This document shows, in pieces, positions 1-64,000 of a stretch of DNA of 64,000 nucleotides; position 1 is the stretch's first letter; the number at the start of each line of letters is the position of its first letter. The notes under the pieces are model-generated. The model searched no databases. It was given only the letters and a program-made list of their open reading frames with translations, and had not been told where the DNA came from. Origin of the DNA: Halorubrum trapanicum (GTDB lineage Archaea; Halobacteriota; Halobacteria; Halobacteriales; Haloferacaceae); contig NZ_AP017570.1 in NCBI RefSeq assembly GCF_002355655.1, positions 1-64,000 of the forward strand, in the 5' to 3' direction. A program made the position numbers and the translations under genes.

Positions 1-3000
1 TGAGCGACATACACATTCACGACATCTTCCAGCAGTCACCGACTCGCGAGCTCGAGGAAGTCCAGAAGGTCAACGCCAGAGCGCAGGCCGAAAACGACGT
101 CCGCGAGTTCTACGAGACTGACAGCGCTCGCGACGTGCTCACCACGCTCGGGAACCTCGTCGACAAGTATCCACACGAGGAACCACGCTTCCTCTACATT
201 TCCGCGACGTTCGGGTCGGGGAAGACACACCTTCTGAAGCTCATCGGGTTCGCTGCCGACACCGAATCGGAATTCTCCGACCTCGGCGAAGAGCTGGCGA
301 ATAGATGGCCGGGCTTCCAGTCCTTCCGACAGAGCGTCGCCAACTCTCACGTCGACCGGCTGAAACCCGTCTTCCTGAACCTCCTCAACCGGGACGCGTC
401 ACAGGAACCGCCGCTCCCCTACCTCATTTACGAGGCAATCGGTCGCGAACTCGGGTACCCCACCGACCCGAATTGGCTGCTCGAGTGGGCGTGGCAGCTC
501 GACATGAACCACGGTGACTGCTGGGAGCGACTACAGGAAGTCGAGCACGACGGACAGACATTCGAGGATGTGTACGACGAGCGGGCGTCACTACGGAGCT
601 GGCTCTACGAAGCCGTTCCGACACTCGATGACTCACCGTTCGCGTCTCAGGAGGAGGTCAAGCAGTCGATCGACGACGCCATCGAGGAGGTCGATCCCGA
701 CGAGTTCGACCCCGACGAACTCGTCGAGCGCGTCGAAGCGGCCCAAGAGTCGCTGAGCACGCCAGAGACCGAGACGGAGTTGCTGATCGGGCTCGACGAG
801 GTGGCGCTGTTCATCGGCGATGGCCGCCATCGCTACAGAGAGTTCCAAGAGACGATGGAAGCGCTGACGGAGTTGGGTGTCGGGCCCAACCCGCCGGTTA
901 TCGGGACTGGACAGTATCCGATCGAGCGTATCCACGGCGAGTTCGACGATACCGAAGTCACGGAACAACCGTGGTACGGTGCTCAAGAACCGCTTGAGGG
1001 AGCCGACACCGAGATAATCGTCCGGAAGCGGTGGCTCCAAAAGGACGCCGAGGGTGGACAGGCTGTCGAGTCTGCTCTCCGGGAGATGCCCGACCTGACG
1101 CTCGACACATACACCGATATTGCCGGCGCCGACCCGGACGCAGTCGAGTCGTACCCGTTCCGCGAGTACGATCTCGGGTTGCTCCGGACGGTGATTCAGC
1201 AACTGATGCCACGTGGACGCGTGACCGAAGAGGAGTACGTGCAGGGTCGGGCGTTGCTTATCCTCGTCCGCTCGCTGTTCACGCGGTTCGAGTGGGGAGA
1301 CAAGCAGGTTGGAGCGCTCGTCACGTGGGACGAGTTGTACGACCTGCTTGTCGAAGAGACGACCTACATCCCGCTCTGGGTGCAGGAGATGGTCGAGAAC
1401 AAGCTCGTCCCCTCGGCTGGCGGCGACGAAGATGCATTCTCGGTTCGCGTTGCGAAGGCGCTGTACCTGCTGAATCAGGTTCGTTCCAAAGTGCCGTCGA
1501 CGCCGGCGAACCTCGCCCGGCTGATGGTCAAGTCGACTGACGAGTCGTTCGACTCCGTCCGAAGCGATGTCGAATCGGCGCTCTCCGACCTCCTCGAGGA
1601 TCGGAAGGTGCTAACTGAGACGAACGACCGCGGCGACGAGGAGTACCTGCTGGTCTCCGAGGAACAGGAGGACATTCTGACGCGGGCGAAAACCCGCGCA
1701 CAGCAGATCCCGTCGCATCGACTTTCGGCCAAGTTGGAGAACTCCCTTCGGGAGGGAAGCAACCTTCTGCTCTCTGAGGGCAGTCGACACGAGGTCGATC
1801 TCGAGGGGGAGCGCAAAGTCCCACTCCGGTTCGGCTACTCTGTCCTCGACCCTATCGAGCAAGCACCGACGCCGGAGTTTGACGCCGTTCGTGTGCGGCT
1901 GGTCGCGGGGCGCGACGAGGAGGTTAGCGATCAGGTTGATGCATGGCAGTCGACGAACGAAGGCCGGGACGGGGGCGAACACGTCCTCATCGCCGTCGAT
2001 CTACAGGGATCGACAATCGACCGCCTGCGGGACGTGATGGGTATGCAGGAGGTGCTGTCAGAGGAGACGGAAACGTATCCGGACTTGGAGTCCGACCACC
2101 GTGACGAACAGCGGGCGCTCGAATCGGCGATTCGCGAGCAACTCGAGGAAGCGGACGTCTACGTCCGAACGGGTGGGACGAGAGGACGATACGGGGACGT
2201 GTTCGAGCAGGTCGTGGGAACGCAAGTCCAGTCCGTATTCAGTGGGTCGCGTTTTGTCCTAACCAACGGAATCACGGAAGTCGAGGACGCCAAGCAGATG
2301 GCGAAGTTCTTCCGCGGCGTCGACGACTGGCCGCTTTCGAGCGAGGATGCGGTCACGCTCGGTGTGGATACCGACCGTGCCGAACTCACCGACGGCTGGT
2401 GTCAGGAGTTCCTCGACGAGTACGAGGACACCCAATCGCTTCGTGCCGAGGACTTGCTTGCCCAGACAGTCCAGCGCGGAGGCACGTATCGTGGGACTCC
2501 GCAAGAATCGATTTCGGCCCTGCTGATCACACTTGCAACAGCAAACGAAATCGCGCTACGTAGAGACGATGAGTACATTACCGAGCCGGACGAGATCGGC
2601 CGAGCAGTCAGAAACAAGACGAATCTGACCGACGTACAGGTTCGCTTCGAGTCACTGGACGGAATCAATCCCGACCAGATTCGGGAAACCGTCGAGACGC
2701 TGATCGGCGAGGAGTCGGACGGAACCGATCCCGACGCGTGGCTCTCGGAGTTGGCTAACTGGGTGGACGAGAACAGCGTGCTGGTGAAACGCATCTTGCG
2801 AGGCGTCAGCAGAGAGTTCGGTGAAGGCGCTTCGCTGGACGAACTCGAAACGACTCTCCAGCCCGCACTCGGAGGCGAATCGCTCGAAACAGACGACTTT
2901 GCGTCTGACGAGATCGCACAGCAGTCCGAGCGCTTCGCTCGGGCAAGAGGACTCTTCCGGTCGGTCGAGGATGGTGACTCTCTCTGGGAGCAGTTTAGCC

Positions 3001-3842
3001 AGCGAACGACGGAGATGCAACGGCTCTACCCCGGTGCGGACATCACAGGGGAGATGCAAGCGATCGTCGGCGGGGACGAAGTGCCAGATACCGACCGGCT
3101 TCGAGCAACAATCGACGGAGCCGACGCTCACAGACGAACCGTCGTCCGCGAGCAGTACGAACGTATCACGGGAAAATCGCCGGCGGACGAGGAGCCCGAA
3201 AGCGTGGTTTCCAGTCTTGTGACGTGGCTCTACGCTCACGATGGGAGCAGCAAGGAAACTGCCGACCGCGTCGCCGTTGAGTTCGACGGTGTAACCATCG
3301 ACGATCTCTATGATCTCTTCGAGACGGCGTGGAACGGTGACTCGTTCTCGGAGGAAGACCTCGTCGACTCGACGGTCGTTCAGCAAGCGAAGCGATACGA
3401 ACGGGCACGGCGACTCCTCGAAGCATCCGACGGCGAGGCATCGCTCTGGTCGCAACTTCGAGATGCCTCGAGACGACTCGAGGAAGAACGTCCGAACCAT
3501 CCGATCACGACCGACGTGAGCGAGATGCTCAGTCGGTCTCAGCCGCCGAGCGTCGACGATGTAGAGCAACTTCTCGACGAAGCGGAGAATCCCTTCGAGG
3601 TCGACGGGCGACTCGAAGAACTCGCCAGCGAACTGCAGTCTGAGTATCCCGACCACGATCTCACCCAAGAGGTCGTCGATGCAGTCGAGGGAACCAGCTC
3701 ACCGAGTGAGGAACGCGTGGGTGAGATGATTGAAGATGCAGAGCAGTTGCTCGACGGTGTTGACGAGCAACTGCGGCGGATTCGGGAGACTATGGATGAA
3801 CTTCCGGATGGCTCTGTGATGATGATCGAACCGCTCGACTAA
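1..3842 (+). CDS. brxC: BrxC/PglY-type BREX ATPase (5' end one base short)
   Basis: Large P-loop ATPase of the BREX phage-exclusion system. The window opens on tgagcgac, so the A of the ATG lies one base upstream. The in-frame N-terminus reads MSDIHIHDIFQQSPTRE, a typical BrxC start, giving about 1280 residues, the usual family size. Walker A is GSGKT (about residues 72-76, nt 214-228). A Walker B-like stretch, LLIGLDEVALF, lies near residue 261. Known: BrxC is essential for BREX, and its ATPase is thought to work with PglX and PglZ. The C-terminal half is acidic and helical and less conserved. The gene leads the locus seen here; brxA and brxB are expected upstream. Confident for the family; the exact role is inferred from it. 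Confidence 0.9.
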   Translation, partial: SDIHIHDIFQQSPTRELEEVQKVNARAQAENDVREFYETDSARDVLTTLGNLVDKYPHEEPRFLYISATFGSGKTHLLKLIGFAADTESEFSDLGEELANRWPGFQSFRQSVANSHVDRLKPVFLNLLNRDASQEPPLPYLIYEAIGRELGYPTDPNWLLEWAWQLDMNHGDCWERLQEVEHDGQTFEDVYDERASLRSWLYEAVPTLDDSPFASQEEVKQSIDDAIEEVDPDEFDPDELVERVEAAQESLSTPETETELLIGLDEVALFIGDGRHRYREFQETMEALTELGVGPNPPVIGTGQYPIERIHGEFDDTEVTEQPWYGAQEPLEGADTEIIVRKRWLQKDAEGGQAVESALREMPDLTLDTYTDIAGADPDAVESYPFREYDLGLLRTVIQQLMPRGRVTEEEYVQGRALLILVRSLFTRFEWGDKQVGALVTWDELYDLLVEETTYIPLWVQEMVENKLVPSAGGDEDAFSVRVAKALYLLNQVRSKVPSTPANLARLMVKSTDESFDSVRSDVESALSDLLEDRKVLTETNDRGDEEYLLVSEEQEDILTRAKTRAQQIPSHRLSAKLENSLREGSNLLLSEGSRHEVDLEGERKVPLRFGYSVLDPIEQAPTPEFDAVRVRLVAGRDEEVSDQVDAWQSTNEGRDGGEHVLIAVDLQGSTIDRLRDVMGMQEVLSEETETYPDLESDHRDEQRALESAIREQLEEADVYVRTGGTRGRYGDVFEQVVGTQVQSVFSGSRFVLTNGITEVEDAKQMAKFFRGVDDWPLSSEDAVTLGVDTDRAELTDGWCQEFLDEYEDTQSLRAEDLLAQTVQRGGTYRGTPQESISALLITLATANEIALRRDDEYITEPDEIGRAVRNKTNLTDVQVRFESLDGINPDQIRETVETLIGEESDGTDPDAWLSELANWVDENSVLVKRILRGVSREFGEGASLDELETTLQPALGGESLETDDFASDEIAQQSERFARARGLFRSVEDGDSLWEQFSQRTTEMQRLYPGADITGEMQAIVGGDEVPDTDRLRATIDGADAHRRTVVREQYERITGKSPADEEPESVVSSLVTWLYAHDGSSKETADRVAVEFDGVTIDDLYDLFETAWNGDSFSEEDLVDSTVVQQAKRYERARRLLEASDGEASLWSQLRDASRRLEEERPNHPITTDVSEMLSRSQPPSVDDVEQLLDEAENPFEVDGRLEELASELQSEYPDHDLTQEVVDAVEGTSSPSEERVGEMIEDAEQLLDGVDEQLRRIRETMDELPDGSVMMIEPLD

Positions 3843-4053
3843 CATCTGTGTTGGAAATACGAACTCATTCATCTTTCTTTCGTAATTACGCGACACAGAG
3901 ACGTTATCTGCGCTAAAAACGGAATGCTTGTCCGAAATCAACTTGTAAGAGCCGGGTTGGCCTATCGTATCGAGACTACTGGTTGATTTTGTGCTCTTGG
4001 ACAGGTGGCTAACAGAAAAGGCTAATATGATTTAGAGATTGATTATTGACAAT

Positions 4054-4686
4054 ATGAACCCGACTAAGGATGAGATAGAATACGCAAGGAAGCAAATTGA
4101 GGAAGCTAAAAGAAGGTTGGAAAATGTACACGAGAGAGTCTCTTTGAGCGGCATTAAACTTGTCTCGACCTCTGAAGATTCAGTAGGGGAGATAACCTTA
4201 CAATCCACGAGTTTTGAAGAGATCGATGAATCTGATATAATATCTAAGTTGAAAGAAGATGACGAGGAGTATGAAGAGGTGGCTGTTAATGAGCTAGATA
4301 AGGATTTGGTTGCGTCACACATCCAAAATGTGATCATCGACTCTCAACTCTCTATTGAGTTAGCAACTAAATCAATGTTCAAACTAACTGGGAAGGACTA
4401 CCCCTTCTCACATAGTATTTCCTTTGAATCTGGAGAAACCAAAGGGTTTTACCACGAATTGCCCGAGGAATTTGACAGGAAAGAAGATGTCGTACGAGTG
4501 GTATTTCTAACTCAGTTTTGGGGAGAATTCTATGAATTGGCTAAATACGGCTCACCACAATTAAATGTAAGACCGGAGATGATCTTCGATATTAGTGATG
4601 CGGAAAGAGCTGTTAATGATGCAGAGTTCTGTATAGAGGTTTCTCAAGAACTTCTTGAGTTTGTACTGGAGTACTCTTCTGAGTGA
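4054..4686 (+). CDS. Low-GC hypothetical protein between brxC and pglX
   Basis: A protein of 210 residues starting at ATG 4054 (MNPTKDEIEYARKQ); a TTG at 4039 would add five residues. It is not recognised. The N-terminus is charged and helical (about residues 1-30), and the rest is acidic with no membrane segment, cysteine cluster or nuclease motif. Base and codon use are clearly AT-richer than in brxC and pglX on either side (many gat, aat, tta, ata codons), which suggests recent acquisition. It sits 211 bp after brxC and 204 bp before pglX. The brxC-pglX gap is a known place for accessory defence genes in BREX loci, so a regulatory, accessory or toxin role is possible but unproven. Confidence 0.7.
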   Translation: MNPTKDEIEYARKQIEEAKRRLENVHERVSLSGIKLVSTSEDSVGEITLQSTSFEEIDESDIISKLKEDDEEYEEVAVNELDKDLVASHIQNVIIDSQLSIELATKSMFKLTGKDYPFSHSISFESGETKGFYHELPEEFDRKEDVVRVVFLTQFWGEFYELAKYGSPQLNVRPEMIFDISDAERAVNDAEFCIEVSQELLEFVLEYSSE

Positions 4687-4890
4687 GAGATCCATTCACC
4701 GCTCTTATTCGTTTGATGAAGTTCTGACCACCGTTGCGGGCGATATACGGGACTTTCCCTTCGGGTTCAATCTGGTCTTGAGACAGTTCTCTAATTGATA
4801 GCGAGGATACTCGCTTGGAGGGCGTCGCAGAGGTATGGACAATCTTCAAGACATCTTGACGACTCTGCTTGTAACATCACTGAGTTTCGC

Positions 4891-7800
4891 ATGGACGGAC
4901 AATCTACTCAACCCCGTAAGGCCCAACTTGACAAGGAAGAGCGCGAGCATCTCGAGGATGTCGTCACCGAAATGCGCGACCGCGTCGAGGCGAACGTTCG
5001 CTACCAGCTCGAGGACGAGTACGACCTCGACGAGAAGCCGAACGACGACGCATCCCTGAGCGAAGAGCAGGAAGACCTCGTCGAGGCTATCGAACTCGAA
5101 GCCGTCGACGGGAACGATTGGGACGACGGCTACGAGCAGTACATCACGGGCGTCGGTTACACCATCGTCAACCGACTGGCCGCGCTCCGTTGTATGGAGG
5201 TTAGGGACTTCATCGACGACGAGGTCACGGCCTTCCGCGACGACGGCCTCACACCGGCCGCCGACCGACTGGTCACCGAGGAGTTCATGCTCGAGGAGGA
5301 GGCAGTCCTCGAAGCCTACCGGAACGCGTGCGACGACCTCGCCGAGGAGATCGACATTCTCTTCGACCGCTCGACGGCCTACAGCCAGATCGATCCCGAC
5401 GACGACACGTTCGAAGACCTCTGCGGAATGCTCGATGAGGTATCCGACGAGGTTTGGCGGGCCGACGACGTGCTGGGCTGGGTGTACGAGTACTACAACG
5501 TCAAGCTCCTCGACGACCTCCGGCGGAAGGGCGACCGAGAAGGGCTGGAGCCAGAAGACGTGCCGGCGGCGAACCAGTTCTACACACCCCACTGGGTCGT
5601 CCGGATGCTCACCGACAACTCGCTCGGGAAGCTCTACCTCGAGGACACCGGTGAGTTGAGTGAGACCGTCGAGGCACAGGAGTCGCTCTCCCCGGGTGAG
5701 CGCAAGAATCGGCCACTCTCCCCCGAGAAGTCACCCGACATTACAGACTTCTGCACCTATCTCGTGCCCTCCGAGGAGGAGGGTGAACCGCCGGCGTTCG
5801 ACGGCCCCCGTGACATCCGCGTCATCGACCCGGCCTGTGGAAGCGGGCACTTCCTGCTGTATGCGTTCGACGTGCTGGAGCGTATCTACCGGGCCGAGAC
5901 CGACCTCGACCACGCTGAGATCCCGCGAGAAATCCTGCGTAACAACCTCTACGGCGTCGACCTCGACATGCGAGCCTGCCAGCTCGCTGCGTTCAACCTC
6001 TATCTGAAGGGTCGGACGCGTGCCGAAGCCGAGGGTGCGAACGGCTTCGACATGCCGGAGGTCGGAATCGTCTGCGCCGACGCGAAGGTGGCCGACATCG
6101 AGGGCGTCGAGGAGGTGTTCGACGAGGTGGCAGACGGGAAGTCCGACGTGGAGGACGCTCTCCGTCGCATCCTTGACGCGTTCGAGGAAGTCCACGGGCT
6201 CGGGAGCCTGCTTGACGTGCGTGGGACGCTCGGTGACCTGTTTGAGGACGACAGCGAGCAGGCCGGGGTTCAGATTACGCTCGGCGACGATCCGCGGGAG
6301 GATCACACGCTCGGGCAGATTCTACACAGTCTGCGTGATGCAGTCGACCAGCACCGGGAGGAGGATTCGTTCTTGGCGCAGGACTTGCGGAGCTTCGTCC
6401 GACTGCTGGACGTGCTAGCACAGGACTACGATGTGGCGTTGATGAATCCGCCGTATGGTTCGAAGAATCGGATGCCAGACGTAGTGCAGGATTATGTTGA
6501 AGAGCATTATCGATACTCATCTGAGTTTTATATCAACTTCTTCGAAGTCTGTGAGTCACTTACGAAACCCGGTGGACGAACTGGGATGCTAGTCCCTCGA
6601 ACGTTCATGTACAAGCATACGTTTGAGGACTTTAGAGAGGAATTTATCGGAGAGAGAGGCAATTTCGACTTCCTATCAGAGTTTGGCATCGGAATACTCG
6701 ATAATGCTACAGTTCGGACGGTCGGAACCGTTGTTCGTTCTGGAGCGGAACCCAATTCTTCGGGGACATTCATCCGCTTACATGACGTTGATACTCCGGA
6801 AAAGGAGGCAACTTACCTTGATGTTCTCTCTGATGTAGAGACAGATATAGATCGCTTCTTCGAGGTTCAGCTAAGCGAATTTGAGCATATACCTAGAACT
6901 CCGATTTGTTACTCTGTCCCGGATCGGATACGGGATCTACATAATAACGAGGTAAAACTGGACGCAGAGCGGGCTGGGACGGAGGATAGTTCAATCGGTG
7001 ATGCCTTACAGGGGTTAGCAACTGCGGACGACGACCGATTTGTGAGAAGTCACTGGGAAGTTAATGACTATACTACATTTAAACCAATTGCAAAGGGTGG
7101 ATCCGAAGCTTGGGTAGTTCCTCAGGTTACTGAGACAGCAGAGTGGAAAAATGACGGGGAGATACTCCGGCGCTCCAGTAAGCAAATTAGGACACGTAAT
7201 GAGGAGAAGTATGGGAAAGAAGGGTTAACATGGACATTTATAAAAGAGACGGGGCGCCGATTCGGCTACTATCCACCGGGTGGGTTGTTTAGCCATACAG
7301 GATTCATGTTCATTCCCAAAGATGATCGGTCGCTCTGGACGATGATGGCTATCATCAATTCTGATTTGTACCACAACCTGTTTCTATCGATAACGGTGGG
7401 GCGCCACTGGAATTCAGGAGAAGTGGGATGTATTCCGTGGATTCAAGAACTAGAAGATATTCCTGAGCTTGAATCGTTGGCGAAGGAGCAGTATCAGACA
7501 AAGTTACTTCAACGGGTAAGCAAACCTGTGAGTCCGTACTATAGCGGCCCTTCACTACTTCCTAAGGAATCACGTTTTGATTTCTACTACGACCACCCAC
7601 ACACCCACAAAATCGAGGAACAGATTGATTTTGATCTCAACCTCGGTATAGAGCCGCCCACGCCAAGTCAGGAGATCTCGTCACAAGCTCGGAAAACACG
7701 GCTTGCAGAACTAAGACAGGAACAATCTCTCGAAGAGGTTTTTGAGGAGATTAATGACCGCCTCTACGAGGCCCTCAGTATTCCCGGGGAGACATCACGA

Positions 7801-9228
7801 AAAATCCGAACGGAAATATTCCTCCGAACATCCGAAGACCCCGAAGACCGCGAAGTCCCCAACCCCGAATCCGTCCCTGAAGTCCCGGACAACCTCGACG
7901 AACAGGTTAAAGACCTCGTCCACCACTTCGCGATGGAAGCCGTCCGCGAGGAATCCGACGGCATCATCCCGCTCGAAGGTACGGATGAGCAGGCCGACAT
8001 ACTCGACCGCATCGTCGAGCAATTTGAGGACGCGTACGGCGAGCACGCCGAAGACCGCCTCGTCGAGGTCGACGATATTCTCGGGGCCGAGTCCGCCGCC
8101 GACGAGGCGTACCCCAACCTCCGGTCGTTCATCGAGGATGACCTCTTCGTCTACCACGTCGACACGATGGAGAACACGCCCATCATCTGGAAGCTCAGTA
8201 CGGAGCGGCTTATCGCCGACGCGAAAGGCGAAGGCTTCGCGTGCTTCGTCGACTACCACCAACTCGATGCCAGCCTGTTCGACCGCCTGAGCAACCAGTA
8301 CCTCGAACCGCGGAAAGCCGAACTCCGCGAGCGTCGGTCTGCAGCGAACCAGCGTCAGAACGATGAGTCACTCTCTACGAGCGAACGCGCGGAGGCGACC
8401 GACGAGTTCGAGTTCTGCTCGAACGCCCTCGAACAGATTGCCGAACTCGAAGAGGTGATGCAGGAACTCGGCTCCACCAGTGAGCGCGAGTTCAACGACG
8501 ATGACCGAGAACGCGTTAGCGAGCTGGCCCCGAAGGTTGCCGCATTCCGCGACGAGGCCGAGGAGCGCATCGGGACGCTCAAACGACTCCGCGAGATGAA
8601 CGGCGAGGAGTGGTTCAAAGACACCTTCTCCGATAATTTCTGGAACGCCGTCGATGAGTGGCGTGACGAATGGGTGGACGCTCTTGAGGAACTGGAACAC
8701 GCTTGCGAGGAGTACGCCAAATCCAGCGACGAGCCCGTCGAAGCCCACCTTGCTGACCTCTTCGACTACTTCAACTGGCGGCTCAAAGGCTCGGATCATT
8801 ACTCCAGCACGGGAATCCTCTTCATGACCTACTACTTCGAGCGTGAGGGGAGCGACCTCCTCAACGACGATGGTGAGCCGTTCGATAACCTCACCGAGGA
8901 CGAGAAGCTGCTCGCCTCGCTCGCGACGGGTATTGACGATGCATCCGTCCTTGACGATGGGTACCTCCAACAGATTGCGGACGATGAAAATGTCGACGAC
9001 GTGGACGAGTTACCACCGCTAGCGGAGTTCAAGGCGCTCGCTGAGGAAATCGACGACCGTTGCCAGTCGGTCTACAAGCAAATTCCTCCAGACTGGGAGG
9101 AACGTGCCCTTTCCGAAGTTACGACTGCCGGCTACCAACCCAACCACAAACACGGCGTTGCGATCAACATCATGCCGCTCGCGGAGAAGAGCATCGTCCC
9201 CGAAATCGTCGAGGACAAGGTGTTGTAA
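4891..9228 (+). CDS. pglX: PglX BREX adenine-specific DNA methyltransferase
   Basis: BREX methyltransferase of 1445 residues. It marks host DNA by N6-adenine methylation so that unmodified phage DNA can be distinguished. Motif I, DPACGSGHFLL, is at about residues 313-323, and the catalytic NPPY is at about 519-522. Start ATG 4891 (MDGQSTQPRK) is preferred over TTG 4795, which would add 32 residues without BREX-like character. From about nt 6430 to 7790 (residues about 515-967) composition shifts from GC-rich to much AT-richer codons, then returns. This stretch follows NPPY, where target recognition is expected, so the specificity region looks exchanged. The tail is acidic and helical. The gene ends 4 bp from the convergent OLD-like gene. 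Confidence 0.92.
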   Translation: MDGQSTQPRKAQLDKEEREHLEDVVTEMRDRVEANVRYQLEDEYDLDEKPNDDASLSEEQEDLVEAIELEAVDGNDWDDGYEQYITGVGYTIVNRLAALRCMEVRDFIDDEVTAFRDDGLTPAADRLVTEEFMLEEEAVLEAYRNACDDLAEEIDILFDRSTAYSQIDPDDDTFEDLCGMLDEVSDEVWRADDVLGWVYEYYNVKLLDDLRRKGDREGLEPEDVPAANQFYTPHWVVRMLTDNSLGKLYLEDTGELSETVEAQESLSPGERKNRPLSPEKSPDITDFCTYLVPSEEEGEPPAFDGPRDIRVIDPACGSGHFLLYAFDVLERIYRAETDLDHAEIPREILRNNLYGVDLDMRACQLAAFNLYLKGRTRAEAEGANGFDMPEVGIVCADAKVADIEGVEEVFDEVADGKSDVEDALRRILDAFEEVHGLGSLLDVRGTLGDLFEDDSEQAGVQITLGDDPREDHTLGQILHSLRDAVDQHREEDSFLAQDLRSFVRLLDVLAQDYDVALMNPPYGSKNRMPDVVQDYVEEHYRYSSEFYINFFEVCESLTKPGGRTGMLVPRTFMYKHTFEDFREEFIGERGNFDFLSEFGIGILDNATVRTVGTVVRSGAEPNSSGTFIRLHDVDTPEKEATYLDVLSDVETDIDRFFEVQLSEFEHIPRTPICYSVPDRIRDLHNNEVKLDAERAGTEDSSIGDALQGLATADDDRFVRSHWEVNDYTTFKPIAKGGSEAWVVPQVTETAEWKNDGEILRRSSKQIRTRNEEKYGKEGLTWTFIKETGRRFGYYPPGGLFSHTGFMFIPKDDRSLWTMMAIINSDLYHNLFLSITVGRHWNSGEVGCIPWIQELEDIPELESLAKEQYQTKLLQRVSKPVSPYYSGPSLLPKESRFDFYYDHPHTHKIEEQIDFDLNLGIEPPTPSQEISSQARKTRLAELRQEQSLEEVFEEINDRLYEALSIPGETSRKIRTEIFLRTSEDPEDREVPNPESVPEVPDNLDEQVKDLVHHFAMEAVREESDGIIPLEGTDEQADILDRIVEQFEDAYGEHAEDRLVEVDDILGAESAADEAYPNLRSFIEDDLFVYHVDTMENTPIIWKLSTERLIADAKGEGFACFVDYHQLDASLFDRLSNQYLEPRKAELRERRSAANQRQNDESLSTSERAEATDEFEFCSNALEQIAELEEVMQELGSTSEREFNDDDRERVSELAPKVAAFRDEAEERIGTLKRLREMNGEEWFKDTFSDNFWNAVDEWRDEWVDALEELEHACEEYAKSSDEPVEAHLADLFDYFNWRLKGSDHYSSTGILFMTYYFEREGSDLLNDDGEPFDNLTEDEKLLASLATGIDDASVLDDGYLQQIADDENVDDVDELPPLAEFKALAEEIDDRCQSVYKQIPPDWEERALSEVTTAGYQPNHKHGVAINIMPLAEKSIVPEIVEDKVL

Positions 9229-9232
9229 TTAA

Positions 9233-10897
9233 CTACGCGTTCGCTTGCTCCACACAATCATCGAGGAAGTCTTCGATTTCCTCGATTGATTCTCCGTTCT
9301 CGTACATCCACTCGATGATTTGCTTTCCGTGGTCGATTTTATTGTATGCACTAACCGACTCCACTCCCTCCGGCCCGTGCTCCTGCGCTACCAGTCTATT
9401 CACTACTTTCTCAATATCACAATATTTGGAGACATCGTCTTCCGAGACAGGAATGGATAATACTGCAGCTATAGCATCAGGGTGGTAGTAATTTTCAATC
9501 TCTCTTCGTTCCAACGCATGGCAATCAATGCCCTCTTTGGCTGATTTATCTTTAATCGACTGAACTTCCCCCTTCAGGTCGTCATCCGCGTTCTTCTTGT
9601 CGCTGTCAAACAGGAAGGCAAAATTTCGATTGATCTTTTTGAGCTTCTCTGGCTCACAATGGCGCATATTCCCGGTGCCACCGAGGTGCTGTATCGTAAT
9701 GTTGTGCTCTTGCCAATCCTCAAGATAGGCTTCCGCAAGTGCTTCAAGGACTTTCACATCTGAGGGGCCCTCAACGTAGATTACGAAATCACTCTGGAGG
9801 ATGTCGCTATTCCGTGCTCCGATCTCGTCGACGGCTTTGAATGCGTCTTCCTCAATGTGCTCGAAGGATGTGACGCCGGAGTCACGACGCGCGATGTACA
9901 TTTCCGCAGCCGCCCGGTTATCGATGAATACTTGCGAGTGCGTGGTTATCATCACTTGGCCACCGCTATCAGCGATACTTCGCAAGGCATCCAGCATCTT
10001 CCGTTCTGCGGCTGGGTGGAGGAAGTTCCCCGGTTCCTCGAAAAGGAGCATATACCCTTCACCAACTTGAAGGTCAACGTAGGCCTGCATCATCGACAGA
10101 AGGAGAAGACTACCTACACCAGATCCTCGCTCTCGAACGTCGATGCTCTCGGAAAGGTGCTTGTCTTCGAGGTGTATCTTAGGGGAGATCGCTTTGCTGA
10201 TCTGGATACTTCCGGGGCTCATATTCACCTTCTCGACATCGGACAGATGAGATTGCATATACTCGGTTAGTCGATTTCCGATGCCCTCAGAGGTCTCCTC
10301 AAGCGAATCTTTGAGTTCCACAATCTGTTCGTCGATCTCGTCGTTAAGTCCGCCACCCCTTAGAACCGGCATAAGAAGTTTATTCAGAAACGTACCACCC
10401 TTCAGTTTCGTCTGTTCGTTTACGTCACGTTCTGCAAATATCGGAACAGGTTCGGGAAAGTACTCCCATATAAAACTGCGCGAATCCGCCTTGGTCAGTT
10501 CATCTCCGTCAACGACAACCGCTCCTTTAGCCACTTTCCCACCATTGACGTAGGTTTCGGCTTTGGGCGTCGTTCCCTCTCTTCTGGTGAACTCCTTCTC
10601 GATCGTGAACTCCTCGTCCGCATCAGGGAGGTAATCTTCAGTTAGTGCCTCTTTGAGTTCAGATGGCACGTCCGCAAGCCTTGCAATGAGAGAAATCGAT
10701 TCAGCCTCTCGCTTATGGAAATGGTCATTATCGGGTTTATCTCCCTCAAGGAAGATGTGGAGAGCTTCGAGGAAGGATGATTTACCGGCATCATTCTTCC
10801 CGATGAACGTCGTCATATCACCGATGTTGATTGGCTCCGAATTCTGTATCGGTTTGTAATTCTCCACTTCAAATGTGTCAATCGTGATTACCGCCAT
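9233..10897 (-). CDS. OLD-family ATPase with C-terminal TOPRIM nuclease domain
   Basis: A 554-residue protein with an N-terminal ABC/RecF-type ATPase: Walker A GKNDAGKS at residues 33-40, a signature-like ERGSGVGSLLLLS, and Walker B LLLFEEPGNFLHP near 285. A TOPRIM domain follows, with YVEGPSDVKVLE near 370 and LFDSDKK near 429, supplying the acidic metal-binding residues. OLD nucleases cut or nick DNA and occur in antiphage systems such as Gabija (GajA). The partner gene here is the 820-residue protein upstream on the same strand (105 bp gap), not a UvrD helicase, so it is not standard Gabija. The pair lies antisense inside the BREX locus, with 4 bp between its stop and that of pglX. Composition is less GC-rich than the BREX core genes. 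Confidence 0.85.
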   Translation of the reverse strand: MAVITIDTFEVENYKPIQNSEPINIGDMTTFIGKNDAGKSSFLEALHIFLEGDKPDNDHFHKREAESISLIARLADVPSELKEALTEDYLPDADEEFTIEKEFTRREGTTPKAETYVNGGKVAKGAVVVDGDELTKADSRSFIWEYFPEPVPIFAERDVNEQTKLKGGTFLNKLLMPVLRGGGLNDEIDEQIVELKDSLEETSEGIGNRLTEYMQSHLSDVEKVNMSPGSIQISKAISPKIHLEDKHLSESIDVRERGSGVGSLLLLSMMQAYVDLQVGEGYMLLFEEPGNFLHPAAERKMLDALRSIADSGGQVMITTHSQVFIDNRAAAEMYIARRDSGVTSFEHIEEDAFKAVDEIGARNSDILQSDFVIYVEGPSDVKVLEALAEAYLEDWQEHNITIQHLGGTGNMRHCEPEKLKKINRNFAFLFDSDKKNADDDLKGEVQSIKDKSAKEGIDCHALERREIENYYHPDAIAAVLSIPVSEDDVSKYCDIEKVVNRLVAQEHGPEGVESVSAYNKIDHGKQIIEWMYENGESIEEIEDFLDDCVEQANA

Positions 10898-11002
10898 CAG
10901 GAATTACGACATCTCATGAATGGGGCATAACTCTTCGGTAGCAGTCTGTGACCCATCTAGGCTTGAGCTGGGAAGTGTAGAGAAATGACTAGAGGGCAGC
11001 CC

Positions 11003-13465
11003 CTATTCTGGATAGTATTCCAGCTGGTCACGGTCGTAACGGTCGAGTCGACCGAGGAGGTTCTCCCGGACGTTAGCCACAGAGTCGCTATCGAAGTGAA
11101 CGAAGGATTCGCCATCTTCCGTCTGTTCGTCGTTCAATTCGTCAATCACATAGCTATCGAACTTCCCCCGAATACGAGCATCGCGGAGGGCCCACCAGTA
11201 CTCGTTCAGGAGTTCATAGAGTTCGACCACTGCTCTGAACTCCATGAATACCAGTTTCTGGTTAGGAACTTCTCCATCAGTATAGGCTAAGATGTTCTCT
11301 TGAACGTGCCCAGCGATACGGAAGAAGTCATCCTCGTCGAAGTTTTGGGAGATGAGAAGATGTGCAGACAGACCGTTATCCCCCGTCTTGTTCTCGATAG
11401 CCTCCCGCTCGTCCTCGGATAGGATGTAACGCGTCGCCTGATCTTCTTCCTCCGAGCCGAGGTCGTATCCGTCTTCACGATGAGATAGCTTCGCGTCATA
11501 AGTCGCCACGTAGTAGTCACTCGGGTCTTTCTCTGGTACGATAAGCACTCCATCTGCTTCCCGCTCACCAATTCGTCCCCACCGCTCGGTCTGTGAGTAA
11601 AGTCTCTTCAGAAGGTAGAAGAGGTGCTTTTCGAAATAGCTGTCATTAGAAGGGTCGTAGATCTCTTCCAACTCATCCTTGTTTTCGTGCATCGGCCCCA
11701 GCTCGTCGACGAGTCCGTAGTATTCGCCTGCCTCTTCGTGAGCTTCACTTGCTTTACTGATGAGCCTGTCTTTGACACCGACAATCGCATTATGTAGGGC
11801 ATTCCCGACGAGCGCGTCGAGACTGTCTGCTGTGATAATGTCGTAGAGAGGAAGTCGACCGTATCCCTCGTCGTCTGCGGAGGCGGATTGCCCATAGGTT
11901 ACGTAGACGCACTGCAGGAGATAGTCGTTGACAGTTCCCGGACGCGGATGGTTCCCGTGAGGAACTACATCGACCTCTTGATACGAACTGGTTGTCCGCC
12001 GTCCTTCTGAGTCGGTCAACGAAAACGAGGTCTCGACTATTTTCCGATTAGCCATCTCCCGGTCTCCAACTTCCCATCCAGAGAAATCGCGTTTAGGATG
12101 TGTTGGTGAGATGTCGTCCAGCCGGTTCTGAATATACGTAGCAACACTTGTGTCGTTGACCTCAATCACGGTTTCCTCAACAGACTCAGAGAAGTCTTCT
12201 GCTCCACACTCCGTACACTCCGGTTCCGAAGCGGAGTTCTTCTCTGAACAGTGTGAACAGGTCTTGAATTCCTCGACTTCTGTGCTGACCAGCGCGTTAC
12301 CAGCTGCGTCTACATTACCTTCCAACACATTCTGCACCTCGTCACTCAACTCCTCGTAGTAATTCTCGTATGCCGTCCCTCGTTCAGCAAGGATTCGATT
12401 GAATAGGTACTCCTCGTCTTGTGATCCATACTCGTAGATTTTCTCGAATTCGATACCCGTTACAGCAGTAAAACCTTGCTTGAAGCGACTACGCTGTTCG
12501 TCTAGCTTATGATTGGTCTTGAGTTCGAATTCGACTCCGTCGACACCGTGAGTGAGTTCAACGCGGAACTTGCCCCCGTGGCGGATGTCTTTGAGGTATA
12601 GCTTGTTGACCTCAGAAATTCCGTCGAAGGATACAAGATTCTCGTTCCTCAGCGAGTGGATGTCCCTGTAGATCGATCGTTCGTTCTTTACCCGCAATCT
12701 AGAGTTCTCGGGGAGTTCGGATTCTGCAAAATCGACGCCCACTACACGGAACTCCTCATTATCTTCGACAAGGAGGTTCTCTACCTTGCCGACAATTGGT
12801 TCTTCTGCCGGTTCCGGCTGCCGCTCTTGGAGATTGTCATCTGAGCGTAACCGCGTCACGACTTTCTTCCGATCCGACTGGCGCCCTCGAACCTCGAATG
12901 ACTCTTCGTACTTCCTAACGACAACCGGTTTCGTCTGCAGATACCGTCGCGCGACGATTTCACCATCGTCTACCTCCTTTCCAATTGTAGGCTGCCCCGG
13001 CCACAAAAGGTCGAACTCGTTGTTGATAGTCTCCTGTACAAGGTTCTCTTCGTCATCAACTAAATCGAGTTCTGTTAGATTGTTAGCATCGCTTTCGAAT
13101 ACCTCTCCTTCCTGATTCTGAATCCAGATATACTCCACATACACTTCGTTCAGCAATCTTCTCGCGTCATCATCGTCAGCCGTCAGGACTCTTTGTTTAA
13201 ATTCGCTGATAGAGTCGTGTTTGTCCTCGATGACGCGTTTCTTCCGCCGAATAAATACCTCGAGAAGTGCACCCTCGAATGACTCGGGGCCTTCTGAATC
13301 CTCCTCTCGTCCATCTGTCCCACTCTGCGAATCTCTGTTCGAAGTCGAATTCCCTTCGTCCTCCTCGGTCTGAACCAATTCTCGCGCTTCCTCGTAATCA
13401 ACGTCAATCTTGTACCAAAACTCAGGTTCATCGAAGACGGGTGGGGTCGTAGCCTGTTGAGACAT
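11003..13465 (-). CDS. Zinc-ribbon protein with probable C-terminal PD-(D/E)XK nuclease domain
   Basis: An 820-residue acidic protein, first gene of a two-gene reverse-strand module with the OLD-like gene. Visible parts: an N-terminal acidic low-complexity stretch (residues about 30-60), a four-cysteine zinc ribbon near residues 400-420 (CSHC ... CTEC), and a C-terminal region with EADGVLIV followed by YVATYDAKLS near 655. The spacing of the Asp and DAK matches a PD-(D/E)XK nuclease core. The family is not recognised as a whole, and the catalytic assignment is by motif only. It is transcribed divergently from pglZ across a 155-bp gap. A DNA-cleaving effector or sensor working with the neighbouring ATPase is inferred. 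A recombination or repair role is the alternative. Confidence 0.7.
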   Translation of the reverse strand: MSQQATTPPVFDEPEFWYKIDVDYEEARELVQTEEDEGNSTSNRDSQSGTDGREEDSEGPESFEGALLEVFIRRKKRVIEDKHDSISEFKQRVLTADDDDARRLLNEVYVEYIWIQNQEGEVFESDANNLTELDLVDDEENLVQETINNEFDLLWPGQPTIGKEVDDGEIVARRYLQTKPVVVRKYEESFEVRGRQSDRKKVVTRLRSDDNLQERQPEPAEEPIVGKVENLLVEDNEEFRVVGVDFAESELPENSRLRVKNERSIYRDIHSLRNENLVSFDGISEVNKLYLKDIRHGGKFRVELTHGVDGVEFELKTNHKLDEQRSRFKQGFTAVTGIEFEKIYEYGSQDEEYLFNRILAERGTAYENYYEELSDEVQNVLEGNVDAAGNALVSTEVEEFKTCSHCSEKNSASEPECTECGAEDFSESVEETVIEVNDTSVATYIQNRLDDISPTHPKRDFSGWEVGDREMANRKIVETSFSLTDSEGRRTTSSYQEVDVVPHGNHPRPGTVNDYLLQCVYVTYGQSASADDEGYGRLPLYDIITADSLDALVGNALHNAIVGVKDRLISKASEAHEEAGEYYGLVDELGPMHENKDELEEIYDPSNDSYFEKHLFYLLKRLYSQTERWGRIGEREADGVLIVPEKDPSDYYVATYDAKLSHREDGYDLGSEEEDQATRYILSEDEREAIENKTGDNGLSAHLLISQNFDEDDFFRIAGHVQENILAYTDGEVPNQKLVFMEFRAVVELYELLNEYWWALRDARIRGKFDSYVIDELNDEQTEDGESFVHFDSDSVANVRENLLGRLDRYDRDQLEYYPE

Positions 13466-13552
13466 GAAAGGCAGTTATTACCATACTTCAAAATGCCAGT
13501 ATCAAATAGATGTCGGGAGGTGTACTCGTTCCCTCAGTGGATAGTAGCGAAG

Positions 13553-13577
13553 TTAATAAATCGATGCACGTTGCATC
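13553..13577. promoter_or_regulatory. AT-rich box plus 15-bp palindrome upstream of pglZ
   Basis: In the 155-bp divergent gap, a TTAATAAAT stretch is followed by the palindrome GATGCA-CGT-TGCATC (13563-13577), 43 bp before the pglZ ATG. This layout fits a TATA-like element with a regulator site controlling pglZ, and perhaps the divergent nuclease module. Confidence 0.45.
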
Positions 13578-13620
13578 CATTTACAGATCGAATAACACGT
13601 TCGCTGTTCTCTAATTACAC

Positions 13621-15816
13621 ATGCAAGCTAAACAGACCCTCCCCGACGCCGCAAAAGACACCATCAGAAGCGAGTTCGACCGGGCCGAGTCGTCAGACCC
13701 GATTGTCCTCTGGTGGGACGACGGAAACTACCTCGAGGACATCATCGAGCAGGCCTGCGACGAACTCGGCGTTCACCTGAAGGTCGCCGAGGAGACGCCG
13801 CTGGAACTCCGTGCCGATCCAATCGACGGCGAACAGGTCTGGTACGTTCCACACGTCAAGGAGCCCGAAGACGTTGAGGGCGACTACGACTGGTTCCGCG
13901 ACGTTGAGCACACGGGCGGCGAGGTGGAGCTGAGCATCGAAGACCTCACCGTCCACGCGTTCGAGCGTGGGCAACTCGATGCGTGGGAGCTAAAAACCGC
14001 GACGCAGGCGGACGACTCCGCAAAGCGCCGCGAGATCGCGCGGATTCTCCACGACCAGCTCACCGGCGGCCAGCTCCCGACGCTCGAACAGCTCCGCACG
14101 CAGATTGTCACCGGCGGCTACACCGACCCGGTCGCGTTCGTGCTGGAGAACGGTTGGGGCGACATCGACGACAGCCCCGGCACCATCGAGCAGATGCAGG
14201 ACTTGCTTACCAGCGAGGGCGTCGACGCGGTCGCCAGCGAGGATGAACCCGTGGGAATCGTCGCGGCGACGCGTCGGTGGGCCGTCGCTGAGTGGCTGAT
14301 CCACGCCGGCGCCGACGCTGAACGCTTCCCGAGGGAGTTCCGCGCCGAGACGGCCGGCAATCACGACCTCCCCGAGCTCAAGTCGCTTCTAAACAACACC
14401 ACCTCGGCCAGCCTCCTCGCCGACCGCTATCTCGGCGAGGCGATCTGGCACGACGTCGTCGCGGACGTTAATGACCCGTGGGAACTTGCGGACTGTATCG
14501 TCGACGCCGCGCTCGAACGTCGCCTCTGGGAGGAGTGGCACGCGTCGTTCGATGCTGGCGACTACGAGGTGTGTCTCGAGCGCGCCGAGGAGCGGCACGA
14601 CGCTCTGCTCGGAAGCGAGGACTTCCGCGGCACCTACCGCGGAGCCTACGGCCCGGACAGCCCGTGGACGGGGACGTGGGAGCAGGCCGCTGAGATTGCC
14701 CGCCTCGCGCACCAGATCCAGACGTGGGACGAGAGTGCCACCGATGATGTCGTCTCGCTGTACGCCGATCGGGACGACGGCACGTGGCAGATCGACAACG
14801 CAGTGCTCAACCTCGTCGTCGCGGGAGAGCCCGAAACCGATCTCCCCGACGATCATCCCGCGACCGTCGCGCTCGACGACCTCCGAACCCAACTCCAGTC
14901 GGAATACGTCGAGTACCTCGAAGACCTCGGTGACCTCGTCACTGATACCGTCGAAGCTGGCGCGCCCTTCGTCGACGAGGATCACTCCTACCAGTTCTTC
15001 ACCAAGGAGTCCGACGGTCTCGAAAGCGGCCAGACGATCGCGCTGTTCGTCATCGACGCCCTTCGGCTCGACCTTGCCCGTCGCCTCGCGGACGAATTGC
15101 GTGACTACGTGGCGACCCTCCCGTCCGATGCTCCCGAGTTTGCCATCGACGAAGACGTCTGGCTTGGGACGCTTCCCTCGGAGACCGAGTTCGGGAAGGC
15201 TGCGCTCACGCCGGGAGAAATACAGATGTTCGATGTCTCGCTAGTCGATGGCAAGTTACAGCCGATGCGAAACAACCGCGAAGTCGATACCAATCGGCGC
15301 AACTCGTTGCTGGACGGCGACGGGTGGACGGTCACTCGCCAGGAGGATGACGACGGCTGGCAGTCGACGCGTGTCGCCTACTTCAAGAACGACATCGACG
15401 ACATCGGCGAGAAGGAACTCAGCGACCTCGAGGCGATGCTGGCGCGACGCGTCGACTCGCTCGCGGAGTTCATCGGGACGAAACTCAAACAGGGTGAGTG
15501 GGATCAGGCGTACGTGCTGACCGACCACGGATTCGTCCTGCTTCCGGACAACGCGTCGCCGGAGAGAATTTCTCGGCCGACGGAAGCGTCCGACTCTGGG
15601 CGCCGGTGGATTGCCGGAGAGGATGTGGACGAGGATTCTCCCGGCGTGCTACTCGACTCCAGCTCCCGACTGGGGTACCTCGACGCCAACGTCAGCATCC
15701 TTGCGAGCCCACTCAAGCGGTTCAGAAAGCAGGGGCTCGGTGACGCGCGATTCTACCACGGCGGACTGCTCCCACAGGAGTTCGTGCTTGACTTCATCAG
15801 CATCACGCAGGGCTAA
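13621..15816 (+). CDS. pglZ: PglZ BREX phosphatase-superfamily protein
   Basis: A 731-residue PglZ, the signature BREX protein of the alkaline-phosphatase superfamily. The PglZ domain occupies the C-terminal half: LFVIDALRLDLARR near residue 474 carries the metal-binding Asp context, and TDHGFVLLP near 634 supplies the conserved Asp/His pair. The N-terminal half is helical and acidic. PglZ is required for BREX defence and modification; its substrate is not settled. The start MQAKQTLPDA at 13621 follows a likely promoter in the gap. The HsdR-N-like gene starts 21 bp after its stop and the helicase follows, so pglZ, nuclease and helicase probably form one transcription unit. Confidence 0.92.
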   Translation: MQAKQTLPDAAKDTIRSEFDRAESSDPIVLWWDDGNYLEDIIEQACDELGVHLKVAEETPLELRADPIDGEQVWYVPHVKEPEDVEGDYDWFRDVEHTGGEVELSIEDLTVHAFERGQLDAWELKTATQADDSAKRREIARILHDQLTGGQLPTLEQLRTQIVTGGYTDPVAFVLENGWGDIDDSPGTIEQMQDLLTSEGVDAVASEDEPVGIVAATRRWAVAEWLIHAGADAERFPREFRAETAGNHDLPELKSLLNNTTSASLLADRYLGEAIWHDVVADVNDPWELADCIVDAALERRLWEEWHASFDAGDYEVCLERAEERHDALLGSEDFRGTYRGAYGPDSPWTGTWEQAAEIARLAHQIQTWDESATDDVVSLYADRDDGTWQIDNAVLNLVVAGEPETDLPDDHPATVALDDLRTQLQSEYVEYLEDLGDLVTDTVEAGAPFVDEDHSYQFFTKESDGLESGQTIALFVIDALRLDLARRLADELRDYVATLPSDAPEFAIDEDVWLGTLPSETEFGKAALTPGEIQMFDVSLVDGKLQPMRNNREVDTNRRNSLLDGDGWTVTRQEDDDGWQSTRVAYFKNDIDDIGEKELSDLEAMLARRVDSLAEFIGTKLKQGEWDQAYVLTDHGFVLLPDNASPERISRPTEASDSGRRWIAGEDVDEDSPGVLLDSSSRLGYLDANVSILASPLKRFRKQGLGDARFYHGGLLPQEFVLDFISITQG

Positions 15817-15837
15817 TCACTCGCAAACTTCGCATCC

Positions 15838-17115
15838 ATGTCATCACAAGAAATCGAAGAAGCGACCACCGCTATTCAGAATCATATCGTCGGTTTTCTG
15901 ACGACGCTCGATGACCAGATGGACGACCCGCGGCTCAGTGAGATCGTGGAGGCTGCCGGCACACTTCAGAGCAAGAACCTCGGCCAAACACCCGAGCGAT
16001 GTGTCGAAGATGCTCTCATCTGGCCGATTCTGGAGACGCTCGGCTACGAATACACACCCCGGCCGTACTATCCCGTCGGCGATAGCGATGAACAGCCGGA
16101 TTTCCGCATTGACAATCTCTCAGAAACAGTTATTGGGGAGAACAAATCGGTCAACAACTTCGAAACCGCGAAGGGTGACATCGAGGGCTACCTCGACTCA
16201 CGTCGCTACGAGTACGGACTCTCGACTGACGGGTTCCGGTGGGGAATGTACGCTGTCGAAACGGATGAACGCGGGCGGGCAGACCTCGTTACCGTCGTTG
16301 AAGAGCAGAACATCGCACCAGCGGTACGACGGATTGCCCGCAAGCAAGGTTTAGTCAGCTACACCGATGAGTTGCAGGACAACAGCACCGTTGAAGGAGT
16401 GCTGGGAGACTTCTACCAGACGTTCAATCACTACGGTGTCCGGCGAGCTATTGGGGGACTGACTGAGTTTTACGACCTCTACCTGGAGGTGACTACCGGT
16501 GGCGGTGAGTATCAGCAGCTGGATGCTGCGCTTGTGGACGCAATTGAGGGGCCACCAGACGCCTCACAGTCGGAGAAACTGGCCTTCGCGACACTACTCG
16601 TTGATCGACTCGCCTTCGTGAAGCTGTTGGCTGACCGCGGGATCCTCGACAGTGTCGCACTTCACACCCAGTGGAGCGAGCATACTCAGGGGCTCAACCG
16701 GTTCCGGGGCAGCTTCTACTCTCAATACCTCCAGCCGTTGTTCTACGATGCCCTTTCGACCCCGACACCGCAGCGCAATGCCGAACTCCCCGAAATGTTC
16801 ATCGACGTGCCGTATCTCGGCGGAGGATTGTTCGAGTCGATACTGCCGGCCGAGCGTGCCTTCGACGTTCCAGATTCGGTAATGAAGCCAGTCCTCACGC
16901 AATTCATCGAGAACGAAGAACGGACGTTGGTCAACGAAGCCGCCGCGGGTTCCATTCTGGAGATGTACACCGAGGAGTTTGAGAGTCGGGCACTGGCTGG
17001 CCAGATACCACAGTATTACGCCGACATCGTAGATGCCTACGGTGCAGAAATCGAGTACGTTGAGTCGGAGATCGAACGTACCCTACGGTCGTTCGCCGGA
17101 ACGGAGGCCCGATAA
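15838..17115 (+). CDS. Type I restriction HsdR-N-like nuclease-domain protein
   Basis: A 425-residue protein. Its N-terminal third resembles the nuclease domain of type I restriction R subunits: EDALIWPILETLGY, then QPDFRID (about residue 86) and GENKS (about 100) as a PD-(D/E)XK core, followed by a helical segment with DGFRWGMYAVE. The remainder is helical without helicase motifs, so the motor is absent from this polypeptide. It lies between pglZ and the SNF2-type helicase, which could supply that function. It is not one of the canonical BREX genes known to me. Inference: a stand-alone nuclease subunit acting with BrxHII, or a linked type I-derived accessory. Domain call is good; role is uncertain. 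Confidence 0.75.
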   Translation: MSSQEIEEATTAIQNHIVGFLTTLDDQMDDPRLSEIVEAAGTLQSKNLGQTPERCVEDALIWPILETLGYEYTPRPYYPVGDSDEQPDFRIDNLSETVIGENKSVNNFETAKGDIEGYLDSRRYEYGLSTDGFRWGMYAVETDERGRADLVTVVEEQNIAPAVRRIARKQGLVSYTDELQDNSTVEGVLGDFYQTFNHYGVRRAIGGLTEFYDLYLEVTTGGGEYQQLDAALVDAIEGPPDASQSEKLAFATLLVDRLAFVKLLADRGILDSVALHTQWSEHTQGLNRFRGSFYSQYLQPLFYDALSTPTPQRNAELPEMFIDVPYLGGGLFESILPAERAFDVPDSVMKPVLTQFIENEERTLVNEAAAGSILEMYTEEFESRALAGQIPQYYADIVDAYGAEIEYVESEIERTLRSFAGTEAR

Positions 17116-17170
17116 TGTGTGGACTGGCAATCTTGAAGACGGCGTGTGGTCTTGACACAGACATCACTCG

Positions 17171-20089
17171 ATGACGAACTCTACCCAGTTTTCTCCGGGC
17201 CAACGGGTGATTCTCAACGGAGCACCGGCTGAAGTCATCAAAACCCAAACGGTCGGGGAGATCGAGTATCTCAGAGCATACATCGACGGCGAGGGTGCCA
17301 AGACGGTCTGTCTCGACGATGTCGAGGTTCAACCGCATCGATCCGGACTCGAGGAACTGTCCAATCAGCGAATCGGTGATCTTCATCCTGATCACGATGC
17401 CGTCTCCGCACAGTGGTTCGACCTCCACACGCAAGCAACGAAACTCAAGCTCGCCCACGAGCAGGGACAGCTCCTGAGCATCTCGAACTCGCTCGTTCGA
17501 CTGGAGCCCTACCAGCTCGACGCCGTCAACTGGGTGATGCAGAAGCTTCGCCAGCGGGCGCTCATCGGCGATGATGTCGGGCTCGGGAAAACGATCGAGG
17601 CCGGACTCATCCTGAAGGAACTCGCCGCCCGGAATCGCGCCGACCGTGTCCTGTTCGTCGTTCCCGCGCACCTCCAGAAGAAGTGGATCCGAGATATGGA
17701 GCGCTTCTTCGACGTCGATCTCACTGTCGCAGACCGGGCCTGGGTCGACGGTGAGCGTCGGCGGCTCGGCGAGGAGGCCAACATCTGGAACCAAGACCAG
17801 CAACAGCTCGTCACCAGCATGGCGTTCCTGCGACAGGACGAGTTCCGGCCCGCACTCCGGGACGCGTTCTGGGATGTCGTCGTAGTCGACGAGGCACACA
17901 AGGCCGCAAAGCGAGGGGAATCTCCGAGCAAGACGGCAACCATGGTCGATACCGTCACGGGAAACTCCGACTCGCTGCTGCTGCTCAGCGCGACGCCCCA
18001 CGATGGGAAGGGCGAAGCGTTCCGCTCACTCGTCGAGTACATCGACCCGTTCCTCGTCGCCGAGAACCGGGACCTCTCACAGGAGACCGTCGATCGCGTC
18101 ATGATCCGTCGCGGGAAGACCGACATCTACGACGAAGATGGTGAACGCGTCTTCCCGGACCGGGAGGTCAACTCGGTGTCGGTCTCGATGACGCACGACG
18201 AGCGGCAGTTCTACCGGGCGGTCACCGACTACGTCAAAAACGTCTACAACCGCTCGGAGAAGCTGAACGAACCCGCGGTCGGGTTCGCGATGGCGCTCAT
18301 GCAGAAACGGCTGGTGAGCAGTGTGGGCGCGATTCACGCGACGCTCCGTCGACGACTGGATGACCTCCTCGGCGAGGAGGCGGAAACAGATGGCCTTTCC
18401 GAGGAAGCACGGGCCTATCTCGACGGTGAGGATCTGGACGAGGATGACAAACAACACGCGGAAGATGAGATTGCTGGCCTGACCGTCACCAGCACCGACG
18501 AACAGCTCCAAGAGGAGATCGATACACTCCGCGATCTCGTCTCGCTGGCTGAGGATTTACCGGTCGACTCCAAGGCCCAGAAGGTCAGACGGTTCATCTC
18601 CCAACTTCTCGAGGAACAACCGGACGAGAAACTTCTGTTGTTCACGGAGTATCGAGACACGCTCGACTACCTCATCGAGTACGTACAAGACGAGCCGTGG
18701 GCCGACGAAATTCTCGTGATTCACGGCGACGTGGACAAGGACGAACGGGCGCGGATCGAAGACGAGTTCAACCACGGCCAGTCGCGGCTCCTGTTCGCGA
18801 CCGATGCCGCGAGTGAGGGGATCGACCTCCAGCACAGCTGCCACATCATGGCCAACTACGAACTCCCGTGGAATCCGAACCGGCTCGAACAGCGGATCGG
18901 ACGCATCCATCGCTACGGACAGGAAGAGGAGGTCAAGGTCTGGAACTTCCTCTTTGACGACACCCGCGAGAGCGAGATCTTCGAGATGCTCCAAACCAAG
19001 GTCGAGGAGATCCGCTCTCAGCTCGGAAACACGGCGGACGTGCTCGGCATCCTCGACGACATCGACGTGGACTCGCTCATCATGGAGTCCATCGAAAACG
19101 ACGAACCACCGAGTGCGACCAAAGAAGAACTTGAGGAGATGATCGAAGAGCGTCAGCGAACGCTCGAGGAGTGGTACGAGCGGAGTCTCGTTGATACGAG
19201 CACGTTCGACGCGGAGAGTCGCCGGCAGATTCAGGAGGTCGTCGACGAGTCAGCCGACGTCTACGGGAGCGAGGGTGACATCCGCGCGTTCTTCGAGCGA
19301 GCAGTCGAGGCCTTCGGAGGCGAATTCGAGAAACGCGGCACCAATCTCTATCAGGCCGAGTTGCCGGACGGAATCAATTCACCCGGCCAAGACGCGACGT
19401 TCGGCCCGTTCACGTTCGACCGTGACTTCGCGATGGATCACGAGGACATCACCTATCTCGCTCCGGACACGGATGTCCTGCAACGCCTCATGGCACGCGT
19501 GTTGGAGGACGAGCGCGGTGAGGTCGGACTCAAACTGCTGCCGTTCGTCGACACGCCGGGGATCACCTACAACTATCGCGTGGCATTTGAGGACGGCACT
19601 GGCGATGTGATTCGCGAGGAGACCATCCCCGTCTTCGTGGAGGCTGCGCAAGAGGACGCTCAACAGGCGCTCGGTGAGCGTGTCGTCGAGGGCAACTCGG
19701 TAGCAGCAAAGCCCGATGCCGACGACCTGCGAACTGTTCTCGACAAACAATCCGACCTACGGACGGCTGCTGACCGGTATGTGGGCGTGCGGGTCAACGA
19801 GATCAAGAACCATCTTCAGGAGAAGCGTCACGAGGAGACCGCTCGGGAGCTGGAGAACCTCGAGAAATACGCACAGGCGGAACGAGAACGGATCGAGTCC
19901 TTCATCGAGGAGTATGAGCGCAAAGCCGACGCCGGCTCGGACATGGACATCGCGATCCGTGGCCAACAGGAGCGGCTCGAACAGCTAGAGAATAGAATCG
20001 AGACACGTCGCAATGAACTTGAACGTCGAGAACAGATCATCTCACTTGCGCCCGAGGTAGAAAATTACTGTCTTACACTCCCTCTCTGA
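17171..20089 (+). CDS. brxHII: SNF2/DEAH-box helicase of BREX (BrxHII-like)
   Basis: A 972-residue superfamily 2 helicase. Motif I GLGKTIEAGL lies near residue 135, DEAH box VVVDEAHKA near 240, motif III LLLSATPHDG follows, and motif VI QRIGRIHRYGQ lies near 573. The C-terminal 150 residues form a charged coiled coil. Such SNF2-type helicases are found in type 3 and type 5 BREX (BrxHII) and, as DrmD, in DISARM. With BrxC, PglX and PglZ present the BREX assignment is preferred. ATG 17171 is 55 bp after the nuclease stop. An imperfect GC hairpin (about 20094-20110) follows the stop. Confidence 0.88.
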   Translation: MTNSTQFSPGQRVILNGAPAEVIKTQTVGEIEYLRAYIDGEGAKTVCLDDVEVQPHRSGLEELSNQRIGDLHPDHDAVSAQWFDLHTQATKLKLAHEQGQLLSISNSLVRLEPYQLDAVNWVMQKLRQRALIGDDVGLGKTIEAGLILKELAARNRADRVLFVVPAHLQKKWIRDMERFFDVDLTVADRAWVDGERRRLGEEANIWNQDQQQLVTSMAFLRQDEFRPALRDAFWDVVVVDEAHKAAKRGESPSKTATMVDTVTGNSDSLLLLSATPHDGKGEAFRSLVEYIDPFLVAENRDLSQETVDRVMIRRGKTDIYDEDGERVFPDREVNSVSVSMTHDERQFYRAVTDYVKNVYNRSEKLNEPAVGFAMALMQKRLVSSVGAIHATLRRRLDDLLGEEAETDGLSEEARAYLDGEDLDEDDKQHAEDEIAGLTVTSTDEQLQEEIDTLRDLVSLAEDLPVDSKAQKVRRFISQLLEEQPDEKLLLFTEYRDTLDYLIEYVQDEPWADEILVIHGDVDKDERARIEDEFNHGQSRLLFATDAASEGIDLQHSCHIMANYELPWNPNRLEQRIGRIHRYGQEEEVKVWNFLFDDTRESEIFEMLQTKVEEIRSQLGNTADVLGILDDIDVDSLIMESIENDEPPSATKEELEEMIEERQRTLEEWYERSLVDTSTFDAESRRQIQEVVDESADVYGSEGDIRAFFERAVEAFGGEFEKRGTNLYQAELPDGINSPGQDATFGPFTFDRDFAMDHEDITYLAPDTDVLQRLMARVLEDERGEVGLKLLPFVDTPGITYNYRVAFEDGTGDVIREETIPVFVEAAQEDAQQALGERVVEGNSVAAKPDADDLRTVLDKQSDLRTAADRYVGVRVNEIKNHLQEKRHEETARELENLEKYAQAERERIESFIEEYERKADAGSDMDIAIRGQQERLEQLENRIETRRNELERREQIISLAPEVENYCLTLPL

Positions 20090-20288
20090 AGTCCCGTATC
20101 TGACACGGGGGCGCTGTCGAGAGAATTCAGAGATGAAATCTTAGCAGAGAGCATGAAATTGATATCACCAGGGGGATCGATCCAACACCTCAACGACAAT
20201 GAGAAAGATAATCACTTTTGAGGGGTATTGATAGCGTACTGTCATCGGATTCGACGGGTCACTTCCCACTAGTGATTTCCACTCAACC

Positions 20289-20700
20289 ATGACCGGAATC
20301 GTGATCCTCCCCGCTGGTCGCGACGACGCGTTCGAGGACTACAAGCAGTTCATCCGAGATGGGCACCCAATTGAGGATATTGAGTCTTATCCGGATGAGA
20401 GGATCTAAAATTGGCCCGAGCGACATCTGATGACAATCTCGTCCCTGTCTGGGGTACCTCAGTAGATGGGACATGGCGGAACGTCGAGCGCAACGACATC
20501 GCACTTGTCTACCACGATGGGGCGTTCGTCGTGAGAGGCCAGGTCCTCCAACTCGACACGACCCCGACCTTACGGAGTATCTCTGAAGAGAGACCGTTGA
20601 ACACGGTCGCTGGAACGAGGAAAGCCCCTAGAGTACATGAATTTCCTCAATGATGTTGAGGAAGTCGACGTCGAAAGTTTCGGTCATGGGTGCCGTTCGT
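20289..20700 (+). pseudogene. Decayed EVE-like / restriction-associated gene fragment
   Basis: Broken coding sequence in more than one piece. ATG 20289 opens a 39-codon ORF (MTGIVILPAGRDDAFEDYKQ) that stops at 20408. Downstream, from 20411, another frame reads VPVWGTSVDGTWRNVERNDI and VYHDGAFVVRGQVLQ, like the N-terminal EVE-type small-molecule or modified-base reader of haloarchaeal restriction proteins. After about 20590 the plausible reading shifts frame (EYMNFLNDVEEVDVESF). Stops and a shift make a single product impossible. It lies right after the BREX locus and suggests an older neighbouring defence gene. The family call is tentative. Confidence 0.45.
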
Positions 20701-20736
20701 CGACCGAGCATGGAACGGTGTTCGAGGTCGTACGTC

Positions 20737-20777
20737 TTAACCAACATTACGGCTTCTACTGCGGATCTGTTGGTTAA
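20737..20777. repeat. Spaced palindrome TTAACCAAC...GTTGGTTAA, copy 1 (41 bp)
   Basis: First of ten copies of a dispersed element: a 9-10 bp left arm, a spacer of 21-22 bp with unrelated sequence in each copy, and the exact inverted right arm. Total length is always 41 or 42 bp, so arm centres sit about three DNA helical turns apart. Here it lies between the EVE-like remnant and the 3' end of the next minus-strand gene. The conserved arms and free spacer suggest a dimeric protein or recombinase site. Function unknown. Confidence 0.8.
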
Positions 20778-20823
20778 GGCTTGGTAGTGAGCGCGGGATT
20801 GTGGCGGAGGTAGCCGCAGCAGT

Positions 20824-21753
20824 CTACATGGTATTCGAATCCGGATACGGAGATGCCAATCTGAAGAAATCGATCTCTCCTCTGAATTGCGCGACGACAT
20901 TCTTAATGACCGCATCAACGTCCACACCAGCAGTCACAACCTCATACGTCTCCCCGACAAAGGCCCGATACTCAGAGACGATCTCCTTAGCCTTCCCACG
21001 AATCTCTCCAACACCCAGATCAGTGAACTCCCAGAGTAACGCAAGCGTCTGCGTCGCCATCGACGTGAGATACGTCACGAACTCCTCCGGAGCTCGAAGC
21101 CCGGTCGGCGCAATCCCGCGTAGCACGTAGTGAATCTCACTCATCACGACCCGATGAAGCCCCTTCATCGCCGAATCAATCGGCCCTGAAAACCCACTGT
21201 GCCGAAGCTTATACAGAAACCGATTATTCAAATACCGTGTCCCTCGCCACGCAAACCGATAGTTGAATGGCGTCGTGAACAGAATCGCCTCCGCGACAAA
21301 CAGCCCCATCGCTCGATAGAAATCATGGAACCGCTCAGCAGCAATATCTTGTATCGACTCAACCGAGGCACGGGCGAGATCTAGTTTGTTCGCACTAATC
21401 AGGAGGTTATGTGTCGCAATCACCAGGGCAATACCAGAACTCAATTGCGCCCCTGTCATCGCCAGCCGCGCAAGCTTGCTGTGGCCAAGTCCAACATCAA
21501 GACTATCTTCGACGACTTCGAGGGTTTTGCGCGTTCGCTGGAGACTCCGATCAGTAGTACTGAAAAAGGCGCTCACATCATCGACCGTATCTTCAGTCGG
21601 GATCTCCGCGTCATCAAGCTCCTCATAGATTGTCGAGAGATCATCCGCAAGGTGGACTGACTGGACACGTCGCTCACCGCGTGCGTGTACCCGTAGCCCA
21701 GATTGGATTTTGGACTGTATCTCAGACAGTCGTTCCGGATCCGGTTCAGCCAT
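20824..21753 (-). CDS. Conserved hypothetical helical protein, possibly membrane-associated
   Basis: A protein of 309 residues starting at ATG 21753 (MAEPDPERLSEIQ); the longer upstream reading runs through AT-rich promoter DNA. Not recognised. It is predominantly helical, with amphipathic or weakly hydrophobic stretches around residues 110-140 (LARLAMTGAQLSSGIALVIA) and 175-200 (FYRAMGLFVAEAILFTTPF). It may associate with the membrane. It is divergent from the 323-residue exported protein (54 bp gap), and the AT-rich gap (TAAGTATTATAGAT) probably holds both promoters. Nothing in the sequence indicates a catalytic function. Confidence 0.65.
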   Translation of the reverse strand: MAEPDPERLSEIQSKIQSGLRVHARGERRVQSVHLADDLSTIYEELDDAEIPTEDTVDDVSAFFSTTDRSLQRTRKTLEVVEDSLDVGLGHSKLARLAMTGAQLSSGIALVIATHNLLISANKLDLARASVESIQDIAAERFHDFYRAMGLFVAEAILFTTPFNYRFAWRGTRYLNNRFLYKLRHSGFSGPIDSAMKGLHRVVMSEIHYVLRGIAPTGLRAPEEFVTYLTSMATQTLALLWEFTDLGVGEIRGKAKEIVSEYRAFVGETYEVVTAGVDVDAVIKNVVAQFRGEIDFFRLASPYPDSNTM

Positions 21754-21807
21754 AACTTGGGTGTTGCTCTGGAAGAATTTAAGTATTATAGATAGGTAGG
21801 GCAGATA

Positions 21808-22779
21808 ATGGATGATCTGAATCGACTTTTTGAAGATGTAGATACGGAGGAGATTCTCGATGGGATCACACGACGTCAGCTCGTAGTCGGTGGGGCCGCT
21901 GTAACGGGCGCAGTCGGCGCTGGCTCGGTATTGTTTGGGCAAGACGGGGATACAGAACCAACCCCAGCGGATCGGCTCACAACTGCTGAGACGCGATTTA
22001 CTGGGGTGGCTACAACGCTGACCGAGACTGATGTCGTAGACCCCTATTCAAGCTGGGGGCTTCGCAACGAAATAGAAACAGCACTTAATTCGGTCAATCA
22101 GATCCTCAGCGAAGACTTCCCCGATGAGCCGGAGATCCAACAGCGGCTCAGTGCGCTGCGTACCGCAACAGAGTATTATAGCACACTCTTGACGTCGTTG
22201 ACAGCCGCTGATTCGCTCTTCGGGTCGGTTAGTGACTCTGAACCCGACGTACTCAAACAGACCAGGGAACTCGAATATGACCCGGCCTCCGAATTGGACA
22301 GCAGTTCTTTCGAACAGTCCATTGGACAACTGGCGGCCGCTGAGAAAGCTCCAAGCGAGGTCACATCCGAGGATCGAACACTTGTTCCGGACCAGCAGGC
22401 GGTTCTTGACGCTCTTCGCACTCAACGAGATCTCTTTGATCGGCACATTCGGGCCCAGCAATCGTATTTAGATTCAGCGACACCCATCGAGGCCGGCGTT
22501 CGGGCCTACGAACAGTCACGCTTTGCGGACGCTCGGGCCAATCTGGCGGACGCTCAAGATGCGCTTCTCCCCAACATTTCTGGGACTGGTGAGGGCTATC
22601 AGCTGTCCAATATGGGTTTGACCCTCAACCAGTATCGCGAATTATTCACCCTCCGGCAGGATGGCGTTGCCCAGTTGCTTGATGCTAGCCAAGAATCTGT
22701 ACCTGAGGATGAACGGCAGTCGGCGGTCAATTCGGCTCTTAACACCTTCTTTAAGGCACGTAATCTGATTCCTCGATGA
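21808..22779 (+). CDS. Hypothetical membrane-anchored exported protein
   Basis: A 323-residue acidic protein. Residues about 21-44 contain TRRQLVVGGAAVTGAVGAGS, a single hydrophobic segment after paired arginines. This fits an N-terminal anchor or twin-arginine signal with the rest outside the cell. The mature part is helical and Gln/Ala/Leu-rich without cysteines or known catalytic motifs. It is divergent from the 309-residue gene, and the DUF2254-like gene follows 72 bp downstream on the same strand. A cell-surface or envelope role with that membrane protein is possible but inferred only from proximity. Confidence 0.65.
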   Translation: MDDLNRLFEDVDTEEILDGITRRQLVVGGAAVTGAVGAGSVLFGQDGDTEPTPADRLTTAETRFTGVATTLTETDVVDPYSSWGLRNEIETALNSVNQILSEDFPDEPEIQQRLSALRTATEYYSTLLTSLTAADSLFGSVSDSEPDVLKQTRELEYDPASELDSSSFEQSIGQLAAAEKAPSEVTSEDRTLVPDQQAVLDALRTQRDLFDRHIRAQQSYLDSATPIEAGVRAYEQSRFADARANLADAQDALLPNISGTGEGYQLSNMGLTLNQYRELFTLRQDGVAQLLDASQESVPEDERQSAVNSALNTFFKARNLIPR

Positions 22780-22851
22780 GGTCGATCTTAGCCAGATAGC
22801 ATGTTATAGAATTAAATGAGGATACCCATATCACACGAGTAAGACCGGTTC

Positions 22852-24576
22852 ATGGGTGAAACAACTGAGGAACGCTTGTTTCAAGGATGGTTCCAGCAAC
22901 TGGCACTCCGATATTTTCTGATATCCATTGCGACGGTTGTTGCGTTCGGGACAGCAGCCGCCCTTCTCAACCCGGCTGTCGAGATTGTTAATGTTAGAGC
23001 TGTACTCACGACACTTGCGACGGCTGAAGCCTCCGTACTGGCGATCGTTTTCTCTGTGACTGTTGTTGCGCTCCAGCTTGTTGTAACACGGTATTCAGCC
23101 CGTCTCACCACTACTTTCGTCAATGACCCACTGTTCCGTACGACGTTTAGTCTCTTTGTCGTCGCAATCGCGTTTAATCTAATTGCCGTGTACTTGCTCC
23201 CACCAGAGAGTAATCGGCTTACAAATACGGCAGTTGGGGCCTCACTCGCACTTGCGAGTGTGTCTACGATTGCGCTCTACCAATTCATTCAGATGATGAT
23301 AGAGCGAGGATCTCCTGATCAGGTGATTTCGGTGTTAGTTGACCGTACACTTGCTCCAAGCGAATACCTCCCAGAAACTATCGAAGAATTTCAGCAACTC
23401 GACGCACACCCGGTCCGGAAACTCTACCAGACTCTCGCACAGACCATTAAAAACGGAGAATACCAAGCGGCGGAACAGGGTATCAATGGGCTCTATACCG
23501 TACTCTCCCGGACCATCGAATATCTTGAAACCGAACACGGCGAAGAAGACCCCAATGAGTATGTGGCGACTGTTACAGCAGAGCCCTTTGAAGAATACTA
23601 TCCTCGGATCATGGAACAGGCCTACAGTCACGAGCAGTACAATCTAATTTCAGAGACTGTTGAAGACATCGAGACATTGGCTCTCGATGGACTTGATCGT
23701 GGTTTTTCCGAGGTCACCGAGTCTGCTGCGGATGGGCTTGGTGACACATTCAACAACGCCCCTTCAGGATGGGAAGGAAATCGGCTGCGTACCCCAGTTG
23801 CGGAAACACTGACCGAAGTGGTGATCGAATCTGCGAGAAGAGCCGATTATGCGGTGTTCTCCACCGTATTTTTCCAATTGAATCACCAGATGGTAGTTCT
23901 CCTCAGACGGCGTTCGGACATAGGTGTAACAGAACGACTCGTCGGGAATTACTACACACGTGGAGTTGTTTTGATATTTGAGGCCTTAACTGATCAGTAC
24001 GCATCGGAGTTGCGTAACCAGGACACTGATTGGATTTCTCCAACAGATGGTCGGCAATGGACTCTCTCAGACGACGCAAAGCCAATACGACACCTGTGGG
24101 AAAGATACACAAAGTTCACACAAGCGGTTCTGCGGTATCGCACTGACGAGGGAATGTATCCGTTTGCTGAAGGCTCAATCGACGACGGTTGGAAGAAGAT
24201 TACAACGCACGCTTCTGAGTCTGGACTACACGGCTTCGCCACATTATGTTGTATAACAACCATCCAGCTTGCGTATCGTGTAGATCAAATTGGAGAAGGT
24301 AATCCCGGCACTTGGGTCAATAATCTAGGGCTGATCAGGCTTAACCATGATCCAGCTGTTGTCGACAAGGCATTCACGATCTTGAAACAAGGTGAAAACC
24401 CGGAGGGTGCCAATATAAACGTACATACCCTCGATATTGAATCTAATAGTGAACGTGAGGGGTTTTTCGAGCGGCTTCTTCATACTGAGCCAGAAGAAAC
24501 ATCGTTCGAGCAGTGGATTGTGGACTTCGAAAAAGAAGTAGAAGACCGAACAGAGTACCTGCGAGAGAACGCATGA
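22852..24576 (+). CDS. DUF2254-like integral membrane protein
   Basis: A 574-residue protein with four hydrophobic segments in the first 150 residues (about 18-40, 58-80, 100-120, 128-148). FSVTVVALQLVVTRYSARL is a close match to the DUF2254 membrane core. The soluble C-terminal 400 residues are helical. The family function is unknown. ATG 22852 is preceded by an AT-rich leader. It follows the exported protein gene on the same strand. Composition is somewhat AT-richer than in the BREX genes. Confident as a membrane protein; the family assignment rests on motif similarity. Confidence 0.75.
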   Translation: MGETTEERLFQGWFQQLALRYFLISIATVVAFGTAAALLNPAVEIVNVRAVLTTLATAEASVLAIVFSVTVVALQLVVTRYSARLTTTFVNDPLFRTTFSLFVVAIAFNLIAVYLLPPESNRLTNTAVGASLALASVSTIALYQFIQMMIERGSPDQVISVLVDRTLAPSEYLPETIEEFQQLDAHPVRKLYQTLAQTIKNGEYQAAEQGINGLYTVLSRTIEYLETEHGEEDPNEYVATVTAEPFEEYYPRIMEQAYSHEQYNLISETVEDIETLALDGLDRGFSEVTESAADGLGDTFNNAPSGWEGNRLRTPVAETLTEVVIESARRADYAVFSTVFFQLNHQMVVLLRRRSDIGVTERLVGNYYTRGVVLIFEALTDQYASELRNQDTDWISPTDGRQWTLSDDAKPIRHLWERYTKFTQAVLRYRTDEGMYPFAEGSIDDGWKKITTHASESGLHGFATLCCITTIQLAYRVDQIGEGNPGTWVNNLGLIRLNHDPAVVDKAFTILKQGENPEGANINVHTLDIESNSEREGFFERLLHTEPEETSFEQWIVDFEKEVEDRTEYLRENA

Positions 24577-24604
24577 GGAGAGCGATATCTCACCGCTGGC
24601 TGCG

Positions 24605-24661
24605 GAGATGATCCTCCAGGCACTCCAGCCCGTCGTCCGCAAGCACTACGAAATAGATTGA
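24605..24661 (+). pseudogene. Short 3' gene remnant
   Basis: A stop-terminated stretch reading EMILQALQPVVRKHYEID, with protein-like composition but no start and no upstream continuation. It looks like the 3' end of a lost gene between the DUF2254-like gene and the rhomboid remnant. Low certainty. Confidence 0.25.
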
Positions 24662-24676
24662 GAGCCCTAGTCGGAG

Positions 24677-25036
24677 TCACCGAGATTGGTAGTAGTGAAC
24701 CGCCATTCCAGAGAAGAACCCAGCGCCGTGTCCGACAAGGTTTGTGAAGCCGCCCTGGTTCTGGAGATCAGCAGGGAAGCTCACGACGACCATATATACC
24801 GCCGTGAACGTCCCGACAAACAGAATCACTACGAGACGTCGATTTTCGTGCGCCCAATCGCCAATACCGACCGCGGAGAAGTTACCTTTCCAGCTGGTAT
24901 AAATAACGAGCACAAGCACCAAACCGAGCATCACGAGCGCAACCACTCGATTCAGACCACGGAACATCACCGTCCACGTCGCGAAGAGGGTAATTCCGAC
25001 TATGCTGGCGGCATAGATCGCGTTCTCTTCTGGGAG
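24677..25036 (-). pseudogene. 5'-truncated rhomboid-like intramembrane protease
   Basis: The reading frame is open from about 25036 and encodes three to four hydrophobic segments (VALVMLGLVLVLVIYTSW, LVVILFVGTFTAVYMVVVSF). It ends in NLVGHGAGFFSGMAVHYY, which resembles the last helix of rhomboid proteases, where the catalytic His lies in a GHxxG context. The catalytic Ser helix (GxSG) is absent, and the frame meets a stop upstream, so the 5' half is missing. An ATG at 24970 could express a 97-residue membrane fragment, but a remnant is more likely. Confidence 0.5.
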
Positions 25037-25037
25037 T

Positions 25038-25138
25038 TAGACGACCATCTGGAGAAGCTTCGAAACGCGCTGGACGTTGGCGACGGTGACATCATCGAGA
25101 TCGACGGTGAGGACGCCGAGCTAGAGCGCGCCGAGTGA
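25038..25138 (+). pseudogene. 3' fragment of an acidic protein gene
   Basis: Reads LDDHLEKLRNALDVGDGDI and ends ELERAE before TGA. It has clear haloarchaeal codon use but no credible upstream coding part, since the rhomboid remnant lies antisense. Probably the tail of a deleted gene in a degraded stretch. Confidence 0.3.
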
Positions 25139-25192
25139 CGGTCGGACACACTTTCCCGCATTCACCATCAGCGCTCGCACAAGAAAGCCAGT

Positions 25193-26389
25193 TCACGCCG
25201 ACTTACACGCCTCAACGACAAGTTCGGGGGCATCAACCAGTTGATTCACTGTATGCGCACCCTTCCCTTTCCCTCGGCCCTTCCGATTCTGTTCGATCAG
25301 CGAGAGAAACGCAAGTTCGGAGAGGAGGTCGCGGACGCGACGGATTTTGAGCGGGTCGGTTCCTTTGCGTTCACACACAACCTCGTAGGCCGAGTACACC
25401 TGCTTTGAGGGGATCATAGCATCTGTATCGGTTGACTGCTGCATCTGGAGTGCGAGCCCCTGAAGGAGGTATTTCGAGTGCTCGGGTTGCTTTCCGATTA
25501 GTTCGGCGAGTCGCGCCTCTTCTTCACGCTCGTGTGCCTCATCAACGTACTCAACGCGGACGCGGTCGTCGTCGTGTTCGTCGGCGATTTCGCCAGCATA
25601 TCTGAGAATGTCGATCGCCTTCCGAGCGTCTCCGTGTTCTTTCGCCGCGAGTGCTGCGACCTTCGGAATCACGTCGTCATCAAGGACGCCCTCTCGAAAC
25701 GCATCTGCCCGTGAGTTGAGGATTGCACGCAGTTGATTTGCGTCATACGGCGGGAACACGAAGTCACGCTCGGAGAGACTTGATTTGACGCGCTCATTGA
25801 GTGTTTCCTTGTAGCGAATCTTGTTGCTGATCCCAATTATACCGAGTGTACTATCTTCTACCTTACCGGCTTCCGCCGCTCGTGAGAGTTGCATGAGAAC
25901 GTTGTCGTCTTCGAGTTTGTCGATCTCGTCTAAAATGATGATGCCAACGTCGAGGCGTACATCGAGTATCTTCCAGAGCCGCCGATAATAATCAGACGTG
26001 GAAACGCCAGACGCTGGAACTTTCACACCCGTCACGTCGGGATCGTTGAACGATTCAGCGATCGTCCGGACAGCCTGCGTTTCTGTTGAGTCCTGAAAAC
26101 AGTCGATGTATGCGACATCAACGCGGACATCATTCTCGGCGGCAGCCTCAGTGAGATCTTGTGTGATGTACTTCGAGCAGAGGCTCTTGCCTGTTCCCGT
26201 CTTTCCATAGATCAACACGTTGTTCGGCGTCCCACCTCGCTGGGCGTCCTTAATCGCGTTGGCGAGGTTTGTGAGCTCCTCGTCACGGCCGATGATCCGA
26301 TCACCCTCTGGAAGGTGGCTCACACGAAGGAGTTCCTTATCAGCAAAAATGGGGTCGGGATCCCCGAAGAATGACTCCGTATCGCTCAT
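25193..26389 (-). CDS. orc1/cdc6: Orc1/Cdc6 replication initiator (origin 1)
   Basis: A 398-residue AAA+ origin-binding protein. Walker A GKTGTGKS is at residues 62-69, Walker B IIILDEIDKL near 151, with sensor and C-terminal winged-helix regions; length is normal. Start ATG 26389 (MSDTESFFGD) is preferred to the upstream alternative by homology of the MSD start. The gene reads away from an ORB cluster (26433-26955) directly upstream, as expected for a self-linked origin. Orc1/Cdc6 binds ORBs and loads MCM. One of three paralogues in the window. Confidence 0.92.
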   Translation of the reverse strand: MSDTESFFGDPDPIFADKELLRVSHLPEGDRIIGRDEELTNLANAIKDAQRGGTPNNVLIYGKTGTGKSLCSKYITQDLTEAAAENDVRVDVAYIDCFQDSTETQAVRTIAESFNDPDVTGVKVPASGVSTSDYYRRLWKILDVRLDVGIIILDEIDKLEDDNVLMQLSRAAEAGKVEDSTLGIIGISNKIRYKETLNERVKSSLSERDFVFPPYDANQLRAILNSRADAFREGVLDDDVIPKVAALAAKEHGDARKAIDILRYAGEIADEHDDDRVRVEYVDEAHEREEEARLAELIGKQPEHSKYLLQGLALQMQQSTDTDAMIPSKQVYSAYEVVCERKGTDPLKIRRVRDLLSELAFLSLIEQNRKGRGKGKGAHTVNQLVDAPELVVEACKSA

Positions 26390-26432
26390 GCAGGGTCGCA
26401 CTCACCCAACCCATATCAATCTTCCCACCGCC

Positions 26433-26955
26433 TTGCCGCTGTAAACAGAAGTCTGTATTAGTCGACCCGTCTAATCGGGGTTGAAACCCGGATTTCCCTG
26501 CGTTTTGAGATTCTTAGTCTCATAATGAGCCGCGTGTTGCCGCTGTAAGAGTGGTATCGAGGCGGTGTCACACCCCAGATTGCCGCTGTAAACACGAACG
26601 ATGTGTGACCTCCAGATGAAATTGCGGCCGGTTCAGAGAAAGTCGATAGAGAGCCAGTCAGCTACTTGATTTGAGAGAAGACACCATGACGGTGAAACAT
26701 GCGTTTCACGTCTTCGACGCCAAAACAACATGGCCTCTCAGTATGCCAAAAGTGTGGTACGGTAACAAACACCACTCTTTGGTATAAAACTACTGGTTGA
26801 TGTGGTGTTGATAGTAGAACGTGTGAGCGGGCAGATGGGTATTTTCCATAAATAAACATCTCTACTGTGGTTTTACAGCGGCAACGAGGGGTCCATCTCT
26901 TTCGATCCACCATCCCATCTCTCCGGGAGATGTTTACAGCGGCAACGAGGGGTGT
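26433..26955. other. Replication origin 1: inverted ORB clusters around an AT-rich stretch
   Basis: Five ORB-like repeats. Three are in reverse orientation (TTGCCGCTGTAAACA at 26433-26447, 26537-26548 shortened, and 26580-26594). Two are in forward orientation (TTTACAGCGGCAACGAGGGG, from 26872 and 26933). The forward copies carry the G-string typical of haloarchaeal ORBs. Between the two sets (26595-26870) lies AT-rich DNA without a credible gene, the likely unwinding element. The arrangement flanks the start of the orc1/cdc6 gene at 26389. Confidence 0.8.
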
Positions 26956-26959
26956 TCGA

Positions 26960-27086
26960 CAGATAATCCCTGATGCCTCGAGCACCGCAACGCCGAAATC
27001 AACCATCCCTCCAGCGTCCTCGAGTCTATCACGAACGGAGAACCTGCCAACACCGCCATCGTCTCCGGGCCTAGCGGCGCGGATAG
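26960..27086 (+). pseudogene. Orc1/Cdc6 gene remnant with deletion
   Basis: One frame reads EHRNAEINH-SSVLESITNGEP-NTAIVSGPSG, nearly the same as residues 18-50 of the intact Orc at 29797 (EHRDAEVNH...SSVLEPITNGEPADTAIVTGPSG). It breaks just before the Walker A GKT. The upstream bases CGACAGATAATCC also match the start region of that gene (cgacagatgatcc), but the codons between are deleted. It follows the last ORB of origin 1, as the intact gene follows its own ORB. It is therefore the relic of a second copy of this origin-gene unit. Confidence 0.7.
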
Positions 27087-27087
27087 C

Positions 27088-27129
27088 TTAACCAACAAAA
27101 TCCCGCTGTTGTTGCTTTCTGTTGGTTAA
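27088..27129. repeat. Spaced palindrome, copy 2 (42 bp)
   Basis: TTAACCAACA at 27088 and TGTTGGTTAA ending at 27129. It starts two bases after the detectable end of the Orc remnant, as if marking the edge of the deletion or module. Confidence 0.8.
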
Positions 27130-27190
27130 TTATTGAGAGTAGGCATTTAAGCAGACGGGTCTTTATCTGTGCGATGGACCAAGCCAAGGT

Positions 27191-27484
27191 ATGAGCGACT
27201 CAGCGTCTCCAAGCGCCTCTGTCTCGCTATCTGCGCCCACAGACATTCCAGCAGTCCTGGATCGGGCTGGTATCGATTATGTCGGTGTTCATGACCAGCG
27301 ACTACTTGCGATCTATCACACCGGTATCTTCAATGTAGTAACCGATCCGGAGCCGGTATCCAATGCGCACACCCTCCAGATCGAATGCTGGGAAGTACCA
27401 CTTCCATCTCGTGATGATGAGAGGTCACCACAGGAGCTTCTCGAGGACTTTGCCGCCGTATTTGACGCAGGCAACCAGAGCTAG
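27191..27484 (+). CDS. Small hypothetical acidic protein
   Basis: A 97-residue protein from ATG 27191 (MSDSASPSAS). It has a Ser/Ala-rich start and then a folded-looking domain (VLDRAGIDYVGVHDQRLLAIYHTG, about residues 22-46). No cysteine cluster or membrane segment. Not recognised. Preceded by AT-rich DNA. Its 3' end overlaps the convergent minus-strand zinc-finger gene by 60 bp, so one of the two ends may be mis-set. Confidence 0.5.
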   Translation: MSDSASPSASVSLSAPTDIPAVLDRAGIDYVGVHDQRLLAIYHTGIFNVVTDPEPVSNAHTLQIECWEVPLPSRDDERSPQELLEDFAAVFDAGNQS

Positions 27485-27745
27485 AGTTGTCTGTCTGGAT
27501 CTACGACCTACCGATCTCGATGAGCACGTCAGACAGTGCTCTCCATGGGGTCCATCCGGCTCGAACGGGAGTTCAGTCCGCGTTTTCTGTTCGATGACCC
27601 TGTAGTAGTGACCGCTGTCGTACGCCGGCGTCCGGTCGCAGGGGACACACCAGAAGCTCTCCTCGCGTCGGTACCACCGGATGTGGCCGCGCGGACAGGT
27701 GTAGCGCCAGCGGCCGGCGCCCGACCGATCGATCTCGACGGGCAT
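27425..27745 (-). CDS. Small zinc-finger-like plasmid protein
   Basis: Up to 106 residues from ATG 27745 (MPVEIDRSGAGRWRYTCPRG). CPRGH and FWCVPC in the first 35 residues form a likely zinc knuckle (Cys-His-Cys-Cys). The part after residue about 60 is less convincing and overlaps the convergent 97-residue gene, so the reading frame may be damaged there. Similar small proteins are common on haloarchaeal plasmids; function unknown. Confidence 0.5.
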   Translation of the reverse strand: MPVEIDRSGAGRWRYTCPRGHIRWYRREESFWCVPCDRTPAYDSGHYYRVIEQKTRTELPFEPDGPHGEHCLTCSSRSVGRRSRQTTLALVACVKYGGKVLEKLLW

Positions 27746-27835
27746 CTACATCACCCGCAGCCCGGGGGCTGCCTTCTTTATCGCCGGGCCGAGCCAGCGC
27801 GGCGGCGACCGACTCGGTGTATTCTGGAGCTCGCC

Positions 27836-28030
27836 TTACTCGTCGAAGGTGAGCGTCCACGCCTCGCTGTCGTGTTCGACCTCGATGATGGTCCCGTCGT
27901 CGTGTTCGTCGACTGCGACCGAGACGTCGAGTCCCCGGCCTGCGGTGAGAGCAAGGGCCCGATCACGACACACGCCGGCACCGTCGGTATCCACTGCTCG
28001 TGTGGCGTCACCGCGAGTGTCGACATCGAG
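27836..28030 (-). pseudogene. Ambiguous short acidic coding tail
   Basis: The minus strand ends in an acidic, protein-like run (GLDVSVAVDEHDDG then EVEHDSEAWTLTFDE) before a stop at 27836. The frame upstream of it is much less protein-like; a neighbouring frame (MSTLAVTPHEQWIP) looks better there, suggesting a frameshift near 27950. The plus strand also has an open frame ending GIHCSCGVTASVDIEAGK. The true coding strand cannot be decided by eye. Confidence 0.3.
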
Positions 28031-28062
28031 GCCGGAAAATAGGAACCTGGTGGGATCAGTAG

Positions 28063-29160
28063 CTAGTCCAGTTCGACCGACCAGTTTCTGTCGGCGTTGA
28101 TGTCCACCCACCCGAGACCGCTGAACGAGTACGTCGTCTCGCCTTCGAACGAGCCGATCTCGTTGAACACGAGCTCGCCGAACGAGCCCGTCATCGGATA
28201 AATCTGGACCTGGAAGTTACGCTCACCCTCGTGCTCGCCCGTCGCAACGCCAGTCCCGCCGAACTGGACCGGGCCGACGACATCCGGGCCATTCCCGCTG
28301 AACGACGTCGGGAGCGACTCACCCTGTCCAGAGCGTGGCTGCTCGAGGTCGATCTCCCAGTTGCCGTCGGCGTTGACTTCGAGGATGTACTCGCCTTCCT
28401 CGATCAGGTCTGCCTGTGCGCCGTCGAAGTCGCCGATCACGTTGATGAAGTTGTCGTTGAACTCGCTGTCGTTCGCGAGCGACACCTGGAAGTTTCGCTC
28501 GCCGGAGTGGGTCGCCCGGACGACCGTGAGCCCGCCCTGGATCGAGACGCCCTGTCGGACTTCCTGACCGCTCCCGGAGAAGGACTGCGTCTCGGGTGCC
28601 GTGATCGTCACCTCGTAGCCCCACTCGGTGTCGCCGAGCCGGAACTGAAGCGAGCCAGCCTGATCGAAGGCGGTCGGATTCGACTCCCAGGTCGCTGTCT
28701 CGCTAGCCGCAACGTCGAGCTGAACCGTCCCGATATTCTCCCACTGGTCGGTGCCTTCGAGGCTGAACTCGAGCTGCTCTTCGAACGTGCCATCCTCGCC
28801 GCCGGTGTTCTCGACCGTGAACGAGAAGGTGTGCTCCTCGCCTGTCGAGACCTCGTCCGGATGATCGACCGAGACGACCTCGAACGACGCCGGCTCGACA
28901 TCCTCTTGCTCTTCCTCGTCACTGCCATCGTCTCCGTCCTCTCCGTCAGTCCCGTCACTGCCATCGCTTCCGCCGTTTGTCTCGCCGTTGGAGCCGTCAC
29001 CGCTCGTCTCCTCTGTACTCCCGTCTGAGCCATTGCCACCGTCCTCGCTCCCACCGCAGCCGGCGATCGCCGCCGTCAGTCCGACGCCAGCCGCACCGAG
29101 GACACGCCGCCGACGGAACAGCCGCTGGTCGCTCTCTGTGTCGCGGGGGTCTCGTTCCAT
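28063..29160 (-). CDS. Tat-type lipoprotein with CARDB-like domain
   Basis: A 365-residue exported lipoprotein. RRRRVLGAAGVGLTAAIAGC is at residues about 16-35: twin arginines, a hydrophobic stretch and a lipobox ending in Cys. A Gly/Ser/Asp/Glu linker follows (about 36-90), then a beta-rich domain like CARDB/cell-adhesion modules (FEVVSVDHPDEVSTGEEHTF...FTVENTGGEDGTF). Two similar beta repeats end in the related phrases VNADGNWEIDLEQP and INADRNWSVELD. It faces the outside of the cell. The two repeats suggest internal duplication. Substrate unknown. Confidence 0.85.
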   Translation of the reverse strand: MERDPRDTESDQRLFRRRRVLGAAGVGLTAAIAGCGGSEDGGNGSDGSTEETSGDGSNGETNGGSDGSDGTDGEDGDDGSDEEEQEDVEPASFEVVSVDHPDEVSTGEEHTFSFTVENTGGEDGTFEEQLEFSLEGTDQWENIGTVQLDVAASETATWESNPTAFDQAGSLQFRLGDTEWGYEVTITAPETQSFSGSGQEVRQGVSIQGGLTVVRATHSGERNFQVSLANDSEFNDNFINVIGDFDGAQADLIEEGEYILEVNADGNWEIDLEQPRSGQGESLPTSFSGNGPDVVGPVQFGGTGVATGEHEGERNFQVQIYPMTGSFGELVFNEIGSFEGETTYSFSGLGWVDINADRNWSVELD

Positions 29161-29223
29161 GTCTCCGTATGTAAGACCGCTATGATAGTTAGTCGACGAA
29201 TAATACTTGATGAGAAGAGTCGA

Positions 29224-29536
29224 TCACCTCTGTGGCTGCCCACCCTCTTCGAACCGCTCATCACTCGCGAAGAGCATCGCGACCCAGTGGACGCCCTCCG
29301 AACCGGATCAGCCCTCCGCCTGGTAGTGGGCGACAGACCGGGCCCATGGGTTGTACTCGCGGTGGGCCCAGAGCCGCGTCTGTCGACCGCCGTCGGCGGG
29401 CGTGAACCGGACGTGCGTCTGTTGCTGTCCGAGGAAGCCCGCCTCGCGGAACGGGAACGAGCCGACCTCGTAGATGGGCTCTCCAGTATCGTCGACGTCG
29501 AACTGGATGCTCGCGAGCCACGCCGGCCAGACGCGC
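29224..29536 (-). pseudogene. Degraded plasmid gene, C-terminal part, with internal stop
   Basis: The minus strand reads VWPAWLASIQFDVDD, then FREAGFLGQQQTHVRF and HREYNPWARSVAHYQAEG, then TGA, then in the same frame SGSEGVHWVAMLFASDE to a second TGA at 29224. The clean coding character on both sides of the first stop shows a nonsense mutation. The 5' part is missing: it is cut at about 29536, where the 51-bp element begins. Family not identified. Confidence 0.55.
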
Positions 29537-29541
29537 TGTAT

Positions 29542-29592
29542 CGACCGCGATCGGGTCAGAATATATCACTAATCGAGGATTCCAACAGAGCC
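29542..29592 (+). repeat. 51-bp dispersed element, divergent copy
   Basis: Ends in GATTCCAACAGAGCC exactly like the copy at 47099-47149; the left part is diverged. It lies at the broken 5' end of the decayed gene, consistent with a mobile-element end or its scar. Confidence 0.45.
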
Positions 29593-29650
29593 GCTCAAAC
29601 TACTATGATCTGTATAGAGCGAGCTCCACATCGTTGACTGGGTTTCTGGA

Positions 29651-29733
29651 CGTTTCCGGAAACGGAGCGTTTCCACAATCAAAATCGGGGGACTCCGAAG
29701 CTATAAAAGAAGCAATCCAGCGGCAATGAGGGG
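29651..29733. promoter_or_regulatory. Palindrome, TATA box and ORB upstream of the second Orc gene
   Basis: Contains a perfect 14-bp palindrome CGTTTCCGGAAACG (29651-29664), a TATA-like CTATAAAAG (29701) and a single ORB-like box, CCAGCGGCAATGAGGGG (29717-29733), of the same family as origin 1. This is probably the promoter and autoregulatory or minor-origin site of the Orc gene starting at 29797. Confidence 0.55.
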
Positions 29734-29796
29734 CTTTCCGGAACTGACCCAGTCACATTTTTATCACACAGCCAAAGAATAGCTACCCACCGACAG

Positions 29797-30825
29797 ATGA
29801 TCCGTGATGCTCGCGTCCTCCGCGCCGGGTTCGTCCCTCGAGAAGTCGAGCATCGCGACGCCGAAGTCAACCACCTCTCGAGCGTTCTCGAACCGATCAC
29901 GAACGGCGAGCCGGCTGACACAGCCATCGTCACCGGCCCGAGCGGCGTCGGCAAAACCTGTGTCTCAAAGTTTGTTACCGAACGGCTCCGCGAGGAAGTG
30001 CTCGACGTCGAGGCCACCTACGTCAACTGCTGGCGAAACTACAGCCGCTTCCGAACGCTGTACCAGATCCTCGACGACATCGGGGCCACGATAGACATCC
30101 ATCGCCAGTCGACACCCCACGACGAACTCATTGATCGGCTCCAACAGTACGATGGGCCTCGAACCGTCGTCATCCTCGACGAGGTTGACCAACTCGAAGA
30201 CCCGAGCCTCATCTACGACCTCCACAGCATGGAGCAGTTCGCGGTGGTCTGTATCGCGAACAAAGAAGAAGAGCTGTTCAGCCGCGTCGACGACCGGCTT
30301 GTGAGTCGGCTGCGCTCCAGCGAGCATGTTCGGATGGACAAGTACCACGACGAGCAGCTGTATGACATCCTGAGTGCGCGGGCAAAGTGGGGGCTCGACG
30401 AGGACGTCATCACCGACGAGCAGCTCTATCAGATTGCTGATGCCGCCGCTGGTGATGCTCGGCTAGCTATCGGGATGCTCCGGAGCGCAGCCAGCACAGC
30501 TGAGCGAGAAAATTACGAGGACATCACCAACGAAATTCTCAGAGACGCTGCCGAAGATGCTCGGGCACAAATCAAGCAGAAGAGCCTTGACTCGCTCACG
30601 CCGCACCAGCGGGTCGTCTACGAGATTGTTCGCGACCACGGCCCGCTTGGACCCAGCGAGATTCACGAACGCTATTCCGAGGACGTCGATGATCCGCGGA
30701 CGAAACGGACTGTGCGGGCGTATCTGTCTAAGATGACCCAATACAACCTCCTCGAGGCGGAAGGGACGAGCCGGGACCGAGAGTACTCGCTCGTCGATTC
30801 GGCATCGGCGTCGCCGATACAGTGA
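29797..30825 (+). CDS. Orc1/Cdc6-family initiator-like protein (second paralogue)
   Basis: A 342-residue AAA+ protein. Walker A GPSGVGKT is at residues 47-54, Walker B VVILDEVDQL near 125, arginine-rich sensor region and winged-helix tail near 265-330. It is shorter than the other two Orc proteins, lacking the long N-terminal ARKELL-type region, and belongs to a divergent plasmid group. Only one ORB lies upstream, so it may act as an accessory initiator or regulator. A deleted copy of this gene lies at 26960-27086. Confidence 0.85.
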   Translation: MIRDARVLRAGFVPREVEHRDAEVNHLSSVLEPITNGEPADTAIVTGPSGVGKTCVSKFVTERLREEVLDVEATYVNCWRNYSRFRTLYQILDDIGATIDIHRQSTPHDELIDRLQQYDGPRTVVILDEVDQLEDPSLIYDLHSMEQFAVVCIANKEEELFSRVDDRLVSRLRSSEHVRMDKYHDEQLYDILSARAKWGLDEDVITDEQLYQIADAAAGDARLAIGMLRSAASTAERENYEDITNEILRDAAEDARAQIKQKSLDSLTPHQRVVYEIVRDHGPLGPSEIHERYSEDVDDPRTKRTVRAYLSKMTQYNLLEAEGTSRDREYSLVDSASASPIQ

Positions 30826-30843
30826 CTGTGACTCCGTCAGCTA

Positions 30844-31119
30844 TCAGGAACTGAACTCGCCGAGGCCCGATTGCTCGTGGTCCAGTGGCTCGATGACCGG
30901 GGGCTCGTCGTTGCCGGGGTTGTTGACCCGCGTCGAGATCTCGTAGGCGTCCAGATCGTCTTTCGGATACGGCTGGCACAGTTCCCTGCGGGTGTCCGGA
31001 TCCGCGGCGAGCCAATCCGATTCCGCGTTCTGCGGGAGGACGACCGGCATCCGGTCGTGGATTGAGTTCACAAGGTCGTTGAGCTCCGGCGTAAGAATCG
31101 CGACGCCCGAAACCCTCAT
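30844..31119 (-). pseudogene. C-terminal fragment of SRAP (YedK/HMCES) protein
   Basis: Encodes VAILTPELNDLVNSIHDRMPVVLP ... STRVNNPGND-PPVIEPLD, the C-terminal signature of SOS-response-associated peptidase/HMCES proteins, which crosslink to abasic sites in ssDNA. The catalytic N-terminal Cys2 region is absent: homology begins just inside 31119, where the GIY-YIG gene ends. The gene has therefore been truncated, probably by acquisition of the neighbour. The fragment cannot have the known activity. Confidence 0.75.
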
Positions 31120-31949
31120 TTTACTATGCTGAAGACGACCGTTCGAGATTCAAGATTTGGGTCCGCACTCCACCCGAGATCCTCCCATCCCATAGCGTGG
31201 GTGTGACCAGCTGGGTTCCACCAAACTTCGTGTTCGTAGGCGGAGTTCGGTAACGGCGCCTCCAAGATGTCCTCGATCTCCGCAAATGCGAAGTGAAGCG
31301 TATATTCCTCTGTTTCCTCTAGATAGTCATAGAGTGGCCCGTATTTGCCATGTCTAGCGTATTCCAAGTTACTCGTAGACGTGTTCTGTGTGGGTTGTTG
31401 TGTCGACGTGGACTTGGTCGTATCCCGCTGTCCCTTTAGATTAGACTTGACAGTAGTAGTCTGTTCTGTGGCGAATGTAGTGGGAGGTTGCTCGTTCCAC
31501 GACGGATTGTGGTCGTCGATTAATTTCGCTTCTTTTGTTCCGTGTGAGTCCGTCTCTGTGAACCACAGTCCAACTTGGCCTCCATTACGAACGACCTCAA
31601 GAACCGCGTTATTGAGTCGGCAATTTGTCTCTTGACCACCTTTGAAACAGTTCCTCGGGGAGATATTGGAGTAGCCTGCTTGGATCCGGCGGTGGAGGTC
31701 TACGGTTTCCCCGATGTACACGACTTCGTGGTTCGCAGTGAAGATGTAGACTCCAGAGATGTCCTTGTAGTCGGAGGTGTCGGCGTAGAATTTACAGAAC
31801 GGTCCCCACCCATACTCGTGAAGTGGAGTCTGGTCGGACTTATTGTAGCGAGGCTGTGGCATCTTGAGGTCAACCTCTCCTGCCTCATTCCGCTCCAAAG
31901 TTAGTGTGTCCACGAAGTCGAACTCCTCGAGGAGTTCGGAAATATCCAT
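31116..31949 (-). CDS. GIY-YIG nuclease-domain protein with C-terminal DUF7662-like domain
   Basis: A 277-residue protein. The N-terminal GIY-YIG core has GVYIF (residues 66-70), VYIGET (77-82) and LHRRI with the catalytic-type Arg near 87. A Gln/Thr-rich linker (about 165-195) leads to a C-terminal domain (YGPLYDYLEE ... FAEIEDILEAPLP ... WWNPAGHTHAMGW ... DLGWSADP) resembling DUF7662. GIY-YIG proteins cut DNA in homing, repair and restriction. Low-GC codon use differs from nearby genes and suggests transfer. It lies against the truncated SRAP gene. A defence or mobile role is inferred. Confidence 0.75.
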   Translation of the reverse strand: MDISELLEEFDFVDTLTLERNEAGEVDLKMPQPRYNKSDQTPLHEYGWGPFCKFYADTSDYKDISGVYIFTANHEVVYIGETVDLHRRIQAGYSNISPRNCFKGGQETNCRLNNAVLEVVRNGGQVGLWFTETDSHGTKEAKLIDDHNPSWNEQPPTTFATEQTTTVKSNLKGQRDTTKSTSTQQPTQNTSTSNLEYARHGKYGPLYDYLEETEEYTLHFAFAEIEDILEAPLPNSAYEHEVWWNPAGHTHAMGWEDLGWSADPNLESRTVVFSIVK

Positions 31950-32033
31950 ACTCGGACTTGGCAGACAGTTATTATAATAGGTGGGTGTATCAGGCGTCTA
32001 GCCTTAACGAAAGCCGGTACACAAGCCCACTTA

Positions 32034-32084
32034 CCGGCTGTTTCACCGCAGATGGAATGTAACCAAGAGGGATTCTACAGAGCC
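32034..32084 (+). repeat. 51-bp dispersed element (CCGGCTGTTTCA ... ACAGAGCC)
   Basis: Exactly 51 bp from CCGGCTG to AGAGCC, as in the copies at 44968 and 47099. The outer 12-15 bp are conserved and the centre is diverged. The right end resembles insertion-sequence termini (reverse complement GGCTCTGT...). It may be an IS/MITE remnant. Confidence 0.55.
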
Positions 32085-32140
32085 AAACGTTGAGCAGTAA
32101 CATTCCGAGCAGTCAGGCTCGAGACAGAAACTGTGAAGAA

Positions 32141-32182
32141 TTAACCAACATACCGCCAGCAATACGGGCAAATGTTGGTTAA
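32141..32182. repeat. Spaced palindrome, copy 3 (42 bp)
   Basis: TTAACCAACA at 32141 and TGTTGGTTAA ending at 32182. It is upstream of the RecA-like/polymerase operon. Copy 4 sits at that operon's far end, so the two bracket it. Confidence 0.82.
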
Positions 32183-32338
32183 CACAGAGAATGTTGGAGT
32201 CAGGAACTATTCTCGGAAATAGGATCCAAACGGAGACTACTCGGGACTGTACCGGGATTGGGGGGAATCAAGTCGAGTTCCCTGAAACGCGGAAGCGACA
32301 CGCCGCGGCTTATCGGGAATGTGGACCTCTATTCGAGT

Positions 32339-33283
32339 ATGGGAGAACACGCAACATCGTACCGATTGGCGGTGGACCAGCCGACACGGGGCGCTGACCG
32401 CAATCGGTCCCTCGCTGACCAGGCCGATCCGGCTACGGACGAGATGTTGTTGCCGTCACTCGGCGACGGCATCACGCTGCTCGACGTCGAGGGAGGCCGC
32501 GGCGTCCCGATCCTGCAGTCGCTCGTACTCGACCATCTCCTCCTGCACGACGGGCCCGCCTTCTGGGTCGACGCAAATGGTCACGCGACCACGACGACGC
32601 TCGCTCAAATCGCGCCCAGTCAACGGTTGCTCAACCGAATCCACGTGGCACGCGGATTCACCGCCTACCAGCACTACGGCGCCGTCTGTGATCTCCCGAC
32701 GGCAGTGAACAAGTCGATCCAGATGTCTACCACCGACGCCGGGGCGGCCGGTCGAGGGGAACCAAGTCGTGACGAGGACACGTCGCCCCACACACCCGCC
32801 CTCATCGTCGTACCGGCCGTCGACGTCCAGTACCGTGCCGACGATACCCTCGGCGAGACCCACGCGAAAACCCTTCAGACTCGAACGCTCGCCCGGTTGG
32901 CGACCTACGCCGATGGGTACGACATCCCGGTGCTCGTTACGCGAAACGAACGAAACGAATTCACCGAATCAGTCGCGACGGTTGCCGACCACCACCTCGA
33001 GTGCGAGCGGACGCGGATGGGGCCACGGGTCGTCGGCGAGGACTTCGAGACGCTCGTCTATCCCGTCGACGACGGCGCGTACTATCAGACGACGTTCGCG
33101 TACTGGCGGCAGCTGCTCGCGGCACGCGCCACGCAGGTCGGCGTGGAACCGACGACGCCGGCGCCGTCGACGCCGACTCCGGCGGGTGTCGGAACGGGTG
33201 TCACAACTGACGGTGAGACGGTGGCGGCCACCGCGGACCCCTTGCTCGATGCGTGGACGGCGACCGGGACAGGAGGCCGATAG
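32339..33283 (+). CDS. RecA/RadA-superfamily protein with degenerate P-loop
   Basis: A protein of 314 residues from ATG 32339 (MGEHATSYRLAV); an upstream TTG at 32258 is less likely. The expected Walker A position reads DVEGGRGVPILQSLVLDHLL, with glycines retained but no GK[ST]. It continues AFWVDANGHATTTTLAQIAP, resembling RadA-family core strands. A Thr/Pro-rich tail ends the protein. It is the first gene of a three-gene operon with a coiled-coil protein (2 bp gap) and a family-B polymerase. The context recalls bacterial ImuA (RecA-like) in ImuA-ImuB-DnaE2 mutasomes, an analogy and not shown homology. Probable role: recombination or translesion synthesis. Confidence 0.65.
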   Translation: MGEHATSYRLAVDQPTRGADRNRSLADQADPATDEMLLPSLGDGITLLDVEGGRGVPILQSLVLDHLLLHDGPAFWVDANGHATTTTLAQIAPSQRLLNRIHVARGFTAYQHYGAVCDLPTAVNKSIQMSTTDAGAAGRGEPSRDEDTSPHTPALIVVPAVDVQYRADDTLGETHAKTLQTRTLARLATYADGYDIPVLVTRNERNEFTESVATVADHHLECERTRMGPRVVGEDFETLVYPVDDGAYYQTTFAYWRQLLAARATQVGVEPTTPAPSTPTPAGVGTGVTTDGETVAATADPLLDAWTATGTGGR

Positions 33284-33285
33284 CG

Positions 33286-33591
33286 ATGGGACGCACGAAC
33301 CCGACGTACCGAGATGCGTTGCGGGCCATCGAAGAGCGCTGGGCGGAGTTCCGCCGGGCACTGCGGCGTCGCGACCAGCCGCGCTTCGACCGGCTGTTCG
33401 AGTACGCCCGCGAGCACGCCGACGCGAGCGGGCTGTTGAACCACCAAAATCCGCTGCTGCCGGCGCTGCTCAGCATCGATCTCGAACAGGAGGGCCGTCT
33501 CGACGATCACGAGGAACGCCTCGAGGAACTCGAGGCCGCGGTCGCAGCACGTGATGATGAGGAGGCCGCTCCGCCAGACTCGGACCCGTGA
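33286..33591 (+). CDS. Small coiled-coil protein of the polymerase operon
   Basis: A protein of 101 residues from ATG 33286 (MGRTNPTYRDALRAIEERW), right after the RecA-like stop. It has basic N-terminal helices, then an acidic coiled-coil segment (LEQEGRLDDHEERLEELEAAV, about residues 67-88). Its stop overlaps the GTG/ATG start region of the polymerase gene, so translation is probably coupled. Likely an adaptor linking the RecA-like protein and the polymerase; function inferred only from position. Confidence 0.7.
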   Translation: MGRTNPTYRDALRAIEERWAEFRRALRRRDQPRFDRLFEYAREHADASGLLNHQNPLLPALLSIDLEQEGRLDDHEERLEELEAAVAARDDEEAAPPDSDP

Positions 33592-33593
33592 CG

Positions 33594-35759
33594 ATGCCGT
33601 TCAGCATCGACTTCCTGGATGACGGCCGCGTCCTGGAGTGGGAGGCGACCGCCGACGGCGCCGTCGCGACCGAGCGCGATGACTACACGCCACGCTTCTA
33701 CGTCGCCGCTCGCGACCCTGATGCCAACCTCGACCTCACGACGCTCCAGTCCGTGTACGACCAGCACCCGGATGTCGTCGCGACCGAAATGGTTGCGCGA
33801 CGACCGGGCTTTCGACGGGACGAGGAATCTGTCCTCGCCGTCGACATCACCCACATCGACCGCGTCACTCCACTCGCCCGGCAAGCGCGCCAGCTGTCGC
33901 ACTATCCAGTCGGGGATCTCGCCTGTTTCAACGTCGACTTCTCGCGAGAATTCCGGTACTGTCTGGAGACCAGCATCGATCCGACGCCGGCGAGCGGGCT
34001 GTCGACGCTCCGGCTCAGCGTCCCGGTGACCGAAACGAGCAGCGACGTCTACGAGCAACTGTCCGTCGCCGGCGACACCGTCACCGGCTCGCCGACGGAT
34101 CTCCTGACCGCCGTCCAGGGGGCGCTCGACGCACACGATCCGGACGTCCTGGTCTGCTCGACGAGTGAGATCGTCCCGACCCTGTACGAGATGGCGACGG
34201 ACGCCGGCGTCGACGACTTCTCGCTGAGTCGGTGGCCGGACGTCGACTACCAGCAGCTCGCGAGCCGGTCGACGTACTCGAGCTACGGCCGCGTCGGTCA
34301 CTCGCCGGCGCGGTACAACGTCCCCGGGCGGGCGATCATCGACGAGTCGAACACGTTCTTCTACGGGGAGACGAACCTCGATGGCGTCCTCGACCTCGTG
34401 TCGCGCTCGAAAAAGCCCGTCCAGGAGCTCGCGTGGGCGTCGATCGGGAACGTTCTCACGGCGATCCAGATCTGCGAGGCCCACGACCGCGGCGTCCTCG
34501 TCCCCTGGAACTCCTGGCGCCACGAGTTCTACAAGCCGATGGGGACGCTCCACGACGCCGACCGCGGTGGCTTCATCTTCGCGCCCGAGGTCGGCCTCCA
34601 CGAGAACGTCCACGAACTCGACTTCTCCTCGTTGTACCCGAACATCATCTGTACCCGGAACGTCTCGCCGGACGTCATCCGGTGTGACTGCCACAGCGAC
34701 CGCGACGACGTCCCCGGCCTCGGGTACTCGATCTGCGACGAGCGGGGTTACCTCGTCGACGTGCTACAGCCGATCATCGACGCACGCGACGAGATCAAGG
34801 CGGCCATCCGTCACGAGAAGGAACGGGACGACCCCGACGAGGACCGGCTGGCGGAACTCGAGGGACGGTCGGGAGCGCTGAAGTGGATCCTCGTCGCCTG
34901 CTTCGGCTATCAAGGGTTCAGCAACGCGAAATTCGGCCGCATCGAGTGCCACGAAGCAATCAACGCGTTCGCTCGCGAGATTCTGCTGACGGCGAAACAG
35001 CGGCTGGAAGCCGGTGGCTGGCGGGTCGTCCACGGCATCGTCGACTCCATCTGGGTGACGCCGGACCCCGACGTCGACGTCGATGACCGCGAGGACCTCG
35101 AGACGCTCGCGACGGAGATCACGGAACGCGTCGAGATCCAGCTCGAACACGAAGCCCACTACGACTGGGTGGCGTTCGTGCCGCAGCGCGAGAGCGACGC
35201 CGGCGCGCTGACGAAGTACTTCGGCAAGGTCGCCGGCGACGACGATTTCAAGATACGCGGTATCGAAGCTCGGCAGCGCTCAACCCCACCGTTCATCGAG
35301 GACGTCCAGCGGGACTGTCTCGAACGGCTCGACGCGACTCGGTCACCGGACACCGTATTCGACTGTCTCCAGGACGCGATCAAGCGCCTCCACGCTGGAA
35401 CGGTGCCGGTCGAGCAGCTCGTCGAACGGAATCGTGTCTCCAAGCCGCTGGAAGGGTACACGCAGAACACGCAGAACGTGGCGGCGCTGAAGCGGGCTCG
35501 GGACCAGGACCTCGCTATCCACCCGGGACAGGACATCGAGTGCGTGGTCGTCGACGACGAGAAGAGTTCGCGAGAGCGAGTCGCGTTGGCCCACGAAGAG
35601 ATAGAGTCCTACGATGCGTCGTACTACGAGACGGAACTCGTCAGAGCTGTCGAGAGTGTGCTGTCACCGCTTGGCTGGGATCGGACGGAGATTCGACGCG
35701 AGATCGCGGAAACTCGGGAAACGGACTTGGCCGCCTTCACCGAGATTAAGAGAAGTTAA
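33594..35759 (+). CDS. Divergent family-B DNA polymerase (PolB2-like)
   Basis: A protein of 721 residues from ATG 33594 (a GTG at 33588 is possible). Motif A ELDFSSLYPNII is intact. Motif B is altered (LKWILVACFGYQG, where KxxxNSxYG is usual). Motif C reads HGIVDSIW, keeping the second Asp of DTD but losing the first. In the exonuclease region AVDITHI stands where DxE is expected, and Exo II and III are not seen, so proofreading is probably lost. It is shorter than chromosomal PolB. Known: archaeal PolB2 proteins show similar decay. It may be a mutagenic, structural or inactive polymerase. Its stop codon lies inside palindrome copy 4. Confidence 0.85.
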   Translation: MPFSIDFLDDGRVLEWEATADGAVATERDDYTPRFYVAARDPDANLDLTTLQSVYDQHPDVVATEMVARRPGFRRDEESVLAVDITHIDRVTPLARQARQLSHYPVGDLACFNVDFSREFRYCLETSIDPTPASGLSTLRLSVPVTETSSDVYEQLSVAGDTVTGSPTDLLTAVQGALDAHDPDVLVCSTSEIVPTLYEMATDAGVDDFSLSRWPDVDYQQLASRSTYSSYGRVGHSPARYNVPGRAIIDESNTFFYGETNLDGVLDLVSRSKKPVQELAWASIGNVLTAIQICEAHDRGVLVPWNSWRHEFYKPMGTLHDADRGGFIFAPEVGLHENVHELDFSSLYPNIICTRNVSPDVIRCDCHSDRDDVPGLGYSICDERGYLVDVLQPIIDARDEIKAAIRHEKERDDPDEDRLAELEGRSGALKWILVACFGYQGFSNAKFGRIECHEAINAFAREILLTAKQRLEAGGWRVVHGIVDSIWVTPDPDVDVDDREDLETLATEITERVEIQLEHEAHYDWVAFVPQRESDAGALTKYFGKVAGDDDFKIRGIEARQRSTPPFIEDVQRDCLERLDATRSPDTVFDCLQDAIKRLHAGTVPVEQLVERNRVSKPLEGYTQNTQNVAALKRARDQDLAIHPGQDIECVVVDDEKSSRERVALAHEEIESYDASYYETELVRAVESVLSPLGWDRTEIRREIAETRETDLAAFTEIKRS

Positions 35760-35796
35760 CCAACACTATCGAGGTATCGGGAGGTTTGTTGGTTAA
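35756..35796. repeat. Spaced palindrome, copy 4 (41 bp), overlapping the polymerase stop codon
   Basis: The left arm TTAACCAACA begins at 35756, so the polymerase TAA (35757-35759) is supplied by the repeat. The right arm ends at 35796. The overlap suggests the gene end was set by the element's insertion or recombination there. Confidence 0.82.
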
Positions 35797-35843
35797 TGCT
35801 GAGTGGAGACACGGAACGGACCCGGAGAGAATACTTCGCCCAC

Positions 35844-36905
35844 ACACCCCTCGTCCAGAGTGAAAACCAATCAAGAGAGTGGGGTGAGGTCCACGGGAAA
35901 CGGAGGTTCTCGTGGGAGAAGCTCAGCAAGAATCACGGTTAGACTGCCTGAGAAGGGAGAAAACGGAAGAAATGGAACATCAAACACGAGCAGCGGTTCG
36001 AAACCACCCGGACGAATGCCGTCTTCGTCCTCTTCCCTGTGCTGAATGCACTTGGAGAGTGGTAGGAGGTAGGTAGTAATAAAACTTCTAGGTAATACTA
36101 TGAAGATTGGTATGTTTAGAGGATCTTCGACTGTGTAACGACTGCTGTTCGAGAGATACTCGTCTCACGTCTTGTGATTTCGGTACTTCCCACTCGACTC
36201 GTCGTGTGGTTTCCGCCGGGTCAACCGAGGTACTCTCGTAGCGTTTCACTCTGGACGAGGGGTGTGGGAGTTCGATTCCATCGTCCGCGTATTATGAGAC
36301 GTTGAAGGAACAATCGTCATTCTGACTATTTGCCAACCAGTGAACCGGCATCAAAGCCGAAATCGGGATTGGTATCTCCCGATCTCCCTCATCAATCGGA
36401 ATCAAGATACTCGATCCCGACAGTTCCGATTGTACCCTGCTTTGCTTCGGCTGGAGATCTGACCTGCGTCTTCACTCTTGATTGGGGGTGCCGACGAACG
36501 CTCGTCACCATCACTCGAAGTTCACACTCCACTCCAGCTCGTCACACCGGCGCTTTCACTCTGGACGAGGGGTGTCTGCCGTGCGTCAGACGCCCAGTGC
36601 CGATGTGTCTTCTCATAGAAATGATTGATTACCCGGTTCGGGAGATACACTCTGGACGGGGGGTGTCATCTCAACCAAGTACGCTGCTCCCGGATGGAGG
36701 GGTATTCACTCTTGACCAGGGGTGTGTCAAACCCGCTCCAGTCTGGCGTTTTCACTCTGGATTGGGGGTGCCGGTCTGCGTCGGTAACTCTCGCTCCGAG
36801 TCCGATTTCACTCGGGACCGGCTCGACCCTTTGTGAGGATGATACGCCTGCGACAAAACATCAGAAGACGACCATAGCCCGATTTACACTCTGGTCGAGG
36901 TAGCC
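35844..36905. other. Replication origin 2: eight ORB boxes in a 1.1-kb gene-free region
   Basis: One reverse box (35844-35866) faces seven forward boxes of the family TTTCACTCTGGACGAGGGGT (36244, 36470, 36554, 36645, 36703, 36749, 36883). Variants keep CACTCT[GT]G and the G-string, and the last box is degenerate. The stretch between the inverted boxes (35867-36243) includes an AT-rich segment (36060-36120), a likely unwinding element. ORFs here are repeat-driven and not credible genes. The box family differs from origin 1, implying recognition by the downstream Orc. Confidence 0.85.
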
Positions 36906-36944
36906 AAATCATTAAGTAGGTCCCATCCGCGATGTCTGATATTG

Positions 36945-38222
36945 ATGGCTGAGGAACCGTCCCAACTCTCTGACTTCGACGGCCGCTACGAGGATCCCGC
37001 TGACGATCCCCTCTTTGACTTTGATGAAGACGACCCCGACCGAGCCAACATTTTCGCTCGCAAGGAGCTGCTGAAGGTTGGCCACGTCCCTGAAAGCGGC
37101 CGTATCGTCGGCCGGGATGGCGAGATCAAGGCCGTTGCTGCTGAACTCAGACCGATCGTTCGTGGCGATCCGCCCAACAACGTGATTATTTACGGCAAAA
37201 CGGGAACCGGGAAGTCGCTCGTTGCCCGTCACGTCACCGAACGAGCCCGGCGAGCCGCGGAGTCGAACGGTGTGTCCGTCGGCACGGTCTACGTCGACTG
37301 CGCGCAGCACAACACACAGACACGCGTCGCGAGGACGGTGACTCGTTCACTCAACGAGACGGACGAGACTGACTTCGATATTCCACGCGCAGGGATTGGT
37401 AGCGGTGAATACTACGACTATCTTTGGGAGATTCTGGATAGTGCTTACGAGTCAGTCATCATCATTCTCGACGAGGTGGACCGACTCGATGACGATGATA
37501 TTCTTATGCAGCTCTCGCGGGCTCGCGAATCAGGGAAAGCGGATTGCCACCTGGGCGTCATCGCAGTCAGCAACAAGATCGAGTATCGCGACCAGCTGAA
37601 CGAACGCGTCAAGTCCAGTCTTCGCGAGGAGGAGTTCGTCTTCCAACCCTACGACGCGAATCAACTGCGCGAGATTATGAAGCACCGACGGGACGCGTTC
37701 CACGATGGCGTTCTCTCTGATGATGTGATTCCGCTGACGGCGGCTCTAGCCGCTCAAGAACACGGTGACGCCAGAAAGGCAATCGAAATTCTTCGTCACG
37801 CCGGCGAACTAGCCGAGCGAGAAAACGTCGATACAGTCGTCGAGGAACACGTTCGCGATGCCCAGGAGTGGGCTGAAATCGATCGCTTCGAGGAGCTTCT
37901 CCGTGGATCGACGACACAGGTCAAATTTATCCTCTATTCGCTCGCGCTGCTCACCGAAGAGAATCCGAACGAGGACGGGTTTTCGACCAACCGGATTTAC
38001 GAACGGTATCAGGCGACGACAGAGAAGGCTGACGCGAAGACTCTCAGCGAACACCGCGTCTACGAGCTATTGAAAGAGCAAGCATTCCTCGGCGTCGTTG
38101 AATCAACCCGGACCGGGGGTGGCCGGGGTGAAGGCAGTTATCTCGAACATCGGTTGGTTCAGGACACGGGTATCGTGTTGAAATCTGTCCTTCGGGACAG
38201 CCGGTTGGAAGACTTGGCCTAG
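36945..38222 (+). CDS. orc1/cdc6: Orc1/Cdc6 replication initiator (origin 2)
   Basis: A protein of 425 residues from ATG 36945 (a TTG at 36942 is in frame). N-terminal acidic extension; the ARKELLKVGHVPE segment is typical of Orc1/Cdc6. Walker A GKTGTGKS is at about residues 84-91, Walker B IIILDEVDRL near 173, with a C-terminal winged helix. It lies directly downstream of the ORB array of origin 2, and a further reverse ORB follows its stop. It shares architecture with the 25193-26389 protein, but its linked ORB sequence differs, so the two origins are probably independent. Confidence 0.92.
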   Translation: MAEEPSQLSDFDGRYEDPADDPLFDFDEDDPDRANIFARKELLKVGHVPESGRIVGRDGEIKAVAAELRPIVRGDPPNNVIIYGKTGTGKSLVARHVTERARRAAESNGVSVGTVYVDCAQHNTQTRVARTVTRSLNETDETDFDIPRAGIGSGEYYDYLWEILDSAYESVIIILDEVDRLDDDDILMQLSRARESGKADCHLGVIAVSNKIEYRDQLNERVKSSLREEEFVFQPYDANQLREIMKHRRDAFHDGVLSDDVIPLTAALAAQEHGDARKAIEILRHAGELAERENVDTVVEEHVRDAQEWAEIDRFEELLRGSTTQVKFILYSLALLTEENPNEDGFSTNRIYERYQATTEKADAKTLSEHRVYELLKEQAFLGVVESTRTGGGRGEGSYLEHRLVQDTGIVLKSVLRDSRLEDLA

Positions 38223-38243
38223 CCCTCGGTTCGGTCGCTCGCC

Positions 38244-38264
38244 ACACCCCTGGTCACGAGTGTA
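38244..38264 (-). other. Additional reverse ORB downstream of origin-2 Orc gene
   Basis: ACACCCCTGGTCACGAGTGTA is the reverse orientation of the origin-2 box family, 22 bp after the orc stop. Together with the upstream boxes it places the whole gene between inverted ORBs. Confidence 0.6.
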
Positions 38265-38310
38265 TCTCTCGACACGTCGGGCACGTGGAGTGGGTGTGTA
38301 TCTGCTTCGG

Positions 38311-38634
38311 CTACTCGTCTGGGCTAACTGGACTCTTGTACTTCGACTTCACTTTGTCACCTTCCCGCCACTGCCAGTAGTAGTAGCGGTTGTCGTTGAT
38401 CTCCTTGATCGTGATCGTGGCCTTCGACGGGACGTCGTCCGGAAGGTCGTCCGGCCGCTCGTCGATCTCGTCGTCCTCCGATTCCTCCTCGAGGCGGGCT
38501 TCGCGAGCTTTGTGCTCTGCCAGCTCCTCGGCATAATGTGTGACGTGCTGGAGCTGATCTGGCGAGTAGCCGTTGAGTGTGTTGACGATATCTGTCGGGA
38601 GTTCCGCCGGCGGCGTCGGTGGCTCGTAGGACAT
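38311..38634 (-). CDS. DUF6788-like small protein
   Basis: A protein of 107 residues from ATG 38634 (MSYEPPTPPAELP). Middle coiled-coil acidic region (LAEHKAREARLEEESEDDE), then NRYYYWQWREGDKVKSKYKSP, a characteristic phrase of haloarchaeal DUF6788-type proteins that often sit next to plasmid regulators and integrases. Function unknown. Palindrome copy 5 lies just upstream (38651-38691), in the promoter position. Confidence 0.7.
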   Translation of the reverse strand: MSYEPPTPPAELPTDIVNTLNGYSPDQLQHVTHYAEELAEHKAREARLEEESEDDEIDERPDDLPDDVPSKATITIKEINDNRYYYWQWREGDKVKSKYKSPVSPDE

Positions 38635-38650
38635 AAGCGGTCGCCTCGTG

Positions 38651-38691
38651 TTAACCAACAGAGCCCGTATCGGCATAGATTTGTTGGTTAA
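38651..38691. repeat. Spaced palindrome, copy 5 (41 bp)
   Basis: TTAACCAACA at 38651 and TGTTGGTTAA ending at 38691, 17 bp upstream of the DUF6788-like start. It is one of the few copies near a 5' end. Confidence 0.82.
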
Positions 38692-38757
38692 CAGGATATC
38701 GTCTCCTCACGGGCTAAAGAGTGCGAATAGCAAACTATTCAGAAATAGACCGTGCCG

Positions 38758-39171
38758 TTAGACGCCGTCTGGACGAGGGGCGTTTTCGTACTTGACCATC
38801 TTCTCGGGCTTGTCGGAAATGGTGTCGTAGATCTGCTGGAGCGTCTCCTCAGCAGCGAGTAGGTTGTGCTCCTCTAGGAACTCCCGACCTTCCTCCGTGA
38901 GGCCGTAGAACTTCCAGGGGTAGCCCTGCCGGCGCTGGTCGTCGTCCAGGGCGACCTCCGTGACGATACCGGCGTCGATGAGTTTCTGGATATGCTTGTA
39001 GACGGTGGCATCGCTCACGCTGGGGTTGAGCTCCTCGAGTTCGTACATCGAGGGGAGCTGGTCGGGGTGCTGGAGGATGTTGTTGATCAGCGCGAACCGC
39101 GTCTGTTGGGTGACGAAGTGGACGAGTTCGCGGGATTCCATCCCCTCAGCCGTCCCCAGGTCGGTGCTCAT
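38758..39171 (-). CDS. Winged-helix transcriptional regulator (PadR/ArsR-like)
   Basis: A protein of 137 residues from ATG 39171 (MSTDLGTAEGMES); the longer ORF start runs into the operator region. Winged-helix features: TRFALINNILQHPDQLPSMYEL, SDATVYKHIQKLIDAGIV (recognition helix about residues 55-70), YPWKFYGLTEEGREFL (wing). It is divergent from the 182-residue gene across a 128-bp gap carrying two palindromes, so it probably regulates itself and that gene. Confidence 0.8.
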   Translation of the reverse strand: MSTDLGTAEGMESRELVHFVTQQTRFALINNILQHPDQLPSMYELEELNPSVSDATVYKHIQKLIDAGIVTEVALDDDQRRQGYPWKFYGLTEEGREFLEEHNLLAAEETLQQIYDTISDKPEKMVKYENAPRPDGV

Positions 39172-39201
39172 ACGACATGATACACGGCCTGGCGGCAAGT
39201 A

Positions 39202-39270
39202 GTTTACCCTTGAGTAAACCACCCTGGACTAAACCACATCTGACTAAGCTGGTGATTTACTCCGTAAATC
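39202..39270. promoter_or_regulatory. Two palindromic operators in the regulator's divergent promoter
   Basis: GTTTACCCTTGAGTAAAC (39202-39219) and GATTTACTCCGTAAATC (39254-39270) share the half-site TTTAC/GTAAA, with related half-sites between. They lie between the divergent starts at 39171 and 39300 and are the natural targets of the winged-helix protein. Confidence 0.65.
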
Positions 39271-39299
39271 ATATCGCACGACGCTGAGAGAGGTGAAAT

Positions 39300-39848
39300 A
39301 TGTCCGACGAGGAGCCGCCCGTCCCTGAAGAAGTCCTCACGAGTGCGAAGGACCAACTCGACGACGAGGAGATTTCGCTGGCGGACAACGAGGAGATCCT
39401 CCACGCCCTGAGCGAACTGACTCCCGTCTACGAGAACGACCGGTCATACTTCGTCCTGGGTAACTACGACCGGGAGCCGATTCGGCGGCTGAACCTCGTG
39501 GTCGACCGGCTCAACCGCCGGCAGGACACCTACGCCTTCCGGATGGTCGACATCCGTGGGGAGTGGGACAACAGCATCCAGAAATTCTGCCTGATTGCCG
39601 ACATCGTCACCTACCTCGTTGGCATCGCCGAGAAGGAACCGAGTGACTTCCTCGTCGAGCAGGGCCTCCTCGTCGGCACGACGGAGTTTTTCGAGAAAAG
39701 CCACGTCCTCAAGCGGGTGTATGAGGACGAAGAACACTCCTTCGGCTGGATGCAGGACGGCGTCTTCGAGCTGTTCGACCAGGAGGAACGCCTCTATCGC
39801 TGGCAGACCGAGGGGGAGCTCGTCGACGTGACAGAAGACCTCCCGTGA
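39300..39848 (+). CDS. Hypothetical protein paired with winged-helix regulator, possible nucleotide-binding fold
   Basis: A 182-residue acidic protein. Residues about 45-125 (SYFVLGNYDREPIRRLNLVVDRLNR ... CLIADIVTYLVGIAEKEPSDFLVEQGLL) look like an alternating beta/alpha fold. They vaguely recall TIR-like predicted nucleotide-binding proteins, with Glu near the end. That is a fold impression only; no catalytic site is assigned. It is divergent from its likely regulator, with operators in the gap. The pair lies between palindrome copies 5 and 6, together with the DUF6788-like gene. Confidence 0.6.
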   Translation: MSDEEPPVPEEVLTSAKDQLDDEEISLADNEEILHALSELTPVYENDRSYFVLGNYDREPIRRLNLVVDRLNRRQDTYAFRMVDIRGEWDNSIQKFCLIADIVTYLVGIAEKEPSDFLVEQGLLVGTTEFFEKSHVLKRVYEDEEHSFGWMQDGVFELFDQEERLYRWQTEGELVDVTEDLP

Positions 39849-39874
39849 CGGCCGTAGAGTCGCGACTATCTGTG

Positions 39875-39915
39875 TTAACCAACGTGAGTGATGAACGGGA
39901 TGGCCCGTTGGTTAA
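39875..39915. repeat. Spaced palindrome, copy 6 (41 bp)
   Basis: TTAACCAACG and CGTTGGTTAA make a perfect 10-bp inverted pair. It sits between the 3' ends of two convergent genes (39848 and 39922), so it cannot be a promoter operator for either. Confidence 0.82.
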
Positions 39916-39921
39916 TCGGGA

Positions 39922-40746
39922 TCAATCCGCATCAGTCGGGAGCCGGCCGTCTGGGCGGGGCACGCGGCCACGCTTGATTTCGTGATCGACGCGACGCAGG
40001 TGCTTGCAGCCGCCCTCGGGTGAGCGCTGCAGCCAGTCGGGACAGGTACACGATTCGTCGATGACGTCGACTTCGTACCGGTTCCCGGACGCAGACTGCA
40101 CCTCGTAGCGGCCACCTTTCGAGAGGAGCGAGACGTCCATCGCTTCGGCGACGGCACGCTTCGTGCGGGGCTCGAGATCGTCCTGTGACTCTGCGTTCTC
40201 GTCGACGACCAGTCGGTCGCGAACGTCGCCCGTTCGACCCCCGTCCGGAGCGACGGCTTCCGCAGGGCCACTGAGCCGCTCGTGGAGCACTTCCTCCACC
40301 GGATGGCCTTCCGGCCACAGGTAGTGGACCTCGCGGCGCTCGCGATGGTCGTAGGAACCGCACGTAGCTGCGCTCCCAGTCCAGACGCGCCAGGCACCGA
40401 GCGCGGCCATCACGTCGACGATGTCACGGGGAACCGTCTGGTGGTCGTCCGGGAAGAACACCCGGAAGCGGGTACACGCCTCCTGCGGCGGGACGGTCTC
40501 CCACCAGTCTTCGCTGGAGCCCCAGCTGTCGTACATCGCGTCGTCGCTCCCGTAGCCGACGGTCACGCCGTCGATCGGCGTCCAGTCTGCTGGGAGGTGG
40601 TCCGACTCGCCTTCGAGCACCCGAAGAACGGCGTATCGGAGGTACTCGTGGGCTTGGTTGTCTGCCGTTCGAGCGACTTGGTCGTGTTGCTTGGCAACGT
40701 GCTCGGCTTCCTCGAGGACCGTCGTGAGATTGGGTTCAGTCATCAT
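39922..40746 (-). CDS. SWIM zinc-finger plasmid protein
   Basis: A 274-residue protein (start at the first or second ATG of MMTEP). SWIM finger CTCPDWLQRSPEGGCKH near residues 233-249 gives the CxC...CxH zinc ligands. The N-terminal part is acidic with an aromatic-rich segment (YGSDDAMYDSWGSSEDWW). SWIM domains bind DNA or proteins. This is the first gene of the minus-strand array carrying the hairpin leader (40764-40795), 17 bp before its start. Typical haloarchaeal plasmid gene; partner unknown. Confidence 0.78.
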   Translation of the reverse strand: MMTEPNLTTVLEEAEHVAKQHDQVARTADNQAHEYLRYAVLRVLEGESDHLPADWTPIDGVTVGYGSDDAMYDSWGSSEDWWETVPPQEACTRFRVFFPDDHQTVPRDIVDVMAALGAWRVWTGSAATCGSYDHRERREVHYLWPEGHPVEEVLHERLSGPAEAVAPDGGRTGDVRDRLVVDENAESQDDLEPRTKRAVAEAMDVSLLSKGGRYEVQSASGNRYEVDVIDESCTCPDWLQRSPEGGCKHLRRVDHEIKRGRVPRPDGRLPTDAD

Positions 40747-40763
40747 TCGACGGAGGTCTGAAT

Positions 40764-40795
40764 GCGCCTCCGTCCCTCCGAGGGCGCAGAAAAAC
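40764..40795 (-). promoter_or_regulatory. Hairpin leader element, copy 1
   Basis: Read on the minus strand: GTTTTTCT, then a GC stem GCGCC...GGCGC with an inner GGAGGGAC, 17 bp before the SWIM gene start. First of 13 related 5' elements in the array. The T-run precedes the stem, the opposite order to an intrinsic terminator for these genes. Confidence 0.65.
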
Positions 40796-40906
40796 TCCCA
40801 GTAGCTGATGGACTGGCTTTCACTCAGAATGACTGTTTATAGACACGGTGAATGCAGTGTTCGCGTAGGCGGTGCTATTTACAGATATGGGGACGCTACA
40901 CTAGGT

Positions 40907-41665
40907 ATGGTTGCCACGTACTCAATACTGTCACTACTGATCATCTTCGCGCTGTCGTTGTTGATTGTACGTACCGGCTCGATTGCGCTGGAGATGACGG
41001 GCCTTTCACCAGATGTGGCCTCCTTCCAAGCCACGTCTGCGTTCTCTGGAGCCGGATATACGACCGAAGAGGCAGAACAGGCTATCACCACCGTCGGCCG
41101 GCGAAAAACCGTGAAGGCGCTCATTCGGCTCGGCAGTATTGGACTGCTCGGTGCGATTTCGTCACTTATCCTTTCGTTCACGCGAACTGGTGGCGACGAC
41201 CTGTTGAACTTGCTGTATATACTCGGTGGCGCCGGTGTGATCATTCTGTTCGCACGAAGTCGGTGGTTCAACCGCCTCGTGACGCCGCTAATTGAGTGGG
41301 CGCTGAGTGAGACGACAGAGTTGGAGATCTCGGATTACGCCCAGTTACTCGGACTGCAACGCGAATATCGTGTGGCGGAGGTGGAAATCAGCGCGGGTGA
41401 TTGGCTGGCAGGGGAGTCGATTTCGGAGCTGGATTTACCACGCGAAGGGGTGTTGATACTCGGCATCCGTCGTGATGATTCATATATTGGTGCGCCACAA
41501 CCAGATACGGAGACGAAACCGGACGACACGCTCGTCCTCTATGGGAAACAAGACCGTCTCAAAGAATTGTCAGACCGGCTCAGTGGTGATGCTGAGGCTC
41601 GGGAAGATGCTGTTGAAGACCACGAGGAAACGCTTGAAGAGCAAAAACAACTCATTGAACAATAA
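40907..41665 (+). CDS. Membrane protein with C-terminal TrkA-C (RCK_C) domain
   Basis: A protein of 252 residues from ATG 40907 (MVATYSILSLLIIFALSLL); the 33 residues of a longer reading look non-native. Membrane segments lie near residues 2-22, 78-97 and 105-122. FQATSAFSGAGYTTEEAE resembles a conserved loop of such proteins. The C-terminal RCK_C domain (VAEVEISAGDWLAGESISEL ... PDDTLVLYGKQDRLKEL) binds ligands that gate ion transport. A role in K+ or other ion control is likely; the substrate is unproven. It is plus-strand inside a minus-strand array, with palindrome copy 7 after it. Confidence 0.8.
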   Translation: MVATYSILSLLIIFALSLLIVRTGSIALEMTGLSPDVASFQATSAFSGAGYTTEEAEQAITTVGRRKTVKALIRLGSIGLLGAISSLILSFTRTGGDDLLNLLYILGGAGVIILFARSRWFNRLVTPLIEWALSETTELEISDYAQLLGLQREYRVAEVEISAGDWLAGESISELDLPREGVLILGIRRDDSYIGAPQPDTETKPDDTLVLYGKQDRLKELSDRLSGDAEAREDAVEDHEETLEEQKQLIEQ

Positions 41666-41741
41666 TAGGAACCACACCCCGATTTTGACCTCCTGATCAG
41701 GACGTACAATTGACTGAAAGAACGGCGACATCACATTTGGA

Positions 41742-41782
41742 TTAACCAACAATACAAAACCACGCATCCTTCTGTTGGTTAA
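41742..41782. repeat. Spaced palindrome, copy 7 (41 bp)
   Basis: TTAACCAACA at 41742 and TGTTGGTTAA ending at 41782, between the convergent 3' ends of the TrkA-C and ArdC-like genes. Confidence 0.82.
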
Positions 41783-41799
41783 CCGAATGGACGAGGGAG

Positions 41800-42726
41800 T
41801 CATTCCTCGAGGAGGTCGATGAGCTCTTCTGCTGTAGAACTGATCCGTCCGAGCCGCTCGCGAACGACCTCGGGATCGTCCGACTCCCACGCAGCGAGGT
41901 AGAACGCCGACCCACTAGTGTCGAGCCCGCAGTACCGCCCGACGACGTACGCGACGGCTTCGGCCTCGACTTCGCGTTTCGCCCGCTCGGTGTCGTCGTC
42001 GACGTCGAAGTGGAGCAGAGCGTGGGCATACTCGTGAATTAGCGTCCGCGCGAGGTCGGCCTCGTTCTCCCGATCACGCACCTCGACGAGCGGCTGAACG
42101 TCGACGAGGCTCAGCTGCTCGCAGATGCCTTTCGCCTCGCCGTGGGTCCACTCCTCGGCTGGAACGATCCGCACCGTCACGCCGAGGTCGTCAGCGGCGA
42201 CAGTCAACTGTTCGACGAGGTCGCCGGCGTCCCCGGTCGCTTCAGTGTCTAGGTCGGGAAGCGGCTCGCCTTCGGTCTGGGAGACGTCGAACACCGGCGC
42301 GGGCTTGAACCCCACCAGGCCCTCGGACCACTCCTCGGGTGGCGTCTCGTCGTACTCACAGTCACTGTCCTCGTGGTAGCTCGGCGAGTTCTCGCACTCC
42401 GGGCACTGCGTGGTGATGATCGGCGCCCAGATCCAGATGGCCGACTCGCCCTCCGTGACGTGGCGGTCGAACTCTTCCTGCCACGTACGGTAGCCCGCAA
42501 CCCGGCTCGCCTCGGGACACTGCCGCTTGATAAGGAGCGTGTTCCGGTAGGAGTAGTCGTGGAAGCGACTCTGGACGTCGAGCCACTCCTGGAACTCTTC
42601 GCTGGCCTGCGCGTCGTCGACGCCGACGACGAGGTCGTTGATCCACTGTTCGATAGTGCTGTTCATCTCGTCGGATCGCGTGTCGGTCTGGTCGAAGGAG
42701 ACCGACGAGTCTCTGGTCGTAGACAT
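41800..42726 (-). CDS. ArdC-like antirestriction protein with zincin metallopeptidase motif
   Basis: A protein of 308 residues from ATG 42726 (MSTTRDSSVSF). An ArdC-N-like segment (WLDVQSRFHDYSYRNTLLIKRQ ... GYRTWQEEFDRHV) is followed by a Cys-rich insert (CPECENSPSYHEDSDC, a possible zinc knuckle) and the metallopeptidase motif HEYAHALLH near residues 231-239, with downstream Glu/Asp. ArdC proteins bind ssDNA and protect entering plasmids from restriction. Its presence near a BREX locus is biologically apt: the element carries both defence and anti-defence. Confidence 0.85.
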   Translation of the reverse strand: MSTTRDSSVSFDQTDTRSDEMNSTIEQWINDLVVGVDDAQASEEFQEWLDVQSRFHDYSYRNTLLIKRQCPEASRVAGYRTWQEEFDRHVTEGESAIWIWAPIITTQCPECENSPSYHEDSDCEYDETPPEEWSEGLVGFKPAPVFDVSQTEGEPLPDLDTEATGDAGDLVEQLTVAADDLGVTVRIVPAEEWTHGEAKGICEQLSLVDVQPLVEVRDRENEADLARTLIHEYAHALLHFDVDDDTERAKREVEAEAVAYVVGRYCGLDTSGSAFYLAAWESDDPEVVRERLGRISSTAEELIDLLEE

Positions 42727-42773
42727 CGTGTTCACCGAATCAAATTCACGGCGACTGCATCTGTTCAGACCGC

Positions 42774-42803
42774 GCCGCACCCCTCAGGGGCGTTCAAAAA
42801 ACC
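42774..42803 (-). promoter_or_regulatory. Hairpin leader element, copy 2
   Basis: Minus strand: GGTTTTTTGAAC, then GCCCCTGAGGGGTGCGGC, 47 bp before the ArdC-like start. It shares the GGGGTGCGG core with copies 5, 11 and 12. Confidence 0.65.
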
Positions 42804-42813
42804 GCTCTGTCGG

Positions 42814-43161
42814 TCAGCGGAGCTCGTGGCGTTCGTCCGCGAAGCCGACCGTGACGAGGTACTCAAGGAACTCGTCGAACCGCTCGACGTCACTGGGCGT
42901 GTCGGTCGCAAGATGACGCGCCCATTCGATGGCCCACTGGAAGGCGGGATCCGTGCCGCCCTTGCCGTGAATGTACCACCATCGGGCTGCTTTCAGCACG
43001 ACCAGCGGATTCGTCGGCGGCTGCTCACCGGCGAGCCCACGGGTGATGGATTCGATTTCGTCGGGCACGTCGGCGGAATCGACCTCTGCTGATTGCGTGT
43101 TGTCGATATCGACGGGAATATCGTCGATCGAGACGTTGTCGGGACTCTGTTGTTGACTCAC
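42814..43161 (-). CDS. Hypothetical plasmid protein
   Basis: A 115-residue protein (MSQQQSPDNVSIDDIP). Acidic N-terminal half, then a helical domain with NPLVVLKAARWWYIHGKGG and FQWAIEWARHLATD. No catalytic or metal motif. It ends just upstream of leader copy 2 and has its own leader (copy 3) 30 bp before the start. Conserved-looking member of the minus-strand array; function unknown. Confidence 0.7.
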   Translation of the reverse strand: MSQQQSPDNVSIDDIPVDIDNTQSAEVDSADVPDEIESITRGLAGEQPPTNPLVVLKAARWWYIHGKGGTDPAFQWAIEWARHLATDTPSDVERFDEFLEYLVTVGFADERHELR

Positions 43162-43191
43162 TAGAAGTCACCTCGGAGAGCTTTCGAAGGA

Positions 43192-43221
43192 GCCCTCGCC
43201 CTCTCTGGGGGCACGAAAAAC
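43192..43221 (-). promoter_or_regulatory. Hairpin leader element, copy 3
   Basis: Minus strand: CTGTTTTTCGTGCCCCCAGA, then GAGGGCGAGGGC, 30 bp before the 115-residue gene. Upstream (43222-43444) is gene-free DNA with degenerate copies of the GGTTAGTACAG repeat tail. Confidence 0.6.
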
Positions 43222-43444
43222 AGGTCGCGAAGTCACGTCGGCGGGAGGTAGACGCTCTGTTCGCCGGCGTGCTTTTTTGAACTAGATTGGTTCCGTTGGA
43301 ATCCTCAGAAGTAACCGTTTCTATTGCGTTGCGGACAGTACAGGGGACTCACGTATCGGTTAGTACAGCGTGTGAACAGAGTGTTCCGATTACCAGAGTA
43401 CCCACACTAGTAGATTTTTTGTCGGTAAGGTGTTATACCCTGTT

Positions 43445-43879
43445 ATGCCCTCTACCCGTCGGAGCATTCTAATTGGAAGTAGCGTAGCTATTGGGGCCAT
43501 TGCGGGCTGTCAAAGCGTTAATCTCGGGGACCCCCGGGAAATTGATCTGACTCTCCGCAATTATACTGACAAGGAACAACCACTCCGACTTGAACTCCTT
43601 CGCGAAGACAAAACCGAGCTGGGTGAAGCGTCCGTACTTGATACCGAATACACTGTTCCAGCTCCGGGAGAAGGTGACGACTCTGCGGGAACCATACGCG
43701 AAACAGATGTAGTGCCTGAAAGACGATACATCGTTCGAGTCCTACTTAAAAACGGAAGGCACGAACAGTTCCATTCTCATTATTATCCCGACGGCTCAAC
43801 CGATGATGAGATAGATATTAGCATCTATCGAGACGAAACGACGGAGAATTTGTTCGTTGACTTCCGCGCGATCTCTTAG
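43445..43879 (+). CDS. Small secreted lipoprotein
   Basis: A protein of 144 residues from ATG 43445 (MPSTRRSILIGSSVAIGAI). Signal with arginines, a hydrophobic stretch and lipobox AIAGCQ, the acylated Cys near residue 24. The mature part is beta-rich (IDLTLRNYTDKEQPLRLEL ... YIVRVLLKNGRHEQFHSHYYPDG), an Ig-like impression. First of seven single-gene units with strictly alternating strands (43.4-47.1 kb). Moderate GC. Function unknown. Confidence 0.72.
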   Translation: MPSTRRSILIGSSVAIGAIAGCQSVNLGDPREIDLTLRNYTDKEQPLRLELLREDKTELGEASVLDTEYTVPAPGEGDDSAGTIRETDVVPERRYIVRVLLKNGRHEQFHSHYYPDGSTDDEIDISIYRDETTENLFVDFRAIS

Positions 43880-43900
43880 TCTGAGGTCTCATTCGTTGAG

Positions 43901-43975
43901 TTCGCAAGCCCGATATTACGGTTGATTCAGCCGCGTAACCCCGTAAGTATTAACCGTAGATCGGTCAGTACAGGG
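43901..43975 (+). repeat. 75-bp dispersed element F, copy 1
   Basis: Runs from TTCGCAAGCC to GGTCAGTACAGGG, with GGTTGATTCAGCCGC inside. Copies at 44447 and 46497 share this order. It lies between the 3' ends of two convergent genes. Confidence 0.6.
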
Positions 43976-43981
43976 AGCCTA

Positions 43982-44395
43982 TCAAGTAATTCGTCGAACT
44001 GTAGTTCCGATGCCAAAGCCGAGCGTCCCCACGATCGCCGCGGCAACTACGCTTCCGACGGTGGCATATCCGATGAGCCACAGTAGTCCCGGTTTGCCCA
44101 TAGTTAACGCGATACCACCGTAGTTTAGGATGACTCCAGCGACCCCGGCGAACACGAGCAACCAACTCACTCCGATTCCCCCATTGGAGTACGCTTGGAA
44201 CGCAACGAAACCCGTGAGCAGAACGGCGTACCCCTGCCACCACAGCACCGAATCAAGCAAGCGAACGTCCGCTATTCTTACCACCGCAAAGTAGAGGAGC
44301 GACGCAACAAAGAGGATTCCAGCGCCGATACTCCACTGTCTTGTTCGTTTTCGATCCTCACCCAGTAGGAGGGTTAGAGTGTCAACGGGAACCAT
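43982..44395 (-). CDS. Four-TM hypothetical membrane protein
   Basis: A 137-residue protein (MVPVDTLTLLLGEDRKRTRQ). Four to five hydrophobic segments near residues 22-42, 50-68, 75-92 and 103-130 (WLIGYATVGSVVAAAIVGTL). Not recognised. It stands alone on the minus strand between F elements in the alternating-strand zone. Confidence 0.65.
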   Translation of the reverse strand: MVPVDTLTLLLGEDRKRTRQWSIGAGILFVASLLYFAVVRIADVRLLDSVLWWQGYAVLLTGFVAFQAYSNGGIGVSWLLVFAGVAGVILNYGGIALTMGKPGLLWLIGYATVGSVVAAAIVGTLGFGIGTTVRRIT

Positions 44396-44446
44396 ACACA
44401 GTCCGCGTTTTACGCCTTGAAAACTAAGAAATTACGATGTGACTGA

Positions 44447-44521
44447 TTCGCAAGCGCAATCTTGCGGTTGATTCAGCCGCACAATCCCAGAAGCATCGAC
44501 CATAGGTCGTTCAGTACAGGG
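44447..44521 (+). repeat. 75-bp dispersed element F, copy 2
   Basis: Same length as copy 1: TTCGCAAGCG ... GGTTGATTCAGCCGC ... CGTTCAGTACAGG. An extra tail repeat, ATCGTTCAGTACAAG, follows at about 44531. Confidence 0.6.
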
Positions 44522-44618
44522 TAATCACGAATCGTTCAGTACAAGAGATTCAATAATACCTCAGCACTTGCTTTACGGGACAACATTCAACAACAGTTAC
44601 CTCTATTGTAAATTATAT

Positions 44619-44909
44619 ATGAACCGAATGGCCCTCCTCGGTATCGGTTTACTCGTTGTCGGAGTTAGTATCTCCTTCGCACTATTGATGTCATTCCCCA
44701 GTATGATGTTCGGGGGTTGTACGGATGTCGGCGTTCCAGAGGGCGAGGGACAGGGAGTGGACATAATCGGTGTGGAGGATGGCAATCTCCTGTACACACC
44801 CGATGGGGCGAACGAATGTAGTATTCCACTTCCAGCGATCCTCACTCCGATCGGAGTTATCGCTGTCGGAGCCGGATTAGTCCTATCTCCGAAGGTGACA
44901 GGGAACTAA
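44619..44909 (+). CDS. Small two-TM protein with extracytoplasmic loop
   Basis: A protein of 96 residues from ATG 44619 (MNRMALLGIGLLVVGVSISF). Two hydrophobic helices (about 4-25 and 72-90) flank a loop with two cysteines (FGGCTDVG and ANECSIP) that could form a disulphide. A TTATATAT box just upstream is part of the start region. Unknown function; third unit of the alternating zone. Confidence 0.6.
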   Translation: MNRMALLGIGLLVVGVSISFALLMSFPSMMFGGCTDVGVPEGEGQGVDIIGVEDGNLLYTPDGANECSIPLPAILTPIGVIAVGAGLVLSPKVTGN

Positions 44910-44967
44910 ACGTTGAACTACACAAAGTAGGGGGCTCACGGATCGGTTATTACGCAACTCTCATCCA

Positions 44968-45018
44968 CCGGCTGTTTCAAATGAGAATATGTCTGAAGAA
45001 GGGGATTTCAACAGATCC
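44968..45018 (+). repeat. 51-bp dispersed element, copy at 45.0 kb
   Basis: CCGGCTGTTTCA ... GATTTCAACAGATCC, exactly 51 bp; internal AGAATATGT matches the copy at 47099. It lies between convergent gene ends. Confidence 0.6.
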
Positions 45019-45026
45019 TTATATTT

Positions 45027-45488
45027 CTATTTTTCCTCAGATACGACACTTGATTGGCTCGGGCCAAATCGCCGTAAAGCAAACGCAACAGTAGATGATA
45101 CAATCCCTATTGGGACGCCATACAACATTGCTCCCCCCACGCCGGTTAAAAGTCCATAGTCAGGTTGAGGGTGATTAAGCGAGATGACACTATACAGGGC
45201 AAAGCCGCTTATGACGATCACGGCGACGGCGAGACTCACGAGTATTCCGTCGTTGCGATATGTGTGTATCCCTGCCAGAATAATCGCTGATACCGTGACT
45301 CCAAGCGGGCTCATAAGCAAACCAAATGAGTTTCCCATACCGGAATTTCCAACAAGATAGAGTTGACCGAAGAACACGGCCATGAGAATGACCGAGTAGC
45401 CGAGATACCGAAGCGATAGGTTCAACGACTTCCCGAGAAGAAGCGATTCTAGCCGTGAGTCCATACACTGTGCTGACTCACTGGTCAT
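45027..45488 (-). CDS. Four-TM hypothetical membrane protein
   Basis: A 153-residue protein (MTSESAQCMDSRLESLLLGK). Hydrophobic segments near residues 28-46, 55-73, 85-103 and 115-137. Basic C-terminal turn (ALRRFG). No family recognised. Fourth unit of the alternating zone; its stop lies 9 bp from the 51-bp element. Confidence 0.62.
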   Translation of the reverse strand: MTSESAQCMDSRLESLLLGKSLNLSLRYLGYSVILMAVFFGQLYLVGNSGMGNSFGLLMSPLGVTVSAIILAGIHTYRNDGILVSLAVAVIVISGFALYSVISLNHPQPDYGLLTGVGGAMLYGVPIGIVSSTVAFALRRFGPSQSSVVSEEK

Positions 45489-45576
45489 ATAAGCTTTTCA
45501 CCGAGAAGGCTTGCGGGAAACTTGAAATGGAAACTTAGCCGGTTGTTAGAAGCCCCCAAGGCATATATCGAATCCG

Positions 45577-45921
45577 ATGATTTCGTACGTAATGACTGAT
45601 TTCACAGGATATCTGCTAGGCATAAGAGATAAGATCGTTAAAAAACGAGGCGGGCAGGTCAGCTATGTCATTCTGTCTGCTATTGGTGTAATCTTGTTTG
45701 CGTTAACATTCAGATCAGTTAACTTCAACGCGTCCTCAATAGTTACATTGTTCCCGTTTCTGGTCAGCTTAGCTTTCCTTTCCTACGGATTATCTGGTTT
45801 TGTACCAGCCAAGAACAAGAATACAATATTATTGCTGCGTTCAGGTGTTGTGGTTATAGCCATTGCCGCGATTGGCTTCGTTACATTATTTGTCCTATTT
45901 GCGCTTGGGAATACTCCTTGA
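45577..45921 (+). CDS. Three-TM hypothetical membrane protein, low GC
   Basis: Up to 114 residues; ATG 45577 or ATG 45592 (MTDFTGYLLGIRDKIVKKRG). Hydrophobic segments near 29-46, 53-75 and 86-110. Codon use is markedly AT-richer than in its neighbours. No family recognised. Confidence 0.6.
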   Translation: MISYVMTDFTGYLLGIRDKIVKKRGGQVSYVILSAIGVILFALTFRSVNFNASSIVTLFPFLVSLAFLSYGLSGFVPAKNKNTILLLRSGVVVIAIAAIGFVTLFVLFALGNTP

Positions 45922-45956
45922 GTTAGATTTGGTGCCTAGTGCTTCACAGTCAGCTT

Positions 45957-46415
45957 TCAGTTCCCAGTCACCGTGATGGCATATTCGTAGTCACGTGAGT
46001 TCCGATCGCCGATCGTTTCCCTAACGCTGAAACCGTATTCGTAAGTGCCGGTCTCGGCATCAGGATCAACTTGAACCGGCACATCTACCGTCACACGTGT
46101 ACAGTCATCCCATATCCATATTGGCGGGCACGAGTCCAGTTGAGCATCTATCGCTGGTGAGGTGTTGACATCCCCAAATCTGACTGGCGCATCCGTACCG
46201 CATGAATACAACCGTGAGTCGAACGAGAACCCCGTAATGCCGTCTACCTGTATCTCGAAGGATGCCGAGTCGCCCGGTGTGAGTTCCAATTCCTCCACTT
46301 GGACATTCGGTGGCCAGGTATTCTCTCCCGAACAAGACGGACCGCTCCCGAGGCATCCGCCCAAAGCTACGGATGTTGTGGGTACGGTTCCGGCGAGGAA
46401 TTGGCGTCTTTTCAT
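45957..46415 (-). CDS. Small secreted lipoprotein, Cys-rich
   Basis: A protein of 152 residues from ATG 46415 (MKRRQFLAGTVPTTSVALGG). Twin-arginine KRRQF, short hydrophobic stretch, lipobox LGGC. The mature beta-rich domain has further cysteines (PSCSGEN, LYSCGTD, DSCPPIW, DDCTRV), probably disulphide-bonded outside the cell. Sixth unit of the alternating zone. Confidence 0.7.
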   Translation of the reverse strand: MKRRQFLAGTVPTTSVALGGCLGSGPSCSGENTWPPNVQVEELELTPGDSASFEIQVDGITGFSFDSRLYSCGTDAPVRFGDVNTSPAIDAQLDSCPPIWIWDDCTRVTVDVPVQVDPDAETGTYEYGFSVRETIGDRNSRDYEYAITVTGN

Positions 46416-46496
46416 TGGTTCAGAATGACTTAACTGAGAATAAGTGTTTTCGGGTGAAATATAATTCCAAAACAAACAGGTACTCTATGACCGCGT

Positions 46497-46576
46497 TCAA
46501 TAAGCAAGTGCGATCTTGCGGGTGATTCAGGCGCGCAACCCCGCGGAAGTATCGACCGTAGATCGGTCAGTACAGG
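46497..46576 (+). repeat. Dispersed element F, copy 3 (about 80 bp)
   Basis: TTCAATAAGCAAGTGCG, then TGATTCAGGCGCGCAACCCC and GATCGGTCAGTACAGG; slightly longer and more diverged than copies 1 and 2. Confidence 0.55.
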
Positions 46577-46670
46577 TGGTGCAATTACCAACGACGCCCA
46601 GCTCAACTGAATCACCGGAACAAGGACAAGTAGTCAAAAAGCCTATTATCACTACTATGTGGTTTCAGGT

Positions 46671-47084
46671 ATGTCCTTGAAGCGGCGAGTCATTCTCTTG
46701 GGCGGTGCGGCAACGGTCGGATTCGGGGCTCTTGGTTACTATGGGATAACGAGGTGCGACGAGGTCGCCTGTTTTTCTTTTGAGTTTCAAGGTGCTGACC
46801 ATGTGGCTAATAGATTAGATGTTCAGCATACGGGTGGCCAGGAGAGCCTACAAGCGGGTGATGTGTACTTCCGCGAGGTTGTTGTTGATTGGGAGTCCCG
46901 AGAGACAGACACCATCGCATGGTCTGAGTTAGATGATGAGATGGAGCCAAGCGACACAATTGATGGCGATGAAATACGGCTCCAACTCTTGTGGGAAACG
47001 AACGTTGTGGAAATCCTGTGGCGGCAGGAGGGTGGGGAGACACTCATCGGAGCATGGGTTGACGAAGACGACGATGCTAGATAG
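46671..47084 (+). CDS. Type IV pilin-like exported protein
   Basis: A protein of 137 residues from ATG 46671 (MSLKRRVILLGGAATVGFGA). N-terminal hydrophobic anchor after KRR. The mature part has VQHTGGQESLQAGDVYF ... DTIDGDEIRLQLLW ... VVEILWRQEGGETLIG. This is the pattern of archaeal type IV pilin-like C-terminal domains (HTGG, then GD, then a W-containing last strand). It lacks a clear class III prepilin peptidase site, so a membrane-anchored relative is possible. Last unit of the alternating zone. Confidence 0.62.
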   Translation: MSLKRRVILLGGAATVGFGALGYYGITRCDEVACFSFEFQGADHVANRLDVQHTGGQESLQAGDVYFREVVVDWESRETDTIAWSELDDEMEPSDTIDGDEIRLQLLWETNVVEILWRQEGGETLIGAWVDEDDDAR

Positions 47085-47098
47085 GCAGCCCCCATCGA

Positions 47099-47149
47099 CC
47101 GGCTGTTTCAGGTGATAATATGTTTGAAGGGTGAGATTCCAACAGAGCC
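47099..47149 (+). repeat. 51-bp dispersed element, copy at 47.1 kb
   Basis: CCGGCTGTTTCAGG ... GATTCCAACAGAGCC, exactly 51 bp, followed 4 bp later by palindrome copy 8. The two repeat families abut here and lie close together at 32.1 kb. Confidence 0.6.
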
Positions 47150-47153
47150 TGCG

Positions 47154-47194
47154 TTAACCAACATTGGGTGGATTGAGCATTGATTGTTGGCTAA
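47154..47194. repeat. Spaced palindrome, copy 8 (41 bp, one mismatch)
   Basis: TTAACCAACA and TGTTGGCTAA; one arm carries T-to-C. It lies between convergent 3' ends and closes the alternating zone. Confidence 0.78.
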
Positions 47195-47203
47195 CTCCGA
47201 CTA

Positions 47204-47425
47204 TCATTTCTTATCCTCACGTAGCTCTTCAGCCTTCCACTTGAGCCGGCGCAGGATCTGTGTCCGATTCTGGTGGGCGTTCTCATAGGCAACACACTCT
47301 TGGAGGGTTTCCATATCGGGAATCGTCGCAATACCGGCCTTGACCAATCGGTAATTCGGAGCTTCAAGACGCTTCTCAGGTGGAAATTCGTCGTCGCTCC
47401 CGTCGCTAATCGTGGACTGTTCCAT
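47204..47425 (-). CDS. Small helical plasmid protein
   Basis: A 73-residue protein (MEQSTISDGSDDEFPPEKRL). Its C-terminal half is a charged helix (NAHQNRTQILRRLKWKAEEL). Small DNA-binding or adaptor protein is possible; not recognised. Leader copy 4 begins 8 bp before the start. Confidence 0.6.
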   Translation of the reverse strand: MEQSTISDGSDDEFPPEKRLEAPNYRLVKAGIATIPDMETLQECVAYENAHQNRTQILRRLKWKAEELREDKK

Positions 47426-47433
47426 CTCGGTAC

Positions 47434-47461
47434 ACCTCCACCTCTCTAGGGCGAGAAAAAC
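47434..47461 (-). promoter_or_regulatory. Hairpin leader element, copy 4
   Basis: Minus strand: TGTTTTTCTCGCCCTAGAGA, then GGTGGAGG, 8 bp before the start; the GGAGG could serve as the ribosome-binding site of the 73-residue gene. Confidence 0.55.
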
Positions 47462-47491
47462 AGAACAGACGACTACATCACCGACGCGGCG

Positions 47492-48697
47492 TCAGGCCAT
47501 CGCCTCTTGGAACCGCTCACGAAGCGCGTCCTCACGCTCCTCGAACTGCTTGACTTTCTCCTGCAGATCGTTGCTAACGCGCTCGATGCTCGCCAGCGCT
47601 CGTTCGCCCGCCAGCGATGCCTGAGACCCGTCGTCGCCGTCCGCCTTTAGCTGCTGCTCGTAGGCCTCCTCGACGCGCTCGATCGTGCCTTCCGGGTTGA
47701 ACAGAATGTCGTTGGCGATCCGGACGTACTGATCGAGGGACGTCCCTTCTTTCCCCTGGAAGAAGTGGGTGAGCGCGTACGTCGCGCCGGAATGGAGCGT
47801 CCACATGTCGATCTCGAAGGGAGACGCCGTATTGGCTTCCGCATCGCCGGCGGCGCGCTCGGCCAGGTAGTCCGGAAACCCCAGCAGGGTGTAGAACTCC
47901 GTGACGGTGAACGGGAGCTCCGAGAAATCGAGGTCGATGTCCTGGGCGTCACGGATGAACTCGAAGAGGTCGTCGGCGACGAGTTCGACCTGTGCGAGGA
48001 GTTCTTCCCACCAGGTGCGGAAGTTCCGCACGTCGCCGACGTGTTTGATGATCTCTTTGTCGGTGAGCGAGCGCATCGTGTTCGAGCAGTAGCCATCCTG
48101 GGCGAACCCCTCCACGTAGACGGCGTGCTCGCCGAAGAAGTCGTAGCCCGACGTGACGCCCATCGTAATCGGGTCCGACCGACCGGGAAGGCGCACCTCG
48201 AGGCCATCGAACATGATGTCCATGTGGACCTCGCCGCCGCCCCGGTAGCGCCGAATCTCGCCGAACATCACCTCGCCCAGCGGGGTCCCGTCGATGGTCT
48301 CCTCACGGAGGACCTCCTCTAGCGGCCCGTAGACGTCGACCGGGTTGATGATCGAGTACGAGTCAGTCGGGATGTGGAAGAGGGAATCCGTTTCAGCCTC
48401 CCCTTCGGTTGCCTGCTCCTGAGCTCGACTCGGCTCAACGAGCGCGTTGAAGCGCTCCGTTTCGACCCACTCGTCGGTGTACGGATTCTGGTACGCCACG
48501 GTCGTCTCGACGGCCTGGGGGAGCTCACGGATCGCCTCGGCGAACGTCACGGTGTCTGCACTCCCGCGACGCTGTCGGTACCACTCGGGCAGTTCGGTGT
48601 CGGTACGCCCATCGACGCCAGCGAAGATGGTTCTGGACTCTGGATCTTTCATCTCAGTCACCTCACTTGAGGAATCCTCGTCGACGTGCGACTGCAT
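47492..48697 (-). CDS. DUF932-like plasmid protein
   Basis: A protein of 401 residues from ATG 48697 (MQSHVDEDSSSEVTEMK); a longer reading runs through the leader hairpin and is rejected. Contains FHIPTDSYSIINPVDVYGPL and MTSGYDFFGEH-like segments as in DUF932 phage/plasmid proteins, and a C-terminal coiled coil (ERALASIERVSNDLQEKVKQ). Members are widespread on mobile elements; function unknown. A hallmark of haloarchaeal plasmid arrays. Confidence 0.78.
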   Translation of the reverse strand: MQSHVDEDSSSEVTEMKDPESRTIFAGVDGRTDTELPEWYRQRRGSADTVTFAEAIRELPQAVETTVAYQNPYTDEWVETERFNALVEPSRAQEQATEGEAETDSLFHIPTDSYSIINPVDVYGPLEEVLREETIDGTPLGEVMFGEIRRYRGGGEVHMDIMFDGLEVRLPGRSDPITMGVTSGYDFFGEHAVYVEGFAQDGYCSNTMRSLTDKEIIKHVGDVRNFRTWWEELLAQVELVADDLFEFIRDAQDIDLDFSELPFTVTEFYTLLGFPDYLAERAAGDAEANTASPFEIDMWTLHSGATYALTHFFQGKEGTSLDQYVRIANDILFNPEGTIERVEEAYEQQLKADGDDGSQASLAGERALASIERVSNDLQEKVKQFEEREDALRERFQEAMA

Positions 48698-48710
48698 CGT
48701 CTCGCGCCCT

Positions 48711-48735
48711 GCGCCCCTCTCCCGGGCGCAAAAAC
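48711..48735 (-). promoter_or_regulatory. Hairpin leader element, copy 5
   Basis: Minus strand: GTTTTT, then GCGCCCGGGAGAGGGGCGC, a clean GC stem, 13 bp before the DUF932-like start. Palindrome copy 9 starts 10 bp further upstream. Confidence 0.7.
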
Positions 48736-48744
48736 AACACCACG

Positions 48745-48786
48745 TTAACCAACGCCCGTCTCTGAATGGCGGGGAGTGTTGGTTAA
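48745..48786. repeat. Spaced palindrome, copy 9 (42 bp)
   Basis: TTAACCAACG and TGTTGGTTAA. It separates the DUF932-like gene from the four-gene overlapping operon upstream. Confidence 0.82.
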
Positions 48787-48823
48787 TCCAGATCCAGTCC
48801 ACGGCTCGGATCAGATGTCGGAA

Positions 48824-49369
48824 CTACTCAGATTCGTCTCTCCGTACCCGGACCTGCTCAGGATTTGGAACCCAGGGGTGTGCTTCCCAGCAATGCCGAG
48901 CGTGACTATGCGGTGAGTCGAACTCTCTACTACAGGATCCACACTCGTAGGTGGCATCGGGCCACGGCTCGATGACGAACATCGCTGTCACCGTCGTCGC
49001 CACCGGCTCGGGGGCCTCGCTCCGCGTAACGTACCTGTAGCCGAGAACCGTCCGTTGCCCCATCGCTGTTCGGGCGATCTCGGTTGGCTTGTCCTCGGGG
49101 AGATACACCCAGCGAACGAAGTCGTCGACCGATTTCTTGGCTGAGGGCTGGAGGATGAACCATCGCTCGTGGTCATCTCGGAACAGGTAGCGTTCGGTCC
49201 CCCTGTTTTGGAGGTATATTGGGTCACCCCTGCCCGGGACGAGCCGTAGTCCGAGCGACGGCGATACCGGTTTCAACAGCTGGTCGACGACCGATGGGTC
49301 GTCATCTGTCCGGCTGTCCGAATCAGCCTCCGCTACGAATTCATCGAGACTGGCATTCACGGGGACCAC
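48824..49369 (-). CDS. Zinc-finger protein, last gene of overlapping operon
   Basis: A 181-residue protein starting at GTG 49369 inside the end of the preceding gene (13-bp overlap, likely translational coupling). C-terminal finger YECGSCSREFDSPHSHARHCWEAHP near residues 141-165 gives a C2H2/C2HC-type zinc site. The N-terminal part has YLFRDDHERWFILQPS. DNA binding is likely; target unknown. Confidence 0.68.
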   Translation of the reverse strand: MVPVNASLDEFVAEADSDSRTDDDPSVVDQLLKPVSPSLGLRLVPGRGDPIYLQNRGTERYLFRDDHERWFILQPSAKKSVDDFVRWVYLPEDKPTEIARTAMGQRTVLGYRYVTRSEAPEPVATTVTAMFVIEPWPDATYECGSCSREFDSPHSHARHCWEAHPWVPNPEQVRVRRDESE

Positions 49370-50022
49370 CTCCCGAGTGAGGCCTGTTCTCGGTCGGACT
49401 CAGCTGGAACTTCGCAGAGAAACCGCCACTTTGGCTGCTCTCGGATCTGCTTATCGGGGCGATTTCCCGCTTGGCCGGGGTCCGTTTTACCGGCACAGTG
49501 CCAGCCCTTGTCTCTGAGCGCTTTGATCATCGAGCCGTCGAAGTCGGCTCGCACGAACGTCAGCAGGAGCCGAACGCCTCGTCGCCGACCGTGCCGACGC
49601 ACGAATCGTTCCATCGACCGGGCGAGGGCGGCAGAGGCGAGATTGGGGAAATCGACGCCGATGCAAATCCGTGCTGCCTCAACGATTTCGTCGCCCTCGA
49701 ATCGCGTCCCGTCGTACTCCAGTGAGCGAATCAGCGGATAGCGCCACGTAATCGCACCTAGTAGCTGGTCTTGGTAACAGAGTCCGTGATGGACGAGATT
49801 CGTCCGGGGGACATCGTCCATATAGGAGTGATGTGCTTCGTAGATCGCGCCGGCGACATGGCGCGGGATCGATTCGATATGGACGCGCTCTGCGAACCGC
49901 AAACCGAGCGGCGCCGTGACCGGCTGCCCCTCCCGATGGATGGGACACGAGCACCCCTCGGGGGTAGGCGTATACTGGAAGCCGGTACTCCGTATTTGGT
50001 CTAGAGAGTGAGTTTCGGTCAC
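49357..50022 (-). CDS. GNAT-fold protein resembling Mom-type DNA-modification enzymes
   Basis: A 221-residue protein starting at GTG 50022 (MTETHSLDQIRSTGFQY), overlapping the stop of the small upstream ORF (GTGA). Core: LCYQDQLLGAITWRYPLI, EAARICIGVDFPNLASAALARSMERF, GVRLLLTFVRADFDGSMIKALRDKGWHC. This order (strand, long helix, then an FVRAD-type strand, then GW) resembles the acetyltransferase-like fold of phage Mu Mom, which modifies adenine to evade restriction. N-terminal Cys/His (CSCPIHREG) may bind metal. Similarity is by pattern; activity unproven. Confidence 0.5.
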   Translation of the reverse strand: MTETHSLDQIRSTGFQYTPTPEGCSCPIHREGQPVTAPLGLRFAERVHIESIPRHVAGAIYEAHHSYMDDVPRTNLVHHGLCYQDQLLGAITWRYPLIRSLEYDGTRFEGDEIVEAARICIGVDFPNLASAALARSMERFVRRHGRRRGVRLLLTFVRADFDGSMIKALRDKGWHCAGKTDPGQAGNRPDKQIREQPKWRFLCEVPAESDREQASLGRWSP

Positions 50023-50150
50023 GAGTCGGTGTCGTCGGTGCGCTCCTGTCGGTCGTTGTATCGCTCCAGTTCGCGCCCGATTTTCTCGAGCGCCTCGACA
50101 CCACGTTCGAGGAGCTGGTGGGTGGCTCGCGCCAGTCGAAGCGTCTCCAT
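50019..50150 (-). CDS. 43-residue helical protein overlapping both neighbours
   Basis: ATG 50150 to TGA 50019 reads METLRLARATHQLLERGVEA then LEKIGRELERYNDRQERTDD. It is coding-like, amphipathic and acidic-ended. Its ATG overlaps the upstream stop (TGATG) and its TGA overlaps the next GTG (GTGA), the classic layout of coupled genes. It is too short for usual gene calls but fills the only gap in a continuous operon. Confidence 0.65.
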   Translation of the reverse strand: METLRLARATHQLLERGVEALEKIGRELERYNDRQERTDDTDS

Positions 50151-50836
50151 CAGTGCTCCCCCTCCGGGGGTTCGATGAGGTCGTTGCTCTCTTCGGCGAG
50201 TTCCTGGATTACCCGTTCTACGTCAGCATCCTCGGCAACCGTCCGATGTGCGAGCGGGGCAGGATATGCACGGTCGCCCTGGCTGCAGAGCACGACCAGC
50301 CACTCGTCGCGTCCATCCCCGAGTACGATGTAGTGGTCGCGATCAGCGCGCTGGAAGACCCGCCGGTCCGGGCGAGAGACGGCTCGCCAGTTCTCGGGGA
50401 GCGTCGGTGACGGCCGTCCACCGTCGGCGAGCGCGACGACGTCTTCGGTAAGGGTCGCCATCGCGGCGTCGATCTCCTCGCCGGGGAGGTGCCAGCACGC
50501 CGCGGCACCGTCGCACTCCAGCTGCGAAACCACCTGATTCCGGAACGCGATGTAGTGCTCACGGGCGAACTGCTCATCGTCGTAGTAGTCGAGGAGGAGC
50601 GCGCACGCGAGCTGGGCGGGCCCGCTACCACTATACCCCCACTCGAACCCGCTTGGACTGTGGTTGACGAGGTCCAGACTGCGCTCGAGGGAGAGTCGCC
50701 GATGCTCCGAGAGGTTCAGGACGACGGCTTGGCCGTCGACGCGGAAGCCGACGTATTCGACTGCGTCTCGGTGAGCCTGACCTGGCGATGCGACTGGAAC
50801 CGATTCCGAACTGGCCATAGGTACATTCCCGTTCAT
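50150..50836 (-). CDS. DUF6166-like protein
   Basis: A protein of 228 residues from ATG 50836 (MNGNVPMASSESVP); ATG 50818 is an alternative. HSPSGFEWGYSGSGPAQLACALLLDYYDDE near residues 60-90 is the DUF6166 signature. A C-terminal acidic domain includes HYIVLGDGRDEWLVVLCSQ. Function unknown. First gene of the overlapping operon 50836-48824, with leader copy 6 upstream. Confidence 0.75.
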   Translation of the reverse strand: MNGNVPMASSESVPVASPGQAHRDAVEYVGFRVDGQAVVLNLSEHRRLSLERSLDLVNHSPSGFEWGYSGSGPAQLACALLLDYYDDEQFAREHYIAFRNQVVSQLECDGAAACWHLPGEEIDAAMATLTEDVVALADGGRPSPTLPENWRAVSRPDRRVFQRADRDHYIVLGDGRDEWLVVLCSQGDRAYPAPLAHRTVAEDADVERVIQELAEESNDLIEPPEGEH

Positions 50837-50860
50837 CGTTGCTCGCGGGCGGTTCGGTGA

Positions 50861-50892
50861 CCCCCGCACCCCTATCAGGGGTTCAACAAACA
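50861..50892 (-). promoter_or_regulatory. Hairpin leader element, copy 6
   Basis: Minus strand: TGTTTGTTGAACCCCTGATA, then GGGGTGCGGGGG, 24 bp before the DUF6166-like start; near-identical loop side to copies 2, 11 and 12. Confidence 0.68.
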
Positions 50893-50925
50893 GGTGAGCG
50901 CATACTGCTCGGCACCCACAGGGAC

Positions 50926-51573
50926 TCATCTGGTTGAGGATGTACTATACTTGTTCGACCAGTAGTAGATGAGCGGAACGCCAAGAGCGGTCGGCCACAA
51001 CCACGCGGCGATTCCCAGCATCGGCGTGAGATTGACTGCTGATACGGCACTCACCGTCGCGATGAATGCGCCAATCATACGCTGAAGATGGCTTACCATC
51101 CAGTCGCCCGACTCGTCGGCTTGGAAGATGCGAATATCCAAGATTCCAAACGCCACGCCGATACCACCGAAGACCATCATCACGATTCCAAAGGATCTCC
51201 CACCGAGAACCCAGATGGCTCCCCACAGGCCGAGGCTGAAACACGCAAGAATGACGCACCCAGCAGCAACCCAGTCCAGTCTGTGAGCAGTATCCGGTGG
51301 GCGCTTTCGGGAGAGTGTCCGATAGCCCAACAACGCAAGATAGCCACTAAAAATGGCGACGAGTGTGAGAATACCACGGAACGAAGTTGGATGAATCCCG
51401 ACGCGGACGACCACCGTCACAACGACGACACCCATCGAGACAAGAAACGCCTTCCCGGCTTGTCGGTGTCGCCACCCACCTTTACTCGTCACTAACGCGC
51501 CGACGCCAGCGAGGACAGCAACCGTCCCCGCAACGATGTGCAGCCAGAGAGACCACGTTTCGAGTGTTGCCAT
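50926..51573 (-). CDS. DUF2306-like membrane protein
   Basis: A 215-residue protein (MATLETWSLWLHIVAGTVAV). LHIVAGTVAVLAGVGALVTSKGG and WRHRQAGKAFLVSM match the DUF2306 opening, with conserved His. About six hydrophobic helices. It lies downstream of the histidine kinase on the same strand (45 bp) and has no hairpin leader, so the pair looks like an insertion in the array. Function unknown. Confidence 0.75.
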   Translation of the reverse strand: MATLETWSLWLHIVAGTVAVLAGVGALVTSKGGWRHRQAGKAFLVSMGVVVVTVVVRVGIHPTSFRGILTLVAIFSGYLALLGYRTLSRKRPPDTAHRLDWVAAGCVILACFSLGLWGAIWVLGGRSFGIVMMVFGGIGVAFGILDIRIFQADESGDWMVSHLQRMIGAFIATVSAVSAVNLTPMLGIAAWLWPTALGVPLIYYWSNKYSTSSTR

Positions 51574-51618
51574 ATTCGTGTGAGAAATCCCCGGGAAGGT
51601 CCAAGGGAGGGGAATAGC

Positions 51619-53907
51619 TCATCGTTTCTCGGTTGGATGGTCCGGTGGTGTGTGCTGATATACCGTCTCCTGGTCGGTGAACTCGAAGCGAGCACCACCG
51701 GAGGTGCTCTCTCGGATCGAGACGTCCCAACCGTGGGCGTCCGCAATCCGTTCGACGATGGCGAGGCCGAATCCGGTTCCACCAGCAGCGGTCGAATAGC
51801 CAGACTCGAATACGGTTGACCACTCATCTTCGGGAATTCCCGGTCCATCATCCGCCACATAGAATCCGCTTTCGAGGGCACCAACAGTCACCGTCACATC
51901 CCTCCCTCCGTGTTCGATAGCGTTTCGAAACAGGTTCTCGAAGAGTTCACGCAGCCGCGAGCGGTCGGCCTCGAGAGTGGGGAGCGAGTCGTCGACGCTG
52001 AGCGATGCGTCATGTGTATCAACCGAGTCCCACGCCTCCGTCACGAGTCTCTCCAGCCGGACGGACTCCGTCTCCCCGATCGTTCGCCCTTCGCGAGCCA
52101 GCGTCAGCATATCGTCGATGAGTTCAGTCATCTTGGTGAGGGCCCGAATCGCGGCCTCGAGATGTTCATTTTCACCGTCTTGCTCCTCTGCAGCCAGACG
52201 AACACGGCCATCAGCGACGTTCAGCGGATTCCGGAGGTCGTGTGATACCACACTCGCGAACTCGTCCAGTCGGTCCCGTTCAGCACGGAGTTCGTCTTCA
52301 ACTGCAACCCGTTCAAGTGCGGTCTCAACGTGAGAAAGCAACAGATCGATAATCTGCTGGTCGCGGTCGTCGAACGCCTCCGGTGCGACCGAAAATGCCT
52401 GTACGACGCCGTATTCTCCAACAGGGGCACTCAGTAACGAACGATATTCGTCACCATCTGAGTTCGTCCCTTCGCTTTCTTGTGTACGCTCGTCAGGGAT
52501 CGACGGGGCCGGCGGCGAAAAGTCGGGGGATTGAGACTGGTTGGACGAGTCAGTCGATACCCCGCGGATGTGGGTCAGATCGTCGACGACCAGTATCGTT
52601 CCCGTCGAGTAGCTATGCCCGGCATAGCCAGCATCGACAGGCATCGGTCCACACTCCTCAAGTGCTGTGTTGCCCGAACTTGCTTGAGGAACAAAATACT
52701 CGTTCTCGACCGCCGAAATTCTAACCTCGTCACAGTCAAGGACATCAATAGCTCCAGACACCGCGAGTTCGTAGACTCGCTCTGTGGAGTGAGCTGCTGC
52801 GAGCTCTTGGGCGACTGAGTGGAGCCGTTCGAGGCGAGTGGATTGGGTCCGGAGTCGGTCTTCGGCCCGTTTCCGAGCAGTGATATCGTGGAGGAGAATT
52901 GTGTAGCCGTTGTCGTTTCCCGGGACCTCCTCGATGGGGGATACCGTCACCTCGAATACGCTGTCTCCATCATCAGTACTAATCGTGAGTTCACGACGGG
53001 CAGAAGCGGCGGGGAGATCAGCTACGATTGATTCAAGTTCAGGAATGTGATCCGTTACTGGCGTTCCGATAACCGTCTTTCGTGGCTCGCCGAGCAGGAA
53101 GCCAGCACTCGCATTCATATCGACGAGCCGGCAATCGGAGTCCAGTACGAGGACGATCTCGTTCATCGCATCGAACGCGGTGTCGCGAGCGACCGGTGTC
53201 ACGTCCATCCATTTGAATCGCGCCAGACTGATGCCGCCTGCGAAGGCAGTAACGATGTTCGAAAGCGCGGCGATATTGAGGCCGGGGAGCGGATTGTTGC
53301 CGGTGACATAGAGAATGCCTGCGATTCCGGGAACTAATGCGAAGATAAAGAGGACGCTAATCTGCCATCTGAACACGCCTCGGGTATGGACGAATGTACT
53401 GGCGAGGAGCCCGAGCGTTACTAATAGGAGTCCATCGGCGTAGACCAGGTACAACCAAAACGCAGGCCCGTACGTTGGGTCGAAAATAGCAAGTGAGTCA
53501 ATCATCGTGAGCTGAAAACTCTGATAGACGAGATGGTGGCTCTCATTCGTTACCAGCAAAAGAAGGAACCCTACAGCAAACGCTCCGAGGGGACCAAACA
53601 CACGAGGTGTGAACCAGCTGTCTCGACCAGTGTACCAGAGGACGTATCCGAACCAGATGAGCGGTAAGAGGACCACGCCGATAAATTCGAACTGAACCCA
53701 GAAGATCTTCTGTGACAGAGTGGTCGACGAGAGCTGTAACGCATAGGCGAAAACCCATTCTGCGCCGGTTAGCATCAATAGCGAGCCCAAGATAGTTCCC
53801 CGAGATTGCTGGCCACGACCAAGCCACCACAAATACAGGGCAAACCCCGAGAGAAGGGCTCCCGACGCCACCAATGGGAGCGTATAGGGGGTTTGTTGCC
53901 AGGCCAT
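51619..53907 (-). CDS. Sensor histidine kinase: 7TM, PAS, GAF, HisKA, HATPase
   Basis: A protein of 762 residues from ATG 53907 (MAWQQTPYTLPLVASGAL); a TTG at 53976 is unlikely. Seven N-terminal membrane helices to about residue 220 (histidine-kinase 7TM type), a PAS domain about 235-350, a GAF-like domain about 365-530, H-box VVSHDLRNPLN near 555 (phospho-His), N-box LFRNAIEHGG, G1 DDGPGIPEDE, G2 GTGFGLAIV. A hybrid of the bat/halo-type sensors common in haloarchaea; stimulus unknown. No response regulator adjacent. Confidence 0.92.
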   Translation of the reverse strand: MAWQQTPYTLPLVASGALLSGFALYLWWLGRGQQSRGTILGSLLMLTGAEWVFAYALQLSSTTLSQKIFWVQFEFIGVVLLPLIWFGYVLWYTGRDSWFTPRVFGPLGAFAVGFLLLLVTNESHHLVYQSFQLTMIDSLAIFDPTYGPAFWLYLVYADGLLLVTLGLLASTFVHTRGVFRWQISVLFIFALVPGIAGILYVTGNNPLPGLNIAALSNIVTAFAGGISLARFKWMDVTPVARDTAFDAMNEIVLVLDSDCRLVDMNASAGFLLGEPRKTVIGTPVTDHIPELESIVADLPAASARRELTISTDDGDSVFEVTVSPIEEVPGNDNGYTILLHDITARKRAEDRLRTQSTRLERLHSVAQELAAAHSTERVYELAVSGAIDVLDCDEVRISAVENEYFVPQASSGNTALEECGPMPVDAGYAGHSYSTGTILVVDDLTHIRGVSTDSSNQSQSPDFSPPAPSIPDERTQESEGTNSDGDEYRSLLSAPVGEYGVVQAFSVAPEAFDDRDQQIIDLLLSHVETALERVAVEDELRAERDRLDEFASVVSHDLRNPLNVADGRVRLAAEEQDGENEHLEAAIRALTKMTELIDDMLTLAREGRTIGETESVRLERLVTEAWDSVDTHDASLSVDDSLPTLEADRSRLRELFENLFRNAIEHGGRDVTVTVGALESGFYVADDGPGIPEDEWSTVFESGYSTAAGGTGFGLAIVERIADAHGWDVSIRESTSGGARFEFTDQETVYQHTPPDHPTEKR

Positions 53908-54025
53908 CTCAGTGAGTACTCCGTTCCCCTCTAAGTCGAGAGGGTGGGGATAAAACACTACTCCATCGTTATCCAAATCGATCGTCCAACAGCCTCATCT
54001 TTCCGTGTTACTGCGTTGGTGCCGT

Positions 54026-54297
54026 TATAAGAGATGGCCTGAGTCGGTCCGAGGACGGAGGTAAGTGCGATGGAGTATCCACGATCCACAGCCGCTATTC
54101 CGTTCCTGGGTGGCGAGTCGGGGATTTTTCCGTAGATAGTGGGATCGGAGTTGTGAGTTAAATTTGCTGAAGTCACGAAGTTCTACGAGCACTTTCCCTG
54201 TGGGCCGTTCATCGAGTACGTCGTTAAGATGCCTTCGTGAAAACTCGGTCTCAGCCGCGAGTTTCTCCGGTGTGGCTGATGCCCGGCACTCAGCTCG
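54026..54297 (-). pseudogene. Remnant of a helix-turn-helix regulator
   Basis: In the 465-bp gap between the kinase and the next array gene, one minus-strand frame reads TPEKLAAETEFSRRHLNDVLDE, a convincing helix-turn-helix, then degenerates (ERPTGKVLVELRDFSKF) to a stop at 54026. No start codon is found above it. Probably a decayed regulator; nothing else is seen in the gap. Confidence 0.38.
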
Positions 54298-54372
54298 TCA
54301 AGAATTGGGAATCCTGTCTTCGTAATAATCTGGGTCGATCTAATCCCTATTCGTACGACTACGATTATGATT

Positions 54373-54957
54373 TTACTTCACGACTGCTTCGTCACGAACC
54401 AGCTCTGCAAGGGCGTCCTCCAGCGATCCTTGGAATTGCCAGTTCGCCCGCTCGAAAGCCTCGTCGGTCGGGCCGTCCCAGCGGGGGAACTCGGAGTGGT
54501 CGCTCACCTTGATCCGCCACTCGGTCGGCTCGTCAAATTTGGTCTCCGTCGGGAGTTCCACAATGTAGAGGTACTCCTCGTCGCCATGAATGCCGTCAGC
54601 TGGATCCTCGACGCCGTGGCCAAGCAGGAACAGTGGCTGATCGAGGTGCTCCATGTTGGACGGCTCAAGGAGATCCGCTGGCTGAGCCGCGTCGATCGTT
54701 CGCTCTGGGTCGCCATCCAGATAGAGGCTGACCGTCGAGAGCTTGTCGAGGAATACGAACGTCGCTGCCGTGTAGCCCGGTCCTCGCTCAGCGTGGGTCG
54801 CATCGAGAAGCTCTTTCAGCTGTGTGAGATCCCGGAGGACGCTCCCCGGGCAGCCATCTGAATGCCTGTACACCTGCGCGACGCGGTCGGCACTGCCATC
54901 TGTCTCACCGGTCTGTTCGACTCGTTGTACGAATCGGAGTTGACTCCGTGTCGACAT
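54373..54957 (-). CDS. Conserved haloarchaeal plasmid protein
   Basis: A protein of 194 residues from ATG 54957 (MSTRSQLRFVQRVEQTGETD); the longer ORF start crosses the leader hairpin and is rejected. Notable segments: RVAQVYRHSDGCPGSVLRDL, FLDKLSTVSLYLDGDPE, LFLLGHGVEDPADGIHGDEEYLY. This type recurs in haloarchaeal plasmid arrays beside DUF932 and zinc-ribbon genes; its function is unknown. Leader copy 7 lies 20 bp upstream. Confidence 0.75.
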   Translation of the reverse strand: MSTRSQLRFVQRVEQTGETDGSADRVAQVYRHSDGCPGSVLRDLTQLKELLDATHAERGPGYTAATFVFLDKLSTVSLYLDGDPERTIDAAQPADLLEPSNMEHLDQPLFLLGHGVEDPADGIHGDEEYLYIVELPTETKFDEPTEWRIKVSDHSEFPRWDGPTDEAFERANWQFQGSLEDALAELVRDEAVVK

Positions 54958-54977
54958 TGATACTCGCCGACGCGTGT

Positions 54978-55010
54978 GCGCCGGCACCCATCGCCGGCGC
55001 AGGAACAACA
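54978..55010 (-). promoter_or_regulatory. Hairpin leader element, copy 7
   Basis: Minus strand: GTGTTGTTCCT, then the perfect stem GCGCCGGC-GATGGGT-GCCGGCGC. The same 8-bp stem and 7-nt loop recur in copy 9 (56421-56443). Confidence 0.72.
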
Positions 55011-55039
55011 CCACGCAGTCGCTGCGGGGCTGCATTCCG

Positions 55040-55435
55040 CTACGCCAGGTGCGACACCTCTGATGGTTCTTCGATGTCGTCGAACTCGCCACGCTCCACA
55101 GGTTCCCAGTCCTCACCCGGCTCTGGACTCCACCAGTCGACCTTGTAGGCGCCCGGTGCGCCGAGGGTCTTCACGCGGGCCGACCCATCAGGCAGGTCGC
55201 GGCGCAGTTTCTCGTCGACGTGGAGGTTCCAGGTCGTGGTTGTATCGAAGCAGGCGAGCACGGCTTCCTCGTAGCCGCGTGTTTCTCGGGATTCCTGGAG
55301 TTCGACCTGGGTGTTGCAGTTCTTGCAGAACACCCCCTCGAAGGGGATGTGAGTGAAGACCTCCTGCCCGCAGACGGGACACCAGAGGAACTCGAACAGT
55401 GCCTCGCTGTGTCGGTCAAGTACTTCGAGACTCAT
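55040..55435 (-). CDS. DUF7567-like zinc-ribbon protein
   Basis: A protein of 131 residues from ATG 55435 (MSLEVLDRHSEALFEFLWCP). WCPVCGQEVF and VFCKNCNTQVEL form a four-Cys zinc ribbon in residues 18-42, followed by ESRETRGYEEAVLACFDTTT and a Trp-rich tail (YKVDWWSPEPGEDWEP). Common in haloarchaeal plasmid arrays; function unknown. Confidence 0.75.
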   Translation of the reverse strand: MSLEVLDRHSEALFEFLWCPVCGQEVFTHIPFEGVFCKNCNTQVELQESRETRGYEEAVLACFDTTTTWNLHVDEKLRRDLPDGSARVKTLGAPGAYKVDWWSPEPGEDWEPVERGEFDDIEEPSEVSHLA

Positions 55436-55458
55436 TGGTTGACTCACCCGGTCGTACC

Positions 55459-55488
55459 GGGCCACCACCTCGTGCCCGGCCGAAAAAC
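55459..55488 (-). promoter_or_regulatory. Hairpin leader element, copy 8
   Basis: Minus strand: CTGTTTTTCGGCCGGGCACG, then AGGTGGTGGCCC; stem GGCC/GGCC-type, 23 bp before the zinc-ribbon gene. Confidence 0.62.
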
Positions 55489-55508
55489 AGCGCCCACCGC
55501 TCACTCAC

Positions 55509-55874
55509 TCACCGTTCGGCGCCATAGACGATGCGTGAGGGGGCTTCGTACCCACAGTCGGGGCAGTCATACCACCGCTGGACTTTCGCCCCGTCTGCCG
55601 CCTTCTCGCCGACGCGAACGTCGTTGTTCGGACACTCCGGGCAGCTGAGGTCCGGTGCGGGCCGCTCCCGGAGCTCGTCACGGAACGATGTCGCATCCTT
55701 CGTCTCGTACCCCCGCGACCACACCGGATAGCCGTCGACGAGGATTGCCCCACGCCATTTGTACCGGTAGGAGTCCGGGGCTCGATGCAGGACGGCTCGC
55801 GCACCGGTCTCGGTGTTCCGATACGCGAGTGTCGGCGAGCGGCTCTCGCGTCGCCAGTTGGTGATCCTGGGCAT
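55509..55874 (-). CDS. DUF7568-like zinc-ribbon protein
   Basis: A 121-residue protein (MPRITNWRRESRSPTLAYRN). N-terminal beta segment (YRYKWRGAILVDGYPVWS), then a C-terminal ribbon (SCPECPNNDVRVGEKAADG ... WYDCPDCGYE) with two CxxC pairs. Its ATG is 3 bp from the stop of the 163-residue gene upstream, so the two are cotranscribed. Function unknown. Confidence 0.75.
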   Translation of the reverse strand: MPRITNWRRESRSPTLAYRNTETGARAVLHRAPDSYRYKWRGAILVDGYPVWSRGYETKDATSFRDELRERPAPDLSCPECPNNDVRVGEKAADGAKVQRWYDCPDCGYEAPSRIVYGAER

Positions 55875-55877
55875 TAT

Positions 55878-56369
55878 TCAGAAGTGGACGTCAGCGGGTA
55901 CGATCCAGAGCTCCTCACTCTCCTCGAGGAGTCGGTCCAACTGTCCACGGTGGCGAATGCCGGTTCCGTGTTCGGTGTACAGGAAGATCGTCGGGCCGTC
56001 GTACGCACCGACCTTGTGGAAGGCGTGCCGGGCGAGGTCCTCGTCGCGCATGATCTCCTCGTCGGAGAGCTCGTCGATGGCCTCCTTCACCCGATCGAGA
56101 TTACGCTCGAACTCTTCCTTCGTCGCCTCCCAGCCACGCTCGAGGAGATCCTGGCCGTCATCAGAATCGACGGGGGCTGCAGTCGGGAGCTCACCCCATC
56201 GTGCCTTCCCCGCAACGGACGTGTCCTCCTCATCGAACGTGACGTAGTAGTCGAAGACGGCGCCGGCGTGTGGGTCCGCGCCGACCAGGCGGTCGAACAC
56301 CGTCTTTCCGGTGGCCAGCGCGTCGTCGTGCGTCGATGCCTCTACCAGTGCGTAAATCACCATGTGCAT
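55878..56369 (-). CDS. Conserved haloarchaeal plasmid protein
   Basis: A protein of 163 residues from ATG 56369 (MHMVIYALVEASTHDDALAT); ATG 56363 is possible and the longer ORF is rejected because it crosses the leader hairpin. Alternating strand/helix start, then FDYYVTFDEEDTSVAGKARW and GWEATKEEFERNLDRVKEAI. The end (IFLYTEHGTGIRHRGQLDRL) is well ordered. No catalytic motif known to me. Leader copy 9 is upstream, and beyond it the SMC cassette begins. Confidence 0.72.
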   Translation of the reverse strand: MHMVIYALVEASTHDDALATGKTVFDRLVGADPHAGAVFDYYVTFDEEDTSVAGKARWGELPTAAPVDSDDGQDLLERGWEATKEEFERNLDRVKEAIDELSDEEIMRDEDLARHAFHKVGAYDGPTIFLYTEHGTGIRHRGQLDRLLEESEELWIVPADVHF

Positions 56370-56420
56370 CTCGAACACCTCGTAACGCCGACGCACCGGA
56401 TGTGGTTGCTCGCTCCAGCT

Positions 56421-56452
56421 GCGCCGGCACCCATCGCCGGCGCTCGAAAAAC
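56421..56452 (-). promoter_or_regulatory. Hairpin leader element, copy 9
   Basis: Minus strand: TGTTTTTCGA, then the perfect stem GCGCCGGC-GATGGGT-GCCGGCGC, identical to copy 7 although the genes differ. It marks the left border of the SMC cassette. Confidence 0.75.
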
Positions 56453-56579
56453 ATCTCCAAAAGAGGTGCTCACTGGCTATCGTTCTAATACCAGATAGGA
56501 GGACGGGCAACTCAGTGGGCCCAAGTTATGACAGGAACTATTACTTGTCCACCAACATCTACTTCATAAACAGCTCACT

Positions 56580-57425
56580 ATGGGTACTTTCTCCTCTATT
56601 CGGTCTATTCCATTTTCTGAATTCCTCATCTTTGGTCGATCCGAGACTAAGATTTTTGCCATCGTAGCTAGCGAGACAGTCTTCTTGGGGGCCACTTTCT
56701 TCGTCGCCAAGCCTCCGTTCCTACCGATCCCCTTCAGTGACAGTGCAGCACTCCTTATAACAGGGCTTCTCACCGTTGTCCTCGCCGCTGCACTCTATGT
56801 CCTGCTTTCAGGCCTCGGATACCAGACCTACTCAGCCAAGTTCCACAGCCCCGTCCATATCCTCAAATGCTGGGCAGCACACCTCGCTTTCTCAACCGTC
56901 GTCATCTACATCGGCTACCTGCTCCTCGTCTACCCGTACACCGGAAGCATTGTCCTCCAGCCAGTCGACATCGGTATCGGAGCCGTATTCTCAACCGGTT
57001 ACGCCATCTCGATAGCTGGGATCATCTACGGCGAGGATTATTTCTCCGACAACCCCAACACGAAACCGGAAGACATCGACCAGTTCCTCACAGCAGCAGA
57101 AGACCTCAAAGAAAAACCGGAGCCAGAGATCGTCGACGAACCCGGCCAGCTGATCCAGGCAGGTGACTCACTTCTTACAGGCCTCCAGACATCCAACCTG
57201 GAAGGAACCGGAGACCTCGCTTCAGACCTACAGGACTGGCTGGAGACGTTCAAGCAACGGGAACTGCAGGGGCAGAAAAAGATGGTAGGCGACCTCCCCA
57301 ACAGCGATGCCCAGTTCTCCGTATGGGAGGACCGGTACAATGCTTTCCAAGACCTCGAAGAAGAGCTTAGGGAAATGGATAACTCGGCTTCACGTAGGGT
57401 AGTATTATCTGTCAGGGGTAAATAA
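56580..57425 (+). CDS. Four-TM protein, first gene of the SMC-like cassette
   Basis: A protein of 281 residues from ATG 56580 (MGTFSSIRSIPFSEFLIFGR). Four hydrophobic helices near residues 25-42, 56-78, 100-122 and 130-150, then a cytoplasmic helical tail (AEDLKEKPEPEIVDEPGQLI ... LETFKQRELQGQKKMVGDLP). Not recognised. TATA-like TTCATAAAC lies just upstream. Spacing to the next gene is 12 bp. In a defence reading this would be the membrane-acting effector, but that is inference. Lower GC than the flanking array. Confidence 0.72.
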   Translation: MGTFSSIRSIPFSEFLIFGRSETKIFAIVASETVFLGATFFVAKPPFLPIPFSDSAALLITGLLTVVLAAALYVLLSGLGYQTYSAKFHSPVHILKCWAAHLAFSTVVIYIGYLLLVYPYTGSIVLQPVDIGIGAVFSTGYAISIAGIIYGEDYFSDNPNTKPEDIDQFLTAAEDLKEKPEPEIVDEPGQLIQAGDSLLTGLQTSNLEGTGDLASDLQDWLETFKQRELQGQKKMVGDLPNSDAQFSVWEDRYNAFQDLEEELREMDNSASRRVVLSVRGK

Positions 57426-57437
57426 TCGTAGCATAAC

Positions 57438-57992
57438 ATGGAAAAGTACGCTGAAGACCGGGAATTTGGGCCTCCGGATAAGAAACCTCACAACGAGGGA
57501 ATCTGCCTATTCAGCGACTCCAAAAGCTGCTACGGAGACGATCTAGAATCTATCCTAAACGAGATCACTCCCAAGATATCAGGCTACGAGGAGACTATCG
57601 TCGCAGATCCTCATGGAGAAGGCCTTGACTTGATGCGGGACGACCCTGTAGAGGCAGAAACAACGATCCTCAAGAGCAGTCTCTGGCTTGTCCACCACGA
57701 ATGCATCATAGAAGACGGTCTCAAGGACGACTTCAGACGTGCGATAAACGCCACACCTCCTCGAACCCATGTCTGCATCCTGATCGATGCCCCGGAATCA
57801 GAGCATGAAGAGATCGAGGAAGACCTCGATGAGGTGACGGACAGTCAGAATGTCTTCACGGTCAAATCGAAGCCTGTCCTCAGGAACAGTATCAGGCAGT
57901 ACCTCGATATGAGCGCGAATCCGAAGAGAGGAAAAGAGGAGGTCATTGAATGGAACAACAACGTCTGTGATCTAATCGATGCAAGGAGCTGA
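57438..57992 (+). CDS. Hypothetical protein, second gene of the SMC-like cassette
   Basis: A 184-residue protein (MEKYAEDREFGPPDKKPHNE). Alternating strands and helices: EGICLFSDSKSCYGDD, ETTILKSSLWLVHHE, THVCILIDAPESEHEEIEED, SQNVFTVKSKPVLRNSI. This gives a Rossmann-like impression without a known motif. It ends 6 bp before the third gene. Possibly a sensor, nuclease-like or regulatory subunit; no function can be assigned. Confidence 0.68.
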   Translation: MEKYAEDREFGPPDKKPHNEGICLFSDSKSCYGDDLESILNEITPKISGYEETIVADPHGEGLDLMRDDPVEAETTILKSSLWLVHHECIIEDGLKDDFRRAINATPPRTHVCILIDAPESEHEEIEEDLDEVTDSQNVFTVKSKPVLRNSIRQYLDMSANPKRGKEEVIEWNNNVCDLIDARS

Positions 57993-57998
57993 CCCCGG

Positions 57999-58907
57999 AT
58001 GGTGAACGAAACACTCGCCCTGAAACGAATCGGAGAATGGGCGGACTTGTCCGGCGAAGAGTTCCATCTCTACCTGGATATCGCTGCGGATGTGCAAAGC
58101 GAGAAATTAGACGAACAGGAAGGTTCGGAGCGGCTTTCTGGAGAGCAGTATTTCGATTTCCTGAACGAACAGGTTCTACCTGATGAGCGTGTTATCGACG
58201 AGCTTGAGCTAGCAGGTCTTTCCGAAGAGAAACTGCAGAGATTCCGGGACGGCCAAGTGCCGATTCTGGAGATGTACTCGGAACAGTACAAACTTGACTA
58301 CGGCTTGGATCAGGTTGCGGACTTCGTGATGATGCTGAAGTTCGTCCGGGATTATATGAAGCTGACCGGGGAGGACAGTGTTGCGCCTCGGAACCGGCTT
58401 CAGTATCTGCTGTACTTGGTGAACCTCGAGCTGTCAAAGGAGGATACTCTTCCAAACAGGTCGAATCGGACGACTCTCGGCAACCTGGAGCACACCGGTT
58501 ACCGATACAACTTTTCGAAGGGAAGCGGCCCGTATTCCCAGAAACTGTACCGGGACAAGAACCGGCTTTTCGCCCAGTCTCTGCTTCATGAAGAGGTGAT
58601 GGAGGAGCGGGTTTCGGAGGGTGATGAACCCTATGAGATCTCGTTAGGAGAGAACGGTGAACGGTTGATAGCCAAGTACGGAAAGAAGCTGGATAACCTT
58701 GACAGTGTCTTACTGAAAGAATGGGATCTCCAGCAGAGAGACGTGATTAGGGAGTACGGTACGAAATCGATGGAGGAGCTCAAGGAACTGGTCAGGTCCA
58801 TGCCCCAGTTCCAGGCCACCCCGAAGAACGAGGAATTGTTGAAGGCACGTCAACGGGACTTCGATGAGCCCGTGGATCCGATTCAGGAGTTGATGCTGAA
58901 TGTCTAG
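57999..58907 (+). CDS. Hypothetical helical protein, possibly Panacea/SocA-like segment
   Basis: A 302-residue protein (MVNETLALKRIGEWADLSGE). Mostly helical. The middle region NRLQYLLYLVNLELSKEDTL ... YRYNFSKGSGPYSQKLYRDKNRL ... ENGERLIAKYGKKLD resembles the plan of Panacea (SocA-like) domains: LQ-LLYL, a GPYS-type turn, then G.R.I. That would fit an antitoxin or adaptor. It overlaps the SMC-like gene by 8 bp, so the two are translationally coupled, like the middle subunit of SMC-containing defence systems. The assignment is tentative. Confidence 0.62.
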   Translation: MVNETLALKRIGEWADLSGEEFHLYLDIAADVQSEKLDEQEGSERLSGEQYFDFLNEQVLPDERVIDELELAGLSEEKLQRFRDGQVPILEMYSEQYKLDYGLDQVADFVMMLKFVRDYMKLTGEDSVAPRNRLQYLLYLVNLELSKEDTLPNRSNRTTLGNLEHTGYRYNFSKGSGPYSQKLYRDKNRLFAQSLLHEEVMEERVSEGDEPYEISLGENGERLIAKYGKKLDNLDSVLLKEWDLQQRDVIREYGTKSMEELKELVRSMPQFQATPKNEELLKARQRDFDEPVDPIQELMLNV

Positions 58908-60969
58908 TGAAGACCAGATCATCAAGGACATCTTGAACGAGGTAGAGAACAAGCCCAAGTTCACCGAAGAGGACAAAGAGGAATGCCGCCAGCTCCTTGA
59001 AAACCACTATAAGGACGTTTCTCTCGACGAGGAACTGCTCCATCTTGATAAGGCATCGGTACAGGATTTCGAGGCAGTAGAGAACAAGGAGATTCCCTTC
59101 GGGGAGCAGGGAACGGTGTTGTATGGGGAGAATCTGACGGGGAAAACCAGTTTCATAGAGGCCTTAGAATACAATCTGATCGGGCTCCCTGATAGCGATC
59201 CGAAGAGTTCAGAGTTCGAGCTAACGAACTTGATTAGCAACGGGAAGTCCACCGCTCACACCAACACGTACTGGAACGTCAACGGAGACAAGTACAAGAT
59301 CTACCGCACACTGAAGTGGGAGGGCAATTCGCTTACCGGCTACCCTCGTGTTACGAAGTCTCCTGAAGAGGGCGGTGAGGAGGAAGACCGGCGAGATAGT
59401 CAGGCCAAGGTTTCCGATCTTCTCGGGATTCTGCCGTTAGAAGAGCGTCTCAGTGAACGCAGATGGGATCTCTATCGTATCATGGGACTCTTCTTCATCA
59501 CCTCCAAGGACTGGCGGCTGTTCATGGACTGGAACAAGGCCTCCGACATGCTGGACATCCTCTTCCGGGTGAATCTTACGAACGTCATCAACGCCAGCGA
59601 GAACCGGATGGAGGAACAGTACAGTGTCTCCGAGGAAGCCAGGCAGGCCTCGATGTACGTTGAGGACCGTAGGAAAGAACTCAAGCAGGAAAGGAGAGAA
59701 CTCGATGACCTGGAGAATGAACGAGATCGGATTAGTGCGAAACTGACCGATAAGCAGGATCAGTTAGAGTCAGTTCGCCATGCTCTCCGGGAAGAGACTG
59801 AGGAAGGTGTTGACACCGACGAGCTTCAATCCCAGAAGAGTTCCTTGGAGTCTAAAGAGGCTAATCTCCAGCGGCAGCTCACGGACAAGGTCAATGAGTT
59901 AGCGAAAGTTCGCCGCCTCATCAACCGGTACGAAGATACAGATCTGAAGGAGGATATGGACGTTGTCGGGGACGAGGTCCGGAATCTGATGAGCGTCCCT
60001 GAGAAGTGCCCTATCTGTACTAACAAGGTAGAGAGCGAGGACCGTGCCCGTCTTCTGGAAGACCATCACTGTCCTCTGTGTCGCAAGGAAGTGCCCGATA
60101 AGCGGTTGCGGGTCGAGAAGGAGCACCAAGCTGAAGAATCTATTACGGCGATCCAGGAGAAGCAGCAGGAGCGATTAGAGGATCTGGAAGATCAAAAAGA
60201 GGATATCCAGTTCGAGATCCAGTCACTGGAAGAACGGATTGAGGCCACGAACGAGCAAATTGAACAGTTGGAGGAGACGCTTGAGGAGGGTGAGGTTGCT
60301 GATCTTATTGATGAGCGTGAGGAGCTTGACCGAGAGGTCAGAGAACGGAAGGAGAAACTGACGACGATCCAGGCCGAGATCGATACGAAGGAAGATCGGA
60401 TAGAGGAGTTGGAGGAAGAGGTCGAGGAGCTGGAAATGCTGTACGAGGAGTACGAGCAGAATAATCGGAAGCGGCAGATGCTTTCCAGTTTCAATACGAT
60501 CGTCCAGAGAAAACGGGACCAAGAGCAGCGGAGGCTGAAGAACAAGTTGTCCGATGTAATGCTTGAGTTGACGGACTACTTCACTGATGGAACGTTCAGT
60601 GATGTCGACGACGTTGTGTTTCAGGACAAGGGGAGGTACACTTACGAGGTCCACCTGGAGGACGGCACTGTTCTTGATTCAACTGATCCTCAGGGAAGTA
60701 CGTCGGAGGTTGTGCTTCACGCTCTCTTGTTCCACACAGCAATTTTGAAAGAGCTGAGCCAGTCAGATCGGAATCTGCCTCTTCGGCTGTTCGTTATTGA
60801 CTCTGCCTTCGGGAAGGAGCAGGACAAGTACAATACGAGGGCGATAGCGAACTTCCTAAGCGAGCTTTCGAATATCTTGTCGGATTACCAGGTCATCATT
60901 TCAATGGCGGAGATCGGTATTGACACGAGTCCTTTCGAGGAGAATTACCGGTTTGAGCGGTTCGACTAA
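58900..60969 (+). CDS. SMC/Rad50-like ATPase with paired CxxC hook
   Basis: A 689-residue protein. Walker A YGENLTGKTS is at residues 75-84; long coiled coils (about 250-360 and 405-560) flank a central CPIC ... HHCPLC pair near 370-394, a zinc-hook-like apex. The C-terminal ATPase half has a signature-like PQGSTSEVVLHALLF near 600 and Walker B LRLFVIDSAFG near 630. Such small SMC proteins sense aberrant or plasmid DNA in Lamassu/DdmABC (LmuB) and related defence systems. Fourth gene of the operon. It ends 4 bp into the convergent array gene, so the cassette fits seamlessly between array genes. Confidence 0.85.
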   Translation: MSSEDQIIKDILNEVENKPKFTEEDKEECRQLLENHYKDVSLDEELLHLDKASVQDFEAVENKEIPFGEQGTVLYGENLTGKTSFIEALEYNLIGLPDSDPKSSEFELTNLISNGKSTAHTNTYWNVNGDKYKIYRTLKWEGNSLTGYPRVTKSPEEGGEEEDRRDSQAKVSDLLGILPLEERLSERRWDLYRIMGLFFITSKDWRLFMDWNKASDMLDILFRVNLTNVINASENRMEEQYSVSEEARQASMYVEDRRKELKQERRELDDLENERDRISAKLTDKQDQLESVRHALREETEEGVDTDELQSQKSSLESKEANLQRQLTDKVNELAKVRRLINRYEDTDLKEDMDVVGDEVRNLMSVPEKCPICTNKVESEDRARLLEDHHCPLCRKEVPDKRLRVEKEHQAEESITAIQEKQQERLEDLEDQKEDIQFEIQSLEERIEATNEQIEQLEETLEEGEVADLIDEREELDREVRERKEKLTTIQAEIDTKEDRIEELEEEVEELEMLYEEYEQNNRKRQMLSSFNTIVQRKRDQEQRRLKNKLSDVMLELTDYFTDGTFSDVDDVVFQDKGRYTYEVHLEDGTVLDSTDPQGSTSEVVLHALLFHTAILKELSQSDRNLPLRLFVIDSAFGKEQDKYNTRAIANFLSELSNILSDYQVIISMAEIGIDTSPFEENYRFERFD

Positions 60970-61385
60970 TTTGCTTCATCGGCTTCTTTAACGGTGATGG
61001 TTAGATCGCCCGACGCGTAGTCGGCCTCGAAGTCGACGGTGAACGCGTTTGACTCGTAGGCAGCGTGGTAGGCGCGGTGCCGTTCGAGCGAGCCAGTCGC
61101 CTTGAAGTGGAAGAACGCGGCCGCCGTGTAGGGCTTGCTTTGGGTTTCGACCTGCGACTCGACGGATGCGGGGAGCGCGATTTGGGGCGTCTCCGTGTCG
61201 ATACTCGCAGCGAACTCCTTCGCTTCCTCGACGGTTGCTTGCGAATGTGCCGGTGTCTCGCCGGTGAGCACGTTCACCGGGGTTTCCGTCTCGTCGGTGA
61301 ACAGGACGTCTTCGAAGGTGTGTGTCCCGAGGATCGCCTCGGGATCCAACTCACAGTCGTGAAACGGGTCGTCGTCTGATGTCAT
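60966..61385 (-). CDS. Hypothetical plasmid protein
   Basis: A 139-residue acidic protein (MTSDDDPFHDCELDPEAILG). Helical middle (SQATVEEAKEFAASIDTETP), then YTAAAFFHFKATGSLERHRA and a beta-rich end (FTVDFEADYASGDLTITVKE). Not recognised. Its stop overlaps that of the SMC-like gene by 4 bp. Leader copy 10 is 18 bp before the start. Part of the original array that the SMC cassette split. Confidence 0.7.
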   Translation of the reverse strand: MTSDDDPFHDCELDPEAILGTHTFEDVLFTDETETPVNVLTGETPAHSQATVEEAKEFAASIDTETPQIALPASVESQVETQSKPYTAAAFFHFKATGSLERHRAYHAAYESNAFTVDFEADYASGDLTITVKEADEAN

Positions 61386-61403
61386 CGAATCACGAGCCTA
61401 TGG

Positions 61404-61434
61404 CGGGGCTCACCCATTCCGACCCCTGAAAAAC
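61404..61434 (-). promoter_or_regulatory. Hairpin leader element, copy 10
   Basis: Minus strand: CTGTTTTTCAGGGGTCGGAA, then TGGGTGAGCCCC; stem GGGG/CCCC, 18 bp before the gene. Confidence 0.65.
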
Positions 61435-61459
61435 AGCAGCTGCCACGAAGCAGATCGAA

Positions 61460-62122
61460 CTAGGTGTGGTTCAGGCTCGCCTTCTCGAAGGGTGACTCTC
61501 CGGTCGGAATGAGCAGCTCCTGTCGGTCTCCAACTCGCTCGGACAGCTTCCGTTTCAGGTACTGTCTCGCCGTCGACGGTGTGAAGACGCCCTTGTCGAG
61601 CATATCGCCGACGACGTCTTTGAGGGCCGCGAACTGGCCCTACAGGTGGCCGTCGCCGACCGGCTCGCCGTCGTACCAGCGCACCGTCGCGAGCGCGCCG
61701 TTCCCGACCGTCTCTCCCTGTTCGACCGTCTCCGAGTCGTACTGGAGTCCGAACCACAGCGTCCGATAGGCGGTTACCTCGAACGTCGTCGACACCACGA
61801 AGAACGCCTCGTGGTGGAGGTAGTCGAGATAGTCAGCGACGATCTCGTCGAGGGTGAGCCCGGTGGCGCGGGGCTTCGGCTCGACGACCGTCGACGGTCG
61901 ATCCTCGCCAGCGAGGTAGCCGTCGACCGCATCTGCCTCGAGGCCATCGGCAAGCTCTGCGAGGAGCTGTTTCGCCCACTTGGAGTCAGTGTCGTCGCCA
62001 CCGAACGGCGACTCAGCCGAGATTCGGTGCTTGAGCTTCAGGTTCGCTGCGCCCCAATGGCTGTAGTGGAGCGTGTACTGTCCGTCTGTGCGTTCATACG
62101 CAACGAGTGCGCGGTGTCCCAT
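61460..62122 (-). pseudogene. DUF6735-like gene split by an in-frame TAG
   Basis: ATG 62122 (MGHRALVAYERTDGQYTLHY) gives a 160-residue DUF6735-like protein ending GEPVGDGHL at TAG 61640-61642. The same frame continues GQFAALKDVVGDMLDKGVF, PSTARQYLKRKLSERVGDR and ends SLNHT at TAG 61460. The continuation is clearly coding and conserved-looking, and TAG is one change from CAG (Gln), so a point mutation has probably shortened the protein by 60 residues. The short form might still fold. Leader copy 11 is intact. Confidence 0.75.
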
Positions 62123-62156
62123 CGAGCAATCACCTCACGGGGCGACCGCGACTGGA

Positions 62157-62187
62157 CCGCCCCGCACCCCTCCCGGGGACGAACAAC
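62157..62187 (-). promoter_or_regulatory. Hairpin leader element, copy 11
   Basis: Minus strand: GTTGTTCGTCCCCGGGAGGG, then GTGCGGGGCGG, 35 bp before the DUF6735-like start and directly after the stop of the gene upstream (62189). Confidence 0.68.
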
Positions 62188-62188
62188 G

Positions 62189-62569
62189 CTACTCGTCGAT
62201 CGGGTCGGGGGAACTGAGGTCCGCGTGGAGGACTTCGCCGTCGTGAACGACGTACCGCTTGGCCAGGACTGGGAAGCGGCATTTGGTGAACCCCGCCGTC
62301 TGGATATCGAACTTTTCGTTGGCTTCGAGGTGGTCGGCGAGTTCTCGCAGGAATTCGTGGGTCACGATCCCGCCTTCGTAGTCGGGCAGGCCGTTCTCCC
62401 GCGCCTCGTACACCTCGAAGTCGTCGTACCCCCAGATGGTGAGCTCTCCGTCTTCGGTCACCTCCCAGTCGAGCGTCCCGAAGCAGTAGCTCTCACAGAG
62501 CTCGCGGACTGCCTGCGGATCCGATACGATCGCGCCAGTCGACGTCGTCGCAGCTTGTAGTGTCGCCAT
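62189..62569 (-). CDS. Hypothetical plasmid protein
   Basis: A 126-residue protein (MATLQAATTSTGAIVSDPQA). Compact acidic beta/alpha domain: FGTLDWEVTEDGELTIWGYD, DFEVYEARENGLPDYEGGIV, HEFLRELADHLEANEKFDIQ, then FPVLAKRYVVHDGEVLH. No known motif. Leader copy 12 lies 18 bp upstream. Confidence 0.72.
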   Translation of the reverse strand: MATLQAATTSTGAIVSDPQAVRELCESYCFGTLDWEVTEDGELTIWGYDDFEVYEARENGLPDYEGGIVTHEFLRELADHLEANEKFDIQTAGFTKCRFPVLAKRYVVHDGEVLHADLSSPDPIDE

Positions 62570-62587
62570 GTCTGGACTTCACGGGGT

Positions 62588-62619
62588 CGCCCCCGCACCC
62601 CTGTCGGGGGCGATAAACC
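62588..62619 (-). promoter_or_regulatory. Hairpin leader element, copy 12
   Basis: Minus strand: GGTTTAT, then the stem CGCCCCC ... GGGGGCG (62588-62612) with inner GACAGGGGTGC; one of the strongest stems of the set. Confidence 0.72.
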
Positions 62620-62660
62620 GACGCGAGAGTTGCCTCCCTGGTCGTGGCCGGGGACTCCAG

Positions 62661-62849
62661 TTAGGAATCTGCGTGGGCGTCCGCCCCGGCTCCGTCGCCC
62701 GGCCGCGTGAGAAGGCTCACCTCTTCCAGGAGGTCTCTCGCGGTCTCGACTCGCTCTCGATCCGCGTCGTCCAATCGGTCGACGTCGAGTCGGTTGAGAT
62801 TGCTGAGTATACGATGCATCCGGTAGCCCTGTTTGAACTCTTGCTCCAT
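62661..62849 (-). CDS. Small helical plasmid protein
   Basis: A protein of 62 residues from ATG 62849 (MEQEFKQGYRMHRILSNLNR); the longer ORF crosses the leader. Two acidic amphipathic helices (LDDADRERVETARDLLEEVS), then a disordered tail. Not recognised. GC-rich stem of leader copy 13 begins 5 bp upstream of the start. Confidence 0.62.
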   Translation of the reverse strand: MEQEFKQGYRMHRILSNLNRLDVDRLDDADRERVETARDLLEEVSLLTRPGDGAGADAHADS

Positions 62850-62854
62850 CGGAA

Positions 62855-62887
62855 GCGCCTCACCGCTCGCCGGCGCGGAAAGACACC
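62855..62887 (-). promoter_or_regulatory. Hairpin leader element, copy 13
   Basis: Minus strand: GTGTCTTTCC, then GCGCCGGC...GAGGCGC, 5 bp before the start; the T-run is weaker (CTTTC) than in the others. Confidence 0.58.
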
Positions 62888-62926
62888 CCATCGCGACTGG
62901 CGTCGGGCTTGCAGGAGCTCGCTGCC

Positions 62927-62968
62927 TTAACCAACGACCCTCGACGCTACTCGCAGGGTGTTGGTTAA
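62927..62968. repeat. Spaced palindrome, copy 10 (42 bp)
   Basis: TTAACCAACG and TGTTGGTTAA, between the small helical gene and the zinc-ribbon gene. Last copy in the window; none occurs in the first 20 kb (BREX) or between 48.8 and 62.9 kb. Confidence 0.82.
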
Positions 62969-62987
62969 TCGACGCCCAGCACTGGCG

Positions 62988-63869
62988 CTACTCGAGACTG
63001 GGTCCGTAGCGAGCCGAGCCACACACCCGACACTCCCAGATCGGTTGTCCCGTCCACGCCTCATCCGGGACCGACTCGTGGGTCTTGAACCGATGGTCGG
63101 TCGCCCGTCCACAGGTTTGACAGTCGAGTTCCTGCGTCGTCGGTACCGACGACTCTTGCCGATCAGCTGCAGCTTCGCCAGTAGATTCGGTCAGCGCCAT
63201 CGCTGGAACCAGCCACACCGCGTCGACGGCGTCGTCGAGGACCGCGTCGAGTCGCGACGCGCCGCGGATGCCGTCCCCACGCTGGTCGTATAGCCGCGTC
63301 GGGGCCTGTTCCTGACGCTCCGACGCTTCCTGCCCGTGCCACCCAGTCCGGTCACGGGCGGCACTGAGAAGCCGCTCTCCCTCCTCTGACGACACCTGTA
63401 CCGCGTCGGGGAGTGAGGGCCATTGCTCGGCCAGCTGGCGCGCCGGTGCCTCGTCGAGATCGTAGATGAGCGTGTAGTCGTCGACGGCCGGCTCCGCCTC
63501 GTTGGCGGAGAGGAGGTTCGCCGCGGCGCCGCCCTTCGCCACGGCGCCGTAGAACGTGGTCGACTCGACGACCAGGTGGACGATGCCGAGGCACGTCGTC
63601 GACGCTGTCTCGTTCGTGCTGGTCGCGTCACTTCCGAGATGGTTGGTGAGACAGAACCGGCATTTCGTCTGGCCGTCTGGGACTGACGCCCCACACGACT
63701 GGCACTCGCCGTCGGTTACCGTCGGCGCATCGGGGTAGCCACCAGAGCTCGTCGCGGCGCGTTGCCGCCGGGGGGCACCCTCACAGCCGTCGTCCAGCCT
63801 CGTGTCCGGAATGTGGGACGCCTCGCCAGTCGCCCGTAGTTCCTCGAAATCAGAATATCGGTTGTGCAT
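62988..63869 (-). CDS. Double zinc-ribbon plasmid protein
   Basis: A 293-residue protein (MHNRYSDFEELRATGEASHI). Two ribbons: CQSCGASVPDGQTKCRFCL (residues about 56-74) and DCQTCGRATDHRF ... WECRVCGSARYG (about 249-288). The middle is acidic/helical (LIYDLDEAPARQLAEQWPSL, SRLDAVLDDAVDAVWLVPAM). Likely DNA- or protein-binding. Similar proteins start the array in many haloarchaeal plasmids. No hairpin leader precedes it; a TATA-like GCTATACC lies about 25 bp upstream on the minus strand. Confidence 0.75.
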   Translation of the reverse strand: MHNRYSDFEELRATGEASHIPDTRLDDGCEGAPRRQRAATSSGGYPDAPTVTDGECQSCGASVPDGQTKCRFCLTNHLGSDATSTNETASTTCLGIVHLVVESTTFYGAVAKGGAAANLLSANEAEPAVDDYTLIYDLDEAPARQLAEQWPSLPDAVQVSSEEGERLLSAARDRTGWHGQEASERQEQAPTRLYDQRGDGIRGASRLDAVLDDAVDAVWLVPAMALTESTGEAAADRQESSVPTTQELDCQTCGRATDHRFKTHESVPDEAWTGQPIWECRVCGSARYGPSLE

Positions 63870-63940
63870 CAGTTGGCTCGCAGGTTCTGTCGGTATAGCA
63901 TTTCAACGTCCGGACGCCCTCGCTCGCAATAGCCTCTCGA

Positions 63941-63991
63941 GGCTCCGTTGAAACTCTTTCAGTTAGATATGAATCGTGGTGAAACAGTTGT
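63941..63991 (-). repeat. 51-bp dispersed element, inverted copy
   Basis: GGCTCCGTTGAAACTC ... GTGGTGAAACAGTTG is the reverse complement of the 51-bp element, at the same length. Nothing else is seen between 63870 and 64000. Confidence 0.5.
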
Positions 63992-64000
63992 TCAGTAGTT

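Follow-up and report, generated by a model that had tools for sequence, protein, structure and literature searches.

A variable slot of a haloarchaeal plasmid filled by a probable mosaic array of passenger genes from non-autonomous IS5-family transposons

Haloarchaea exchange genes heavily, and to our knowledge the packaging and movement of single accessory genes in these organisms are poorly described. Between positions 43445 and 47084 of the window (the whole stretch of 64,000 nucleotides that was analysed, part of the 141.5-kb contig C2 in a haloarchaeal genome of 3.08 Mb in three contigs, whose nearest named relatives indicate Halorubrum), the list of open reading frames gives seven genes (g1 to g7) on strands + - + - + - +, as a sequence-only reading had described, with repeated elements in the gaps. 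What is this interval, and does its strand pattern carry a meaning? According to the comparisons described here, its genes are very probably passengers of non-autonomous IS5-family transposons, gathered as a mosaic array in a slot of a haloarchaeal plasmid backbone whose content varies (Table 1). From the sequence-only reading, this explanation keeps the collecting site for cassettes and drops strict alternation as a property of the system, units defined by F elements, and convergent gene pairs brought in together.

Table 1. Features of the array and its borders (positions in the window)
Feature	Position	Strand	Description
Left border gene	42814..43161	-	115-aa gene conserved in the backbone; many haloarchaeal plasmids have it at 90-97% identity
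DUF6610 remnant	43233..43268	-	3' end, AGEQSVYLPPT*; matches C-terminus of DUF6610 protein in same slot of L002
E	43289..43344	+	transposon left end, inverted repeat GGTTCCGTTGGAATCC, hinge GGACAGTACAG at its end; profile match E 2e-10
g1	43445..43879	+	passenger gene, lipoprotein-like, 144 aa; protein 97% identical in H. saccharovorum array
F1	43900..43978	+	internal separator
g2	43982..44395	-	passenger gene, membrane protein, 137 aa; seven copies: E or F left, F or D right
F2	44446..44523	+	internal separator
g3	44619..44909	+	passenger gene for a small membrane protein of 96 aa; L208, a sibling, forms a complete 531-bp transposon, TSD GTTTCTGA
D1	44954..45018	+	transposon right end, first copy of "51-bp element"
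g4	45027..45464	-	passenger gene, membrane protein, 145 aa; own-chromosome sibling is a complete 705-bp transposon, TSD ATTTATAG/ATTTATAA
g5	45592..45921	+	passenger gene, membrane protein, 109 aa; siblings adjoin E, F or D
g6	45957..46415	-	passenger gene, lipoprotein, 152 aa; sibling L171 (another genus) is a complete 705-bp transposon, TSD ACTGAGTG
F3	46500..46579	+	separator; by alignment, a recombinant of two F copies found in H. saccharovorum
Empty target CAAAAAGC	46635..46642	+	uninterrupted in window; duplicated around IS5-family insertion in H. saccharovorum
g7	46671..47084	+	passenger gene, 137 aa; close siblings next to D in several genomes
D2	47085..47149	+	transposon right end, final element of array
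Right border gene	47204..47425	-	conserved backbone gene, 73 aa

In a DNA search of plasmids, the flanks of the array (42814-43268 and from about 47200) were conserved in more than 100 haloarchaeal plasmid records and the interior was not. In NZ_CP119795 and NZ_CP126160, only about 120 bp separate the two flanking genes, and a DUF6610 gene is found between them in other plasmids. Among 56 loci with both flanks, five had a gap of 132-144 bp and 31 a gap of about 1.2 kb, which corresponds to the DUF6610 state; the remaining loci reached up to 7.5 kb, and the window has 4,042 bp. This part of the conserved plasmid backbone is a variable slot and, since the last codons of DUF6610 are retained, the array appears to have replaced the DUF6610 gene.

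When the protein sequences were read by eye, lipoprotein-like starts were seen in g1 and g6, and g2, g3, g4 and g5 had the look of small membrane proteins. No significant Pfam, NCBIfam, PADLOC or PHROGs match was obtained for any of the seven proteins, and a defence or phage role was rejected on the basis of zero PADLOC matches and no meaningful PHROGs match. The structure predicted for g6 is beta-rich with a mean pLDDT of 58, and this model was set aside.

Both copies of a "51-bp element" reported in the gaps were recovered, with a true length of about 65 bp; D, as this element is called here, forms a transposon's right end, and E forms the left end. E had been absent from the sequence-only reading. 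By profile searches, the terminus of D, GGATTTCAACAGAGCC, is the reverse complement of the first bases of E (GGCTCTGTTGAAATCCTCAG...GCGGTCAATACAG), the matching inverted repeats on the two ends being GGCTCTGTTGAAATCC. Target duplications (TSD) of 8 bp were found around 26 of 135 ordered E-D pairs from the same locus among the loci examined, 22 of them perfect, versus matching 8-bp flanks in 10 of 12,904 E-D pairs (0.08%) in a cross-locus control. The units bounded by E and D are mobile and duplicate 8 bp of their target. These TSD-flanked units are 0.3-5.6 kb in length and contain none to five predicted genes, most without a gene for the 273-aa transposase. The array of the window itself has no target duplication around it (flanks ACTAGATT at E versus TTATATTT at D1 and TGCGTTAA at D2), so that its own insertion history is blurred. 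In the window's genus, 51 of 52 genomes had the ends; across the Halobacteria sampled, 193 of 391 genomes had them, covering 57 of 86 genera. The short motif CAGTACAG alone was rejected as a genome-wide marker, because its 48 matches versus 31 in the reversed control were uninformative.

The 273-aa product is an IS5-family transposase (NF033579, E 5.9e-65, above the cut-off; Pfam DDE_Tnp_1). Copies bearing its gene start with the outer part of E (GGCTCTGTTGAAATCC) and end with D. One of them, with duplications GCACTTGG, is located on contig C3 of the same genome (L134), and another is inserted directly upstream of g7 in Halorubrum saccharovorum with CAAAAAGC duplications. Transposase supplied by such intact copies, one of them on another contig of this genome, would move the units in trans. 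The E-D units have the marks of a non-autonomous IS5-family element, namely related terminal inverted repeats, a fixed 8-bp target duplication, a corresponding IS5-family transposase, and unrelated genes carried mostly without transposase. PATE and IS200-IS605-related elements are described as having neither terminal inverted repeats nor target duplication (PMC3119063), whereas both are present here.

Close siblings of every one of the seven genes lie next to these repeats at other places. For g3, g6 and g4, they include stand-alone E-gene-D transposons of 0.5-0.7 kb, the g4 sibling being on the genome's own chromosome (C1, about 964.3 kb); three gene families of the window exist as stand-alone mobile units. 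Elsewhere, close siblings of g1, g2, g5 and g7 adjoin E, F or D. At identities below about 65-70%, homologues were mostly unflanked, and the mobile forms are thus subsets of wider families. The frames of g2, g3, g4 and g6 had no internal stops and median dN/dS values of 0.22-0.35, which argues that these passengers are under purifying selection; more generally, the passengers appear to be selected proteins, mostly membrane or lipoprotein-like. The proposal that convergent gene pairs had been brought in together is unsupported, because units elsewhere often hold a single gene. The proposal of a collecting site is supported by the variable slot (132 bp to 7.5 kb at 56 loci), the siblings beside the same repeats, and the independent mobility of three families.

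Three F copies were confirmed in the gaps, all in one orientation. It had been asked whether they define excisable cassettes; by themselves they do not define the mobile unit, whose limits are E and D, and F serves as a separator within the arrays and as a site of recombination. F was also considered as a transposon end paired with D, as hinted by the F...D spacing, and was rejected in this role because it has no inverted repeat and because F-containing TSD units start with E or with the left end of a transposase-bearing copy. A folded DNA or RNA element was rejected as well: hairpins seen by eye in single F copies lack covariation support, since none of the pairs showed a change in both partners among 18 sequences (covariation term, +0.14). 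The distribution of F is narrower than that of the ends (21 of 170 genomes of the family, 17 of these 21 in the window's genus).

Around the same gene, different separators are found. Of the g2 copies, four have F on the left and three have E, the border lying at GGTCARTACAGGGAGCCTATC; on the right, two have F and five have D, the border lying at GTGACTGATTCGC. The joints of g6 and g4 are alike, with interchangeable separators at constant distance and orientation, and in nearly all cases the separators near a given gene had one orientation relative to it. Separators are interchangeable; at several joints (g4/g5, g5/g6) a separator is absent.

The same slot of H. saccharovorum DSM 1137 (L009, L116) holds a 12-kb sister array. 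Blocks E-g1-F1, D-g4 and g6-F are shared between the two arrays at 92-97% DNA identity, and the sister array also contains g7-D with a g7 protein 98% identical. The four blocks are in the same order in both, with other genes between them, and the window differs from the sister array by whole blocks that end at separators. Finding the same seven genes in the same order in distant relatives would have spoken for a stable cluster; even the closest relative has four blocks in order with different content between them. In the alignment, F3 and its left flank (g6) match the F at 11980 of the H. saccharovorum array, and the F at 14958 is matched by the right half of F3 with its CGCGGAAG variant and by the right flank (g7). 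F3 is a recombinant of two F copies. One F-F crossover would interconvert the arrangements, removing the genes between, and this is the clearest mechanistic event at the locus, in either direction.

These data also bear on the possibility of a stable island, in which the genes were gathered once, the block spreads by homologous recombination between the plasmid flanks, and the repeats are shared regulatory or terminator sequences. Such an origin would fit the high similarity of the flanks across many genera, with slot content that varies by plasmid, and the frequent position of D between convergent genes. It is, however, already contradicted by the occurrence of the same genes elsewhere, chromosomes included, with the same ends and 8-bp target duplications; the recombinant F3 and the identity of E and D as inverted repeats common to a transposase element count against it further, and it is regarded as hardly credible.

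Cassette borders with E, F or D are sharp and lie around the hinge GGTCARTAC. Allowing one mismatch at most, TCARTAC was found at the end of 73 of 74 E elements, a count that is partly built into the profile, and before D in 44 of 99 cases versus 1 of 99 in a control stretch, the right copy being degenerate. The hinge also stands directly behind the stop codon of the transposase. The inner part of E was considered as a remnant of the transposase gene and rejected, the alignment being limited to the 10-bp hinge region and a mere hint. Six gene-free elements were found in which E is joined directly to D with one hinge, and none of the six had a target duplication, so that they may be products of recombination or deletion. 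At some junctions only the hinge of about 10 bp is shared, which is short for ordinary homologous recombination.

It could accordingly be asked whether the hinge is the core site of an integron-like system, in which a dedicated site-specific recombinase would insert and swap cassettes between E, F and D and the IS5 transposase would move only the platform. The same gene with different separators at sharp hinge borders, the hinge-like sequence to the right of passengers, and the direct E-D joints with one hinge all speak for it. Against this, no recombinase or integrase gene was recognised by reading alone among the predicted genes of the window's array and its sister array, the right hinge is degenerate, F has no covarying fold, the gene-free elements may be deletion products, and the crossover in F3 lies inside F, not at the hinge. 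This mechanism is judged unlikely. An archaeal, class-wide counterpart of integrons built on IS5-family ends, with selected small surface-protein cassettes swapped at GGTCARTAC by site-specific recombination, is doubtful to the same degree.

As for strand order, which had been taken as meaningful and as rare under random insertion, strict alternation of seven genes has a probability of 2/128 with random strands, in a case picked from a 64-kb window with dozens of genes. Strand changed at 7 of 12 neighbouring pairs in the H. saccharovorum sister array and at 12 of 18 in another array, and passengers of TSD-flanked elements were oriented either way relative to the ends. Because the sister array in the same slot does not alternate, strict alternation is no feature of the locus, and as a built-in feature of the system it was rejected from the non-alternating arrays and from both orientations in TSD-flanked units. 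The repeats are beyond chance and the strict alternation is not; the plus/minus pattern is probably chance, and would be a by-product of which cassettes ended up adjacent. It might still have been selected or built by the mechanism, for example if separators were shared promoters or terminators tolerating only + - + -. In the window, D is often between convergent genes and F2 and F3 are between divergent genes, which would speak for it; F1, however, is between convergent genes, the sister array does not alternate, and single-gene units hold genes in either orientation. Selected alternation is considered very improbable. As a caution, a striking strand pattern in such an array may carry no meaning.

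In the favoured explanation of a mosaic transposon array, the basic unit consists of E (about 55 bp, beginning with GGCTCTGTTGAAATCC), a hinge GGTCARTACAG, a single small gene or a few of them, a second hinge TCAATACGCA, and D (about 65 bp, ending with GGATTTCAACAGAGCC). Such units would have accumulated in the slot by repeated insertion in place of the DUF6610 gene. Homologous recombination between F copies, and probably also between D and between E copies, would then delete, duplicate and re-pair cassettes and would be the main shuffler. The missing target duplication around the window's array, the joints that have no separator and the junctions with only the short hinge in common count against this explanation. 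Taken together, IS5-type passenger transposons form a family spread across the class, and their cassettes are combined into mosaic arrays: a single pair of ends, present in about half of the 391 Halobacteria genomes sampled, carries many unrelated small genes, in most cases without transposase. The ends E and D together with the 8-bp duplications offer a simple sequence handle for cataloguing mobile single genes in archaea, and an archaeal gene-cassette platform becomes a testable question.

The open-licence papers searched yielded no earlier description of these paired ends, of their many passengers or of arrays of this sort, and the modular array and the hinge look new. Integron arrays are alike in having exchangeable, mostly single-gene cassettes between repeated sites, but here no integrase was seen by reading, the separator has no conserved fold, genes occur in both orientations, and the ends are those of a transposon with a DDE-type transposase. 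Mosaic non-autonomous elements are known in the Tn3 family, where the miniature ends of TIMEs mobilise other DNA and build such mosaics (PMC4133298); these are bacterial, with 38-bp repeats and 5- or 6-bp duplications (PMC4133298), whereas the present elements are archaeal, belong to the IS5 family, make 8-bp duplications and carry small single-gene cassettes. The ISH2-type MITE of Haloquadratum (HqIRS32), reported as the sole MITE with a likely protein-coding ORF, is likewise a transposase-free haloarchaeal element with inverted ends and target duplications (PMC3119063); compared by description, it differs in its single ORF from the diverse, exchangeable passengers found here. The name mobile insertion cassettes (MICs) is used for transposase-free IS derivatives with other genes, and ISs that have passengers are called transporter ISs; both have IS ends around genes unrelated to transposition, with transposase absent in the former and present in the latter (PMC3129680). 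The 8-bp target duplications were placed on the side of likeness to these, and the differences are one end pair with many different passengers, an internal hinge, a third separator (F) and long arrays. Among known kinds, mobile insertion cassettes and ORF-bearing MITEs come closest.

The passenger transposon, which is of the IS5-family type with left end E and right end D, was also found on contig C3 of the organism's own genome. One copy there, flanked by an 8-bp target duplication (TSD), contains an IS5-family transposase gene, a 169-aa gene, half of the internal separator F and a small gene, and is a possible source of transposase within the same cell. Three genes (118, 424, and 360 aa) were predicted inside a transposase-less E-D element on the same contig. 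E-like and D-like ends elsewhere in the window indicate other insertions of this family on the same plasmid.

Coordinates of transposon copies, ends, joins and repeats
Feature	Position	Strand	Remark
Transposase-bearing copy	L134 7688-9684 (C3, ~70.69-72.68 kb)		TSD-flanked
Transposase-less E-D element, 3.4 kb	L145 7115-10553 (C3)		perfect TSD AAATTCTC
E-like/D-like end	window 29536-29594	-	outside seven-gene array
E-like/D-like end	window 32029-32084	+	outside seven-gene array
E-like/D-like end	window 63941-63994	-	outside seven-gene array
H. saccharovorum array	L116 5340-17330		
32-bp direct repeat	window 44512-44543 and 44923-44954		one copy each side of g3
E fused straight to D, ~120-146 bp	L126 8170-8290		also L218, L219, L268, L282, L283

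Half F (model positions 28-80) occurred in L121, L126, L134, and L138, each time after the same 169-aa gene, and this constant order suggests that both move as one. Upstream of F in L115, L123, L127, and L131, another common sequence, ..CTCTGAACTGGTAGA..GGTGGTCA, terminates at the same hinge (the GGTCARTAC-type cassette junction) and is possibly an additional separator type. The direct repeat CAGTACAGGG..CTCACG.ATCGGTTAGTACA, which flanks g3, the third passenger gene, and has a third copy beginning at window 43336, could represent a very small second hinge element of ~25 bp.

The sister array of H. saccharovorum encodes two long lipoprotein-like proteins (425 and 435 aa) and a predicted HTH-like regulator, and the left end of the slot is duplicated within it. 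Target duplications were absent at the tabulated direct E-D joins, which resemble MITEs in form.
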